From NCBI GenBank assembly GCA_029263175.1, contig JAJCXZ010000036.1, positions 1 through 51,057 on the forward strand: a DNA stretch of 51,057 nucleotides, given 5' to 3'. The translations under genes were made by a program, and so were the position numbers. This DNA is from Acidimicrobiales bacterium (GTDB taxonomy: Bacteria; Actinomycetota; Acidimicrobiia; Acidimicrobiales; Aldehydirespiratoraceae). Shown one piece after another: positions 1 to 51,057 of this stretch (positions are counted from its first letter, which is position 1; each line of letters begins with the position of its first letter). The notes beneath the pieces are model-generated. The model had not been told where the DNA came from, did not search any database, and worked only from the letters and a program-made list of their open reading frames with translations.

Positions 1-380
1 AGGCACGCCACGATCTCGAGATCGTTCTCCATCGCGAGGTAGCAGTTGGCGAGGGTCTGAGCCTCGATGCCCTGAGCCGCATCGACCACCAGGATCACGC
101 TCTCGCATGCGGCCAGCGATCGGCTGACCTCGTAGCCGAAGTCGACGTGACCGGGGGTGTCGATCAGGTTGATGACGTGGTCATGCCAGTCGAGGCGCAC
201 CGATTGCAGCTTGATCGTGATGCCGCGCTCGCGCTCCAGATCCATCGAATCCAGGTACTGGGCACGCATGTCACGGGCGTCGACCGCGCCGGTGAGTTCG
301 AGCATTCGATCGGCCAGGGTTGACTTGCCATGATCGATGTGCGCGATGATCGAAGTGTTGCGAATGCGCTGCAGGTCCAT
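1..380 (-). CDS. lepA: Elongation factor 4 (LepA), N-terminal part; gene runs off the left edge
   Basis: LepA is a ribosome-associated GTPase that back-translocates or remodels stalled ribosomes. The 126 residues present cover the start of the GTPase domain: G1 AHIDHGKST at residues 13-21, switch I RGITIK at 52-57 and G3 DTPGH at 74-78. The family is about 600 residues, so roughly four fifths of the gene lies outside the window. The ATG at 378-380 is chosen because it gives the short LepA N-terminus directly before the G1 motif and has AGGA a few bases upstream. The gene is divergent from rpsT across a 120-bp spacer. EF-G and other translational GTPases share the G motifs, but the [17 protein letters not shown] context is LepA-like. 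Confidence 0.97.
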
Positions 381-500
381 CGTGTCCTGAGGGTAGCGAC
401 CGAAGCACCTGTCGAGAGGGTGCGATCCGGTGCCGTAGCCCGATATCCTGCTCCGTCGGCCAGTTCAGGCCGTGAGATCGCATGAAGCAGTAGGAACGTC
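381..500. promoter_or_regulatory. Divergent lepA/rpsT control region
   Basis: This 120-bp spacer must hold the promoters of both lepA and rpsT. A TATCCT hexamer at 444-449 is a possible -10 box for rpsT, but no convincing -35 accompanies it. The AGGAAC at 492-497 is the rpsT ribosome binding site, just before a GTG start. The element assignment is a guess from one weak hexamer; the divergent arrangement is directly visible. Confidence 0.4.
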
Positions 501-761
501 GTGGCAAACATCAAGTCGCAGATCAAGCGCAATCGTCAGACCGAGAAGCGCAACCTCGCGAATCGCAAGACTCGCTCGGAGATCCTCACCCGCACCAAGT
601 CAGCCGAAGCCGCACTCGATGCCGGCTCCGATGATGCCGCCGAGACCGTCAAGGCCGCCATCAAGCGCCTCGACAAGAGCGTCGGCAAGGGCATCATGCA
701 CAAGAACAAGGCTGCTCGGAAGAAGAGCCAGCTGGCAAAGCGCCTCGCTCAGCAGAGCTGA
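501..761 (+). CDS. rpsT: 30S ribosomal protein S20
   Basis: S20 is a primary 16S rRNA-binding protein of the small subunit. The 86-residue product has the expected size, a very basic composition and the signature MANIKSQIKRNRQTEKRNL start followed by two long helices rich in Lys, Arg and Ala. The start is GTG, preceded by AGGAAC at 492-497. The gene stands alone on the plus strand, divergent from lepA and convergent with holA, the usual neighbours of rpsT in many bacteria. A strong hairpin follows its stop codon. Confidence 0.98.
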   Translation: MANIKSQIKRNRQTEKRNLANRKTRSEILTRTKSAEAALDAGSDDAAETVKAAIKRLDKSVGKGIMHKNKAARKKSQLAKRLAQQS

Positions 762-782
762 GCGCCGCTCACAAAAACGCTT

Positions 783-812
783 CGAACGCCGGGCCGACGG
801 GCCCGGCGTTCG
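783..812. terminator. Bidirectional terminator between rpsT and holA
   Basis: A perfect 13-bp stem (783-795 with 800-812) closes a 4-base GACG loop. On the plus strand it is followed by CCGTTTTC. On the minus strand the reverse complement of CAAAAACGC gives a TTTTT run just past the hairpin. It sits between the convergent stops of rpsT (761) and holA (844), so it can serve both genes. Confidence 0.88.
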
Positions 813-843
813 CCGTTTTCGACGGCGCTCCAGACCCGCCGTT

Positions 844-1878
844 CTAACGGCGACTCAGGTTGGCGAGCCGGGCGACCAGGACCTCGATGACCAATTCTGG
901 TGGCCAGTCTTTGGTGCCACGGAGATCCATGTCGGCTTCGGCGAGGAGATGGATCGCCCGGCTGAGTTTCGCGGTGCCGAGCTTCTTGCTTTGCTGCATG
1001 GCCTTCTTCGCCGGGAACGGCGAGCCCTTCATTCCGAGAAGGGCTGCCGCCTGCTTCTCGTCGCCAACGCCGGCGCCGTCGAGACGCAGCATGTTGCTGT
1101 AGCGCTTGTGCAGGACAGCCATGAGCCGGAATGCCGCGCCGTTACGGTCGGTCGGCGTGCCCGAGTAGGGAATGAGTCTCGGAAGCATCGCCAGCGCACC
1201 GGCGACATCGCCTCTGTCGACGGCATCGTCGAGAGCCCACGGCACCGTCGAACCTTTCTCGCCACCGAATGTCGCCACATCTGCGGCAGTGGCGATGCCT
1301 CCTTCGCCGAGAGCACCCTCGATGGTGCGAACCAGGCCGATGACTCGGCTGCGGTCCTCGCCCAACAACTCCTCGACGGCACTCACCGCCGATCGATCGA
1401 AGTGAATGAAGGATGACGCGAGCTGGCCGCGCAGCCAATCCCCTGCCGCCCTCCCCTTCGGAGCCGCAGTCTGAAGAACCTCGGCACCGGCAAGTTCCGC
1501 GGCTTCCTTCACTGCCTTCGGCAGCGCCGGCATGCGGTCGACTTTCGGCTCGACACCGCGTTCCCACACGAGGATGAGGTCAGTGGTTTCGAGGGGCCCA
1601 CCGAGCAGATCGACGATCGGGCCGTAGTCGTCTTTGCGAGAGAACCGGCTCATGTGCCGGCCGACGACTACCCGCCGCTCGGTGAGGAACGGAGGCGTCC
1701 GGGCCGCATCCAGCACCTTGGCCGACTCCCACAACCCTTCGTCATTGCGGTAGTCGATCTCAGTCAGGAGCTCGAGCATGAGGCTTCGGTCACCCTCGCC
1801 AACCAGGTCGTCGATGGCGGTGGTGACCGCTTCACCGACGAGCACGGGATCGTCTCCCACAATGAGCCGTACAACCAT
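844..1878 (-). CDS. holA: DNA polymerase III delta subunit
   Basis: The delta subunit is the wrench of the clamp loader that opens the beta sliding clamp. At 344 residues the product matches the family size. It has the divergent, motif-poor AAA+-like fold typical of HolA: an N-terminal segment beginning MVVRLIVGDDPVLVGEA, a central region with FLTERRVVVG, and a helical C-terminal collar ending in PPELVIEVLVARL. It is the last gene of a minus-strand run after the FolP2-like gene, with only four bases between them. Its location beside rpsT and lepA agrees with the common rpsT-holA-comEC-comEA neighbourhood. Assignment rests on overall pattern and context because delta subunits have little sequence conservation. 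Confidence 0.9.
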   Translation of the reverse strand: MVVRLIVGDDPVLVGEAVTTAIDDLVGEGDRSLMLELLTEIDYRNDEGLWESAKVLDAARTPPFLTERRVVVGRHMSRFSRKDDYGPIVDLLGGPLETTDLILVWERGVEPKVDRMPALPKAVKEAAELAGAEVLQTAAPKGRAAGDWLRGQLASSFIHFDRSAVSAVEELLGEDRSRVIGLVRTIEGALGEGGIATAADVATFGGEKGSTVPWALDDAVDRGDVAGALAMLPRLIPYSGTPTDRNGAAFRLMAVLHKRYSNMLRLDGAGVGDEKQAAALLGMKGSPFPAKKAMQQSKKLGTAKLSRAIHLLAEADMDLRGTKDWPPELVIEVLVARLANLSRR

Positions 1879-1882
1879 GCGG

Positions 1883-2695
1883 TCAGTCTTGCCTCTGTTG
1901 GAGGATTGCGCTCATCGTGTCGGCCACGCGCCGAGTTCCCCCCGTATCGTGCGCTCGCAGGATCCGACACCCGAGGGCTATCCCGAGCGTGTGTGCACCC
2001 CAGCTGGCTTCGCGGCGATCGTCGACTCCGGTTCCGGCGACGTCACCGACGAAACCCTCGTTGAACGCGGAGACAAGCACGGGAAACCCCAGGTCAACGA
2101 GGTCGTCGCTGTGGCGGAGTAGCTCCAGGGACATGGAAGGCGGCTTGCCGAGATCCAGACCGGCGTCGACCATGATCCGTTCGTCGGGTATGCCCGCGGC
2201 TTGGGCCCATTCGGCACGGACACGAAGGAAGTCGGTGACCTCGGACCGGACGTTGGTGAAGTTCGGTGCCGGATCCGGGACAGGCGGGCCTCTTCGCCCA
2301 TGGGTTGCCACGACCGACGCACCGTGTCGCGCCGCTACTCCCAGGAACGCCGGGTCGGAGAATCCGCTGATGTCGTTCCCTGTACAAGCACCGGCGTTCA
2401 GCGATTCCTCCAGTACGGAGGCCCTGGCCGTGTCGACCGAAATCGGTAGATCGAAACGGGCGCTGAGGGCCTCGATGGCCGGCACGACTCGCTCCAGCTC
2501 CTCCGCAACGGTGACCTCGCGCCGTTGCCCCGCCTTTGCACCGCCGACATCGAGGAGGTCGGCGCCCTCCCGCACGAGGGTGTCGGCCTGGCGAAGGAGG
2601 TCGTCGAACGACGACTCGGGCGAGCGGTGGAGAGTCGCCATCACGAGCGCTCGTGTGGTGATGTCGAATCGGGTTGAGCCCAGCTCGAGGTGCAT
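1883..2695 (-). CDS. Dihydropteroate synthase-like protein, FolP2 type
   Basis: This 270-residue TIM-barrel protein resembles dihydropteroate synthase, which joins pABA to the pterin pyrophosphate in folate synthesis. It reads ADLLDVGGAKAG near residue 45, ISVDTARA in the middle and LRAHDTGGTRRVADT near the end, all DHPS landmarks. The N-terminal signature is VMATLHRSPESSF instead of the usual MGI-NVTPDSF, and the late SRKRF-type pterin-binding loop reads SAFNEGFVG. These changes recall the mycobacterial FolP2 branch, reported to lack DHPS activity. True folate synthesis is therefore doubtful. The gene lies 11 bp after comEC and 4 bp before holA, probably in one transcript. Confidence 0.8.
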   Translation of the reverse strand: MHLELGSTRFDITTRALVMATLHRSPESSFDDLLRQADTLVREGADLLDVGGAKAGQRREVTVAEELERVVPAIEALSARFDLPISVDTARASVLEESLNAGACTGNDISGFSDPAFLGVAARHGASVVATHGRRGPPVPDPAPNFTNVRSEVTDFLRVRAEWAQAAGIPDERIMVDAGLDLGKPPSMSLELLRHSDDLVDLGFPVLVSAFNEGFVGDVAGTGVDDRREASWGAHTLGIALGCRILRAHDTGGTRRVADTMSAILQQRQD

Positions 2696-2706
2696 CGGCG
2701 GCGACC

Positions 2707-4482
2707 CTATCCGGGCGGACCCCGCCCGGGGACGCCAGCGGTCGCAAGATCGATCACATCGAGCCCGCCGTCAGTGACAATCGCTTCGACGAACAGATCG
2801 CCGATGCGGTAGTGCTCGCCCGTCCGCGCGGTCCGAGCGGCCGGAACTCTGTGCAACTCAGGGGCCAACACCGGTACGGGGCCGTATCGATCGCGGAGGG
2901 CCAGCACGAGCAGCGCATCGGCCAGATCACCGTCAGACGCCACGATCAGCGAAGGAGCCGGCATTCCCAGCCGTCGAAGCCTGCCGAGCACCGTGCGGGG
3001 ATCACCCGGATCGTCGAGCACGGCGATCAACCCATGCGCGGATGAACGCAACTCGACACCATCAACGACGTGGTGCTCGCCCGTGGCCAACTCGGGAGCG
3101 CTCACGACGGCACTGATCGCCAGTGCAACTCCCACCGCACCCACGTACCGCTGTATCTCCGGACGCGTGATCAGCAACGCCACGAGCACAACGACGACCG
3201 CGAGACCCACCCCGCCGATCATCGCCGGAGGGGCGGTGGCCGAGAGCCGAGCCACCTCGCGGATCCACCACAGCAAGAGTCGAGTCGGGAGGTGGATCAC
3301 CGTGGCCACCGGCCCACCGGCGATGCCGGCCACCAGGCCCGCAGTGCATCCCCAGATCATGACCGGACCCGACGCCGGTCCGGCCAGCAGGTTGGCCGGC
3401 AGGCTGGCCAGTGGAATCGGGCCAAAGGTGAGCAGAAGCAGCGGTGCGACGCCGACCTGTGCCGCGGCGGTGGTGGCGAAGGGAATTCGGATCACTGCCG
3501 GTCCCCCGACGCGCTCCCCCAGCGGAGCCGCCAGCCAGACAATGCCAGCGGTTGCCGCAGCAGATAGCTGGAACGCCACCACATGGGCGAGAAACGGGTC
3601 GATCACCAAGAGCACGCCCACCGCGACGGACAGCGCTTTTCGCCCATCGACGGGGCTCCCAGCACCGACCGCGCCGATACTCACCCCGGCCATCATCACC
3701 GCCCGCAGTACCGAGGGTTCGAATCGGGTCAGCACGGCGAAGAACACCAGGACGGTGCCGAGCCCGAGGATCCGAACCCCCGGCCTCGCCGTCATCAGAA
3801 GCGGCGCCACGATGGCCAGGACGAAGGCAACGTTCTGGCCAGACACGACCAGCAGGTGCCCGAGTCCTGCAGCTCGAAAATCATCGGCCACCACCGCGGT
3901 CTGCCCTCGGTCATCACCGATCACCATCCCCAGGTAGAGCGCCTGGTTGCTTCTCGACAGCGGGTCCGCTCCCTCTGAGAGCGTCTTGCGGACCCCGTTG
4001 GCCAATCGGGCGACTGGTGAACCGGGGGCGATGTCGAGGACCGCGGCGATGGTGATCCGGCCCACCTCGTGGCGCCAACGCGCCCAATCGTCGCCGGCGC
4101 GCAACGGATGGGCGGTGCCGTTCACGAACAGCTGCTCGCCCGCCAGCCGGTTCGCCACTCGGCCGGCAACTGGTCCGTGAGCGCTGATGGACACCCGCTG
4201 ACCATCGACCCGGGCGGCGGCTCGCACGCCGAACGGTCCCGCGGAACGTGGATCCTCCACCAACGTGACCCAACCTTCGAACGAGCCGGACTCCAGCGGC
4301 TCCAAACCATCGAGCGCCCGGACGCCGAGCCAGCTCGTGGCCAGGCACGCAGCCACGACGACCAGCGCTGGGCGCGGCCACCGCATGGCCGACACGGCGA
4401 CAACGAGAGCCACGGCCGACGGAATCGGGATCAACAGCCACGCGCCCACCAGCGCGCCCGCGGCAAACAGATGCGCTCTCAT
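2707..4482 (-). CDS. comEC: ComEC/Rec2 DNA-uptake channel with degenerate C-terminal domain
   Basis: ComEC forms the inner-membrane channel for single-stranded DNA during natural transformation. The 591-residue product has hydrophobic helices at the N-terminus, an OB-like soluble segment (about 65-150) and the competence-domain signature GLGHLLVVSGQNV at 206-218, followed by many membrane segments to about residue 450. Typical family members are some 700-800 residues and end in a metallo-beta-lactamase domain with an HxHxDH-like motif. Here the equivalent stretch reads LIVASDGDLADALLVLALRD, with no metal-binding histidines, and the tail is short. It overlaps comEA by four bases (ATGA), so the two are translationally coupled. 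Confidence 0.93.
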   Translation of the reverse strand: MRAHLFAAGALVGAWLLIPIPSAVALVVAVSAMRWPRPALVVVAACLATSWLGVRALDGLEPLESGSFEGWVTLVEDPRSAGPFGVRAAARVDGQRVSISAHGPVAGRVANRLAGEQLFVNGTAHPLRAGDDWARWRHEVGRITIAAVLDIAPGSPVARLANGVRKTLSEGADPLSRSNQALYLGMVIGDDRGQTAVVADDFRAAGLGHLLVVSGQNVAFVLAIVAPLLMTARPGVRILGLGTVLVFFAVLTRFEPSVLRAVMMAGVSIGAVGAGSPVDGRKALSVAVGVLLVIDPFLAHVVAFQLSAAATAGIVWLAAPLGERVGGPAVIRIPFATTAAAQVGVAPLLLLTFGPIPLASLPANLLAGPASGPVMIWGCTAGLVAGIAGGPVATVIHLPTRLLLWWIREVARLSATAPPAMIGGVGLAVVVVLVALLITRPEIQRYVGAVGVALAISAVVSAPELATGEHHVVDGVELRSSAHGLIAVLDDPGDPRTVLGRLRRLGMPAPSLIVASDGDLADALLVLALRDRYGPVPVLAPELHRVPAARTARTGEHYRIGDLFVEAIVTDGGLDVIDLATAGVPGRGPPG

Positions 4483-5174
4483 GAGCTCGCCATGGGCCGG
4501 AGTTGCTCCAGCTTTGCCGGGCCGATTCCCGCCACGTCGAGCAGCTCCTCCACCGACCCGAAGGCGCCCTCCCGCTCTCGATGCTCCACGATCGCGGCCG
4601 CGAGACTCGGGCCGATCCCCGGCAGGGCTTCCAGCTCTGATGCCGACGAGCGATTGATGTCGACAGTCGCACCATCGGCCGCGGACCCCCCGCTGCCTCC
4701 TCCTCCGGTCGGCTCCACCACCGAAGGCTCGTCTTCACCGACACGCGGCACCCAGACGCGTTGCTCGTCCTCGACCAGGAGCGCCAGGTTGAGCCGAGAC
4801 CGGTCGGCGTCGGGCCCGAGGCCGCCGGCGGCCTGAATCACGTCGATCACCCGACTGCCGGGGACGACCTCGTGAACCCCCGGCACCAGGACGGCGCCAT
4901 CGACATGAACAACAAGCGGGGCGGGAGCGGCGGTGGTGGTCGCCGGCACCGACACAACCACATCGCCCACGTAGGGAAGGACCTGCTCCACCGGAACCGC
5001 GGGTGGACGAAACGCCCACCAGGCACCGACGCCGGCGGCGATGACGCCGACCAGACCCATCACCACTGTGGCCGGCGCCACTCCCAGGCGATCAGCCAGC
5101 AGTCGGGGCGCGCGACGCCAATCGAAGTCGGGTTCGATAGTCGGCGAATCGGCTGAGGGCACTGGCGCGTCCAC
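4479..5174 (-). CDS. comEA: ComEA-type competence DNA receptor
   Basis: ComEA is a membrane-anchored protein that binds incoming double-stranded DNA and hands it to ComEC. The 231 residues contain a cytoplasmic N-terminus, one membrane helix (about 34-55), an SLBB domain (about 87-145, with VHVDGAVLVPGVH), a Gly/Ser-rich linker (157-168) and a C-terminal helix-hairpin-helix pair (170-229) with LEALPGIGPSLAAAIVEHR and DVAGIGPAKLEQL. This order is the classical ComEA layout. The gene starts the comEA-comEC run and overlaps comEC by ATGA. It is divergent from an SDR gene across 108 bp. Confidence 0.95.
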   Translation of the reverse strand: MDAPVPSADSPTIEPDFDWRRAPRLLADRLGVAPATVVMGLVGVIAAGVGAWWAFRPPAVPVEQVLPYVGDVVVSVPATTTAAPAPLVVHVDGAVLVPGVHEVVPGSRVIDVIQAAGGLGPDADRSRLNLALLVEDEQRVWVPRVGEDEPSVVEPTGGGGSGGSAADGATVDINRSSASELEALPGIGPSLAAAIVEHREREGAFGSVEELLDVAGIGPAKLEQLRPMASS

Positions 5175-5282
5175 GCAACGCTCCCGGAATCGGGGGTCTC
5201 GCGGGGAAGTGCGACGGCCGAGCCGCCAGCGGTCAACCTAGCGGCACCCGGTGACACTCGGGCACGCGGATAGGTTCTGGCG

Positions 5283-6041
5283 ATGGACACTCCACGCAAG
5301 GTCGCCATCGTGACTGGAGCCGGCAGCGGCATCGGCCGCGCCGCGGCTGTCACCTTCCTCGATGCGGGCTACAACGTCGCTCTCGCCGGCCGCCGAGCCG
5401 AAGCGCTGACCGACACCGCCGCGCTCTCGGGCGCGAACGCCGGTGACGCCATCTGCGTCCCGACCGATGTCGGCGACGCCGGAGCGGTCGCCGCGCTCTT
5501 CGCCCAAACGGTTGAGACATTCGGGCGACTCGACGTGCTCTTCAACAACGCCGGCAGTGCTGCGCCACCTGTGCCTCTCGAAGACCTCACGGTCGAGCAG
5601 TGGCAACGAGTCGTCGACGTGAACCTCACGGGATCCTTTCTGTGCACCCAGGAAGCCTTCCGCTTGATGAAGACACAAGACCCTCGGGGCGGCCGGATCA
5701 TCAACAACGGCTCGATTTCGGCTCACGTGCCTCGTCCGTTCTCGGCGCCTTACACCGCCACGAAGCATGCGATCACCGGGCTCACCCGTTCCACGTCGCT
5801 CGACGGTCGGGAGTACAACATCGCCTGTGGCCAGATAGACATCGGCAACGCCGCCACCGAGATGACACAGCGCATGTCGGCGGGAATCGTGCAGGCCGAC
5901 GGTTCGACGAGGGTCGAGCCGACCATGAACGTGCAACATGTCGCCGATGCAGTCCTGCACATGGCCGGGCTCCCGCTCGACGCCAATGTTCAGTTCATGA
6001 CCGTGATGGCCACGAACATGCCATTCATCGGCCGCGGCTAG
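5283..6041 (+). CDS. SDR-family NAD(P)-dependent oxidoreductase
   Basis: This is a classical short-chain dehydrogenase/reductase of 252 residues. The nucleotide-binding motif TGAGSGIG is at 11-18, the structural NNAG at 88-91, the catalytic Ser near 144 (NNGSIS) and Tyr157/Lys161 in YTATK. Substrate cannot be read from the sequence. The C-terminus is short and lacks the usual PG motif after the active site, which reads [13 protein letters not shown], a pattern seen in clade members that act on small alcohols or ketones. It stands alone on the plus strand, divergent from comEA and convergent with the ABC operon only nine bases away. Confidence 0.92.
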
Positions 6042-6050
6042 CACCCCGGC

Positions 6051-6740
6051 TCAGTCGTCGCAGCGAAGCCGCCCGTCGACGATCCGATACGTCCGGTCAG
6101 CATGCGCCCGAGGAGCGGCGTCGTGAGTGGCTATGAAGGCGGCGACTCCATGACTCTCGACGAGGGACGCGAGCACGCGCACGACCTCTGCCCCGGTTCG
6201 CGAGTCGAGCTGGCCGGTCGGTTCGTCGGCAAGGATCAGGCGGGGCTGGTTGGCGAGGGCTCGGGCGATCGCGACGCGTTGCTGCTCACCCCCGGACAAC
6301 TCTGCTGGTCGATGATCGGCACGATCACCGAGGCCGACGACATCGAGCAGTGTGCGGGCCCGGTCTCGACGCTCCTTCGGGTTCTCTCTTGTCAGACGCA
6401 TCGGCAGCTCGACATTCTCGGTTGCGCTGAGCATCGGGAGCAGACCGAAGGCCTGGAAGATGAACCCGATCTCGTCTCGACGTGCCGCCGCGAGCGCTGA
6501 ATCGGAGAGCCGGGAGAGGTCGGTGCCATGAAGCCGGACCGCGCCGGCGCTCGGGCGGTCGAGCCCGCCCAACAGATTGAGCAACGTCGTCTTGCCGCTG
6601 CCCGATCGCCCGCTCAACACTGCGAACGATCCCGCCTGGACACGGAGATCAACGTCGCTCACGGCATGGATGTCACCACCACCGGTCGAGAAGACCTTCG
6701 ACAGGTTGGATGCCTCCAGGACGGGGGTTTCGTCAGTCAT
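6051..6740 (-). CDS. ABC transporter ATPase, MacB/LolD type (second of pair)
   Basis: The 229-residue ATPase has a Walker A GRSGSGKT at 44-51, the signature LSGGEQQ at 148-154, Walker B LILADEP at 168-174 and an H-loop in ATHD at 204-207. The ENVELPM segment and short length are typical of ATPases that pair with FtsX/MacB-like permeases and drive mechanotransmission across the envelope. An upstream in-frame extension exists but is only the antisense reading of the preceding gene. The ATG at 6738-6740 overlaps the stop of the upstream ATPase by eight bases. It is the last gene of the four-gene ABC operon. Confidence 0.93.
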
Positions 6741-7665
6741 CGTCGCCCTCCTGCGGGTCGGCTGGCTGCGCCCAGGCTTCGGAGTCCACCTCATCGGCAC
6801 CCGGGCGGTCGGGCCACACATTGATCCGATCGGAGTCGAGCGTGAGCCGTACCCGCTGCTGCAACTCGAGAGCATCGACGTATTCGGTCGGCAGCTGCAG
6901 CCGCCCCACACGATCGAGCACGGCAAACTCCTCGGCGATGACTCCGACGCCGACGCCTCCCGTCGACCGTCGCAGGACTTCCGTACTGGTCCGGCCATCG
7001 CGTATCAGTACGGTGCGATCGGTGTACGCGGCGAGCTCGCTGTCGTGGGTGACGACGACAATCGTCACGCCGTCCTCGCGATTGACCGTGCGCAACACCT
7101 CGACGACTTCGGATGCAGTATCAGTATCCAGCTCGCCTGTCGGCTCGTCGGCGAAGACGACCCTCGGCGAGTTCGCGAGCGCGGTCGCAATCGCAACGCG
7201 CTGCTGCTCGCCGCCGGACAGCTGAGATGGCCGATGATCGGTCCGACCACTCAGCCCGACCTGGTCGAGCAGCCGCATCGCGGTCAAACGTCGGTCCCGG
7301 CGAGAGCGGCCGTCGAACCGCATTGGCAGCTCGACGTTCTCCCGTGCTGAGAGGTACGGGACGAGGTTTCGGGCGGTCTGCTGCCAGACGAACCCGACCT
7401 CGCTTCGACGGAAGCGGGTGCGGTCCCGAACCGACAGCTGAAGGAGGTCGTTTCCACCGACGCTGACCGCGCCCGCCGTCGGCGAGACCAGCCCGCCCAG
7501 CACCCCGAGGAGCGTCGACTTCCCGCTTCCGGACGCCCCCATGATGGCGACGAATTCACCAGCATCGACCACGAGGTCCAAGCCCTGAAGCGCTATCACT
7601 TCAAGGTCGGCTTGTTTGTAGATCTTGACCAGGTTGTCGCAGACGATCACGGCAGCATCGGACAT
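6733..7665 (-). CDS. ABC transporter ATPase, MacB/LolD type, with AbrB-like C-terminal tail
   Basis: The first 230 residues form a standard MacB/LolD-type ATPase: Walker A GASGSGKST at 43-51, signature LSGGEQQ at 149-155, Walker B VVFADEP at 169-175 and His207. An extra tail of about 80 residues follows. Residues 246-285 read like an AbrB/SpoVT swapped-hairpin segment, with FAVLDRVGRLQLPTEYVDAL and then RVRLTLDSDRINVWP, and an acidic end (EGDDD) closes the protein. The start abuts the permease stop (TAG then ATG) and has AGGGGGAG inside the permease end as its binding site. The domain call for the tail is by pattern only. Confidence 0.92.
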   Translation of the reverse strand: MSDAAVIVCDNLVKIYKQADLEVIALQGLDLVVDAGEFVAIMGASGSGKSTLLGVLGGLVSPTAGAVSVGGNDLLQLSVRDRTRFRRSEVGFVWQQTARNLVPYLSARENVELPMRFDGRSRRDRRLTAMRLLDQVGLSGRTDHRPSQLSGGEQQRVAIATALANSPRVVFADEPTGELDTDTASEVVEVLRTVNREDGVTIVVVTHDSELAAYTDRTVLIRDGRTSTEVLRRSTGGVGVGVIAEEFAVLDRVGRLQLPTEYVDALELQQRVRLTLDSDRINVWPDRPGADEVDSEAWAQPADPQEGDDD

Positions 7666-10395
7666 CTAGTCACTCCCCCTTCGAAGCATCATCGCATGAT
7701 CGAGTCGTCTCATTGCCCGGGCGACGATGGCGAGAGCAATCCCGAGTGCGCCCACCAATGCAGCGGCCGTGATCAGCAACGATGTGCCGTCGATCACGAC
7801 GCCGGCCGAGGCGGTTCCGTCGGCGAACGCCTTCAGGCTCAGGTTGGGGCCGAGGAGCCGAGCCGTCAGCACTCCGCTGACGAGACCGAACAAGACTGTG
7901 GCGGCAAACAGCGGTGCCAACTCCGCCATCGCGACCCTCACCACACCGCGGCGTTCGACGCCCAGCACGGTCAGGAACGAGAGATCACGAGTCCGAGCGG
8001 GCGATCCGACCATCACCGCGGCCACGGCCGCGGCAATGGCCAGCGCCACGCCACCGATCGCACCGGTCAGAAGTCCTCGTCGAGTCCAGGTCGACAACGG
8101 GTCGCCGGTGATCTCAGCGAGTTGAGTACGACGAGACACGAGCTGAACCGCAGGAACGTCTTCGACCAGCGCTTCGAGCTCCGACTGGTCAACCGTCGGA
8201 CCGACGAACGCGACCGTTGCCGCGGCGAAGGCCTCGTTGGTCGCGTCGGCGAGGCTCGCTCGATCGATGACGATCACCGCACGTGTGCTGTCGAAACCGG
8301 CCACTCGCTCCACATGAGCGTTGACCTGCAGGGGAACGGCGAACCCCCCAGCCGTGAGCCTCACCTGGTCGCCGGGGCCCGGGAGATGAGGAGCGTTCCA
8401 TGGCCCGACGAGATCGACGCCAGGCCCTTGCGCGCTCGCGGATGCCGGCCCGTTGTCGAGCGCCACGAGATCTGCGACAAACCCCGACGACGGGCCGATG
8501 AATCTCTCGAATGGCAGCACCGCACCGAACGTGACATCTGGATCCAGCTCGACCAGGCCCTCCATCAACTGGTCAGGCAGTCCGATGCCGACGATCGTCA
8601 TTTCGACCCGGTACTCGGCTCCCACGAACTGAAACGACGATTCCTCCTGACTCGCCGAGATGGACGTCGAGAGGACTATCGCAAGCACCGCGAGTCCGGC
8701 CGCCATCACCACCGCCAGAAGAGGACCACGCAGCGATTCCTGTTGTGCACCGAGCCGGCGAAACCCGATCAACCATGCTTCACCTCGGGACCCTTCAGCC
8801 ATTCGAGCGCCCAAGCGTGCCAGCGGGCCGATGGCCCATGCCCCGAGCACCGCCACAGATCCGACCACCAGGACTGGGGCGACCGTCAGCGTCAGGTCAA
8901 ACGCCCCACTAGTCGCATCACCGACTCCGCTGTCGCGCCGACGCAACAGCGCAACGACGAGCGAGGTCAGACCAAGGAGGAAACTGCTCATCACGACCAA
9001 TCGCGCTCGTCCGGCCGCCTCTCGTTCACGGCCGGCGGCGGTGATCGCCGCGACACAGCCCAACCCGAACAAAAGCACCCCGATGGTCGGCACGCGCGAG
9101 CTCGTGCTCGGGAATGCCATCCATCCGAGCGCACCTCCAGCGGTCGCAGCCAGCGTCGTCAATACAACCGCAGTGCCGGCGTTGAGAGCGAGCAGTTGCG
9201 ATTTGGAGGCCCCTCGATCGGTCATCAACGCCGAGATACCGCGCCGACGAATGGCATCCCCGCGAGCGAGCGTCAACACGACAGTGGCGGCCGCCCCGGC
9301 GAACACCGCCAGGATCAGCGACCAGACCTGGAGCGTGAGTCGACGCTGCGCAATGTGGTCCTCGAGCAACGTGGGAAGCAGGGTGAACACCTCGGTGTCC
9401 GGCGGGGCGATCTTCTCCACATCGGTCACCAGCTGTTCGGGGTCTGCTCCCTCCACGAGATCGGGATCGAGCACGTAGCGCCATGAGAAGTCGAGACCAG
9501 CCGCGTGCACCGCGTCACGAAACGGCCGGTACTGGTCCCCGCCGAGTAACCCGGCGGCGAATACCAGCCGAAAGTCAGAGTTCTCCACCGTGCGAGGCTG
9601 GTGCAGCAGTGTGTCCCCATACCAGAACTCATCGCCGCGATCGTCGAGTCCGATGATCCCCGAGATCTCCAGCACGATTCGCACCGGAGCCACGCCAATC
9701 GCCGCAGTTCGAAATCCCAGCGCAGTTGGGTCGGGTCGCAGCATCAATCGGTCGCCGATCTCGACACCCAACTCTTCGGCCGTGATCGGCGAGACCGCCG
9801 TTTCGAACAGCGGGAGCTCCACCAGGCCACACAGCACGCCTTCCGGGGGTTCGTACGCCTCGATCTCACTGACCTCTTCGGGGCAATCCGGCCCCTCCAG
9901 CCGCAGCTCAGGGTCACGCTTCATGGGGAGCGTGCCGGCGATGAGCTGGGAGTGCTCCTCGATCTCGCTTTGCTCTCGAAACCGGAATGTCGGCGCGAAC
10001 TGCGCCTCGATCTGATCGGGGTAGGAACCGACGATGAACTGCGGTGAATCGAACAGCCACTGCTGCTGAGAGACGAGAGCGAGCACCGAGGACGGAATAT
10101 GGTCGTCTCGGAGCTGATCCCCGATCCACTCGACATTGCTGAACGCTCGGCCGGGGGCGCCCGCGCCGATTTCGGTCAGCTGGCCGAACCGTATGTTGCG
10201 TTGCTCCGGAGAAGCGCTGCGAATCGTCTCGGTCAGATCCTCGCCAGTGGCGGTCTCCAGAATTCTTGGCCCGAGCGCAATGGCCGACGAGACGACGAAG
10301 ATCACGATCCCGATCGCGGTGACGATGCTCCAGCCGTTCTGCAGGTGCCGCCACCAGACCACGAGACCGACTCGTCCCGTCGCGAAGCGGGTCAT
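7666..10395 (-). CDS. FtsX-like ABC permease, second subunit
   Basis: This 909-residue membrane protein has an N-terminal helix (about 17-40), a long extracytoplasmic region, a central set of helices and a C-terminal FtsX domain with LSFLTVLGVERRGVVRVAMAE followed by closing helices. The size and paired layout match the large permeases of MacB-like systems that export or extract lipids, peptides or antibiotics. The ATG at 10393-10395 overlaps the stop of the upstream permease by four bases (ATGA). A longer in-frame start is the antisense shadow of that gene. Substrate is unknown. Confidence 0.9.
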   Translation of the reverse strand: MTRFATGRVGLVVWWRHLQNGWSIVTAIGIVIFVVSSAIALGPRILETATGEDLTETIRSASPEQRNIRFGQLTEIGAGAPGRAFSNVEWIGDQLRDDHIPSSVLALVSQQQWLFDSPQFIVGSYPDQIEAQFAPTFRFREQSEIEEHSQLIAGTLPMKRDPELRLEGPDCPEEVSEIEAYEPPEGVLCGLVELPLFETAVSPITAEELGVEIGDRLMLRPDPTALGFRTAAIGVAPVRIVLEISGIIGLDDRGDEFWYGDTLLHQPRTVENSDFRLVFAAGLLGGDQYRPFRDAVHAAGLDFSWRYVLDPDLVEGADPEQLVTDVEKIAPPDTEVFTLLPTLLEDHIAQRRLTLQVWSLILAVFAGAAATVVLTLARGDAIRRRGISALMTDRGASKSQLLALNAGTAVVLTTLAATAGGALGWMAFPSTSSRVPTIGVLLFGLGCVAAITAAGREREAAGRARLVVMSSFLLGLTSLVVALLRRRDSGVGDATSGAFDLTLTVAPVLVVGSVAVLGAWAIGPLARLGARMAEGSRGEAWLIGFRRLGAQQESLRGPLLAVVMAAGLAVLAIVLSTSISASQEESSFQFVGAEYRVEMTIVGIGLPDQLMEGLVELDPDVTFGAVLPFERFIGPSSGFVADLVALDNGPASASAQGPGVDLVGPWNAPHLPGPGDQVRLTAGGFAVPLQVNAHVERVAGFDSTRAVIVIDRASLADATNEAFAAATVAFVGPTVDQSELEALVEDVPAVQLVSRRTQLAEITGDPLSTWTRRGLLTGAIGGVALAIAAAVAAVMVGSPARTRDLSFLTVLGVERRGVVRVAMAELAPLFAATVLFGLVSGVLTARLLGPNLSLKAFADGTASAGVVIDGTSLLITAAALVGALGIALAIVARAMRRLDHAMMLRRGSD

Positions 10396-13300
10396 CCGTC
10401 GACCCCTGTTCGCAGCGCAGCCGATGTCGACGTTCCGATGCCCACGACGAGAGACGCCACGACGCCGACCAACGACGCCGCGGCAACCCCAAGGCTGAGC
10501 GCCACGACACGAGTCCACGGGATGAGGACGACCACGGGCGGGAACGACGAGGAGCCGTCGGCGGACAGGGACATGACCGGGAGCACCAACATCGAGAGGC
10601 CCAACCCGACCCCGGTGCCGATGATCACGCCGACCAGCACTGTGACCACCTGCTCGCGAATCAGCCAGCGACGCCGCTGGCGGGCCGACAGGCCGAGCGC
10701 TTCGAGCACGGCCAACTCGGCCCCTCGCTCCCGCGCCGAGACGACGGAGGTCACGACGAGTGCGGCGATGGCGAAAACGAGCGACGCAACGAATCCGACA
10801 CCCATTGCACCAAGTGACCCCAGTGCCGGTGGGTTGGACGTGAGTTCGATCCGCCGTTCGCGCAAGGCAATGGTTTCGACCGCTTCAATCGGTGGCCGTG
10901 CCAACGCGTCGATCACAGTCGTACTGTTGGGCGACAAGCTGAGCCAGTACTCGGAGATCTGTCGGGTGGGCCGACCGGGAGTCCGCTCGTGCCACTGCAT
11001 CGAAGGCAGATCGACCATCACCGCGGCTTGCTGATCCGACTCGACCCCGGGAACAACATCGACGAGACCGACGATCTCGACCTGGAGACCTTCGATTCGA
11101 TCGGCCGGTACGTTCAGCACATCACCGACCGTGACGTCGGCGGCCTCCGCCCAGGCTCGCCCAGCGATTCCCGGAACCGTTGCAACTTGTGGGAGGTCTG
11201 GCCTCGCCACGGTGTGAACGATCGGCACGGCGAGGAGCGCCGCTCCGCTGGTGACGGTGAGAATCAGTCGTTGGTCGGCATCGTTTGACGCCAACGTGAT
11301 GCTCGTGGGGGATGCGAGGAACCCGACGACCTCCGACGTTGCCCTGAGCGGGATTCCGGTCAACGGTACCTGGGTGACCTGCCCGCTGAGATCGGTGATC
11401 GCCAGCGGTCCGATCTCGACCCGCACCGCTCGGCTCACCGCTCCATGGGTGACCGTGTCGAGTTCGATGTCGACGATGCGAAGGGGTGGACGAGGAACCG
11501 CTCCGGTCCCCGACTCTGGGACCGTCAATTCCACTGCCCGATCGGTCAGCGCCAACCCGAAGTTTCCGGTGTTCAGCGTGTGAATCAAACCATCCCCATC
11601 GAGTAGCGAGAGCGACAGCACCCCCGCGAGCGGTGGAACCGGCGGCACGTCCGGATCAGGATCGAGGCGCCGGCCCTCGGGGTCAACCAGGAACACGTCG
11701 GTCCTGAACGAAAGTGTGGCGGGGTTTCCCGGGAGGTCGATGCCGGGGATCTCGGGGCGAGCGGCGGCCAACAGATCGAGTGCCGCCGTCAGGCCGGCGT
11801 CAGCGTGGAGCACGCCAGCTGCCGTTGCATCGAGGGCCAGCAGCCGCCCTGGAGCAGACGCTCCCGGCAGATCTGGTTCAAGCTCAACGACTGGGATCGC
11901 CCGTTGGACCCCGTCGAGTGCCTCGAGCGCAGAGGAGAGCTGTAGAGCCGTGATCGAATCGCCTGTCCGACGGTTCGGGGTCAACCGCGCATCGGCGACG
12001 ACTTCGTGCTCGGCCCGAGCCCCCTGCGATGCGGTCCAAGTGCGCTCGTAGGCGGCCGCAAAGACCCCGACCGAGATCGCCATGATGAGAAGAAGGGCGG
12101 TCCTCGTGAAGCGATGCGGTCGGCGCGCCAGTTGCCAGACCGTGAGCGCGCTCACGGCGCCGCGTCCTCTGGTCACGAGCCGTTCCGCCAGCCGAGTTGC
12201 CGCGGGAAGCGCACGCACCGCGAGGAGCGCACCAGCGACGAGTCCAAAGGTCGGGGCCACGATCACCATCGGATCCACGCCGAATCGACCGCGGACCGCC
12301 GAGGCTCTGTCATCGCCGAGGACACGGAGTTGCCAGTAGGCGAAGGCAGCTGCGGCAAGCACGGCAAGATCCAGCCCGGACCGCTGGAGCAGACCACGGG
12401 AGTCTTGCCGGGTCACTGCGCCTTCGGCGGCGGCGAGGCGAGCAGCGCGGATGGCCGGCCACGTCAGAAGAGCAATCGTCAGCACGGCTGCGCCGGCGCT
12501 GACCAACCACGAGCCAGGTACGCGACGGGTCTGGAGTTCGAACCCGATCGAAGCAAGCGGCTCGAACTGGTCGAACACCGACACCAACCGGCTTGCGAGC
12601 AGCGGAGCCAGAATGGCGATCGGCACCACGATGAGCGCCGCTTCGAGCAATGCCTCACCGCCCATTTGCGTCGGACTGGCGCCGCGGGCTCGAAGGACCG
12701 TCGCCTCGGCGCGACGCGTCTCGACGCCGAGTCCCCCGACCAGAAGTAGGGCGAACGCCGCCAGCGCCGCGAGTTGCAGGACCGTGGCGATGATGACGGC
12801 CTGGGCAACCGAAAGAGTCCTGCTGCTGTCAACGAGGACCTCACCGAGGGAGGTGGATACCGAAGCGGCGATCGGAACCACGGGATCGAGCGTCGACCAC
12901 TCTGCGTTGATGTCCGCCTCGAGCGCGCGGGTGCTTCGTCGAAGGGGCTCGACCTCGTCGAGCTCGATGTTCTCGAAACTGGGAAGTACCAGCCACGACA
13001 GGTCGGGCCGAGGCGACACACCCGACGTCAACACCTCATGGGAGACCATGAAGGTCACGGTCCGAAAGGACGTCGTCACTGTCAGCGACTCGGCGACCCT
13101 GCTCCGTTCGTGCCAGAAGGGAGCCGCAGCATCGTCGACCCGGTAGAGGCCGACGATCTGGGCCGATACATCGGCCGCAGTTCCTGTCCGCGCGGTGAGG
13201 ACGATGACCTCATCGACGTCGAGGCCGAGCTCGTCTGCGGCCCCGGCATCGACCGCAACCGGCACAACTCCTGCGGGAGAGGGCGAATCCGTCGGCCACG

Positions 13301-13703
13301 CTCCCGCCACCAGGGATGTGTTCTCTTTCAGCCCGTCCACCCATGTCAGACGGGTGAGATCAACCCGTTCAGCGTCGAGCTGTTCCGGAAGGGCGAAGGC
13401 CTCGTTGGCGGCGATCATCCGAGAGAGCTCGAGGGAAGCTCCGACGCTGGCCGCGTCCACGCGCCGAGCGACGATCTCATCCGCTTCCTCGATCGCTGTG
13501 ACCTCGACGCGACCGGAGATGTGGATCGCCGTCTCGGCCGTCGGCGCCTCGTCCATGGTCTGGCGCAACGCTCCGGTCGACACGGCATCGGCGAAGATCG
13601 GCCCGGACGCGAGGAGTACCAGGGCAAGGGTGACCGTGACGAGCGCACCGCCGGCGATGAACGGCTCCGCTCGGAGCCTTCGCAACGCCCAAACGATCGC
13701 CAT
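10392..13703 (-). CDS. FtsX-like ABC permease, first subunit
   Basis: The 1103-residue product begins with a membrane helix (about 17-38, ALVTVTLALVLLASG) and has a very large extracytoplasmic portion. A middle group of helices includes one FtsX core, and the C-terminus carries a second, with GAELAVLEALGLSARQRRRWLIREQ typical of FtsX permeases. It leads a four-gene operon: permease 1, permease 2, ATPase with tail, ATPase. All junctions overlap or abut, which implies fixed stoichiometry. The large outer domains would contact envelope partners. No substrate-specific feature is visible. Confidence 0.9.
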   Translation of the reverse strand: MAIVWALRRLRAEPFIAGGALVTVTLALVLLASGPIFADAVSTGALRQTMDEAPTAETAIHISGRVEVTAIEEADEIVARRVDAASVGASLELSRMIAANEAFALPEQLDAERVDLTRLTWVDGLKENTSLVAGAWPTDSPSPAGVVPVAVDAGAADELGLDVDEVIVLTARTGTAADVSAQIVGLYRVDDAAAPFWHERSRVAESLTVTTSFRTVTFMVSHEVLTSGVSPRPDLSWLVLPSFENIELDEVEPLRRSTRALEADINAEWSTLDPVVPIAASVSTSLGEVLVDSSRTLSVAQAVIIATVLQLAALAAFALLLVGGLGVETRRAEATVLRARGASPTQMGGEALLEAALIVVPIAILAPLLASRLVSVFDQFEPLASIGFELQTRRVPGSWLVSAGAAVLTIALLTWPAIRAARLAAAEGAVTRQDSRGLLQRSGLDLAVLAAAAFAYWQLRVLGDDRASAVRGRFGVDPMVIVAPTFGLVAGALLAVRALPAATRLAERLVTRGRGAVSALTVWQLARRPHRFTRTALLLIMAISVGVFAAAYERTWTASQGARAEHEVVADARLTPNRRTGDSITALQLSSALEALDGVQRAIPVVELEPDLPGASAPGRLLALDATAAGVLHADAGLTAALDLLAAARPEIPGIDLPGNPATLSFRTDVFLVDPEGRRLDPDPDVPPVPPLAGVLSLSLLDGDGLIHTLNTGNFGLALTDRAVELTVPESGTGAVPRPPLRIVDIELDTVTHGAVSRAVRVEIGPLAITDLSGQVTQVPLTGIPLRATSEVVGFLASPTSITLASNDADQRLILTVTSGAALLAVPIVHTVARPDLPQVATVPGIAGRAWAEAADVTVGDVLNVPADRIEGLQVEIVGLVDVVPGVESDQQAAVMVDLPSMQWHERTPGRPTRQISEYWLSLSPNSTTVIDALARPPIEAVETIALRERRIELTSNPPALGSLGAMGVGFVASLVFAIAALVVTSVVSARERGAELAVLEALGLSARQRRRWLIREQVVTVLVGVIIGTGVGLGLSMLVLPVMSLSADGSSSFPPVVVLIPWTRVVALSLGVAAASLVGVVASLVVGIGTSTSAALRTGVDG

Positions 13704-13764
13704 CGGGGCGACGTTAGTATCCGACCGCCAACTCGGCCCAGGCGATCGGATCCATCGGACTCGT

Positions 13765-14466
13765 CTAGAACAGAGCTGCGCTCAGCTTCCGGCGCCAATC
13801 GGCGGTACGGGGATCAGCGGCGCCGAGCACTTCGAGCAGGTCGACGAACTTCTGCCGGGCATCCTCGTCGAGCTTCACCTGGGGCAGGAGCTCCGTGAGG
13901 GTGGCATCGATGTCACCGCCACCAGCGTCGCCGGTGCGAGCAAGAGCAGCGAGCCGGCGAGTCTCGGGCGACTCCGGGATGCGGGCGAGGATCTCCGCCG
14001 CCTCATCGGCACGGTCGCTCTGGATGAAGATCTCGGCCAACGCACAAATCGCCTCGGGGTTGTCCTTCTCGATGTTCACGGCGGCGACCAGGGATGCTTC
14101 GTCGCCGGCAGCGATGAGCCTCTCGATCTCGGAAGGCTCCTGAGACGGCACCAGTTTCTCGACGAACTCGCGGACCTGGGGTTCGCCCTGTGCGCCCATG
14201 AATCCATCGACGATCTGACCGTCGACCATCGCGTAAACGGCGGGAATCGACTGGACCTGGAACGCCTGCCCCACGGCGGGATTGGCGTCGACGTCGACCT
14301 TGGCCAACTCGACTGCGCCGTTGGTCTCGGCGATCACCTGTTCGAGGATCGGACCCAACTGCTTGCAGGGGCCGCACCACTCGGCCCAGAGGTCGACTAC
14401 GACCGGGACCTGCTTGGACCGCTCGACGACCGCGGTCTCGAATGTTGCATCAGTTACATCAGCCAT
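13765..14466 (-). CDS. Thioredoxin-domain protein with C-terminal TPR-like region (CnoX/YbbN type)
   Basis: The 233 residues open with a thioredoxin fold carrying an intact WCGPC active site (Cys31 and Cys34) and the cis-Pro region SIPAVY. The last 110 residues are helical and TPR-like, as in CnoX/YbbN, where the repeats add chaperone-holdase activity. E. coli CnoX has an altered active-site motif, but here the canonical CGPC suggests redox activity too. The ATG at 14464-14466 starts just before the conserved thioredoxin fold. In-frame starts further upstream would run into the divergent PAC2 gene region. It lies 61 bp before permease 1 but may be a separate unit. Confidence 0.88.
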   Translation of the reverse strand: MADVTDATFETAVVERSKQVPVVVDLWAEWCGPCKQLGPILEQVIAETNGAVELAKVDVDANPAVGQAFQVQSIPAVYAMVDGQIVDGFMGAQGEPQVREFVEKLVPSQEPSEIERLIAAGDEASLVAAVNIEKDNPEAICALAEIFIQSDRADEAAEILARIPESPETRRLAALARTGDAGGGDIDATLTELLPQVKLDEDARQKFVDLLEVLGAADPRTADWRRKLSAALF

Positions 14467-14527
14467 CGTGCGTTTCAACGTAGCGCCCATCACCACAATT
14501 CCCGAGTGCGGTTTAGTCTCTGGAGTA

Positions 14528-15424
14528 ATGACTCGTCCCACCTCGCCGGAGGATCTCTACACCCTCATGCGCACACCGGATCTTCTCGATCCGGTCCTTC
14601 TGGTGCACTTCGACGGGTGGATCGATGCGGGGCAGACAGCTCACCTCGCAGTCGAGCGGATCCTGAGTCAGATCGACGCCACCACGGTGGCCACATTCGA
14701 AACCGAATGGCTCGTCGACCACCGGGCCCGGCGTCCGATCATGCACATCGTCGACGGGGTCAACGTCGGCATTGACTGGCCGTTCATCGAGCTGGTGGCC
14801 GGTCGCGACCTCCGTGGGAACGACGTCCTGCTCCTCCACGGCACCGAGCCGGACCACAACTGGCGCACGTTCGTGGACGCTGTCGTCGAACTCGGCCAGC
14901 GGTTCGCCATTCGCCGCATGATCGGCCTCGGCTCCTACCCCGCGGCGGCGCCGCACACCCGACCCGCGATGCTGTCGATCACTGCATCAACGCCCGAGTT
15001 GGTCGACGAGACCCTCAACAACGCTTCCCTCGACGTACCGGCTGGAGTCGAGTCCGTGCTGGAAAAGGCGTTCGAGGCGGTGTCGATCGATTCGTTCGGA
15101 CTCTGGGCCCAAGTCCCGCACTATGTGTCCAGCTCGCCCTACCCGCCTGCGGCCCTGGCCCTCATCGAGGGGCTGGAACGATCGGCCGGTTTGACGCTGG
15201 ACACAGCCGACCTCGCCAGCGAGTCGCTCTCGACCCGCAATCGGCTCGACAAGCTGGTGCAGTCCGAAGAGTCGCACGGCCAGATGCTCGCTCAGCTCGA
15301 GGCTCAGCACGACGACTTCGCCGAAGCACAGGCCGACTTCCCGTCATCAGACGACCTTGCCGCCGAGGTGGAGAAGTTCCTGCAGAGTCAGGCCGACGAC
15401 GATCCTGGCGACAGCACCGACTGA
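14528..15424 (+). CDS. PAC2-family protein (proteasome-assembly-chaperone-like)
   Basis: The 298-residue product matches the PAC2 family, widespread in actinomycetes and named after eukaryotic proteasome assembly chaperones. Visible features are the N-terminal LLVHFDGWIDAGQTA segment, a central LLLHGTEPDHNWRTF strand-loop, and the IGLGSYPAAAPHTRP region, then an acidic helical C-terminus. Its bacterial function is unknown; no proteasome gene is present in this window. The ATG at 14528 follows CTGGAGTA. The stop TGA is directly followed by the stop of the convergent membrane protein gene, with no spacer. Confidence 0.85.
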   Translation: MTRPTSPEDLYTLMRTPDLLDPVLLVHFDGWIDAGQTAHLAVERILSQIDATTVATFETEWLVDHRARRPIMHIVDGVNVGIDWPFIELVAGRDLRGNDVLLLHGTEPDHNWRTFVDAVVELGQRFAIRRMIGLGSYPAAAPHTRPAMLSITASTPELVDETLNNASLDVPAGVESVLEKAFEAVSIDSFGLWAQVPHYVSSSPYPPAALALIEGLERSAGLTLDTADLASESLSTRNRLDKLVQSEESHGQMLAQLEAQHDDFAEAQADFPSSDDLAAEVEKFLQSQADDDPGDSTD

Positions 15425-16993
15425 TCAGCCGATCACCCAGACGGTGCCGCGCTCGAACTGCAGCAGCAGCGTGGACCCGGCCGGCGGTTGGGCTTCGGGC
15501 GGTAGTAGCAGGTGGGTACTCTCCGGCGTGAGCGAGTCGACCGTGCGGTCGAACCCGACCTCCCACGCGAGAGCGGCGATCAGGTTGGGCGACACCCGAG
15601 CCGAATCGACATACAGCTCGCCGACCGCGTCCGAATCGTCGAACACCCCTGCGGTTTGCCCACTGATGTTGCCATCGTGCAGCTGCTGGAGTCCTTCGAG
15701 CCCGCTGGCCACGCCGAGCGCCACCATGCCGGCGAGAGCGACGGTTGCGGCGGCCGAGCGACCCAGCTTCCACAACCACCACAACACGAGCCCAACAACG
15801 ATCGAGACGGATGCCGCGGCTCCGGGTTCGAAGAAACTCGATCCGAACGGTGCGCCGCTCACTTCGACGCCGAGCATCATCACAGGCGAGCGCGGCGTGT
15901 TCCAGTTGTTGCCAGGACCGGCCCATGCGGCGATGAGTCCCGCCACGATCGGCGCACCTACGACAAGGCCCATCGCAGGCTTCCAACTCAGGTGCTTGAG
16001 TGATGCAAAGCCGAGGGCGAGGAGCAACGGTGCGAATACCTCGACATACCTTCCGTGCAACCATGCGTCGGAGCGTCCGACACCGGTGAGGAACCAGCCG
16101 GCCACGGCCACCGTGCCGGCGAGCATTCCCAGCAGCGCCGGGCCGACGACCGGCCGCCGAGCAGTCATGACCAAACCGATGAGCAGAATGCCGGTGCCGG
16201 CAAGCGTGAGATAGGCGGCGGTGCCGAGTGCGTGCTGGGCCATGTCGGGGATCTCACCGAAGCCACGCCGAGCGGCCAGGTCGCCGGCGTCGTAGGTACC
16301 GGAACTCCCGAACGTGGCATCCGCGATTGCGCGTCGCGCCCACTCCGTGAGCAAGAAGGCAACGACGCCGATGCCGAAAAGGCCGACCCTCACGAAGATC
16401 GAGCGACGAGTGATGAGCGCGGCGAACACGACGACAATCAGCGCGGTTGGGCCCATCCGGGGATGGGTGGCGAAGAGTCCGACGGCACCGACCGTGACCT
16501 GCAACGCGCGACCAGGGGTCCGGCTGGTCGCAAGCCGGACGAGCAACAGGAATGTGACGGCGACCAGCAGTGCAAGCAATCGCTCGGTCCAGACGATCGA
16601 CCCCGTCAGCCAGAGGGCCGGCAGCGCCGCGCCACCCATCGCCGCGAGCAGTGCCGGCAGGCGATCGGTCGACCAGACCTTCCGAACAATGGTGTACAAC
16701 ACCGGCACAAGCAGCGCACCCACCGCGGCGTTCGCCGCACGGGCATAGGTGAGCATCCCGGCTTCGTCGAGGCCGAACATCCAGCCCGGGGCCAGCAGTA
16801 CCGGATACAGGAATCCATATGGCGGTTGAGGTGGCAGCGCAGACGAGCCGTCCCCCGCCAGCGTCCGCGCCATCGACAGGTATGCCACGTCGTCGGCGAA
16901 CAAAAGTGGTCCCGGCGTGGCTGTTGCCACGGCGACACCGATGGCGAACCACACGGCGGTCACTGCCCCCAGCACACGCCGCGTCACCTGCAT
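15425..16993 (-). CDS. Predicted GT-C-fold membrane glycosyltransferase
   Basis: The 522-residue polytopic protein has about eleven or twelve hydrophobic segments and a small soluble C-terminus. After the first helix it carries FADDVAYLSMARTL, an acidic pair in the first outer loop like the catalytic Asp/Glu of GT-C transferases (PMT, ArnT or mannosyltransferase relatives), which use polyprenyl-phosphate sugars to modify lipids, glycans or proteins outside the membrane. The YGFLYPVLLAPGW stretch nearby is also usual in this group. Donor and acceptor cannot be inferred. It is transcribed away from tRNA-Ala and its stop abuts the PAC2 stop. Confidence 0.7.
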   Translation of the reverse strand: MQVTRRVLGAVTAVWFAIGVAVATATPGPLLFADDVAYLSMARTLAGDGSSALPPQPPYGFLYPVLLAPGWMFGLDEAGMLTYARAANAAVGALLVPVLYTIVRKVWSTDRLPALLAAMGGAALPALWLTGSIVWTERLLALLVAVTFLLLVRLATSRTPGRALQVTVGAVGLFATHPRMGPTALIVVVFAALITRRSIFVRVGLFGIGVVAFLLTEWARRAIADATFGSSGTYDAGDLAARRGFGEIPDMAQHALGTAAYLTLAGTGILLIGLVMTARRPVVGPALLGMLAGTVAVAGWFLTGVGRSDAWLHGRYVEVFAPLLLALGFASLKHLSWKPAMGLVVGAPIVAGLIAAWAGPGNNWNTPRSPVMMLGVEVSGAPFGSSFFEPGAAASVSIVVGLVLWWLWKLGRSAAATVALAGMVALGVASGLEGLQQLHDGNISGQTAGVFDDSDAVGELYVDSARVSPNLIAALAWEVGFDRTVDSLTPESTHLLLPPEAQPPAGSTLLLQFERGTVWVIG

Positions 16994-17034
16994 TCATGTG
17001 ACGCTAGAACGCCGCAACCATCGGTTCGGGGAGG

Positions 17035-17063
17035 GTGTCAGACTGGCACCGCGCTGGTACGAT
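17035..17063 (+). promoter_or_regulatory. Probable tRNA-Ala promoter
   Basis: A TACGAT hexamer at 17058-17063 is preceded by TGG, giving an extended -10 pattern. GTGTCA at 17035-17040 lies 17 bases upstream as a partial -35. The predicted start would fall about nine bases before the tRNA. Each hexamer matches four of six sigma-70 consensus positions, so this is a reasonable but unproven call. Confidence 0.45.
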
Positions 17064-17078
17064 CGTGCCCTCATTCAC

Positions 17079-17151
17079 GGGGCTATAGCTCAGTTGGTAG
17101 AGCGCCTCCATGGCATGGAGGAGGTCAGGGGTTCAATTCCCCTTAGCTCCA
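17079..17151 (+). tRNA. tRNA-Ala (anticodon GGC)
   Basis: The 73 bases fold as a complete cloverleaf: 7-bp acceptor stem GGGGCTA/TAGCTCC, D-arm GCTC...GAGC, anticodon stem CCTCC/GGAGG with loop ATGGCAT, and T-arm AGGGG TTCAATT CCCCT. The anticodon GGC reads Ala codon GCC. The G3-U70 wobble in the acceptor stem, the hallmark of alanine tRNAs, is present. The 3' CCA is not encoded and must be added enzymatically. Confidence 0.97.
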
Positions 17152-17156
17152 CTCCC

Positions 17157-17185
17157 GAAGTCCCAGGTCCCTGGCCTGGGACTTC
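17157..17185 (+). terminator. Terminator-like hairpin after tRNA-Ala
   Basis: A perfect 11-bp stem (17157-17167 with 17175-17185) and 7-base loop begins six bases past the tRNA. It is followed by TTCG, not a T-run, as is common for terminators in this window. It probably ends the tRNA transcript before the acyltransferase gene. Confidence 0.65.
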
Positions 17186-17369
17186 TTCGCGCCCAGGGTT
17201 TCGGGCATCGCCGAGACCGGGAGGAAGGTGTTCGCCACTGCGTCAACAGCGGCAGGCTGTTCGAGGGGGACGCCATGAGAGACACCGGGGATGACCGGAA
17301 TCGCCCTGACGAAACGCTCCTGGGGTCCCTTTTCGTTTTGCCGAGCTCCTTGTGGCCGACAGAAGAACC

Positions 17370-17930
17370 ATGAACCTCTCGTGGAGCGATCGCGCCCGCA
17401 GCATCCGGCGCGAAGAGTTGGACGGCATCCATATTCGGTTCCAGCTCGTTCGCCTGCTGACGGGTTGGATGCCGGTGCTCAGCTTCAACCGCGTCCGCTC
17501 CCGGCTCATGCAGTGCGCCGGATTCCGCATCGGCCACAGCGTCGTGTTCTACGGACCGATCCTGGTCTCCGGACACGGTCCGACGTCCAATCTCCGCATT
17601 GGCGACGGTTGCCACGTCAACTCCCGTGTCGACTTCGACATCTCCGGTGTGATCGAGATCGTGGGGCATGTCGGTATCGGGCAGGAGGTGTTGTTCGTGA
17701 CCAACAGCCACGACATCGGCGACCCCCATCAACGCGGCGGCGAGACGCAGATAATGAAGGTGACCGTCGGGGAAGGAGCATGGATCGGCGCTCGAGCGAT
17801 CATCCTCCCGGGCGTCACCATCGGCGAAGGTGCAGTGGTTGCGGCCGGATCGGTCGTGACCAAGGACGTTGCACCCCACACGCTCGTTGCCGGCACGCCC
17901 GCCGTGCCGAAACGAAGCCTCGAGGTCTAG
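17370..17930 (+). CDS. Left-handed beta-helix (hexapeptide-repeat) acyltransferase
   Basis: The 186-residue product is helical at its N-terminus and then shows hexapeptide repeats, with [63 protein letters not shown] and the terminal [10 protein letters not shown]. This is the pattern of O-acetyltransferases of the WcaF/LacA/NodL group. The His in TNSHDIG is the likely catalytic base. The acceptor is unknown; a sugar or surface polysaccharide is plausible given the nearby GT-C protein. A GTG at 17352 would add six residues; ATG 17370 is preferred because AGAAGA lies just upstream. Its TAG stop overlaps the convergent gene's stop within CTAG. Confidence 0.88.
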
Positions 17931-19090
17931 GCGGTTGCCCGCTCGAGATCGCTGAGGCTCAACTCGATTCCGAAACCCGCAGCATTGCGAGGCACGATCG
18001 TCCCGTTCACCACAGGGGCCATGCCGGGAAGCGGACGAAGCGTCGCCATCATGTCATCGGGGATCGAGCCGCCGTAGTACATCTCGCTCGTGGTGTTGGC
18101 TGCGAGCGCCACGCCAAGATGCTGCCCATAGGGATCGTTGCCCGTGCAGTGCATCGCCAGCTCGACTCCGGCCTCCTCGGCGATCGCTGCGATCCGGCGA
18201 GTCGGGGTTGCCCCGCCGACCCAGAGCGCGTCCGGTTGGACGATGTCGACGTAGCCCAGTTCGATGGCGAGACGAAACGGGGCCACGCCGTACCAGCGCT
18301 CCCCCGATGCGAGTGTCGTGTCGGGTAGCGAGCGGCGAACCTCCGCGTAGGCATCCCAGTCCTCAGGAAAGACGTAGTCCTCGATCCAGTCCACGCCATG
18401 GGGAGCGAGCGCATCACCGAGGGCGATGGCATCGCCCGCGGTCTGGATGGGCCACCCGTCGACCCGGATCGGTACGTCAGGACCGACGATCCCGCGAGCG
18501 GTGGTGAAACGATCGACGTTGATGGAGATGGCGGCGTCGACATCGCTGCCCCAGGGGCAGGGGAGCTTCATCGCCGAGAACCCCGCCTCGTGGTAGCCGG
18601 CGATGTCGCTGCCCGTTGCGTAGCACTGCAGAGCCTCGCGAGAAGGGCCACCAAGCAACTCGTAGACCGGAACCGATTCGAGCTTCCCGAGCAGGTCCCA
18701 CAACGCCAGATCCACGGCACTGATGGCGTAACTGAGCACACCCGACAATCCGAGGTGGGAACCGGCACCCACTGCCATCAGATCCCACGCATGCTCGACC
18801 TCGCTGGCATCCAGTCCCGCCACGATCGGGCCGAGGAAGTCGTTGATCAAGGGGACGACAGGCCCGGCGTGGCTCGTCATTCCGAGCCCCCATGTGCCGT
18901 CCTCGGCAGTGACGACGCAAGCGACATCGTCCCAGGGGGGCCGGAACCGCTCACCAGATGTCTCGTAGCGAGCGTCGTCACCCAGGGGATTCATCGACGA
19001 GCTCACCAACTCCTGGTCGAAGCCCGACCTTCGGCGACCAAGGGCGGACGGGTCTGTCACCGCCTTCGCGTGAACCGATCGAATTCGCAT
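17927..19090 (-). CDS. Enolase-superfamily dehydratase, L-rhamnonate-dehydratase-like
   Basis: The 387-residue product has the capping domain and barrel of mandelate-racemase-group enolases, which abstract a proton alpha to a carboxylate and eliminate water. Probable Mg ligands are Asp211, Glu237 and Glu263, and a histidine in [13 protein letters not shown] (314 or 324) is a likely base. The segments [39 protein letters not shown] and [12 protein letters not shown] closely resemble L-rhamnonate dehydratase. The exact acid-sugar substrate is inferred, not shown. The ATG at 19088-19090 is one base after the RidA stop, so both are one unit. An upstream in-frame start would lie inside ridA. Confidence 0.87.
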
Positions 19091-19091
19091 G

Positions 19092-19487
19092 TCAGGCGTC
19101 GAGCGGACGGTAGGCGGCGACCTCGACCTCGACTCGAACGTCGACAAGCAGGTCGCTCACCACCGCGGACCGCGTGGGCGGCTCGATCGGGAAATATTCG
19201 CCATAGACCTGGTTGAATCCACCGAAGTCGTCGCGGTCGCGCAACCAGACCATGGCCTTCACGACATCTCCCAACTCGCAGCCGGCTTCGGTGAGCGTGG
19301 CGCTGATGTCGTCGAGTACGGCACGGGTTTGATCCTCCACCGAACCGGTCGTCATCGGGACGCCATCCAGCATCGGTATCTGGCCGGTGAGGAACACGAA
19401 ATCACCGGCCCGAACGGCCCGAGACAACGACAGAACCCGTCCACCGATCTCGAGCGGCCCACCGACTACCTGCTTCGCTGCTGCCAT
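19092..19487 (-). CDS. RidA-family enamine/imine deaminase-like protein
   Basis: The 131-residue product fits the Rid (YjgF/YER057c/UK114) family, which hydrolyses reactive enamine or imine intermediates or serves in catabolic pathways. It shows LSLSRAVRAGDFVFLTGQIPM near residue 18, DQTRAVLDDISATLTEAGCELGDVVKAMVWL in the middle, and the final PPTRSAVV plus VEVEVAAY. The position of the conserved Arg in PPTRSAVV is consistent with an active RidA. The ATG at 19485-19487 has AAGGAAGG upstream. It heads a two-gene unit with the rhamnonate-dehydratase-like gene and is divergent from the aldehyde dehydrogenase by 64 bp. Confidence 0.88.
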   Translation of the reverse strand: MAAAKQVVGGPLEIGGRVLSLSRAVRAGDFVFLTGQIPMLDGVPMTTGSVEDQTRAVLDDISATLTEAGCELGDVVKAMVWLRDRDDFGGFNQVYGEYFPIEPPTRSAVVSDLLVDVRVEVEVAAYRPLDA

Positions 19488-19551
19488 GTGCAGTGCCTTC
19501 CTTTGCGACCCGGTTGACGGGTGCCGTCGTCTTCGATGAGGATCACCCGCG
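19488..19551. promoter_or_regulatory. Divergent control region for the ridA/dehydratase unit and the aldehyde dehydrogenase unit
   Basis: These 64 bp separate two divergently read catabolic units and must hold both promoters. The region contains AAGGAAGG (read on the minus strand) for ridA and GAGGATC for the dehydrogenase as ribosome binding sites. No operator palindrome is obvious, and no regulator gene lies next to it. Confidence 0.4.
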
Positions 19552-21030
19552 ATGACAGAGATCCGGACGTACCAGATGTTGATCGATGGCGAATGGGTCG
19601 ACGCCGCTGACGCCACCACATTCGACAGTATCAACCCCGCGACCGGCGAGGTTTGGTGCCGCATACCCGAAGCCACCGAGGCCGACGTCGATCGCGCCGC
19701 GCGGGCTGCGCATGAGGCGTTCAGCCAGGGTCCGTGGTCCACGATGACGCCGACCGAACGAGGGAAGTGCCTCTCCCGGCTCGGAGTACTCCTCGCGGAT
19801 TCGTCGGAAAAGCTCGGCCGCATCGAGTCGATCGACACGGGCAAGATGCTCAAGGAGACCCGCTGGCAGGCGGCGTACATCGCTCAGTTCTTCGAGTTCT
19901 ACGCGGGCTGCGCCGACAAGATCAGCGGCTCGACCCTGCCGATCGACAAGCCCGACATGTTCGTGTTCACAAAACGCGAGCCACTTGGTGTGGTGGCCGC
20001 GGTCGTGCCCTGGAACTCGCAGCTGTTCCTGGTGGCAGTGAAGATCGGACCAGCGTTGGCCGCGGGCAACACAGTGGTGCTGAAAGCTTCCGAACACGCC
20101 TCCGCAGCCATGCTCGAGTTCGGTGAGCTGATCGCCGCGGCCGGCTTTCCGCCGGGTGTCGTCAACATCGTCACCGGCCATGGCGAGCCCTGTGGACGAG
20201 CGTTGACCTCGCATCCCCGAGTAGCTCGGATCTCGTTCACCGGTGGTCCGGACGCGGCCCGCCACGTGCTCGACAATTCAAAGCAGAACTTCGCCCAGGT
20301 CTCACTGGAACTCGGCGGCAAGTCACCGTTCATCGTGTTCGACGACGCCAACATCGACAGCGCCGTCAACGCCTCGATCGCCGGTATCTTCGGCGCCACC
20401 GGACAGAGCTGTGTCGCCGGCTCACGGCTCTATCTCCATGACGACATCGCCGATGAGTTCCTCGAGAAGATGACCGCCGCGGTCGGCCAGATCCGCATCG
20501 GTGACCCACTCGACGACGACACCCAGATGGGGCCGCTCTGCACATCGGGCCAACTCGAGCACATCAACGCCGAGGTCGCCCACGCCCAGAGTGAGGGCGC
20601 CACCGTTCTCGCAGGCGGAAAGCAGCCGGCCCGAGGCGGCTTGTTCTACGAGCCGACCATCCTCGAGTGCCCGCGCCAGGATCTGCGCATCGTCGACACC
20701 GAACTCTTCGGTCCGGTGCTCTGCGTTCAGCGGTTCACCACCGAAGAAGAGGTTGTCGCTCTCGCCAACGACAGCGAGCACGGATTGGCCGCCGGAATCT
20801 TCACCCGCGATGGCGCCCGCTCACTTCGCGTCGCCGACGCGGTGCGGTCGGGCATCGTCTGGGTCAACACCTATCGAGTTGTCTCCCCCATCGCCGAGTT
20901 CGGTGGTGTGAAGGGCTCCGGCTACGGACGAGAGAGCGGCATGCAGGCCATGTACGACTACACCCGTCCCAAGACCATCTGGATGAACACCTCAGACGAA
21001 CCCATGGCAAACCCCTTCGTGATGCAGTGA
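19552..21030 (+). CDS. NAD(P)-dependent aldehyde dehydrogenase
   Basis: The 492-residue product is a full-length aldehyde dehydrogenase. Asn155 lies in VPWNSQ, Lys178 in VLKAS, the general base Glu253 in LELGGKSP and the nucleophile Cys287 in GATGQSCVAGSR. The family oxidises aldehydes to acids; the substrate is not evident, but the neighbours suggest catabolism of a sugar acid or hydroxy-acid derived aldehyde. The ATG has GAGGATC upstream. Its stop TGA overlaps the GTG of a 39-codon ORF that leads to the LLM-family gene, so the three are probably co-translated. Confidence 0.95.
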   Translation: MTEIRTYQMLIDGEWVDAADATTFDSINPATGEVWCRIPEATEADVDRAARAAHEAFSQGPWSTMTPTERGKCLSRLGVLLADSSEKLGRIESIDTGKMLKETRWQAAYIAQFFEFYAGCADKISGSTLPIDKPDMFVFTKREPLGVVAAVVPWNSQLFLVAVKIGPALAAGNTVVLKASEHASAAMLEFGELIAAAGFPPGVVNIVTGHGEPCGRALTSHPRVARISFTGGPDAARHVLDNSKQNFAQVSLELGGKSPFIVFDDANIDSAVNASIAGIFGATGQSCVAGSRLYLHDDIADEFLEKMTAAVGQIRIGDPLDDDTQMGPLCTSGQLEHINAEVAHAQSEGATVLAGGKQPARGGLFYEPTILECPRQDLRIVDTELFGPVLCVQRFTTEEEVVALANDSEHGLAAGIFTRDGARSLRVADAVRSGIVWVNTYRVVSPIAEFGGVKGSGYGRESGMQAMYDYTRPKTIWMNTSDEPMANPFVMQ

Positions 21031-21146
21031 CGGAAGCGACGCTGTCCGCGACTTGTTACACGAGCGAGACGATCGCGGACGCCGAGGGCGAGCTCCGCGC
21101 ATTCGCCGACCGGTATGCCAACGAACTCCCGGAGATCACGACATGA
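21027..21146 (+). CDS. Small coupled ORF between aldehyde dehydrogenase and the LLM-family gene
   Basis: A 39-residue reading frame begins with a GTG whose last two bases start the dehydrogenase stop TGA (GTGA overlap), and ends in TGA overlapping the next gene's ATG (ATGA). The predicted peptide, starting MTEATLSATCYTSE and ending ANELPEITT, is acidic and helix-prone, with one Cys. I do not recognise it. The double overlap would keep ribosomes moving from the dehydrogenase to the oxidoreductase even if the peptide has no function of its own, so it may be a coupling leader and not a stable protein. Confidence 0.45.
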   Translation: MTEATLSATCYTSETIADAEGELRAFADRYANELPEITT

Positions 21147-22180
21147 GGTTCCAACTCGCCATCAACCTCGAGCGTCTCGATGGCCGTCTGGAGATGACCG
21201 ACGTCGCCCGCCACACACTGGAGATGGTGCATACGGCCGAGGCCGGAGGCTTCGGGATCGTCTGGGCGGCCGAGCACCACGCACTCGAGATGACGATCGC
21301 CCCGAATCCGTTTCAGATCCTCACCTGGTGGGCGGGCGAGACGAGCACGATTCGGCTCGGTAGCGCAGTGGCTGTGGCCCCGTACTGGCATCCGATCGGC
21401 CTCGCCGGTGAAGCCGCCTTCCTCGACCTGATCAGTGGCGGACGACTCGAATTCGGGATCGGGTCCGGCGCCTACCAACGCGAGTTCGATCGTATGACGC
21501 CGGGACTGCGACAGACCGACGCCTGGCGTTACATGCAGGAAATGCTGCCGGCCGTGCTGAAGCTGTGGGCGGGCGACTATGCCCACGACGGCGAGTTCTG
21601 GCAGTTCCCTACGTCGACCTCGGTGCCGAAGCCGGTCCAGAAGCCACATCCTCGGATCTGGGTCGCCGCTCGCTCACCGATCACCTACGACTACGCCGTC
21701 GCCAACGACTGCAACATCATGTGCTGGCCGTTCACCCGTCCCCACGCCGAGGCGGAGTTGTACCGAGGACAACTCGACGAGTCGATCGCCAAACACGGCG
21801 GAACCGCCAACCCGGTCTTCGCCTTGATGCGCCATACGGCCGTCTACGAGGACGACGCCGGCCGCGACACCGCCGTCGGCGCCGTCACCCGAACCCTGGG
21901 ACAGTTCGAGAACCTCTATCGCAACCTCGGCGACGTCGAGAACGGTTTCCCCCGAGAGATCCCTCTCGACGAACTGGAAGGCCGCGAGCAATATCGGCCC
22001 GACATGCTCGAAGAGAACCTGATGTTCGGCACACCCGACAAGATCATCGAGAAGCTGAGGATCTACGAAGAGCTCGGCGTCGACGAGTTCATCTACTACG
22101 CCAGCATGGGGCTGAACCACGAGGCACAGAAGCGCTCCATGCAACTCTTCTGTGACGAGGTGATCCCCGCGTTCGGCTAG
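21143..22180 (+). CDS. LLM-class flavin-dependent oxidoreductase
   Basis: The 345-residue product is a luciferase-like monooxygenase family member (F420- or FMN-using). Typical features are the N-terminal strand with AEAGGFGIVWAAEHH, the IRLGSAVAVAPYWHPIGLAGEAAFLD segment, SGGRLEFGIGSGAY and the later FGTPDKIIEKLRIYEELGVDEFIYY. Cofactor and substrate cannot be read directly; such enzymes oxidise or reduce diverse small molecules. The start ATG at 21143 overlaps the small ORF stop. A longer in-frame start would lie within that ORF. Its stop overlaps the convergent thiolase stop within CTAG. Confidence 0.92.
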   Translation: MRFQLAINLERLDGRLEMTDVARHTLEMVHTAEAGGFGIVWAAEHHALEMTIAPNPFQILTWWAGETSTIRLGSAVAVAPYWHPIGLAGEAAFLDLISGGRLEFGIGSGAYQREFDRMTPGLRQTDAWRYMQEMLPAVLKLWAGDYAHDGEFWQFPTSTSVPKPVQKPHPRIWVAARSPITYDYAVANDCNIMCWPFTRPHAEAELYRGQLDESIAKHGGTANPVFALMRHTAVYEDDAGRDTAVGAVTRTLGQFENLYRNLGDVENGFPREIPLDELEGREQYRPDMLEENLMFGTPDKIIEKLRIYEELGVDEFIYYASMGLNHEAQKRSMQLFCDEVIPAFG

Positions 22181-23391
22181 GCGGCGATGCGCTCGAAGAC
22201 CGCGGCGATGCCCTGGCCACCGCCGATGCACATGGTTTCGAGGCCGAAGCGAGCCTCACGGCGATCCATCTCACGCAGCAGCGTCGCCAGGATCCGACCA
22301 CCGGTCGCGCCTATCGGATGACCGAGCGAGATGCCCGAACCGTGAACGTTGGTCCGGTCGAAATCAGCTGCACCGAATCCCCATTCGCGTGTGACCGCCA
22401 GGACCTGGGCGGCGAATGCCTCGTTGAGCTCGATCAGATCAAGGTCGGCCAACGTGATGCCGGCCGATGTGAGTGCCTTCTCGGACGCCGGGACGGGGCC
22501 GATTCCCATCGTCGCGGGAGCAACGCCGGCCGTTGCCCAGCTCGCGAAGCGAGCAAGCGGACGAAGGCCCAGGCGCTCGGCGTTCTCCATCGTGGTGACG
22601 ATGCATGCGGAAGCGCCGTCGTTTTGTCCCGATGCGTTGCCGGCAGTAACCGTGGCACCGGGATCCTGGCGACCCATGATCGGTCGCAGCTTGGCGAGCC
22701 GTTCCATTGAGGTATCGGCTCGGGGATGTTCATCGACTGTGACAGCCTCGTCCCTCACCGTGACAGGGATGATCTCGTCGATGAACGTGCCGTTCTCTAC
22801 CGCGGCCACCGCACGATGTTGCGAGCGCAGGGAGTACTCGTCCTGCTCCTCACGCGGGATCGAGTACTCCCTGCGAAGGTTCTCGGCGGTCTCGATCATG
22901 CCGCCCTCCACCGGGTGGCGCTCGCCACCGGCAGTGATGCGGGCTCGGGTGAGGCGATCGTGCAGCTGCACACCGGCGGCTCCGGCGCCGTATCGCATCC
23001 CCATCGAATAGAACTCGACCTGGCTCATGCTCTCGGCGCCACCAGCGACGACGAGTTCGCTGATGCCGGTCTGCACCTGCATTGCTGCGTAGGCCAACGA
23101 TTGCAGGCCGGACCCGCAACGACGATCGAGCTGCATGCCGGTCACGGTGACCGGGAAACCAGCGTCGAGTGCTGCCACCCGCCCGAGTGCCGGGCCGTCG
23201 CCGTTGGGGTAGCCCTGACCCAAGATGACGTCATCGATTTCCGCCGGATCAATGCCGGCACGATCGACGAGACCCTCGAGCACAGTGGCGGCAAGGGTCA
23301 CCACGGGCACGTCGCGGAACATCCCGCCCGCACGACCCACCGCAGTGCGCACTGGTTCGCAAATCACGGCATCTCGTCCGTAGGTCGGCAT
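22177..23391 (-). CDS. Acetyl-CoA C-acyltransferase (thiolase)
   Basis: The 404-residue product is a degradative-type thiolase, catalysing thiolytic cleavage of 3-ketoacyl-CoA. The acyl-accepting Cys92 is in RRCGSGLQ, the NEAFAAQ motif lies near 320, His358 is in GHPIGATGG and the proton-donor Cys388 is in MCIGGGQG. All catalytic residues are intact. It stands alone on the minus strand, convergent with the LLM-family gene and divergent from a GNAT gene across 64 bp. Chain-length preference cannot be told. It may finish a beta-oxidation-like route for products of the neighbouring catabolic genes. Confidence 0.95.
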   Translation of the reverse strand: MPTYGRDAVICEPVRTAVGRAGGMFRDVPVVTLAATVLEGLVDRAGIDPAEIDDVILGQGYPNGDGPALGRVAALDAGFPVTVTGMQLDRRCGSGLQSLAYAAMQVQTGISELVVAGGAESMSQVEFYSMGMRYGAGAAGVQLHDRLTRARITAGGERHPVEGGMIETAENLRREYSIPREEQDEYSLRSQHRAVAAVENGTFIDEIIPVTVRDEAVTVDEHPRADTSMERLAKLRPIMGRQDPGATVTAGNASGQNDGASACIVTTMENAERLGLRPLARFASWATAGVAPATMGIGPVPASEKALTSAGITLADLDLIELNEAFAAQVLAVTREWGFGAADFDRTNVHGSGISLGHPIGATGGRILATLLREMDRREARFGLETMCIGGGQGIAAVFERIAA

Positions 23392-23455
23392 CGTTCGTGT
23401 CCCTCCACAGGTCAGGGTTTCGGGGGAGACGTTAGCGGTCGTTAGTCTCCCCCGA

Positions 23456-24034
23456 ATGCGTCACGCCACTCCTCTCGATGCCGGCACCGCCGCCGCAGTC
23501 CTGACCGAGGCCTTCAGCGCCGACCCACTCATGGGCTACCTGTGGCCCGACACCAGTCAGCCCGGCATTCCTGCCCGAGAAACGCTCCGCGAGTTCATGG
23601 ATGCGGCGTTCGAGACATATCTCCCCCACGGTCATTCGTATGTGATCGACGGTCAGGCCGCCGCGTTGTGGGCGCCACCAGGCGTCGAGCCCGACACGTC
23701 AGCATTCGGTGAGATCTTCGTGACGCGCGCCGATCCGGAGATCTTCGAGTCTGCCCGCGCCAACTTCGAGGCGATGCACGAGCTCCACCCCGAGGACCCG
23801 CACTTCTACCTGGCTCAGATCGGAGCCGTCGATGCGGCCCGCGGACAGGGGCTCGGCTCGATCCTGCTCGATCGGGTACTCGCTGTTTGCGACAACGACG
23901 GCTTCGTCGCCCATCTCGAAGCCACGACACCACGAAGCCAGGCGCTCTATGCGCGCCACGGGTTCGAGACCGTCACCGAGATCGTGTTCGCGCCGGGTGT
24001 TTCGCTCTACCCGATGACCCGGTCGCCGCGCTAG
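23456..24034 (+). CDS. GNAT-family N-acetyltransferase
   Basis: The 192-residue product carries the acetyl-CoA pyrophosphate-binding loop ARGQGLGS (about residues 125-132) and the later LEATTPRSQALYARHGFE, both GNAT hallmarks. The N-terminus with AFSADPLMGYLWPD is common among actinomycete GNATs that modify small amines. The target is unknown. It is a single gene with its own upstream region shared with the divergent thiolase. Its TAG stop overlaps the rsfS stop in CTAG. Confidence 0.88.
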   Translation: MRHATPLDAGTAAAVLTEAFSADPLMGYLWPDTSQPGIPARETLREFMDAAFETYLPHGHSYVIDGQAAALWAPPGVEPDTSAFGEIFVTRADPEIFESARANFEAMHELHPEDPHFYLAQIGAVDAARGQGLGSILLDRVLAVCDNDGFVAHLEATTPRSQALYARHGFETVTEIVFAPGVSLYPMTRSPR

Positions 24035-24429
24035 GCCAGTTCCGCCTCGGGCCTCACGTTTGGCTCCCACGCCACTCGGGGACGATCGCCCCACAGGCGC
24101 TCGAGTTGGTAGAAGTCGCGCTGCTCCTGGTTGAACACGTGCACGATGAATGCCCCGTAGTCCATGAGCACCCACTCGCGCTCGTCGACACCTTCGATGC
24201 GGACGGGGCCGCGACCGCTCATGCGCCTCACGTCTTCTTCGATGCCATGCACGATTGCGTGAACCTGGCGAGTGCTGGAGCCGCTGGCGATCACGAAGTA
24301 ATCCGAAACGGCGAACACGTCGCCGACGTCGATGATCAGAGGCTCGTTGGCCTTCTTTTCGTCAGCTGCCGCGGCGGCGCATCGCACGAGCGACATCAGG
24401 TCGGGCTCGCTGCTCGAATGTTGTGTCAC
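24031..24429 (-). CDS. rsfS: Ribosome silencing factor RsfS
   Basis: RsfS binds L14 and blocks subunit joining when nutrients run low. The 132-residue product has the conserved IIDVGDVFAVSDYFVIASG segment, RQVHAIVHGIEEDVRR, the EGVDEREWVLMDYGAFIVHVF core and the RDFYQLERLWGD ending. A GTG at 24429 is chosen as start because it overlaps the upstream gene's stop (GTGA) and has GGGAG seven bases upstream; a TTG start four codons earlier is less likely. The nadD to rsfS order is typical of actinobacteria, here with an LCP-like gene between them. Confidence 0.95.
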   Translation of the reverse strand: MTQHSSSEPDLMSLVRCAAAAADEKKANEPLIIDVGDVFAVSDYFVIASGSSTRQVHAIVHGIEEDVRRMSGRGPVRIEGVDEREWVLMDYGAFIVHVFNQEQRDFYQLERLWGDRPRVAWEPNVRPEAELA

Positions 24430-25679
24430 GAAGGCTCCCAATCGGCACCGATCACAATGGTGAGGTCTACCGGCTCATCGACGTTTTCCGCGAGTCTGGC
24501 AACAGTTCCGAACGCAGCGGCGGCTCGGTCCGCGTCCGCCTTGGCCTCGAGCCGATGATACGTGACGGTGGTTTCGGTGACCGCGAATTCCAAGGCGTTC
24601 CCGATAACACCGATGGTGATCTCGAGATCGATGAGCAGATCCATCGCATCGTCGCGGATCCCCGCGTCATCGGTGCCGTTGAGCAGCCGAACCGACGACC
24701 GGTCCGAGAGAGGTGGGGCGATCGGGACCGGCACCATCGAGCGGGCGATCTCGGCAAGCCGTTCGATCTGGCCGGCATTGAGCGTGAAGAACGACTCGGT
24801 CTCAGCCACGGTCACGGCATCGGCGGCGAGGATCGAGACGTCTTCCGTGCCGGCCCCGAGCGAGCGGAGAAATGGCGACAGTCCGTCATCAAACGGCAGT
24901 GTGGCGGCAGTGAGATCCTCGGCTCGGTCGATCGTGTCGAGCCACGAGACCCAGAGGTCGAGTTGGCGCTCGATGCGGTTGGCATCGGACTCGCCGGGAT
25001 TGGTGAAGCCGTAGATCTGGGCGGCCACTTCCCCGTCGAGATCCTTGCGGCCCCTCGCGAGCCAAACCTCGACCTCGCCCGCATCGTTGATCTGCACCAG
25101 ATCGTCGAGCAGGTTGAACGGGATCGGCTCGACCAGCCGCATCCATTCCCGCAGCTGCGCCGTGTCGAGCTCCGCCCGGTCGAGGAATCCGAATCCGAAG
25201 AGCTCGGCGACAAGTATCTCCACCGCCTCGACCCCGCCGGCGTCGTAGGCGTCACTCAAGTACGTGGCTTCGACCCCGTCGGCGTCGACGACCAGGTCGG
25301 CAGACAGAAGTACCGCCGTGCCGCCCTTGTCGAGCGCAGTCTGCGACAGCACTGTGATGCCCGATAGCTGTCCCGCATCCGTGTGAACGAGCAGCATCGT
25401 GGGCGTCGGTTCGACGAAGGCCTCGAATCCCGGTGCCTGCGGGTCGGTGACGACGGTGATTTCCTCGCCATCGGTCGAGTCGAGCACAGCTTTGGTGCCG
25501 GCCTCCCACAACAACAACACCGCGATTCCGGCGCCGACCACGATGGCAGGGAAGAGGAAGCGCCAGAAGGTATTCGCCTTGGGAGCAGGTCGACGGCGTC
25601 GTCGTCGGCGTTTCGGAGCATCTTCCTCGAGCTCCTGGAGCTCGACGCCTTCGCCGGGAGGCAAGTTGACCGTGGTCAT
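24426..25679 (-). CDS. Membrane-anchored LCP/LytR-like protein with LytR C-terminal domain
   Basis: The 417-residue product has a basic cytoplasmic start (a run of Arg at 23-30), one membrane helix (about 38-60), an outer domain shaped like the LytR-CpsA-Psr fold and a C-terminal LytR_C-like domain (about 320-415, with SVRLLNGTDDAGIRDDAMDLL). LCP enzymes transfer polymers onto peptidoglycan using conserved Arg residues and an RDT-type motif. Here the equivalent reads TAVLLSADLVVDADG with no such arginines, so catalytic competence is doubtful. It overlaps nadD upstream by ATGA and rsfS downstream by GTGA, forming one unit. Confidence 0.72.
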   Translation of the reverse strand: MTTVNLPPGEGVELQELEEDAPKRRRRRRRPAPKANTFWRFLFPAIVVGAGIAVLLLWEAGTKAVLDSTDGEEITVVTDPQAPGFEAFVEPTPTMLLVHTDAGQLSGITVLSQTALDKGGTAVLLSADLVVDADGVEATYLSDAYDAGGVEAVEILVAELFGFGFLDRAELDTAQLREWMRLVEPIPFNLLDDLVQINDAGEVEVWLARGRKDLDGEVAAQIYGFTNPGESDANRIERQLDLWVSWLDTIDRAEDLTAATLPFDDGLSPFLRSLGAGTEDVSILAADAVTVAETESFFTLNAGQIERLAEIARSMVPVPIAPPLSDRSSVRLLNGTDDAGIRDDAMDLLIDLEITIGVIGNALEFAVTETTVTYHRLEAKADADRAAAAFGTVARLAENVDEPVDLTIVIGADWEPS

Positions 25680-26272
25680 CGACAGCTCCCGTAGAGCCCG
25701 AGAGCCCTGACCTGATCGATGACGCCGCGAGGCAAGAGGCCGTCGACCGGGCGATCGGACCCGAAGCGCGCTCGGAGGTCGCTTGACGAGATCTCGAGGG
25801 CCGGCACATCCACCACGTCGTGAGTCCAGCCCGCTGGTGGTCGACCTCCCTGGCGGCCGCCGCGGTCAATCACGACGGTGGTGGCCAGCGAACGGACCTC
25901 AGCCGAGCGTTTCCATGTGTCGAGACCTGCTGCGGCATCAGAGCCGACCACCAGAAACAACTCGCAATCCGGACCGCTCAGGGTGGTGAGGGTGTCCGCG
26001 GTGTAGGACGCGCCGCCTCGGCGGATCTCGAGATCGGACACCTCGAGGCCGTCCACCGAATCGAACGCCGTATGCGAGAGGGCGAGCCGGGTGTCGGCCG
26101 GCGTGACGCTCGAGACCGCGGTCTTCTGCCACGGGTCGTTTGCCACGACCATCAGCACGTCGTCGAGGTTCAGACTGTGCCGGACCTCCTGGGCGATGGC
26201 GATGTGGCCATGATGGGGCGGGTCGAAGGTGCCACCAAAGACACCAATTCTACGCCTCAGCCCGTCATGCAC
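25676..26272 (-). CDS. nadD: Nicotinate-nucleotide adenylyltransferase
   Basis: NadD joins nicotinic acid mononucleotide and ATP to deamido-NAD. The 198-residue product begins with the nucleotidyl-transferase motif GVFGGTFDPPHHGH at about 10-23 and has ISSSDLRARF near the end, the ISSTxIR equivalent. The GTG at 26270-26272 is proposed as start because it sits ten codons before the motif and gives the normal family length. A longer version from an ATG 28 codons upstream would add a basic, low-complexity segment. No clear Shine-Dalgarno is seen for the GTG, so the start is uncertain. It heads the nadD-LCP-rsfS unit. Confidence 0.93.
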   Translation of the reverse strand: MHDGLRRRIGVFGGTFDPPHHGHIAIAQEVRHSLNLDDVLMVVANDPWQKTAVSSVTPADTRLALSHTAFDSVDGLEVSDLEIRRGGASYTADTLTTLSGPDCELFLVVGSDAAAGLDTWKRSAEVRSLATTVVIDRGGRQGGRPPAGWTHDVVDVPALEISSSDLRARFGSDRPVDGLLPRGVIDQVRALGLYGSCR

Positions 26273-26562
26273 GGGTGCGAGTGTAGGCGTTCTGCGAGTC
26301 GCGCTTGCTGCGGGCGATGCAGATAAGGACCGTTTGTACGCGCTTTTGCGAGTCATTTAGCGGCAAAACGACCCATTGCGTCGCACGCGTGACACACGTC
26401 ATAAAGAAAACGCGGGACAAACGCATGGATCTGTAGTTGAATGTTCACCGCTGGACCGGAGTGCGGCGCGTAATCGCTGAACGCGAGCACACGGTACCTG
26501 GTCTCCCCCGCAATACCACCTACCTGGAATTTCGCATGGGCGAGTTCCGTTGTGAGAGATGT
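26273..26562. promoter_or_regulatory. nadD / sigma-factor divergent intergenic region
   Basis: This 290-bp stretch is the longest non-coding interval of the window and separates divergent genes. It contains the most AT-rich patch nearby (26400-26410). TTGCGT at 26376-26381 lies 18 bases from CATAAA at 26400-26405 and is a candidate promoter for the sigma gene. Read from the minus strand, TTATCT around 26315 could be a -10 for nadD. These are weak matches. The sigma reading frame stays open back to about 26437, so the start could be further upstream. Confidence 0.4.
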
Positions 26563-27402
26563 ATGAGTGATTCAGTTGGTCAGTACCTGAACGAGATCGG
26601 CGCTGTTGCGCTTCTCAATGCACAGGAAGAGCGTGAGCTCAGCCAAATTATCGAAAAGGGCTTCGAAGCCCGCGCCCGCAAGGACGACGGCGAGAAGAGC
26701 CGTGAGCTCGATCGTGCGATTCGCCAGGCGGCCGCAGCCAAGGACCGGTTCATCCGAGCCAACCTTCGCCTCGTCGTGAGCGTCGCCCGCCGCTATCCGC
26801 TGCCCCCCGGCATGGAGCTGCTCGACCTCATCCAGGAAGGCAACCTCGGCCTGGAGCACGCCGTCGACAAGTTCGACTGGCGCAAGGGATTCAAGTTCTC
26901 CACCTACGCCACGTTCTGGATTCGTCAGGCGATCGGCCGTGCCCTCGACCAGAAGGCCAGCCTCGTTCGTCTCCCCGGCGATCGTTCCGCTTCACTGCGT
27001 GCGGCCCTCCGTGCCGTTTCCGGCGACGGCGACGAGCTCGACGACGAGCATGCACGTCTGCACCGCCTCACCACGCCGACCAGCCTCGACCGCACCATCG
27101 GCGACGACGACTCCAACGAGCTCGTCGACCTCCTCCCCGACGCCAACCCCGGCCCGGAGGTCGAGGTCATGGCCAAGGCTGAGGAAGAGATGGTCACCGG
27201 CCTGCTCGACATCCTCGATCCGCGGGCCAAGCATGCCGTTGAGCAGCGCTTCGGTCTCGGCGACGGTCGCAAGCGTTCCTACCGTGAGGTCGGCGAGGAT
27301 CTCGGCGTTACCGCCGAGGCCGCCCGTCGCCTCGTGAAGCGTGCAATCCACACCGTTCGTGAGCACGCCGCCACAATCGCCGACACCGTAGACGCTGCGT
27401 AA
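26563..27402 (+). CDS. Sigma-70 family RNA polymerase sigma factor (group 2-like)
   Basis: The 279-residue product has region 1.2 (residues 4-35, VGQYLNEIGAVALLNAQEE), region 2 (about 61-130) with the near-perfect core DLIQEGNLGLEHAVDKFDWRKGFKFSTYATFWIRQAIGRAL, a shortened region 3 with an acidic insert (GDGDELDDEHA, 154-164), and region 4 (210-270). Region 4.2 reads SYREVGEDLGVTAEAARRLVKRA, unlike the usual T-RERIRQIE helix. Region 2.4 is close to housekeeping sigma, so -10 recognition is probably standard. Region 1.1 is absent. ATG 26563 is preferred as it starts just before region 1.2; ATG 26536 would add nine residues with CxxC. A strong terminator follows. Confidence 0.93.
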   Translation: MSDSVGQYLNEIGAVALLNAQEERELSQIIEKGFEARARKDDGEKSRELDRAIRQAAAAKDRFIRANLRLVVSVARRYPLPPGMELLDLIQEGNLGLEHAVDKFDWRKGFKFSTYATFWIRQAIGRALDQKASLVRLPGDRSASLRAALRAVSGDGDELDDEHARLHRLTTPTSLDRTIGDDDSNELVDLLPDANPGPEVEVMAKAEEEMVTGLLDILDPRAKHAVEQRFGLGDGRKRSYREVGEDLGVTAEAARRLVKRAIHTVREHAATIADTVDAA

Positions 27403-27427
27403 CCAACGCAAGCACGACTGAACTTTC

Positions 27428-27458
27428 CCGGAGCCCTCGCCACGTGCGAGGGCTCCGG
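27428..27458 (+). terminator. Intrinsic terminator of the sigma-factor gene
   Basis: A perfect 13-bp stem (27428-27440 with 27446-27458) and 5-base loop CACGT starts 26 bases past the sigma stop. It is followed by CCGTTTTC, the same tail that follows the rpsT terminator. This is the strongest single-direction terminator in the window. Confidence 0.9.
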
Positions 27459-27471
27459 CCGTTTTCGGGCT

Positions 27472-27508
27472 CTAACGCACACTGGGGACAGACCCCAGTG
27501 TGCGTTAG
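27472..27508. repeat. 37-nt palindromic repeat, copy A
   Basis: A perfect 16-bp inverted repeat (27472-27487 with 27493-27508) surrounds the 5-base loop ACAGA; the core is GGGGACAGACCCC. It lies in the gap between the sigma terminator and the DAHP synthase GTG at 27557. Copy B at 47530-47566 has the same length, the same core in the opposite orientation and similar arms beginning CTAA. This looks like a mobile or REP-like palindrome, not a gene-specific terminator. Confidence 0.8.
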
Positions 27509-27556
27509 TCGTCGAATTCGGTTGGCACTCTTGTCCCCAGACACCAGACTTGACGA

Positions 27557-28903
27557 GTGACCTCCACTTGGACCCCCAGCTCATGGCGCAATGCCGAGGC
27601 AAAGCATCAGCCGTCCTGGCCTGATCAAGCCGAACTCGACCAGGCTCTCAAGGAGCTTGGCGACATGCCACCGCTGGTCTTTGCGGGCGAGGCGCGCAGC
27701 CTCACAGAGTCACTCGGTTCGGTCGCCAACGGCGATGCCTTCCTGCTGCAGGCCGGCGACTGCGCGGAATCGTTCGACAGCTCCGCCGATTCGATCCGCG
27801 ACAAGCTCCGCGTGATCCTCCAGATGGCGATCGTGCTCACCTACTCCGGTGGAATCCCGGTCGTGAAGGTTGGCCGGATTGCCGGCCAGTTCGCCAAGCC
27901 CCGCTCGTCGGCCACCGAGATCCAGGGTGATATCGAACTTCCGTCCTTCCTCGGACAAATCGTCAACGACGTCGGCTTCACCGAGGCCGAACGTCGCCCC
28001 GATCCCCAACGCCTCCTCACGGCGTACCACCGGGCCGCGTCCACCCTGAACCTTCTGCGTGCATTCACCCGCGGCGGTTACGCCGACCTCTCGCAGGTGT
28101 CCATCTGGAACCGCGAGTTCGTGGCCTCCTCCCCCGCCGGCGAGCGCTATACCCAGATGGCCGACGAAATCGATCGTGCGCTGACGTTCATGTCCGCGGT
28201 TGGCGTCAACTCGCACACGACCCCCGCGCTGCACGAAGTCGACTTCTACACCAGCCACGAGGCCCTGCTCCTCAACTACGAAGAGGCACTCACCCGCCAG
28301 GACTCCCTGACCGGGCGCTGGTACGACTGCTCCGCCCACATGCTCTGGATCGGCGAACGCACCCGTCAACTCGACGGCGCCCACGTCGAATTCCTCCAGG
28401 GCGTCGGCAACCCGCTCGGCTGCAAGATCGGGCCGACCGCCACTCCTGGGGAAGTCCTCGACCTGTGCGAGGCGCTCAACCCCGAACGCGTGCCGGGCCG
28501 CCTGACCCTCATCTCTCGCATGGGAGCGGAGAGGGTGCAGACTGGCTTGCCGCCACTGCTCGCTGCTGTCCGCGACGCCGGTCATCCCGTCGTCTGGGCC
28601 TGCGATCCGATGCATGGCAACACCTACACGGCTGAAGGTGGCCACAAGACCCGCCACTTCGACCAGGTACTCGAGGAGATCGGTGGCTTCTTCGCCGCTC
28701 ATCGCCAGGAAGGCACCTGGGCCGGCGGAATCCACGTCGAACTCACCGGCGACTCCGTCACCGAATGTGTCGGCGGCGGTGACGACCTCGGCGAGGATGC
28801 CCTCGACCAGGCGTACGAGACGATGTGTGACCCGCGCCTCAACGGCCGCCAGTCCACAGACCTCGCCTTCCGCGTCGCCGACATCCTCCGCGGTAAGGCC
28901 TAG
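27557..28903 (+). CDS. Class II 3-deoxy-7-phosphoheptulonate (DAHP) synthase
   Basis: This enzyme condenses erythrose 4-phosphate and PEP in the first step of the shikimate pathway. The 448-residue product belongs to the plant-like class II type used by actinomycetes: GDCAESF holds the metal-binding Cys69, VKVGRIAGQFAKPRS covers substrate-binding Arg107 and Lys114, and later SHEALLLNYEEALTR, KIGPTATP, SRMGAER and CDPMHGNT are all present. The start is GTG. No chorismate mutase domain is attached. It stands alone and is convergent with a GNAT-like gene three bases past its stop. Confidence 0.97.
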   Translation: MTSTWTPSSWRNAEAKHQPSWPDQAELDQALKELGDMPPLVFAGEARSLTESLGSVANGDAFLLQAGDCAESFDSSADSIRDKLRVILQMAIVLTYSGGIPVVKVGRIAGQFAKPRSSATEIQGDIELPSFLGQIVNDVGFTEAERRPDPQRLLTAYHRAASTLNLLRAFTRGGYADLSQVSIWNREFVASSPAGERYTQMADEIDRALTFMSAVGVNSHTTPALHEVDFYTSHEALLLNYEEALTRQDSLTGRWYDCSAHMLWIGERTRQLDGAHVEFLQGVGNPLGCKIGPTATPGEVLDLCEALNPERVPGRLTLISRMGAERVQTGLPPLLAAVRDAGHPVVWACDPMHGNTYTAEGGHKTRHFDQVLEEIGGFFAAHRQEGTWAGGIHVELTGDSVTECVGGGDDLGEDALDQAYETMCDPRLNGRQSTDLAFRVADILRGKA

Positions 28904-28906
28904 CCA

Positions 28907-29713
28907 TCAACCTCGCGACTGGGTGAACTCGACCTTGGTGTGAGATAGACGGAAGCCGTGGCGGAGAAGGTTTCGCTCTGACGCGCTTCCGGCCTCGGCT
29001 GACGTCGTGACATAGCGACAGCCGGCATCGGTCGCGAGGTTGAGACGGTGGTGGATCAACGCGGCCTGGACCCCTCGACCGCGCTCCTGGGGGAGCGTGG
29101 ACATCCCGCCGATGGTGCCGATGCCGTTACCGATCTTGAGGGTGGCGCAGCCAAGCACACTGCCGTCTGCCGCCGACCGGGCGATCATGAGGCCAGGATC
29201 GTCCACCGTCGCTGCTGCCGCGGCGTAAACATCGCTCGCTCGACGGCGCTCGACCGTTTCGTGGCCCCAACCCGCAGCTGCCGCGTCCTGCCAGGCCGCA
29301 AGACCATCGACGCCGCAGAGCTCGACCGCCACGGCCGGGTCGGGTCGGGGGACGTCGACGAGGTCGTGCACGAGTGCCGACGTGCGGCCATCCTCGGCAT
29401 ACCCCCTGCTCAGGAGCATCGTTGGCAACGACGGTCGTGTCGCCTCACACACTTCGACCGATGGCAGGACGCCGACTTCGAGTGCACGTGCCTCGAAATG
29501 GGCGAGGTCCTGGTCGGAGGGATCCCGGTCGAGGCCGAGGCCCAACGCTCGATTCACATAGAGACCCGGCCCGCACAGGACGGCGACGCCATCCACGAGA
29601 TCGAACACAGTCGTGCCCCAACTCGGATCAAGATCAGCGACGGCGTTGGCCAACTGAACGGCGTCTTCGGTCCAGATGCGCTCAATCCCGACGATGCTTT
29701 GGAGTGATGGCAC
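28907..29713 (-). CDS. GNAT-like acetyltransferase protein
   Basis: The 268-residue product ends in a GNAT domain: the acetyl-CoA loop is QERGRGVQAALIHHRL (about 218-234) and the end reads SASERNLLRHGFRLSHT. The N-terminal half has weaker similarity to a second GNAT-like fold, as in tandem GNAT proteins. Substrate unknown. The GTG at 29711-29713 is preferred since it lies after the stop of the upstream lipoprotein gene, 17 bases away, so both are probably one transcript. Confidence 0.8.
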   Translation of the reverse strand: MPSLQSIVGIERIWTEDAVQLANAVADLDPSWGTTVFDLVDGVAVLCGPGLYVNRALGLGLDRDPSDQDLAHFEARALEVGVLPSVEVCEATRPSLPTMLLSRGYAEDGRTSALVHDLVDVPRPDPAVAVELCGVDGLAAWQDAAAAGWGHETVERRRASDVYAAAAATVDDPGLMIARSAADGSVLGCATLKIGNGIGTIGGMSTLPQERGRGVQAALIHHRLNLATDAGCRYVTTSAEAGSASERNLLRHGFRLSHTKVEFTQSRG

Positions 29714-29730
29714 CCCGTCAGTATCGCCGT

Positions 29731-30270
29731 TCAGGAGTCGATCAGGCTGACGCAGGTGACCCGCTCGAACGTGCCCGTGAAGTCGGGGCATGACGTGATG
29801 TTCACGCTGCGTTGGTTGCTCTCGTGGAGCCAGGTGACGTTTCGGATCCGAACGCCCTCGGCCGAGTCGATCTCGAACGCACTCCTCTCGAAGCCGCTCT
29901 GGCCCTCCATCTGGCCATCATAGAAGGCGGCCACGGCGTCGAAGTCAGCTTCGGGATAGCTCAGCACGACCGCGATCTCTTCATCGGACTCAAAGACCGA
30001 CACCGTGCTTCCTCCGTCGAGCACGGGCAGTGTGAGCCGATCCGGAAGGTCTTGATCGCCGCCAACGCTGATGGATCCGTCTTCGGTCTCCAGCGTGAGT
30101 GTTTCGTCCGGCAGACCACTGGAGCCCAAAGAGTCCAGGGCATCCAAGTCTGATCTCGAGTCGTCGATCTGCACACCTCCGGGTCCGAAAGTGCCATCCG
30201 AGTCGCTACAACCCACCGCACCGACTGCGAACGCCGCAGCCACGATCAATGTCCGAATCGTCCACCTCAT
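29731..30270 (-). CDS. Putative secreted lipoprotein of unknown function
   Basis: The 179-residue product starts with a short basic N-terminus and a hydrophobic segment (residues 5-20, IRTLIVAAAFAVGAVGC) that ends in AVGC, an imperfect lipobox. A Ser/Asp/Gly-rich low-complexity linker follows, and then a compact domain with EEIAVVLSYPEADFDAVAAFYDGQ and two Cys near the end. I do not recognise a family. ATG 30268-30270 has GAGGAGCGAG upstream. It starts a two-gene unit with the GNAT-like gene, after a strong hairpin that closes the TldD/TldE unit. Confidence 0.65.
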   Translation of the reverse strand: MRWTIRTLIVAAAFAVGAVGCSDSDGTFGPGGVQIDDSRSDLDALDSLGSSGLPDETLTLETEDGSISVGGDQDLPDRLTLPVLDGGSTVSVFESDEEIAVVLSYPEADFDAVAAFYDGQMEGQSGFERSAFEIDSAEGVRIRNVTWLHESNQRSVNITSCPDFTGTFERVTCVSLIDS

Positions 30271-30319
30271 AGCAACTCGCTCCTCGCCTCGAAGTCCTTG
30301 TCGATGTACCACCATCAGA

Positions 30320-30356
30320 CTCGCGAGCCGTTGGCCTGTCAACGGCGGCTCGCGAG
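30320..30356 (-). terminator. Hairpin terminator after the TldE gene
   Basis: A perfect 11-bp stem (30320-30330 with 30346-30356) with a 15-base loop starts three bases after the TldE stop on the minus strand. The loop can form a small inner GTTG/CAAC stem. It likely ends the MoxR-VWA-TldD-TldE transcript and separates it from the lipoprotein gene. Confidence 0.72.
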
Positions 30357-30359
30357 CAA

Positions 30360-31697
30360 CTACAACGTGAACGTCATCTCTTCGACCAGAGCACCCGGCA
30401 AACGAAGGCTCTCGGTCGAGCGCTGCTCATACGTCGATGAATCAAGGATCGTCTCGGCCGTATCGGTGAGCCCGACGAGGCGATCGCCCAGCAGATGGAA
30501 CGCCGTGTCATCGAAGCGCAGGACCTCGATCGGGGCGACGATCTCGCCGTCCTCCACCCAAAACGTGCCGAAGCGGGTCATCCCAGTGGCACGACATGCA
30601 GAACGATCCGAAAAGTTCAGGTACCAGAGGTTGCCGATGTAGAGACCAGTGCCGAGCTGGGCGAGCACGTCGTCGGTGGGTAGCGAACCGGGCGCCATGG
30701 CGATGGCGGTGGGGAACTCGTGGTCGTCGGCGCCGTTGGTGTCGACGCCGTACTCCTGGGCCGACCGAGGCGACACGAGATGGCCGGCAAAGCGCCCACC
30801 GGCGATGAGGCTGACCGTTCCCGGGCGGGTGAATCCCGCCGCCTGGAAGTCGGGCGCCACGCCGCCGGCAATGTCTTCGGCGATGGTGACCGACGGGTGC
30901 AGCTCGGCGTCCTCGGTGATCATGCGCAGCAATGGTGTCTGTTTCGTGCGATGCGAACGAAGACTGAATCCTCCCCACGCGAGCATGTCCATGATCTCGC
31001 GCAGCGCAGCGGGACTCAGGAACGCGCGGTACCCACCAGGAGCGAGCGTGCGCGGCTCCCGGCCGAGCACTTCCAGCTCTCGACGAGACCAGGCGAGCTT
31101 GGCGGCGAGCGCGTCGGCGTCCCAGACCAACCCGGCGTAGGCGTTCTTGGTGGCCTTGTCGGCGTGAAGATGCAGCGACCAGTCGAGGTTGAACGAACCC
31201 GCGGCAAACCAGTTGCGTTGACCGAAGGAGCTGGCGAAACCGCGGAACGACTGTCCGGCGGCGTAGATCCCGACGAGATCACTGGCGCCGGCACCACTGA
31301 CGACGGCGTCAACCGCGTCGGCCGACGTCGGCGCCTCACCGTCGACTACTCGCTCGCTCGCCTCGACGCCCGTGGAGTACAGCAGGTACGGATCCTCGGG
31401 CAGGACGGCTCGCTGTTCTCGAAGATCAGACATCAGCGCCGCCACACGGTGATGATCGGTGTCGACCACCCCGGTCAACGAAACCGACCCTTCGGCGTGA
31501 CGCTGACCGTCGATCAGATCAATCGATATCGAACGCTGACTGACAGATCCCGCCTGGCGCACCGACGCGTGATTGAAGCGGACGAAGTCCGAGTCCTCGC
31601 CGGACAGATGAGCGAGCAGGACCTCGTCCCCGATGAGACGAGCGCTGGCCCAACCGACCAGATCGTCGAGGTAGCCCTGAGCGCTCTCGGCCTTCAT
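30360..31697 (-). CDS. TldD/PmbA family protein, TldE-type (non-catalytic partner)
   Basis: This 445-residue protein aligns by pattern with TldE/PmbA, the partner of the TldD metalloprotease. It shows the LAPGGYRAFLSPAALREIMDMLAW segment and GTGLYIGNLWYLNFSDRSACRATGMTRFGTFWVEDGEIV near the end. The HExxxH metal motif is absent, as expected for the TldE subunit, which shapes the chamber of the heterodimer. It overlaps tldD by four bases (ATGA), so the two are translationally coupled. In enteric bacteria the pair trims leader peptides and antitoxins. Confidence 0.93.
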   Translation of the reverse strand: MKAESAQGYLDDLVGWASARLIGDEVLLAHLSGEDSDFVRFNHASVRQAGSVSQRSISIDLIDGQRHAEGSVSLTGVVDTDHHRVAALMSDLREQRAVLPEDPYLLYSTGVEASERVVDGEAPTSADAVDAVVSGAGASDLVGIYAAGQSFRGFASSFGQRNWFAAGSFNLDWSLHLHADKATKNAYAGLVWDADALAAKLAWSRRELEVLGREPRTLAPGGYRAFLSPAALREIMDMLAWGGFSLRSHRTKQTPLLRMITEDAELHPSVTIAEDIAGGVAPDFQAAGFTRPGTVSLIAGGRFAGHLVSPRSAQEYGVDTNGADDHEFPTAIAMAPGSLPTDDVLAQLGTGLYIGNLWYLNFSDRSACRATGMTRFGTFWVEDGEIVAPIEVLRFDDTAFHLLGDRLVGLTDTAETILDSSTYEQRSTESLRLPGALVEEMTFTL

Positions 31698-33130
31698 GAC
31701 TCGCCTCCGAAGATCTCGACATTGGAAAACCGGCAGTGCGGCGCGGCGTGACCCACGCGTATCACCTGATTGGGTTCACCCTTGCCGCAGTTGCCGACGG
31801 CCATGACCGTGAAGTCGTCGGCGACGCCGCTCAGATTGCGCCAGAAAGTGGCCGAGATGCCTCGATAGTTGGGGTTTCGGACGATGTGGGTGATCTCGCC
31901 GTTCTCGATCACCCGACCGAGCTCGGCCCCGAATTGAAACTTGTTGCGGCTGTCGTCGATCGACCAGGAAACATTGGTCTCCATGAGTACACCGTGTTCG
32001 ATTCCGCCGATCAGCTCCTCCACCGTCGACTCGCCAGGTTCAACGTTCAGGTTGGCCATGCGGTCGATCGGCGCTCGATTCCAGGAGCTGGCCCGGCTGT
32101 TGGCCACACCCGCCATGCCACTCCGAGCCTGCGAGATGGTGCCGCCCATCGGCCGTTCGAGGATGCCGTCCTTGATGAGGTGGATCCGCTCGGCAGGCGT
32201 GCCGTCATCATCGAAGCCGTAGGACGCCATCTGGCCCGGCACCGTGGGGTCGAAGGTGACGTTGAGCAACTCGCTGCCGTACCGGTACGACCCGAACATA
32301 TCCTGGGTGACGAAGCTCGTGCCCGCGTAGTTGCGCTCGTCACCGAGGATCCGGTCGAGTTCGAGCGGGTGACCGATCGACTCGTGGATCTGCAGCACCA
32401 TCTGGTCTGGCGCCAAGATCAGATCCATAGTGCCGGTGGGACAGTTGGGAGCGTCGAGCAGAGCGACGGCCTCGTCGGCAATTCGGGCCGCAGCGTCACG
32501 GAAACCGTGACGGGTCAACACCTCGACACCACCCTGCCCGGCATAGTTCCCGGCGCCGAAGGTGCGGTTCTGCGTATTCGAGCCCTCGTTCGCCGTCGCC
32601 CGCAGATCGGGGAACACCTGGCGAATGTGCTGAGCGACCCGGCCGCCGCCATTGGTGAGCAGGAGTGACTGGATGTCGAAGCGGACCAAGGACGCACTGC
32701 GGTCGACGATGCGATCGTGGCCGCCGAGCGCCATGTCGGCGTCGACGAGGAGCGCTACCTGCTCGGCCAGAGACAGCGAGTCGAAGGAGTCGGTGACCGG
32801 CGTGGTGTACTCTCCGACCGTGTGCAGCAGCGGCGGCGAGTCGATGACTGTTCGCCCGGCTGTGGCCGCCGCCCACCCTCGGGCTTGCTCGACAGCAAGG
32901 GCCAGGCCCTCGACGCTCAGGTCGCTGGTGGCCGCGTAACCCGCTCCCCCGTTGACCCAAACGCTGAACATGACACCCTCGTTGTGCGCCGTGGCGCTCG
33001 GCTCAACCACCCCGTTGCGCACCTCCAGACGAGAGCCGCGTTCAACCACATGCCGGGCCGATGCATAGTCAACGTCGGACGGGAGCGCGGCGAGGAGACG
33101 ATCCTCGAGGTGGGTGTCAAGATCGGTCAT
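31694..33130 (-). CDS. tldD: TldD metallopeptidase subunit
   Basis: The 478-residue product is the catalytic TldD subunit. The zinc motif HESIGH occupies residues 249-254 and the extra Cys ligand is Cys448 in GNCGKGEPNQ. The segments DLILAPDQMVLQIHESIGH and RNPNYRGISATFWRNLSGVAD are typical. TldD/TldE cleaves unfolded peptides, matures some RiPP precursors and degrades certain antitoxins. The ATG at 33128-33130 is right for the family length; the longer in-frame start would overlap the upstream VWA gene. It overlaps tldE by ATGA and follows the VWA gene by 34 bp. Confidence 0.96.
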   Translation of the reverse strand: MTDLDTHLEDRLLAALPSDVDYASARHVVERGSRLEVRNGVVEPSATAHNEGVMFSVWVNGGAGYAATSDLSVEGLALAVEQARGWAAATAGRTVIDSPPLLHTVGEYTTPVTDSFDSLSLAEQVALLVDADMALGGHDRIVDRSASLVRFDIQSLLLTNGGGRVAQHIRQVFPDLRATANEGSNTQNRTFGAGNYAGQGGVEVLTRHGFRDAAARIADEAVALLDAPNCPTGTMDLILAPDQMVLQIHESIGHPLELDRILGDERNYAGTSFVTQDMFGSYRYGSELLNVTFDPTVPGQMASYGFDDDGTPAERIHLIKDGILERPMGGTISQARSGMAGVANSRASSWNRAPIDRMANLNVEPGESTVEELIGGIEHGVLMETNVSWSIDDSRNKFQFGAELGRVIENGEITHIVRNPNYRGISATFWRNLSGVADDFTVMAVGNCGKGEPNQVIRVGHAAPHCRFSNVEIFGGES

Positions 33131-33164
33131 GCCAGGTTCTCGCTGTCTACTGGGTCGCCCCCGG

Positions 33165-34658
33165 CTACGCCAGGTTCTCGACGAACCCTTCGAGTTGGCG
33201 AAGGTTCCTGACCTCGAAGGTGCCATCACAGTGCTGGGCGTACTCGCCGACAATCGAATCGCCGGTGTCCCAGTAACTGTTCGGCTCGGGATTCAGCCAA
33301 TACACGTCGCGAGCCTTCTCGCGCATCGCCTTGATGATCCAGCTCTCCGACGCGTGATAGTTGTTGCGGGCGTCACCCAAGATCATGATCGACGTGCGCG
33401 GTCCAATGTCCTGGCCGTACTTCTCCCAGAAGACACCGAGGGCATGGCCATAGTCGGAGTGGCCGTCGACCCAAACCACATCGGCCTCGGTATTCACCCG
33501 GTGAACGGCCTCGTTGATGTCCTCGACACCCTCGAAGTACTGGGTGACCTCGTCGAGCCCATCAATGAAGACGAACGAGCGGACCTTCGAGAACTGACCG
33601 CTGATGGCGTAGACGAGATGGAGGGTGAAGCGAGCGAACGCGGCGACCGAACCGGAGATGTCGGCAATCACCATGATCTCGGGCTTGTGCGGGCGCGGAT
33701 TGCGGAACTTCGGCTCGGCGGGAACGCCGCCATAGCTCAGTGAGGCACGTACCGTGCGGCGGAAGTCGAGCGGACCCTTGCGCCCATGGCGACGCTTTCG
33801 CTGCAAACGAGCGGCGAGCTTGCGAGTGAGCGGGTAGATCGCCTTGCGCAGCGATGCCATCTCCTCGCGAGAGGCGTGCATGAAGTCGACATCTTCAGGC
33901 AGCGGTTTCCGTAGCGTCTTGGCCATCGCCTCCACACCGCGGTCAGCCACAAGGCGACGCCGAATTTCCGCCTCGATCTCCTTTTGGAGCTGGTCGACAC
34001 GGCTCTGGTACTCGTCCTTCTGGAGCCTTTGCTCGAAGTCGGAGAGGTCTTCGTCGTCGCCCTCGTTGTTCTGGTCCTGCTCCAAGAGACGCTCGAGCAC
34101 GCCGTCGAGATCCAGGTTGCGCAGCGTGCGGTACAGGTAGTACGTACCACCAACCGGGCGTCCTGGCTCCATCCCGGCGTAGCGCTTCACGGCCTGGCGA
34201 GCAACACCGCGCATCATCTGCTGATCGCCACGCATGAGCGCCTGGTACAGCATCTCGGCGAGCTCTTCGGGCGACAGGTTGTCACCGCCGCCGCCTTGCT
34301 GATCGCCGGCTCCGTCAGGCTGATCCTGACCGTCGTCGTCCTGGAGCTCACCGAGCTCGGTCTCGTCGCCGATCGAATACTCGGGGCCGCGCAGCGAGAA
34401 GTAGACCTCGAAGACGGTCTCGAAGGCCTTCCAGTGGTTGTAGTGCTTGACCAGCGTGGCCGCGAGGGCGTACTTGAACGTGTCTCGGTCCCCCAGGGGC
34501 ACGTGCTTGACGGCCTCCATCGCATCGAGGTTCTCGGTGAGACTCACCGGCAGACCGGCCGCCCGCAGCTGAATGATGAACCCGTTGAGAAGCTCCAGCA
34601 ATGGCTCGCCGACGGCTGCCGGCGTGGGCTCGGATTCGGTGTCGTCGGTGAGCGTCAT
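33165..34658 (-). CDS. VWA-domain protein, CoxE-like
   Basis: The 497-residue product has a helical N-terminal half with a Gln/Gly/Asp-rich insert (about 109-126), a charged middle (residues 200-245) and a C-terminal VWA domain with the MIDAS motif DISGS (around 330), followed by FIDGLDEVTQYFEGV and the VWVDGHSDYGHAL metal-site loop. CoxE-type VWA proteins work with MoxR ATPases to insert metals or remodel client enzymes. It lies 17 bp after the MoxR ATPase gene, as in many MoxR/VWA pairs. Confidence 0.9.
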   Translation of the reverse strand: MTLTDDTESEPTPAAVGEPLLELLNGFIIQLRAAGLPVSLTENLDAMEAVKHVPLGDRDTFKYALAATLVKHYNHWKAFETVFEVYFSLRGPEYSIGDETELGELQDDDGQDQPDGAGDQQGGGGDNLSPEELAEMLYQALMRGDQQMMRGVARQAVKRYAGMEPGRPVGGTYYLYRTLRNLDLDGVLERLLEQDQNNEGDDEDLSDFEQRLQKDEYQSRVDQLQKEIEAEIRRRLVADRGVEAMAKTLRKPLPEDVDFMHASREEMASLRKAIYPLTRKLAARLQRKRRHGRKGPLDFRRTVRASLSYGGVPAEPKFRNPRPHKPEIMVIADISGSVAAFARFTLHLVYAISGQFSKVRSFVFIDGLDEVTQYFEGVEDINEAVHRVNTEADVVWVDGHSDYGHALGVFWEKYGQDIGPRTSIMILGDARNNYHASESWIIKAMREKARDVYWLNPEPNSYWDTGDSIVGEYAQHCDGTFEVRNLRQLEGFVENLA

Positions 34659-34674
34659 GGCAGCCTCGTCGGCG

Positions 34675-35553
34675 TCAGGAGACGCCGTCTGCGGAGCCGA
34701 GGTCCTTGAGCGTCTTGTTGATGTCGCTCTGGTACTTCAGCAGTATGTTGATCGTCTCAGCTGCAGTCTGTTCGTCGATCTTCTCGACACCGAGCAGCAC
34801 GAGTGTGCGGGCCCAGTCGATGGTCTCAGAAACCGAAGGGGCCTTCTTCAGCTCGATCTGGCGGATCGAGCGAACGACACGGGCAACCTGGTCGGCCAAG
34901 TTCTCCGTGATGTCCGGCACACGCGTGAGCACGATTTCCTTCTCACGATCTATGTCGGGGTAGTCGACGTGGAGGTAGAGGCAGCGACGCTTGAGCGCCT
35001 CGGAGAGCTCGCGGGTGTTGTTCGACGTCAGGAAAACGAGCGGGATCTGCTTGGCCTCGATGGTGCCCAGCTCAGGGATCGAAACCTGGTAGTCGGAGAG
35101 AATCTCGAGCAACAGAGCTTCGGTCTCCACCTCGACACGGTCGACCTCATCGATGAGGAGCACAACCGGGTCGTCGGCCCGGATGGCCTCGAGAAGCGGA
35201 CGGGTCAGCAAGAAGTCATCGGAGAAGATGTCGTCGTTGATGTCATCCCAGTCTTGGGACTCGCCACGCTCGGCCTGGATGCGCAGCAGCTGCTTCTTGT
35301 AGTTCCATTCGTAGAGCGCCTTCGACTCGTCGAGGCCCTCGTAGCACTGGAGACGGATCAGGCGAGCGCCCAGCATCTTGGCGACGCTTTTGGCCAACTC
35401 GGTCTTGCCGGTTCCGGCAGGACCCTCGACAAGAATCGGCTTCTCCAGCCTGTCGGCGAGGTACACCACCCCGGCAATACCTTCGTCGGAGAGGTAGTCA
35501 ACGGAGGCCAGGTCGTTCTTGACACTGGCGACGTCAGTAAAGCGATTCGACAT
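34675..35553 (-). CDS. MoxR-family AAA+ ATPase
   Basis: The 292-residue product has Walker A GPAGTGKT at 44-51, Walker B LLIDEVD at 132-138, sensor 1 in FLTSNNTREL and an arginine finger in ALKRRCLYLHVDYP. The compact size and wording are typical of the CoxD/MoxR branch. It heads the unit MoxR-VWA-TldD-TldE. The ATG at 35551-35553 fits the normal N-terminus; a longer in-frame start crosses the proA hairpin. Likely role: ATP-driven remodelling with the VWA protein as adaptor. Client unknown. Confidence 0.94.
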   Translation of the reverse strand: MSNRFTDVASVKNDLASVDYLSDEGIAGVVYLADRLEKPILVEGPAGTGKTELAKSVAKMLGARLIRLQCYEGLDESKALYEWNYKKQLLRIQAERGESQDWDDINDDIFSDDFLLTRPLLEAIRADDPVVLLIDEVDRVEVETEALLLEILSDYQVSIPELGTIEAKQIPLVFLTSNNTRELSEALKRRCLYLHVDYPDIDREKEIVLTRVPDITENLADQVARVVRSIRQIELKKAPSVSETIDWARTLVLLGVEKIDEQTAAETINILLKYQSDINKTLKDLGSADGVS

Positions 35554-35594
35554 GCCCGGAAGGTTAGCGCCCGTTAACCCCAACCCCCGAACCG

Positions 35595-35614
35595 GTTGCA
35601 GCGTTTGCTGCAAC
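35595..35614 (-). terminator. Short hairpin after proA
   Basis: An 8-bp perfect stem GTTGCAGC/GCTGCAAC with a 4-base loop directly follows the proA stop on the minus strand. No T-run follows, so termination may be partial. It separates proA from the MoxR unit. Confidence 0.45.
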
Positions 35615-36867
35615 TACGGGCGGACGTGGCCATCGCCGCGGACGATGTACTTCTGAGTAGTGAGTTCGCTGAGGCCCATGGGGCCGCGGGCATGAAGCTT
35701 CTGGGTTGAAATACCGATCTCGGCACCAAAACCGAACTCCTCGCCGTCGACGAAACGGGTCGAAGCGTTGACCAAGACCGCGGCAGCATCGACCTCGCGG
35801 GTGAACCGGTCGGCCGCGGCGATGTCGCTGGTGATGATCGCTTCGGAGTGGCCCGTGCTCGTGTCGTTTATGTGGCTGATGGCGGCGTCGAGGTTGCCGA
35901 CGACTTTGACGCTCATCTTCATGTCGAGGAACTCGGTGGCGAAATCGTCGTCAGTCGCGGCACCGATCGATCCGGCGAACGAACGAGCATCGTCGTCGCC
36001 GACCAGCTCCACATCGTGAAGAGCAGCCGCCGCCATCGGGATGAACTCTGCTGCGACATCGGTGTGAACCACAAGCGATTCGGCCGCGTTGCAGACACCA
36101 GTGCGCTGGGTCTTGGCGTTCACGAGAATCTCGCGAGCCATCGCCAGGTCGGCCGCAGCATCGACATAGATGTGACAGTTGCCCGCTCCGTCGATCACGT
36201 AGGGAACGGTGGCGTTGTCGAGGATCGACTGGATCAGGGTGTGCCCACCCCTGGGAATGAGACAGTCGACATAGCCCCGCTGCTGCATGAACTCGGTAGC
36301 GGCCTCACGGCTGACGTCATCGACCAGAACAAGCCCATCGGAAGGAAGGCCAGCCTTCGGCAACGCCTCGCGCAACACGGCCGCGATGGCGAGATTCGAT
36401 GAGATCGCCGACGAGGACCCTCGCAAGAACGCGACATTGCCCGACTTCAGGCACAACCCGAACGCATCGCTGGTGACGTTGGGGCGGCTTTCGTAGATGA
36501 TCGCCACCACACCGAGCGGAACGCGCACCTTCTCGATGCGCAACCCGTTGGGACGGACCCAGCCTTCAGTGATCTCGCCAACAGGATCACGCAGAGACGC
36601 AACCTGGCGGAGACCGCCGGCCATTCCGTCGATGCGTCCGACATCGAGGCGCAGTCGATCAACGAGCGGCGCCTCCATGTCGTTGCTCTCGGCGCGGGCC
36701 ACATCCTCGCGGTTCGCGTCGATAATCGAGTCGGCCTGTGTAACGAGCAGGTCGGCCGCGGCATGAAGCGCAGCGTCCTTCTCGGCCGTCGAGGCGACCG
36801 CCAGCGCAGTGGTGGCGGCCTTGGCCCGAGCGGCCAACTCGGGTATCGGAGTCGGAGTCTCAGTCAC
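35614..36867 (-). CDS. proA: Glutamate-5-semialdehyde dehydrogenase
   Basis: ProA reduces gamma-glutamyl phosphate to glutamate semialdehyde in proline synthesis. The 417-residue product shows VRVPLGVVAIIYESRPNVT, the LKSGNVAFLRGSS segment, GAGNCHIYVD, the catalytic Cys in RTGVCNAAES and the GFGAEIGISTQKLHARGPMGL ending. All active-site elements are intact. In most actinobacteria it follows proB; here proB lies about 3.2 kb away on the same strand, separated by the divergent murJ group. It is divergent from the membrane coiled-coil gene across 85 bp. Confidence 0.97.
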   Translation of the reverse strand: MTETPTPIPELAARAKAATTALAVASTAEKDAALHAAADLLVTQADSIIDANREDVARAESNDMEAPLVDRLRLDVGRIDGMAGGLRQVASLRDPVGEITEGWVRPNGLRIEKVRVPLGVVAIIYESRPNVTSDAFGLCLKSGNVAFLRGSSSAISSNLAIAAVLREALPKAGLPSDGLVLVDDVSREAATEFMQQRGYVDCLIPRGGHTLIQSILDNATVPYVIDGAGNCHIYVDAAADLAMAREILVNAKTQRTGVCNAAESLVVHTDVAAEFIPMAAAALHDVELVGDDDARSFAGSIGAATDDDFATEFLDMKMSVKVVGNLDAAISHINDTSTGHSEAIITSDIAAADRFTREVDAAAVLVNASTRFVDGEEFGFGAEIGISTQKLHARGPMGLSELTTQKYIVRGDGHVRP

Positions 36868-36952
36868 GGGACCCCAGGGTACTCGCAGGGACCACTAGCC
36901 TCGCCAGCAAATGTCTGGGCGAGCTGTGTCACGACGAGCATCAGGCCGTGGG

Positions 36953-37651
36953 ATGGAACCAACCGTGTTCCTCGCCGCGGTGTCTCCGATCACCGTTGGC
37001 CTCGTCGCGGCCACAGTGGCGCTGACACTGGTGGCCGGGGGGCACGTGGTTCTCGCGATTGGTCTGGGAATCGCGATGTGGATCGGTCGTGTGCTCCTCG
37101 CCCGGGTGGTCGCCCGACGGGTACGTGGCCTCCCGCGTCGCATCGACCCATTCGCTCTCCGCGAGCCATGGCGTTTCTACGTCCGCGACGCCATGCAAGC
37201 GCGGAACCGGTTCGCTGACGGCCTGAGCGATGCAACCGCCGGCCCCCTCCGAGACCGACTGGTCGAGATCGGCGAGCGAATCGATTCCGGCGTGGAGCAC
37301 TGCTGGGAGGTTGCCCAAAAGGGCCAGCAACTCACGGATGCCAGGCGCAAGATCGACATCGAACGGCTCCGGCGGGAGCTCAGCGAACTCACCGCTGGCG
37401 ACACCCGCCGTTCATCAGTCGAGGCTCAGGTCGCCAGCCACGGCCGCGTCGCTGCCCGCGAGGAAGCCACGCAGGAACAACTCGAGCAGCTCGATGTCCG
37501 CCTTGATGAGGCTGTCGTGCGTGCGATCGAGCTCGGCACCCGTGCCGGAGAGTTCGACGAAGTCTCCGCGGCCGGCGAAGCCGTAGATGCGGTGGTCGAC
37601 GAACTCGAAGCGTTGCGCTCCGGCCTCGATGACGTGCAGTCGATCCGATGA
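36953..37651 (+). CDS. Predicted membrane-anchored coiled-coil protein
   Basis: The 232-residue product has two adjacent hydrophobic stretches (about 4-50) and then a long soluble region rich in Glu, Arg and Ala with heptad-like helices (from about 110 to the end, e.g. DIERLRRELSELTAG and EEATQEQLEQLDVRLDEAV). I do not recognise a family. An upstream ATG at 36911 would add 14 basic residues; 36953 is preferred because the hydrophobic part starts right after it, but neither has a clear ribosome binding site. It overlaps murJ by ATGA, implying linked expression with the lipid II flippase. Confidence 0.7.
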   Translation: MEPTVFLAAVSPITVGLVAATVALTLVAGGHVVLAIGLGIAMWIGRVLLARVVARRVRGLPRRIDPFALREPWRFYVRDAMQARNRFADGLSDATAGPLRDRLVEIGERIDSGVEHCWEVAQKGQQLTDARRKIDIERLRRELSELTAGDTRRSSVEAQVASHGRVAAREEATQEQLEQLDVRLDEAVVRAIELGTRAGEFDEVSAAGEAVDAVVDELEALRSGLDDVQSIR

Positions 37652-39294
37652 GCAGCGCAGGAAAGGTGCGCAGCGGATCTGCGCTCGTGGGCGCAGGCAT
37701 CTTGCTGTCCCGCCTCGCAGGGCTTCTTCGCGAAACAGTCGCCGGGCGGGTGATCGGCAACGGTCTGGCCGGCGATGCGCTCGTCGCCGCCCTCCGAATC
37801 CCGAACCTCCTCCAGAACCTGCTCGGTGAAGGGGTCTTGTCGGCCTCGTTTGTCCCCGTCTACAGCGAGCTCCTCGAAGAGGGCGACGAAGCCGAAGCGA
37901 GCCGGGTGGCCGGAGCGATCGGCGCCATGCTCATGGCGGTCACCGCTGTCAGCGTGCTGATCCTCGTCGTGGCCGCGCGCCCGATCACTCGCCTGCTCGC
38001 CTGGGGTCTCACCGGCGAGAGCTTTGAACTTGCCGTCGACTTCACCCGAATCATCGCCGTCGGCATCGGCTTCATGGTCATGTCCGCGTGGTGTCTCGGC
38101 ATCCTCAACAGCCACCGGAACTTCTTCCTCCCCTACGCCGCCCCAGTGCTGTGGAATGCGGTGCAGATCGTCGCCCTCCTCGTTGCGTGGCAGCGAAACT
38201 GGTCCGTCGCCGATGCTGCCCAAGGCGTGGCCATCGCCCTGTCGATCGGTGGTGCACTGCAGTTGCTCGTGCAGCTTCCGACGGTGCTCCGGTTGGCGAG
38301 GGGAATTCGACTTCGCCCCGACGGCGGCAACCCCCACGTGCGTACGATTCGACAGCGGTTCGGCCCTGCAGTGCTCGGCCGGGGAGCGGTGCAACTCAGC
38401 GCCTATCTCGACTTGATCCTCGCCTCCTTCCTTGCTGCCGGTGGATTGTCCGCCCTGTTCCGCGCTCAGATCCTGTACACACTGCCGGTCAGCCTGTTTG
38501 CCATGAGCGTGGCCGCAGCCGAGTTGCCCGAGCTGTCCCGCCTGCGATCCGACCCCATCGCCATCCATGGCCGCACCGACGCTGCACTCCGCCGGATCGC
38601 CTTTTGGATGCTCGGCTCGTCGCTGATGCTGATCGCGGCCGGAGAGCCGATCGTCCGCCTCGTCTTCGAGGGCGGCGAGTTCACGTCCGCCGACACCACC
38701 CTCGTCTGGCTGATCCTCGTGTTCTACGCCATCGGCCTTCCGGCCATCGGCCTCAGCCGCATGCTGCAGAACGCCAACTTCGCACTTGGCGACACCTCGG
38801 GGCCAGCTCGAATCGCTGCGATCCGCGTCGCCATCGCCGCTGCGATCGGACTCGTTGTGATGTTCCCGCTCGACCGGGCCTGGGTCGGCGCCGATGGGAT
38901 CGAAGGACTCGGCGACGCACTGGGACTCGTCGGGCCGCTCGATGCCGAGACCCGCAGCGATGAGTCGATCGTGCGGATCGGTGCCGTCGGGCTGGCTGTC
39001 GGCTCAGCCATCGGGGCATGGGTCGAACTCGCGCTGCTCAGCTCGCTCACTCGCCGTCGCCTACCTGCGCTTCGCTCACCAGTGGCCACGCTTCGACCCG
39101 CGGCGACCGCGGCGGCAATCGCGTTCGCCGTCACCGCCGCCATGAAGCTGACAGTCGGGGACCTACCCACGCTGGTCGCCGTCATCGCGATCGTGGGGGT
39201 TGGCGGCGTCGTCTACGTCGTGACCGCATTCCGCACCGGAGTCGAAGAAGCCGACATGATCCTGCGGCCCGCGCGCAAGATCATGTGGCGCTGA
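37648..39294 (+). CDS. murJ: Lipid II flippase MurJ (MviN)
   Basis: The 548-residue product is a polytopic MOP-superfamily flippase that moves lipid II to the outer face for peptidoglycan synthesis. It has about 14 hydrophobic segments, and the N-terminal GILLSRLAGLLRETVAGRVIGNG and IPNLLQNLLGEGVLSASFVPVYSE stretches are MurJ signatures. A 40-residue loop between two C-terminal helices (VGADGIEGLGDALGLVGPLDAETRSDES) is larger than usual. The ATG overlaps the upstream coiled-coil gene. No C-terminal pseudokinase extension of the mycobacterial type is present. Confidence 0.95.
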   Translation: MSSAGKVRSGSALVGAGILLSRLAGLLRETVAGRVIGNGLAGDALVAALRIPNLLQNLLGEGVLSASFVPVYSELLEEGDEAEASRVAGAIGAMLMAVTAVSVLILVVAARPITRLLAWGLTGESFELAVDFTRIIAVGIGFMVMSAWCLGILNSHRNFFLPYAAPVLWNAVQIVALLVAWQRNWSVADAAQGVAIALSIGGALQLLVQLPTVLRLARGIRLRPDGGNPHVRTIRQRFGPAVLGRGAVQLSAYLDLILASFLAAGGLSALFRAQILYTLPVSLFAMSVAAAELPELSRLRSDPIAIHGRTDAALRRIAFWMLGSSLMLIAAGEPIVRLVFEGGEFTSADTTLVWLILVFYAIGLPAIGLSRMLQNANFALGDTSGPARIAAIRVAIAAAIGLVVMFPLDRAWVGADGIEGLGDALGLVGPLDAETRSDESIVRIGAVGLAVGSAIGAWVELALLSSLTRRRLPALRSPVATLRPAATAAAIAFAVTAAMKLTVGDLPTLVAVIAIVGVGGVVYVVTAFRTGVEEADMILRPARKIMWR

Positions 39295-39330
39295 ACCGCC
39301 CGCGTTCTCCGTTCGGTCTACGATCGATGC

Positions 39331-40089
39331 ATGCTCAAGTACCTGAAGAAGCGCTGGAACTACCTCGTCGCCAAGCTCTCGAACACCCACGAAGAGAAGG
39401 CCGACCCGAAGGTGCAGCTCGAACAGGCGATCAGCGAGGCGAAGGACCAGCATCGCCGGCTCCGCGAACAAGCGGCAAACGTGGTCGCCAATCAGAAGCA
39501 GACCGAGATGCGCATCAACCAGGCACTCGAAAAACTCGAGAAGACCAATGCCAATGCGCGCCAAGCCATCCTCATGGCCGAAGAGGCCCAGAAGGCCGGC
39601 GACGATACCAAGGTCGATTCCTACACTTCAGCCGCTGAGCAGTTCGCCAATCGGTTGATCACTCTCGAGGAGGAGATCGAAAACCTCAAGAGCATGCACT
39701 TCCAGGCCAGTGAGGCTGCCGATCAGGCGAAGGGTGCGGTCAAGCAGAACTCGATGCTGCTCCAGAAGCGGCTCAGCGAACGTCAGGCACTGCTCAGCAA
39801 GCTCGATCAGGCCAGGATGCAGGAGACCGTCAACTCGGCGATGTCCACGCTCGGTGAATCAATCGGCGACGACGTGCCGAGCTTCGATGAGGTCCGCGAG
39901 AAGATCGACGCCCGCTTCGCCAAGGCGTCCGCAGTAGCTGAGCTGACCGAGACCAACGTGGAAGCTCGGATGGTCGAGATCGAGGAAGCGGCTCGAGGTG
40001 TCGAAGCCCACGCTCGTCTCGACCGGATCAAAGCCGATCTCGGCCTTGCCGCCGCGGCGGAGCCCGAGGCGATCACCGAGGGCGAGTAG
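39331..40089 (+). CDS. PspA/IM30 (Vipp1) family membrane-stress protein
   Basis: The 252-residue product is almost entirely helical and coiled-coil, with an amphipathic start (LKYLKKRWNYLVAKLS) and the DPKVQLEQAISEAKDQHRRLREQAANVVANQKQTE core of PspA/Vipp1 proteins, ESCRT-III relatives that assemble on stressed membranes. A Glu/Ala-rich tail follows. It lies 36 bp after murJ and is probably co-transcribed. No PspB/PspC or regulator is nearby. Its stop is four bases from the convergent proB stop. Confidence 0.93.
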   Translation: MLKYLKKRWNYLVAKLSNTHEEKADPKVQLEQAISEAKDQHRRLREQAANVVANQKQTEMRINQALEKLEKTNANARQAILMAEEAQKAGDDTKVDSYTSAAEQFANRLITLEEEIENLKSMHFQASEAADQAKGAVKQNSMLLQKRLSERQALLSKLDQARMQETVNSAMSTLGESIGDDVPSFDEVREKIDARFAKASAVAELTETNVEARMVEIEEAARGVEAHARLDRIKADLGLAAAAEPEAITEGE

Positions 40090-40093
40090 CGAC

Positions 40094-41197
40094 TCAGCCC
40101 GGCAGAGTCACGAGGTCGTCCGCATGCACCACGACGTGGGGCGCACCCGGCGGCAGGTCGTCACTTCGAAGGCCGGCAATCGCATGTAGCTCAGCGGCGG
40201 CATGGCGAACGAGGCCTTTGGCGAACGCGACGCCATCGGTGTCCACGATCTCGACCGGTTCACCCGGGTCGAACGCGCCGTCGATCGCACGAACGCCGGC
40301 GACGAGTAGCGACTTGCCCCGTTCGAGAGCAGCGCGGGCGCCGGAATCGACAGTGATCTGACCGCGAGCCACGACGGCGAAAGCGATCCAGAGCTTGCGA
40401 GCCTGCATGCGGGAGTCTCGGGCGCGAACCAGCGTTCCGACACCAGGGACACCATTGACGGCATCGGCCAGCACATGGTCGCGCGCCGCGTCGGCGATCA
40501 CCGTTGAGACGCCAGACCAGGCGGCGATCTTTGCCGCGGTGAGCTTGGATGCCATGCCGCCACTCCCCCGCACCGATCCGGCGCCGCCTGCGAGGGCGAC
40601 GTGTTGATGATCGATCTCGACGATCTCCTCGATCAGGCTGGCGGACGAGTCGACGCGAGGATCGGCGGTCAACACACCGGGAGTGTCGGTCAGGAGTACC
40701 AGCCGCTCAGCGTCGACCAGGTTCGCGACCAGCGCGGCAATGCGATCGTTGTCGCCCCAGCGGATCTCGTCGTCGGCAATCGCGTCGTTCTCGTTGACGA
40801 TCGGAACCACTCCGAGCTCGAGGAGTCGGCCCAACGTCTGGCGGGCATGCAGGTACTGGGCCCGGACGATGAAGTCCTGAGGCACCAGGAGAACCTGCCC
40901 GGCCACGAGATCATGGGAGGCGAAAGCCTCTCGGTAGACCTCCATGAGCGCAATTTGGCCAACCGTGGCGACAGCCTGGAGCGTGATCGCGTCTGAAGGA
41001 CGGCGCTGGCCTCCAAGTCCGAGTTCGGGAAGCCCGGCGGCAATTGCCCCCGAGGTAACGACCACGACGCGTTGGCCCAGCGCGCGGACCTCAGCTACCT
41101 CGCGACAGAGCTTGGCGACGACCTCGCGGTTGATGACGCCCTCTGCATCGGTGATCGATGACGTGCCGATCTTCACGACAACAGTGGAATCGCTCAC
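40094..41197 (-). CDS. proB: Glutamate 5-kinase
   Basis: ProB phosphorylates glutamate in the first step of proline synthesis. The 367-residue product has the amino-acid kinase domain (VVVKIGTSSIT, VVTSGAIAAGL, NENDAIADDEIRWGDND, LLTDTPGVLTADPR, GTGGM-like GSGGMASKL) and a C-terminal PUA domain (about 270-360). The start is GTG at 41195-41197, which overlaps the obg stop (GTGA) and has AGGAAG in the end of obg. So obg and proB are translationally coupled, as in many actinobacteria. Confidence 0.96.
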   Translation of the reverse strand: MSDSTVVVKIGTSSITDAEGVINREVVAKLCREVAEVRALGQRVVVVTSGAIAAGLPELGLGGQRRPSDAITLQAVATVGQIALMEVYREAFASHDLVAGQVLLVPQDFIVRAQYLHARQTLGRLLELGVVPIVNENDAIADDEIRWGDNDRIAALVANLVDAERLVLLTDTPGVLTADPRVDSSASLIEEIVEIDHQHVALAGGAGSVRGSGGMASKLTAAKIAAWSGVSTVIADAARDHVLADAVNGVPGVGTLVRARDSRMQARKLWIAFAVVARGQITVDSGARAALERGKSLLVAGVRAIDGAFDPGEPVEIVDTDGVAFAKGLVRHAAAELHAIAGLRSDDLPPGAPHVVVHADDLVTLPG

Positions 41198-42435
41198 AAG
41201 TCTTCCTGGTACACGAAGGAGAACGCCCCGATGTGCACGGTCTGGCCGTGCTTCACCCCCGCGCGCAGCAGCGCGTTGTTCACGCCGATCGCCTTGAGTC
41301 GAGTCTGCGCATACGCGAGCGCTTCGTCGTTGGTGAGATCGCTGAGTGCTACAGCTCGGAGCGCGGCCCGACCGACGACATTCCACGACCCGTCGTCGAG
41401 TCGTTCGAGATCGACCTCGCGGCTCGCCGGGCGATGGATCGTCACCGCCTCCACGACATCAGTCGACGCACGGGCTTCCCGCACGAGCCCCACGAGTTCT
41501 CCCACAAGTTTCGGGAGTCCCTCCCCCGTCATCGATGACGCGGTCATCCCGTCGAAGTCGTGCTCGGGAGCCATGTCGACTCGGGAGCCGATGACTAGAC
41601 GAGGCCGGTCGAGTAGATCAGGTTGATAGGCGCCCAGCTCATCGAGCAGCACTTCGAGCTGATGCTCCGGAGGCGTCTGGTCGTAGGGCGCGAGATCGAG
41701 GAGCACCAGCAGCACACGAGCCCTTTCCACGTGACGCAGGAACTGATGGCCGAGGCCGCGCCCTTCGCTGGCACCTTCGATCAGGCCGGGTATGTCGGCG
41801 AGCACCATCTCGAAACCATCGTCGGTGCGGACGACTCCGAGGTTGGGCTCGAGCGTGGTGAAGGGGTAGTCGGCGATCTTCGGCTTGGCGGCCGAGAGGC
41901 GACTGATCAGCGTGGACTTGCCGACATTGGGGAAGCCGACGATGGCCACGTCGGCGAGCAACTTGAGTTCGAGCCGAAGCCAGAGTTCCTCACCGTGCTC
42001 ACCCTGCTCGGCGAACGATGGAGCCCGGCGATTGTTCGAGAGGAATCGGGCGTTGCCGCGCCCACCGACACCGGCCTGGGCCGCGAGCCACCGATCACCG
42101 TGATGCAGCAGATCGGCGAGTGGTTCACGGGTCTCGTGGTCGAGCACGACCGTGCCTTCAGGGACAAAGATCTCGAGGTCCTTGCCGCGGGCGCCGTGGC
42201 GGTTCTGGCCACTGCCGTGAGCGCCACTGGGACCCTTGCGATGAGGGTGATCCCGAAACGAGAGCAGTGAGGCGACGTTGCGGTTCGCAACGAGCCAGAT
42301 CGATCCGCCATCTCCGCCATCGCCGCCATCAGGGCCACCCATGGCGACGTGGGCCTCACGCCGAAAGGCGACCGAACCCGCGCCGCCGTCACCCGCCTGA
42401 ACATTGATATTGCACTCGTCGACAAAGGCGGACAC
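41194..42435 (-). CDS. obg: GTPase Obg (CgtA)
   Basis: Obg is an essential GTPase in 50S maturation and stress response. The 413-residue product has the glycine-rich Obg domain (1-157, GGDGGDGG at 37-44), the G domain with GFPNVGKST at 167-175, G2/G3 DYPFTTLEPNLG and LADIPGLIEGA, and an OCT domain at the C-terminus (about 330-413). The start is GTG. It leads the obg-proB unit. The usual partners rplU and rpmA lie about 4.5 kb away, so the classical cluster is split by the Tad cassette and dgt. Confidence 0.97.
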   Translation of the reverse strand: MSAFVDECNINVQAGDGGAGSVAFRREAHVAMGGPDGGDGGDGGSIWLVANRNVASLLSFRDHPHRKGPSGAHGSGQNRHGARGKDLEIFVPEGTVVLDHETREPLADLLHHGDRWLAAQAGVGGRGNARFLSNNRRAPSFAEQGEHGEELWLRLELKLLADVAIVGFPNVGKSTLISRLSAAKPKIADYPFTTLEPNLGVVRTDDGFEMVLADIPGLIEGASEGRGLGHQFLRHVERARVLLVLLDLAPYDQTPPEHQLEVLLDELGAYQPDLLDRPRLVIGSRVDMAPEHDFDGMTASSMTGEGLPKLVGELVGLVREARASTDVVEAVTIHRPASREVDLERLDDGSWNVVGRAALRAVALSDLTNDEALAYAQTRLKAIGVNNALLRAGVKHGQTVHIGAFSFVYQEDL

Positions 42436-42469
42436 CCCGAAAGGCTACGGCCCACGCCAACCACATTCA

Positions 42470-42520
42470 CGAACTCGTGCAACGTCGTCCCTGTTCTCGG
42501 GACGACGTTGCACGAGTTCG
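42470..42520. repeat. Perfect 22-bp inverted repeat between the Tad unit and obg
   Basis: The arms at 42470-42491 and 42499-42520 are exact reverse complements around the 7-base loop TGTTCTC. It begins five bases after the TadG-like stop on the minus strand and ends 35 bases before the obg GTG. It can act as a terminator for the Tad unit but has no T-run. It does not share the 13-nt core of the two 37-nt palindromes. Confidence 0.82.
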
Positions 42521-42525
42521 ACGTT

Positions 42526-44298
42526 CTATTCGACCAACCGGATGGGGTCGCCGGTGAGTTCGGCGGACCATGTGGTGGTATCTGACGGCGTGCCGTTGAA
42601 GGTCAGCTCGGCGGTGACCCAACAACCGAAGGCACTGGCATCGTTGCATGTGTAGCCGACCGGCACATCGATGATGGCAGCGATCGAGTCGCCATTGCTG
42701 CCGCCGTTGGCCAACTGTGAGTTGGCGGCGTATGTCGCCGTGCAGTTCGACTCGTTGAGATCGGTGACACCGCCGCCCTCGTCGTAGAAGATGAAGTCAC
42801 AGGCCGTAAACGTGCCGAGGCCCGAGTCTGCCGGCGGCGAGAACGTCACATTGATCGACGATCCGTCGGTCAAGTCGAAGACGTCGAGTTGAAGCTGCTG
42901 GCCGGCGTATTCCGGGGTGACTCTGGCGATGTAGAAGCACGTTGGGCTGCCGGAGCACGTGGTCGGGGCGCCCGGGGGCACGTTCACGAACATGGGGAGG
43001 CGACCGTCGGCCGAGAGCGACACGCCTGTTCCGTAGGAGGGAGACGTGATTGCGCCGAATCCGCCTCGCATGGAATAGCGGTTTCGCCCCTGCGTGCTGA
43101 TGCTCGGATCCCACAGCGTGGGGTCGGAGCTGTCCGCATTGGTCCTGATCTGGATCACGTATTCGCCGACCTCAGGGCTGGAGATCGAGCAGACGTTGAC
43201 CCACTCACGGAAGTAGTCACGGAAGACAACCGAGTCGACGGCGGGCACCGAACCGGTTCCTGCCGCCCCCGATCCGTTCGGCTGGTCGCCAGTGTCATCC
43301 TGGAGATCGGCGGCGCAGTCGGTCTGGTCGGACGGCTGGTTTGCTCCCCATCGGGTCCAACAAACCACTGGGTTGTCCTCGAGGTCGAACGGAGTGTTGT
43401 CCGGCTCACGGACAATGACCGTCATCTCGAAGTTGCCAACGAGGCCATTGTCGCCCGGACACCATGCCGCGCCGCCCGGGTTGCCGGCGCCTCCTACCTC
43501 GTAGCGCTCCTCGTCGTAATCACCCAGCCCCTTGATATTGCCCGAGTACCACGCCTCGCTGCCGACATCTCCGTCGTCGAACAGGAATGACGCATCGCAA
43601 TGATCCCCGTAGTTGTGGTGAGCCACGTCGAAGACTTCGACGTTGAGCGGAGCAGCCTGGACAGCCGAGACGTTGAGGGTGAAGAAATAGCCGTCCTCGT
43701 CGAACTCATCGTTGGCGCTGCCCGTGCAGAAGATTGCGCCACCGCACACTTCGGTGTGATAACGGTCGCCTGATCGCTTGGACGTTTGCGGGCCGAAGGT
43801 TGCGAGCCACAGGTTCGGGCTCTCGCCTTCGATCGGATCATTGCCCAGGAAATGTTCGGGAGATCCCATCGGCACTGACTTCACATACTCCGATGTCGCT
43901 GCTCGGGCGATTTGCACCTCGTCGAGGAACAAGCCGGCGAAGTACATCTCGACGTCGGTGTCGGTGATGACGACCTGAAGCTGGTTGACGCCGACGTCGA
44001 TGACCTCGACCGTTATTCCGTCAACGCCGTGAACATAGCCGTTGCGCTCTGCAGCGTTGCGAGCGGCATCTTCGGCAGTATCGAAGTCGGGCTGCCAGAC
44101 AACGCCGGCGAGAGATGCCGCATCGGCCGCGCGCTGGATCGACGAGGCCTGCGAGTACCACGAGCCGACATCGACCGCGAAACCGGCGAATCCCATCAGC
44201 GGAACCAGGAGCAGCGATGTCAGGATGACGGCATAGCCACCCTCGGACTTGGCGCGCACGCGAGCGAGCATCGAACGAATCGGACGAATTGGGTTCAT
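42526..44298 (-). CDS. TadG-like pilus-assembly/secreted protein with long C-terminal domain
   Basis: The 590-residue product opens with a Tad-type N-terminus: a short basic head and the hydrophobic segment GGYAVILTSLLLVPLMGFAGFAVDVGSWY (about 20-48), as in TadE/TadG proteins. The following 500 residues are acidic, Asp/Gly/Ser-rich and contain more than ten Cys, compatible with a disulfide-bonded extracytoplasmic domain. No VWA MIDAS motif (DxSGS) is visible. The ATG at 44296-44298 overlaps the preceding gene by ATGA. Third gene of the pseudopilin cassette. Confidence 0.8.
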   Translation of the reverse strand: MNPIRPIRSMLARVRAKSEGGYAVILTSLLLVPLMGFAGFAVDVGSWYSQASSIQRAADAASLAGVVWQPDFDTAEDAARNAAERNGYVHGVDGITVEVIDVGVNQLQVVITDTDVEMYFAGLFLDEVQIARAATSEYVKSVPMGSPEHFLGNDPIEGESPNLWLATFGPQTSKRSGDRYHTEVCGGAIFCTGSANDEFDEDGYFFTLNVSAVQAAPLNVEVFDVAHHNYGDHCDASFLFDDGDVGSEAWYSGNIKGLGDYDEERYEVGGAGNPGGAAWCPGDNGLVGNFEMTVIVREPDNTPFDLEDNPVVCWTRWGANQPSDQTDCAADLQDDTGDQPNGSGAAGTGSVPAVDSVVFRDYFREWVNVCSISSPEVGEYVIQIRTNADSSDPTLWDPSISTQGRNRYSMRGGFGAITSPSYGTGVSLSADGRLPMFVNVPPGAPTTCSGSPTCFYIARVTPEYAGQQLQLDVFDLTDGSSINVTFSPPADSGLGTFTACDFIFYDEGGGVTDLNESNCTATYAANSQLANGGSNGDSIAAIIDVPVGYTCNDASAFGCWVTAELTFNGTPSDTTTWSAELTGDPIRLVE

Positions 44299-44942
44299 GA
44301 GCTCGGCTCCACGGTCATCACGGTGTAGTCCGTAATCGTCACACCGTCGCCGGGGAAGATCCCGGTCGTGTATTCGCGATTGATCCGCACCCACACGCCC
44401 ACGTCGGTCACCCCCGTGGCTTGGTCAGTTTCTCGATCTTGCTGCGGACAGAAGTTCACACTCATGCCGCCAAAACAGTTCGCGTTGTCAGGAAACTCCG
44501 TGCACGCGACAGAGCAGTCCAGCGCCGCGACGGTGACGAGATCAGCCGCGGAGAAGTAGTTGCACTCGTTGTTGGAGCTCTGCGGGTCGCCGCTGACATC
44601 GAAGCAGGACGAGTGCGGAGCGCCGTCAGCGGCGTCGGCGTGATAGATCAGCACACCCTCGATCGTGATCCCGTCGACACTGGCCAGAGCCGCATCGAGA
44701 GACAGCAGGGCTTCGTAGTCGGACAGGTAGGAGTCACCCAAATTGGACGCGACACGGGCGCTCGCACGGGTTGCGCTGGTGACCGTGAGATCATCACGCC
44801 AGAGCAGGCCATACTCCATGATCCCGGCAACGAGCAGTGCCAACAGGGGCGCCACGATGGCCATCTCAACGATGGCGAGGCCGCGGTCATTGCCGCGGAG
44901 GTATTCGAATCGACGTTCGAGGCGGCGGCGAAGTGTGATCAT
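44295..44942 (-). CDS. TadE-like pseudopilin, second of cassette
   Basis: The 215-residue product has a charged head, then GLAIVEMAIVAPLLALLVAGIMEYGLLWRD (about 21-50), the TadE hydrophobic core with Glu at the +5-like position. The remaining domain is extracytoplasmic and carries several Cys, including SSCFDVSGD and LDCSVACTE. TadE-type minor pilins join Flp pilus fibres. Overlaps both neighbours by ATGA. Confidence 0.85.
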   Translation of the reverse strand: MITLRRRLERRFEYLRGNDRGLAIVEMAIVAPLLALLVAGIMEYGLLWRDDLTVTSATRASARVASNLGDSYLSDYEALLSLDAALASVDGITIEGVLIYHADAADGAPHSSCFDVSGDPQSSNNECNYFSAADLVTVAALDCSVACTEFPDNANCFGGMSVNFCPQQDRETDQATGVTDVGVWVRINREYTTGIFPGDGVTITDYTVMTVEPSS

Positions 44943-45538
44943 GATGCGTCCTGTGGTTCGACCTTGAGCACGATGTGGTCGTCGAATTCGACGGTGTCGC
45001 CGAACAGACCGGTGATGTAGTCATGGGTGATCTGGACATACACGCCGACGAAGTCCAGGCCACTCCCGGCGATGACCTCGCGGTCGATCGGACACCAGAA
45101 CCGATCGGGCGAGTTGAACAGGTCTCCCGAGGCGATCTCCTGACACCCGAACTGATACTCGGGAGTGCTGAGATCGGCCGAGTCGTAGACGTTGCAGCTG
45201 CCGGTCACGGGCGTGCCGTTCTTGCAGCTGGTGGGCACGGTGTCGGTCGGCCCGGCGGCCTCCCAGATGACGATCCGTTCAATGACGCCGTCTGGTAGCG
45301 CCGCCGACGCGCGCTGGATGGCGCGGAGCATGCGGTAGTCGGCGTCGGCTGCATCGGCAGCGACGCTGGCCTCGCGAGCGCCGTCACGAGCGGAGTTGGC
45401 GACGGCCAGATAGTCACGGAAGGCGAAGCCGAATTCGAAGATGCCGAACACGAACAGCATCAGCAGGGGCGTGATGATTGCCGACTCGACGATCACTGCT
45501 CCACTGTCGCCTCGCATGCGACGCTGACGTTCCACCAT
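44939..45538 (-). CDS. TadE-like pseudopilin, first of cassette
   Basis: The 199-residue product has the same layout as its neighbour: basic head, then SGAVIVESAIITPLLMLFVFGIFEFGFAFRD (about 12-43), followed by an outer domain with Cys pairs in TSCKNGTPVTGSCN and FGCQEIAS. The two TadE-like proteins align in their first 60 residues and appear to be duplicates. ATG 45538 is preferred over the TTG three bases upstream; GAGGAACTTG lies just before it. It heads the cassette; no TadA/B/C or prepilin peptidase is in the window. Confidence 0.85.
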   Translation of the reverse strand: MVERQRRMRGDSGAVIVESAIITPLLMLFVFGIFEFGFAFRDYLAVANSARDGAREASVAADAADADYRMLRAIQRASAALPDGVIERIVIWEAAGPTDTVPTSCKNGTPVTGSCNVYDSADLSTPEYQFGCQEIASGDLFNSPDRFWCPIDREVIAGSGLDFVGVYVQITHDYITGLFGDTVEFDDHIVLKVEPQDAS

Positions 45539-45713
45539 CAAGTTCCTCTATCCCACCAAAGATCGATCCTGTTTCTCTGTCGGCATCTCACGCGCCGTAG
45601 TTGAGCGAGGAATCCCAAAAAGCTGAAGGTGAGGCACTGAACGGGCCGGGTCGAAATCCCCTGGTCAGACTGGGTCATACGCCTTACGTGGCCGGAGATC
45701 TAGGATCGCTGCG
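45539..45713. promoter_or_regulatory. Divergent control region, Tad cassette and dGTPase
   Basis: These 175 bp separate the divergent Tad cassette and the dGTPase gene and must carry both promoters. AGGATC before the dgt ATG serves as ribosome binding site, and GAGGAAC (minus strand) serves the TadE gene. No palindrome or confident promoter hexamers were found. Confidence 0.35.
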
Positions 45714-46841
45714 ATGCGGGCAACCGAAGACCTCACCGAACGCGAGATCGAGTGGGGCACCACGATGCGTGGCCACGCTGTCGACGGTGTTGAGCTCGCT
45801 CACGCCAACACCTTCGTCGGAGTCGATACCGGCCCAGCGCTCGAGCGAGCCGTTCGCGAACAACTCGAAGACGAGACGATGCGGCTGGGCGCCACACGGA
45901 GCCATGGCTCCGGGGCGCGCGCGGTGGAGGAAGCCCCCGATCGCACCCGCACCTGCTTCGAGCGAGACCGGGACCGCATCCTCCATGCCACCGCATTTCG
46001 CCGTCTTGCTGGGAAAACGCAGGTCTTCGTGTTCCCCGATGATCACCAACGAACACGACTCACCCACGCACTCGAGGTGGCTCAGGTCGCCCGCTCCGTA
46101 AGCCGCGCTCTCGGCCTCAATGTTCCGCTCACCGAAGCGATCGCGCTTGGCCACGACTGTGGGCACGGGCCCGGCGGGCATTCGTCGGAGGACGCTCTGT
46201 CACCATTCCTCGATGGGGGGTTCGATCACGCTGTCTGGGGCGCCGATGTCACGCTCAAGCCGCTGAACCTGTGTAGCGAGACGCTCGACGGCATCCGGAA
46301 TCACTCATGGTCCCGGCCCGCACCTGGTACTCCGGAAGCCGAGGTCGTGAGCTGGGCGGATCGAGTCGCCTACGTCTGTCACGACTTCGAAGACGCCGCC
46401 AACTCCGGTGTGGTCCGCGGGGATGAGCTTCCCGTCGAGGTGCTCGATTTCTGCGGTTCAAGCCGTCGGACCCAACTCGCCGGTTTCATCGGATCGATGC
46501 TCGAGGCCACCGAACGAACGGGCCGCATCGGCATGTCGTCGGACGGCGCGGCATCCTTGGCCGCGTTCCGGTCGTTCAACTATCAGCAGATCTACCTCCG
46601 ACCGGAATCTCGAGAACAGGCGCGCCGAGTTGTGTCTGTGCTACAGGCCCTGGTCGAGCATCTCACCGCCGATCCGTCGAGGCTCCCCCAGCGTCTCATC
46701 GAGGACGACAGTGAAGCGGGCGTCCGTCACGCCGCAGTGGCATGGGTCGCAGGCATGACCGATCGCTACGCCATGCACGCCGCGCAGGAGTGGCTCGGCT
46801 TCACGGCCGCCGCACTCCCTCGCGGAATCGACGTCTACTGA
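45714..46841 (+). CDS. dgt: dGTPase-like HD-domain triphosphohydrolase
   Basis: This family removes triphosphate from deoxyguanosine triphosphate and related dNTPs, controlling nucleotide pools. The 375-residue product has the RDRILHATAFRRLAGKTQVF segment (86-105), then HD-domain metal ligands His118, His147-Asp148 (GHDCGHGPGGH) and Asp216 (SWADRVAY). All are intact. A 75-residue N-terminal extension precedes the family core and has no recognised motif. In actinobacteria dgt commonly lies close to dnaG, which is not present here. A terminator follows. Confidence 0.92.
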   Translation: MRATEDLTEREIEWGTTMRGHAVDGVELAHANTFVGVDTGPALERAVREQLEDETMRLGATRSHGSGARAVEEAPDRTRTCFERDRDRILHATAFRRLAGKTQVFVFPDDHQRTRLTHALEVAQVARSVSRALGLNVPLTEAIALGHDCGHGPGGHSSEDALSPFLDGGFDHAVWGADVTLKPLNLCSETLDGIRNHSWSRPAPGTPEAEVVSWADRVAYVCHDFEDAANSGVVRGDELPVEVLDFCGSSRRTQLAGFIGSMLEATERTGRIGMSSDGAASLAAFRSFNYQQIYLRPESREQARRVVSVLQALVEHLTADPSRLPQRLIEDDSEAGVRHAAVAWVAGMTDRYAMHAAQEWLGFTAAALPRGIDVY

Positions 46842-46856
46842 AGGAACGCAGAACGA

Positions 46857-46884
46857 CGAACACCCCGCCGAAGCGGGGTGTTCG
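46857..46884. terminator. Bidirectional hairpin between dgt and rpmA
   Basis: A perfect 12-bp stem (46857-46868 with 46873-46884) with CGAA loop lies in the 80-bp gap between convergent dgt and rpmA. A stable tetraloop and its central position suggest it terminates both transcripts, although no T-run is present. Confidence 0.75.
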
Positions 46885-46921
46885 ATCAGGCTTGAATCGA
46901 CCGGATGATCGACTGTGTCTC

Positions 46922-47173
46922 CTAGTTGGGGAGTACGTCGACCAGCTTGCGGCCCCTACGGCTGCCGAACTTGACGGTGCCGTCGGCGGTGGCGAACAGG
47001 GTGTCGTCGCCGCCCTTCATGACGTTTTCACCGGGGTGAATCTTGGTGCCACGCTGGCGGATGATGATGCCGCCGGCGTTGATCGCCGCGCCGTCATACA
47101 CCTTCACGCCGAGGCGCTGAGCGTTGGAATCGCGGCCATTACGAGTTGAGCCGCCGCCTTTGGTCTTTGACAT
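46922..47173 (-). CDS. rpmA: 50S ribosomal protein L27
   Basis: L27 lies near the peptidyl-transferase centre. The 83-residue product matches the family size and sequence: [39 protein letters not shown] and [14 protein letters not shown]. It lies six bases after rplU and ends this ribosomal unit. Confidence 0.98.
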
Positions 47174-47179
47174 TGAGGA

Positions 47180-47488
47180 TCAGCCCTTCTTGATCTTGGT
47201 GATCTCGATGCGGGCCAAAGTCTGACGATGACCCCACCGCTTGCGATTATTGGACTTGTTCTTGTAGACGAACCCGTTGATCTTCGGGCCCTTCGTTTCC
47301 TCGACGACCCGAGCGGTGACGCTAGCTTTTGCAAGCTGATCAGGGGTGGCGAGGACGGTGTCGCCGTCGACAACGAGCAACGCGGGGAGAGAGATTTCGC
47401 TGCCGGGTTCACCGACGCGCTCAACCTCGAGGGTCTGGCCCTCTTCCACGCGATACTGCTTGCCGCCGGTCTTCACTACTGCGTACAT
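47180..47488 (-). CDS. rplU: 50S ribosomal protein L21
   Basis: L21 binds 23S rRNA. The 102-residue product starts MYAVVKTGGKQYRVEEGQ and contains KGPKINGFVYKNKSNNRKRWGHRQ, both typical. AGAGGG precedes the ATG. It leads rplU-rpmA, 74 bp after the RNase E/G stop; the intervening palindrome (copy B) may limit read-through from that gene. Confidence 0.98.
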   Translation of the reverse strand: MYAVVKTGGKQYRVEEGQTLEVERVGEPGSEISLPALLVVDGDTVLATPDQLAKASVTARVVEETKGPKINGFVYKNKSNNRKRWGHRQTLARIEITKIKKG

Positions 47489-47529
47489 AGCCCTCTACTT
47501 TAGCGTCGTAACCAAGGTTTGCGGCCTAG

Positions 47530-47566
47530 ATGAGTCACGCTGGGGTCTGTCCCCGGCGTGACTTAG
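47530..47566. repeat. 37-nt palindromic repeat, copy B
   Basis: On the minus strand this reads CTAAGTCACGCC, then the core GGGGACAGACCCC, then AGCGTGACTCAT. It has the same length and core as copy A (27472-27508), and the arms agree in pattern but not in all bases. The inner arms pair over 13 positions with one G-T wobble. The element overlaps the RNase E/G stop codon: the TAA (47563-47565) is inside its left end. Confidence 0.78.
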
Positions 47567-49383
47567 TTGAGGAGGCCGTCGATGATGCGGTGACCGCGGC
47601 CCTCGCATGTGGGGCAGGGCTCGGAGACGGACTCGAGGAGGCCTTCGCCGATTCGCTTGCGGGTCATCTCGACCAGGCCGAGATCCGAGATGTCGAACAC
47701 CTGGGTCCGGGTCTTGTCCCGAGCCAACGATGATCGGAAGGTCTTGATGACGTCGTCTCGGTTCCTGGCAATCTCCATGTCGACGAAGTCGATCACGATG
47801 ATGCCGCCGATGTCGCGTAGCCGAAGCTGATGCGCCACTTCTTCGGCGGCTTCGAGATTGTTGCGGTAGACGGTCTCTTCGAGCGACGACTTGCCGACAT
47901 TCTTGCCGGTGTTGACGTCGATCACCGTGAGCGCCTCGGTGTGCTCGATGATCAGCGAGCCGCCAGACGCCAACCAGACCTTGCGGTCGAGCGCCTTGCG
48001 GAGCTGCTCGTCGATGTGCTGGCGCTCGAACAGCGGGAGACCCTCAGCCTCTTCGTCGTAGAATTCGATCCGCTCGGCCAGCGCCGGGGTGATCGATTCG
48101 ACGTAGGAACGGATCTCTTCGAACAGCTCACGATCATCGATGATCACGCCGCGAAAGTCCTTGGTGAACTCCTCACGGATGATGCGGACAGCGGCCTCGG
48201 GCTCGCGGTAGAGCAGGGCGGGCGCTTTGGTCTTCTTGGCAAGCTTCTCGATGTCGTCCCACTGAGCGAGCAGACGGGCGACGTCGCGCTGGATTTCCTC
48301 AGCGGTGACGTTCTCGGCTGCCGTGCGCACGATCACGCCGTGGTGTTTGGGCTTGGCCTTGTCGAGGATGTTGCGAAGCCGCTTGCGTTCTCCGTCGGGC
48401 AGACGCTTGGAGATTCCGTACGTGCTGCTGTTGGGCACGAGCACCACAAAGCGTCCGGGGAGGGAGACTTCCTGGGTCAGGCGAGCGCCCTTGTGAGCGA
48501 TCGGGTTCTTGGTGACCTGACAAAGGATCGACTGCTTGGCCTTCAGGATGTCTTCGATCCGCGGCTGTTCGTGCCGCTTGCCCTCGATCTCGTCAGCGTC
48601 GTATTGCACGTCGCCGCGGTAGAGCACAGCATTCTTCGGCGTGGCGATGTCGACGAACGCCGCTTCCATGCCGGGCAGCACGTTCTGCACACGCCCGAGA
48701 TAGATGTTGCCGTGGATCTGGCTGACGTCGTCCGCGGGGCGCGAGACCTGGTGCTCAACGAGCTTTCGGCCCTCCAGCGAGGCGATCTGGGTGGCGTGCT
48801 CACCGACGTGAACACACATCAGGTAGCGCCCGACTGCCTTCCCCTTGCGGGTGCGGCCGCGCCGACGTTTCAGCGTGTTCTCGTCGAGTTCGACAGCATC
48901 GTCGTTCGTGATTGCTTCGACCGGGGTCGGGGCTTGGCGGCCGCCGCCTTGGTTGCGGTTCTGGCCCTGGTTGCGATTGCCACCACCCTGACCCTGCTTG
49001 TTGTTGCTCTGGCCACCCTGGTTCTGGCTACCACCCTGGTTCTGCTGGCCACCTTGACCGCCACGGCCACGACCACGACCGCCACGACGTCGACGTCGCT
49101 TCTTGGCGCCGTCACCGCCTTCCCCGCCCTGGTTCTGCTGGCCGCCCTGATTCGGTCGGCCACCTCGGTTCTGGCCGCCGCTGGTCCCGTCGTCAGGAGC
49201 GGGTCGACTATCGCCGATCTTTGGGGCGGGACGGGAGTCGCCGACCCTCGGGATGTCTTGCGCTCCCGAGCCGGTGGCGCTGCCCTGCTTGTGTTGTTTC
49301 GGTTGTGAGTTCTCGGGCTGGTTGGGCTGCTCAGAGCCGCCCGGGCGGTCCGAGGGAGTGGATGGGGCCTGTTCGTCGGCCAT
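47563..49383 (-). CDS. rne: Rne/Rng-family ribonuclease (RNase E/G) with disordered N-terminal region
   Basis: RNase E/G cleaves single-stranded RNA in mRNA decay and rRNA processing. The 606-residue product has a long N-terminal tail (1-180) rich in Gly, Gln, Asn, Pro and Arg, with a GDSRPAP repeat (48-54, 57-63) and a KKRRRRRGGRGRGRGG stretch (94-109). The catalytic part starts near 185: S1-like segment IYLGRVQNVLPGMEAAFVDI (227-246), metal-ligand Asp489 in VIDVNTG, Asp532 in VIDFVD, and Zn-link CPTC at 590-593. The TAA stop lies in repeat copy B. Genes for the radical-SAM pair are just upstream. Confidence 0.95.
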   Translation of the reverse strand: MADEQAPSTPSDRPGGSEQPNQPENSQPKQHKQGSATGSGAQDIPRVGDSRPAPKIGDSRPAPDDGTSGGQNRGGRPNQGGQQNQGGEGGDGAKKRRRRRGGRGRGRGGQGGQQNQGGSQNQGGQSNNKQGQGGGNRNQGQNRNQGGGRQAPTPVEAITNDDAVELDENTLKRRRGRTRKGKAVGRYLMCVHVGEHATQIASLEGRKLVEHQVSRPADDVSQIHGNIYLGRVQNVLPGMEAAFVDIATPKNAVLYRGDVQYDADEIEGKRHEQPRIEDILKAKQSILCQVTKNPIAHKGARLTQEVSLPGRFVVLVPNSSTYGISKRLPDGERKRLRNILDKAKPKHHGVIVRTAAENVTAEEIQRDVARLLAQWDDIEKLAKKTKAPALLYREPEAAVRIIREEFTKDFRGVIIDDRELFEEIRSYVESITPALAERIEFYDEEAEGLPLFERQHIDEQLRKALDRKVWLASGGSLIIEHTEALTVIDVNTGKNVGKSSLEETVYRNNLEAAEEVAHQLRLRDIGGIIVIDFVDMEIARNRDDVIKTFRSSLARDKTRTQVFDISDLGLVEMTRKRIGEGLLESVSEPCPTCEGRGHRIIDGLLN

Positions 49384-49422
49384 GGTTGGTGTCTTTCCGA
49401 TTGGGCAACCGGTGGTGAACGA

Positions 49423-50172
49423 TCATGTCGCTCCCACGGTTGCGGACGCGGCCGCGTTGACCCTCATTGGGTCGGTGCGCTGGCCATCGTCGGTGGTAAT
49501 CCATTGGTGAAGTCGGTGGACCCGAAGTTCGGTGAGTGGAGGATCGAGCGCCGCCAGGAGCTCAGAGACCCGGACCGCACGCGGTTGGGTGCCAAGCTCG
49601 GCAATCAGTGTCAATCCTGGGGTCGCAGTTGACCCCGATTCGTTGGGTCTACCTTCTTCTGTCGGCGATTGCACGTCGAGCCTGAGGACGAGAGGTCGGA
49701 GGTCGTCGGTGACCTGCTTCCCCTTCCGCTCTCGGGTCACGACGATCTCATCGGCCCCAAGCGCGCCGGCAACGGCGCGCTCGACAAGCGGGAGATCGTC
49801 TTCGGCGACATCAATACGCCAGGTACAACTGGTGACTGCTTGCTGCAATGACGGCATCCGCTTGTCGGCAACGACAGCTGCGGTTGCGGTCATCCCCACA
49901 GGCAATTGGGCACTCAGAAGGTCAGGGAGGGCATCGAGATCCAGATCCTGGACCCGGTCAGGGTCGAGGTCGAGGTCGATGTACTCCACATCCGACTCGT
50001 GGCCGGTGGAGAGGGCCAGACCGAACGAGAGCTTGGGGCGAGGGTTGAAGCCCTCGCTGTACGCCACCGGGAGTTCGGCCCGCCGCAGCGCTCGTTCCCA
50101 GATCCGCGCCACATCGCGATGCGAGGTGAACCGAACCTTGCCGAGCTTGCTGAACTGGATCCGAATTCTCAT
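49423..50172 (-). CDS. DUF2344/TIGR03936-type radical-SAM-linked protein
   Basis: The 249-residue product matches the family of proteins encoded next to the large TIGR03960 radical-SAM protein. The N-terminal FSKLGKVRFTSHRDVARIWERALRRAELPVAYSEGFNPRPKLSFG (about 7-51) is its hallmark. Function unknown. In many actinobacteria it sits between the radical-SAM gene and RNase E/G, exactly as here, which suggests a role linked to RNA or ribosome maturation. The ATG overlaps the upstream stop by ATGA. Confidence 0.92.
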   Translation of the reverse strand: MRIRIQFSKLGKVRFTSHRDVARIWERALRRAELPVAYSEGFNPRPKLSFGLALSTGHESDVEYIDLDLDPDRVQDLDLDALPDLLSAQLPVGMTATAAVVADKRMPSLQQAVTSCTWRIDVAEDDLPLVERAVAGALGADEIVVTRERKGKQVTDDLRPLVLRLDVQSPTEEGRPNESGSTATPGLTLIAELGTQPRAVRVSELLAALDPPLTELRVHRLHQWITTDDGQRTDPMRVNAAASATVGAT

Positions 50173-51057
50173 TTGGTGACAGCTCCGACGGTTGGCCGAT
50201 TCTGCAACACAACCGGAACCGCACCGCCAGAGGAAAGGTCGACACCCGTTCCCTGGCTTCCGCCCGCAGGCGGGGTGGCCGACGCCACCCGATGCTCGAT
50301 TCCGTAACCGGTGCACGCGCCGCAGTCATAACACGGCGTCCACCGGCAATCCTCGAGACCAACTTCCTCGAGGGCATCACGCCAGTCCTGCCACAAGAAA
50401 TCCTTGTGGAGTCCAGCTGAAAGGTGCTCCCACGGGAGAACCTCGTTTTCGGTGCGGTGCCTGTGCACATACCAGTCGACATCGCAGTCGTTGGCCGCCA
50501 TTGCTTCAAGCCACAGCTCGTAGTTGAAGTGTTCGGACCATTCCTGGAATGTGCCGCCGTGGCGCCACACGTATTCGATAACCGGACCAAGGCGACGATC
50601 ACCGCGACTGGCAATACCTTCCGCGAGCGTTGCCTTGGGGTCGTGCCATTTGAGCTGCACGCCCTTGGTCCGGCGAAGATCATCTTTGAGCAGGTCGACT
50701 TTGCGACGCAGCTCTGGAACCGTGTTCTGCCCGAACCATTGGAACGGCGTGTTCGGCTTGGGTACGAACCCGCCGACGGACACGGTGACCGACGGCGACT
50801 TCTGGTGTTTGCGGCCGAGCTCGACACAATTGCGAGCGAGCTCAGCAATGCCGAGGGTGTCGACGTCGGTCTCAGTAGGAAGACCGGTCAGGAAGTAGAG
50901 TTTCATCCGGCGCCAACCCTGGCTGTAGGCGCTCTCGACGGCGCCGTAGAGGTCATCCTCGCTGATGAGCTTGTTGATGACCTGACGCATTCGCCAACTA
51001 CCGGCTTCGGGAGCAAATGTGAGCCCGGTGCGGCGCGCTCGCTGAAGCTCGGCGGCG
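50169..51057 (-). CDS. TIGR03960-type radical SAM protein, C-terminal part; 5' end outside window
   Basis: The 296 codons present begin in the middle of the radical SAM barrel (LTFAPEAGSWRMRQVINKLI, then GWRRMKLYFLTGLPTE) and continue through FVPKPNTPFQWFGQN to the C-terminal domain with CYDCGACTGYG. The N-terminal half with the CxxxCxxC cluster is not in the window. The substrate of this family is unknown. It is translationally coupled to the linked protein through ATGA. Confidence 0.93.
   Translation of the reverse strand, partial: AAELQRARRTGLTFAPEAGSWRMRQVINKLISEDDLYGAVESAYSQGWRRMKLYFLTGLPTETDVDTLGIAELARNCVELGRKHQKSPSVTVSVGGFVPKPNTPFQWFGQNTVPELRRKVDLLKDDLRRTKGVQLKWHDPKATLAEGIASRGDRRLGPVIEYVWRHGGTFQEWSEHFNYELWLEAMAANDCDVDWYVHRHRTENEVLPWEHLSAGLHKDFLWQDWRDALEEVGLEDCRWTPCYDCGACTGYGIEHRVASATPPAGGSQGTGVDLSSGGAVPVVLQNRPTVGAVTK

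Follow-up and report, generated by a model that had tools for sequence, protein, structure and literature searches.

About 70 copies of a stop-tipped palindrome have probably spread through an Acidimicrobiales bacterium by a single-strand transposase

Introduction

The single-strand hairpin logic of IS200/IS605 transposons is established. TnpA-REP enzymes cut single-stranded REP hairpins between a C and a T beside the hairpin (PMC8266576). REPs have been described directly behind the stop codons of rayt genes (Nunvar et al., 2010; PMC2817692), and REP classes switch at orthologous transposase loci (Nunvar et al., 2013; PMC3686654). GTAG REP termini often supply TAG stops (Di Nocera et al., 2013; PMC3733652), so that stop-supplying repeats are already known. 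The repeats flanking many TIRYT genes have the motif GGGGWSAS, according to the same paper. Subclass 2.1 of TnpA-REP, whose C-termini are DnaA-like or HTH, takes in most TIRYTs, and the accessible text of that classification reports no REP-like sequences near its genes (Quentin et al., 2018; PMC6006769).

Here, we describe a 37-nt palindrome for which a first-pass annotation of the same DNA had proposed a REP/RAYT-type or other mobile origin on the basis of two copies.

Sequence data and gene calls

The window is the whole stretch of DNA analysed, 51,057 nt in length. The genome to which it belongs (G000) comprises 4.40 Mb in 111 contigs and was compared with 60 relatives (61 genomes in all), of which G001, G002 and G003 are of the same genus. 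In place of a standard gene finder, gene calling relied on a home-made codon score, for which 26 long ORFs of the window served as the training set; it was applied to G001 as well. All 68 copies of the palindrome with an exact GGGGACAGACCCC core (the ACAGA copies) were retrieved and aligned on the core.

The palindrome in the window and in the genome

Copy A (CTAACGCACACTGGGG-ACAGA-CCCCAGTGTGCGTTAG) is the perfect palindrome that the first-pass annotation had described, with 16 of 16 arm pairs around a 5-nt loop (Table 1). A sigma-factor gene, a 13-bp hairpin, copy A and a DAHP synthase gene follow one another in one direction, and copy A does not lie at the stop codon of any gene. It had been placed behind an existing terminator; the 13-bp inverted repeat is indeed there and is kept in G002 and G003, but a consensus scan of positions 27380–27700, run around copy A alone, gave no terminator-like site with a U-tail.

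Copy B had been presented as a similar element in the opposite orientation. This holds for its length, its core and its position on the minus strand, but not for its arms, which have a mismatch adjoining the core, or for its far end, which reads ATGAG and not CTAA. The translation of the RNase E/G gene (47563–49383, minus strand; assigned by Pfam RNase_E_G) ends with LLN at the TAA of this copy. Copy B is the typical copy; copy A, behind its terminator, is atypical.

Table 1
Positions of the palindromes and neighbouring features in the window
Feature	Position	Strand	Remarks
Palindrome copy A	27472..27508	+	37 nt, 16-bp arms, loop ACAGA; among 68 exact cores
Core GGGGACAGACCCC of copy A	27484..27496	+	GGGGACAG inside the core fits the published GGGGWSAS (accessible part of PMC3733652)
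13-bp inverted repeat, likely terminator	27428..27458	+	3' of the sigma-factor gene, before copy A; a neighbour, outside the element
Palindrome copy B	47530..47566	-	Core as in copy A, arms imperfect
TAA stop of RNase E/G gene	47563..47565	-	Supplied by copy B through its CTAA tip

With up to one mismatch, the 13-nt core was matched twice in the window (mean in shuffled sequences 0.19; 1 shuffle in 100 reached two), already an uncommon number for a single window. No Rfam family reached its gathering threshold in the part of the window searched (26000–51057). A perfect hairpin of a different kind (arms of 22 bp, loop of 7 nt) is present at 42470–42520, where it separates a gene for an Obg-type GTPase from a Tad-like gene; no second copy of it was found in the window at up to three mismatches.

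Exact GGGGACAGACCCC cores numbered 68 in the genome and the reversed-pattern control gave 0, which rules out chance as the origin of the copies. The TCAGA form of the core (GGGGTCAGACCCC) was found 25 times. The commonest arm among the ACAGA copies is CTAACGCAC[AG]CT and a second set has AAGTCACGCT or AAGTAACGCT; the TCAGA copies mostly have TTGAAAC-type arms, with the CTAACGCAC arm in three of them (L170, L178 and L182). In 132 unique arm pairs, drawn from 183 copies of two species, 68% of the cells were Watson–Crick pairs, compared with 49% (maximum 53%) when partner arms were shuffled among the copies. Arms that vary and still pair had been taken as a sign of selection on the fold. The variation lies mostly between arm families within the genome and between species, and so does not by itself show such selection.

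In one copy of this genome (L011), and in G001 at the orthologues of L042, L053 and L010 (L118, L099 and L113, respectively), the loop contains an insert of 20–25 nt with a TCGCTGCGA-like motif. These inserts look as if a second small element had targeted the palindrome loop.

The transposase gene and its distribution

A Y1_Tnp search of the genome identified one intact gene (G000:C81; 275 amino acids, 34.4 bits against a cut-off of 23) and a broken remnant on C111. The intact gene is flanked by two inverted copies of the palindrome. The downstream copy provides, with one tip, the TAA at which the transposase gene stops and, with its other tip, the stop codon of a convergent HhH-GPD gene, so that two genes end in a single element of 37 nt.

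Among named models, NCBIfam REP_Tyr_transpos fitted the protein best (NF047646; E = 7.3e-14, 51.9 bits, below the cut-off of 80), while the NCBIfam IS200 model scored 12.3 bits (cut-off 55). As a single sequence the protein found a weak, irrelevant match alone in the PDB. A profile of 15 homologues (omitting L062 and L066, which are short or broken) performed better: its N-terminal part matched the TnpA-REP structure 4er8 (E = 2.5e-4) and its C-terminal part DnaA (8btg; E = 3.4e-4). In single-sequence searches Pfam Bac_DnaA_C was matched by two of the 15 homologues (best E = 0.0047) and not by the protein of this genome. The HuH residues H60 and H62 are invariant in the 15 homologues and the catalytic Y83 is nearly so. 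A single-sequence structure prediction for the G001 homologue was set aside (mean pLDDT 39.9).

Of 21 transposase match rows, 17 were used as homologous loci, omitting L073 and L077 (G027) and L074 and L078 (the remnant in this genome). Cores were present on both sides of the gene at 11 of these 17 loci; the other six had no recognisable core on both sides. At six of the 17 (L060, L061, L064, L069, L070 and L072) the stop codon of the transposase gene itself is in a palindrome or at its edge.

The 25 copies of the TCAGA family (L159–L183) share the genome with just one intact transposase gene, so this family may have lost an enzyme of its own. Upstream of the transposase gene in L041 (about 2430–2959, minus strand) is a UGSC-family gene, identified from the part before an in-frame TGA; GSC codons follow, as for selenocysteine, and the frame past the TGA reaches, by eye, the TAA at the tip of the palindrome upstream. 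A tRNA-Sec above the cut-off is present in the genome.

A transposase match was obtained in nine of the 61 genomes, and all nine hold between 14 and 150 cores, both exact forms counted (G000, 93; G001, 150; G002, 40; G010, 79; G027, 64; G032, 92; G036, 57; G042, 14; G060, 69). Among the 52 genomes without a match, G003 holds 12 cores and every other genome at most one. The association between a match and at least ten cores is strong (Fisher p = 5.8e-10, 61 genomes), with G002 counted as a match despite an apparent frameshift past about residue 181.

Palindrome tips as stop codons

The 68 ACAGA copies have 136 ends, and by the codon score a coding frame runs into 110 of these. In 56 of these 110 genes the stop falls exactly on the tip codon (element bases 2–4; 50 TAA, 4 TAG and 2 TGA); six stop at another TAA of the arm, 42 outside the palindrome, and six run past it. 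The entering frame was the right one for the tip stop in 56 of 62 genes, compared with an expected one third (p = 1e-20, binomial, omitting the six ends with a stop at another TAA of the arm). TAA makes up 56 of the 66 stops at -2 to +5 of the palindrome edge and 18 of 137 background stops (p = 8e-24). Most 5' tips read CTAA, and one in 68 reads GTAG. The stop rule is kept with other letters in the TCAGA family of this genome (tips CTGA-GTTG and CTAG-TTG) and in G001 (CTGA-GAAAG and CTAG-AAAG). When the four sets were taken together, no more than 173 of 289 gene-bearing ends had a stop at -2 to +5, and copy A has none there.

A mechanism may be proposed for this coincidence. The transposase would recognise the single-stranded hairpin through the GGGGACAG core and cut between C and T beside it, as TnpA-REP of E. 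coli and Stenotrophomonas does in vitro. The strand of the element that starts with TAA (TGAG or TAG in other families) would then be joined where a gene ends with a C followed by the T of its stop codon, and an in-frame stop would thereby be regenerated, which fits many of the junctions. A gene arriving from the opposite side would be served in the same way by the corresponding tip of the complementary strand. With a stop codon at each tip, landing on the stop of a gene would be harmless; insertions that break genes would be lost, so that copies would accumulate in the short spacers that separate convergent genes.

The bases before the stops weaken the cutting step of this scheme, since three of the four sets showed no clear enrichment of C before the stop (15/28, 32/57 and 14/22, against a background of 64/137); in the fourth it was found in 56 of 66, but there the C belongs to the palindrome. 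These near-background counts favour an explanation by selection alone, to which we give somewhat less than an even chance: the element would insert widely with no preference for stop codons, and the surviving copies would be those at gene ends, mainly those at which the tip restores an in-frame stop. The 42 genes that stop outside the palindrome are what plain intergenic insertion would give, and REPs of other bacteria also lie near gene 3' ends (accessible text of PMC3733652). The coincidence is polar, however, with stops at -2 to +5 in 104 of 150 5' ends and 69 of 139 3' ends (p = 7.6e-4 for the four sets pooled; significant singly in the ACAGA set of this genome alone), which speaks against a mere filter, as do the sites described below.

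Filled and empty sites

Seven clear cases were available in which a filled site could be compared with a palindrome-free relative, codon positions being judged by eye: L028 with G003, L027 with G012, L162 with G001, L056 (minus strand) with G002, L044 with G001, and two G001 sites (L188:4447 and L113:10029) with the genome of the window. The stop is at the identical codon in filled and empty site in six of the seven and one codon off in L162. Random landing in the neighbourhood of gene ends would not give so close an agreement. The bases between the two stops in L028 are replaced, not merely split, relative to the empty site. At the empty site of L162 two convergent genes share one CTAG, and in the comparison of L044 with G001 the next gene differs. 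L025 and L007 were unusable as empty-site comparisons, and some sites classed as lacking a core hold decayed palindromes.

Directly visible by comparison are many near-identical copies, the close co-occurrence of transposase and core, filled and empty sites, the often exact coincidence of tips with stops and the agreement in stop codon position between filled and empty sites. From such comparative sequence evidence, we consider it rather likely that the single Y1/HuH transposase, encoded by G000:C81, spreads the palindrome as a REP-like mobile element that is non-autonomous and of the TIRYT type. Points that count against this reading are the gene-bearing ends without a stop at -2 to +5, the replaced bases at L028, the six transposase loci without recognisable cores on both sides, the 12 cores of G003 in a genome with no transposase match and the apparent frameshift of the G002 match. 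The number of copies, the Y1 gene flanked by inverted copies, the co-occurrence and the fit of motif and profile together support the REP/RAYT reading of the first-pass annotation, with a correction: the element fits a TIRYT/TIRtron-class variant that lacks the GT[AG]G tag (accessible parts of PMC3733652 and PMC6006769). The many copies, their mapping to gene ends and the IS200/Y1-type gene with copies on both sides are as that annotation had anticipated. It had also named two observations that would count against mobility, a genome with just the two copies and copies fixed in place without arm variation; neither was found.

Arm turnover between species

For 26 of the 93 copies in this genome an orthologous junction was located in the G001 stretches examined, with flank identities mostly of 75–85%. 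These stretches (L081–L120 and L153–L155) were mostly picked around ACAGA copies, and the eight of the 26 junctions with an exact ACAGA match there were classed as biased. Arms were scored as different when they agreed at under 18 of their 24 letters. The 18 unbiased junctions comprised 11 with the same core and different arms, two with a loop insert, one (L040) with another palindrome by eye and four with none. The eight biased junctions were divided equally between the same arms (one with a flipped loop) and different arms. For TCAGA cores the orientation label in this comparison cannot be relied on, since such a core and its reverse are one base apart.

A palindrome is thus present in G001 at 14 of the 18 unbiased junctions (one of the 14 by eye). 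Such retention would be expected if the host kept the hairpins as bidirectional terminators or stop cassettes, ending transcription and translation between convergent genes, the link to the transposase being historical. Copies do sit between convergent genes, and copy A folds strongly on both strands (-30.4 and -30.9 kcal/mol). Nevertheless, we judge this explanation improbable: copy A has no U-tract and already stands behind another hairpin, and the copies track the transposase, 51 of the 52 genomes without a match having at most one core.

At six of six sites with TTGAAAC-type arms in this genome (L161, L164, L165, L166, L174 and L177), G001 has TTGGGAC-type arms (one-base variants included) and a TCAGA core, and L174 has a gap of exactly 37 bases in both species. 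The site of copy A has three arm types across four species, with CAAGACAC-type arms in G002 and G003 and AGAAAGCACGCT arms in G001 behind the same sigma gene; no palindrome is present at this site in G004. These patterns are what would be seen if palindromes were rewritten in place, taking on, in a manner resembling gene conversion, the arm type present at the active transposase locus; this would add to mobility and not replace it. We regard such rewriting as a tentative, rather doubtful possibility. Hot-spot re-insertion could produce the same picture, as could the drift of one family through paired changes; intermediates were not observed; and in the 'orthoswitch' model new arm types spread from the transposase locus while old copies decay (accessible text of PMC3686654). 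The chance co-occupancy baseline is too small to help: none of four convergent junctions empty in this genome and with a G001 orthologue was occupied in G001, out of 25 convergent junctions in 131 kb (the window and L184–L187, four of the five stretches having been picked for palindromes). Equally speculative is the fuller scheme in which the stop-codon sites are fixed and an arm change at the transposase locus is copied genome-wide by transposase-driven conversion, so that sites, stops and core would be kept while the arms switch and still pair.

Two further observations on orthologous sites were made. At L024 and at the minus-strand site of L056 the arms are similar to those in G001 (L096 and L091, respectively) and the loop is flipped (ACAGA and TCTGT), which suggests inversion or re-insertion in the other orientation. 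At the site of copy A in G010 (L145) and G012 (L142), unrelated long hairpins lie between the sigma gene and its terminator.

Comparison with known systems

No paper containing the exact core strings was found in the literature search, and none on stop-codon palindromes in Acidimicrobiia was among the matches listed, most subscription papers being outside the search. Within the literature searched, as far as its accessible text goes, we met neither a tag-less, doubly stop-tipped, high-copy palindrome with a TIRYT-class enzyme nor same-site arm switching. The element would extend REP/RAYT-like biology to the Acidimicrobiia with a TIRYT-type enzyme, and would tie high-copy palindromes to a transposase class reported, in the accessible text of PMC6006769, without nearby REP-like sequences. 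The stop codon at each tip gives a concrete explanation of how a densely coded genome can accommodate a mobile repeat, and the same-site, switched-arm pattern would make REP class change ('orthoswitch') directly testable.

Intrinsic terminators differ from the palindrome in the U-tract, which does not follow the hairpin of copy A, the one copy examined for it. The transposase shares the Y1_Tnp domain with IS200/IS605 elements; unlike these, it is encoded by a single-copy gene (one intact, with remnants) that is accompanied by many palindromes. GTAG REP/RAYT systems (REPtrons) have in common with the present one short high-copy palindromes, copies that flank a Y1 transposase gene and a location near gene 3' ends, but the GT[AG]G tag at the foot of the hairpin is lacking here, and the stop usually found at the tips is, on both strands, TAA and not the TAG of GTAG REPs. 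The closest system is TIRYT/TIRtron (probably TnpA-REP subclass 2.1), with which the locus shares a Y1/HuH transposase with a DnaA-like C-terminus and inverted GGGGWSAS repeats, here GGGGACAG or GGGGTCAG. The repeats described here are set apart from TIRs by being nearly perfect palindromes, by their high copy number (68 and 25) and by the stop codons at both tips, a feature that the accessible text of PMC3733652 does not mention for TIRs.
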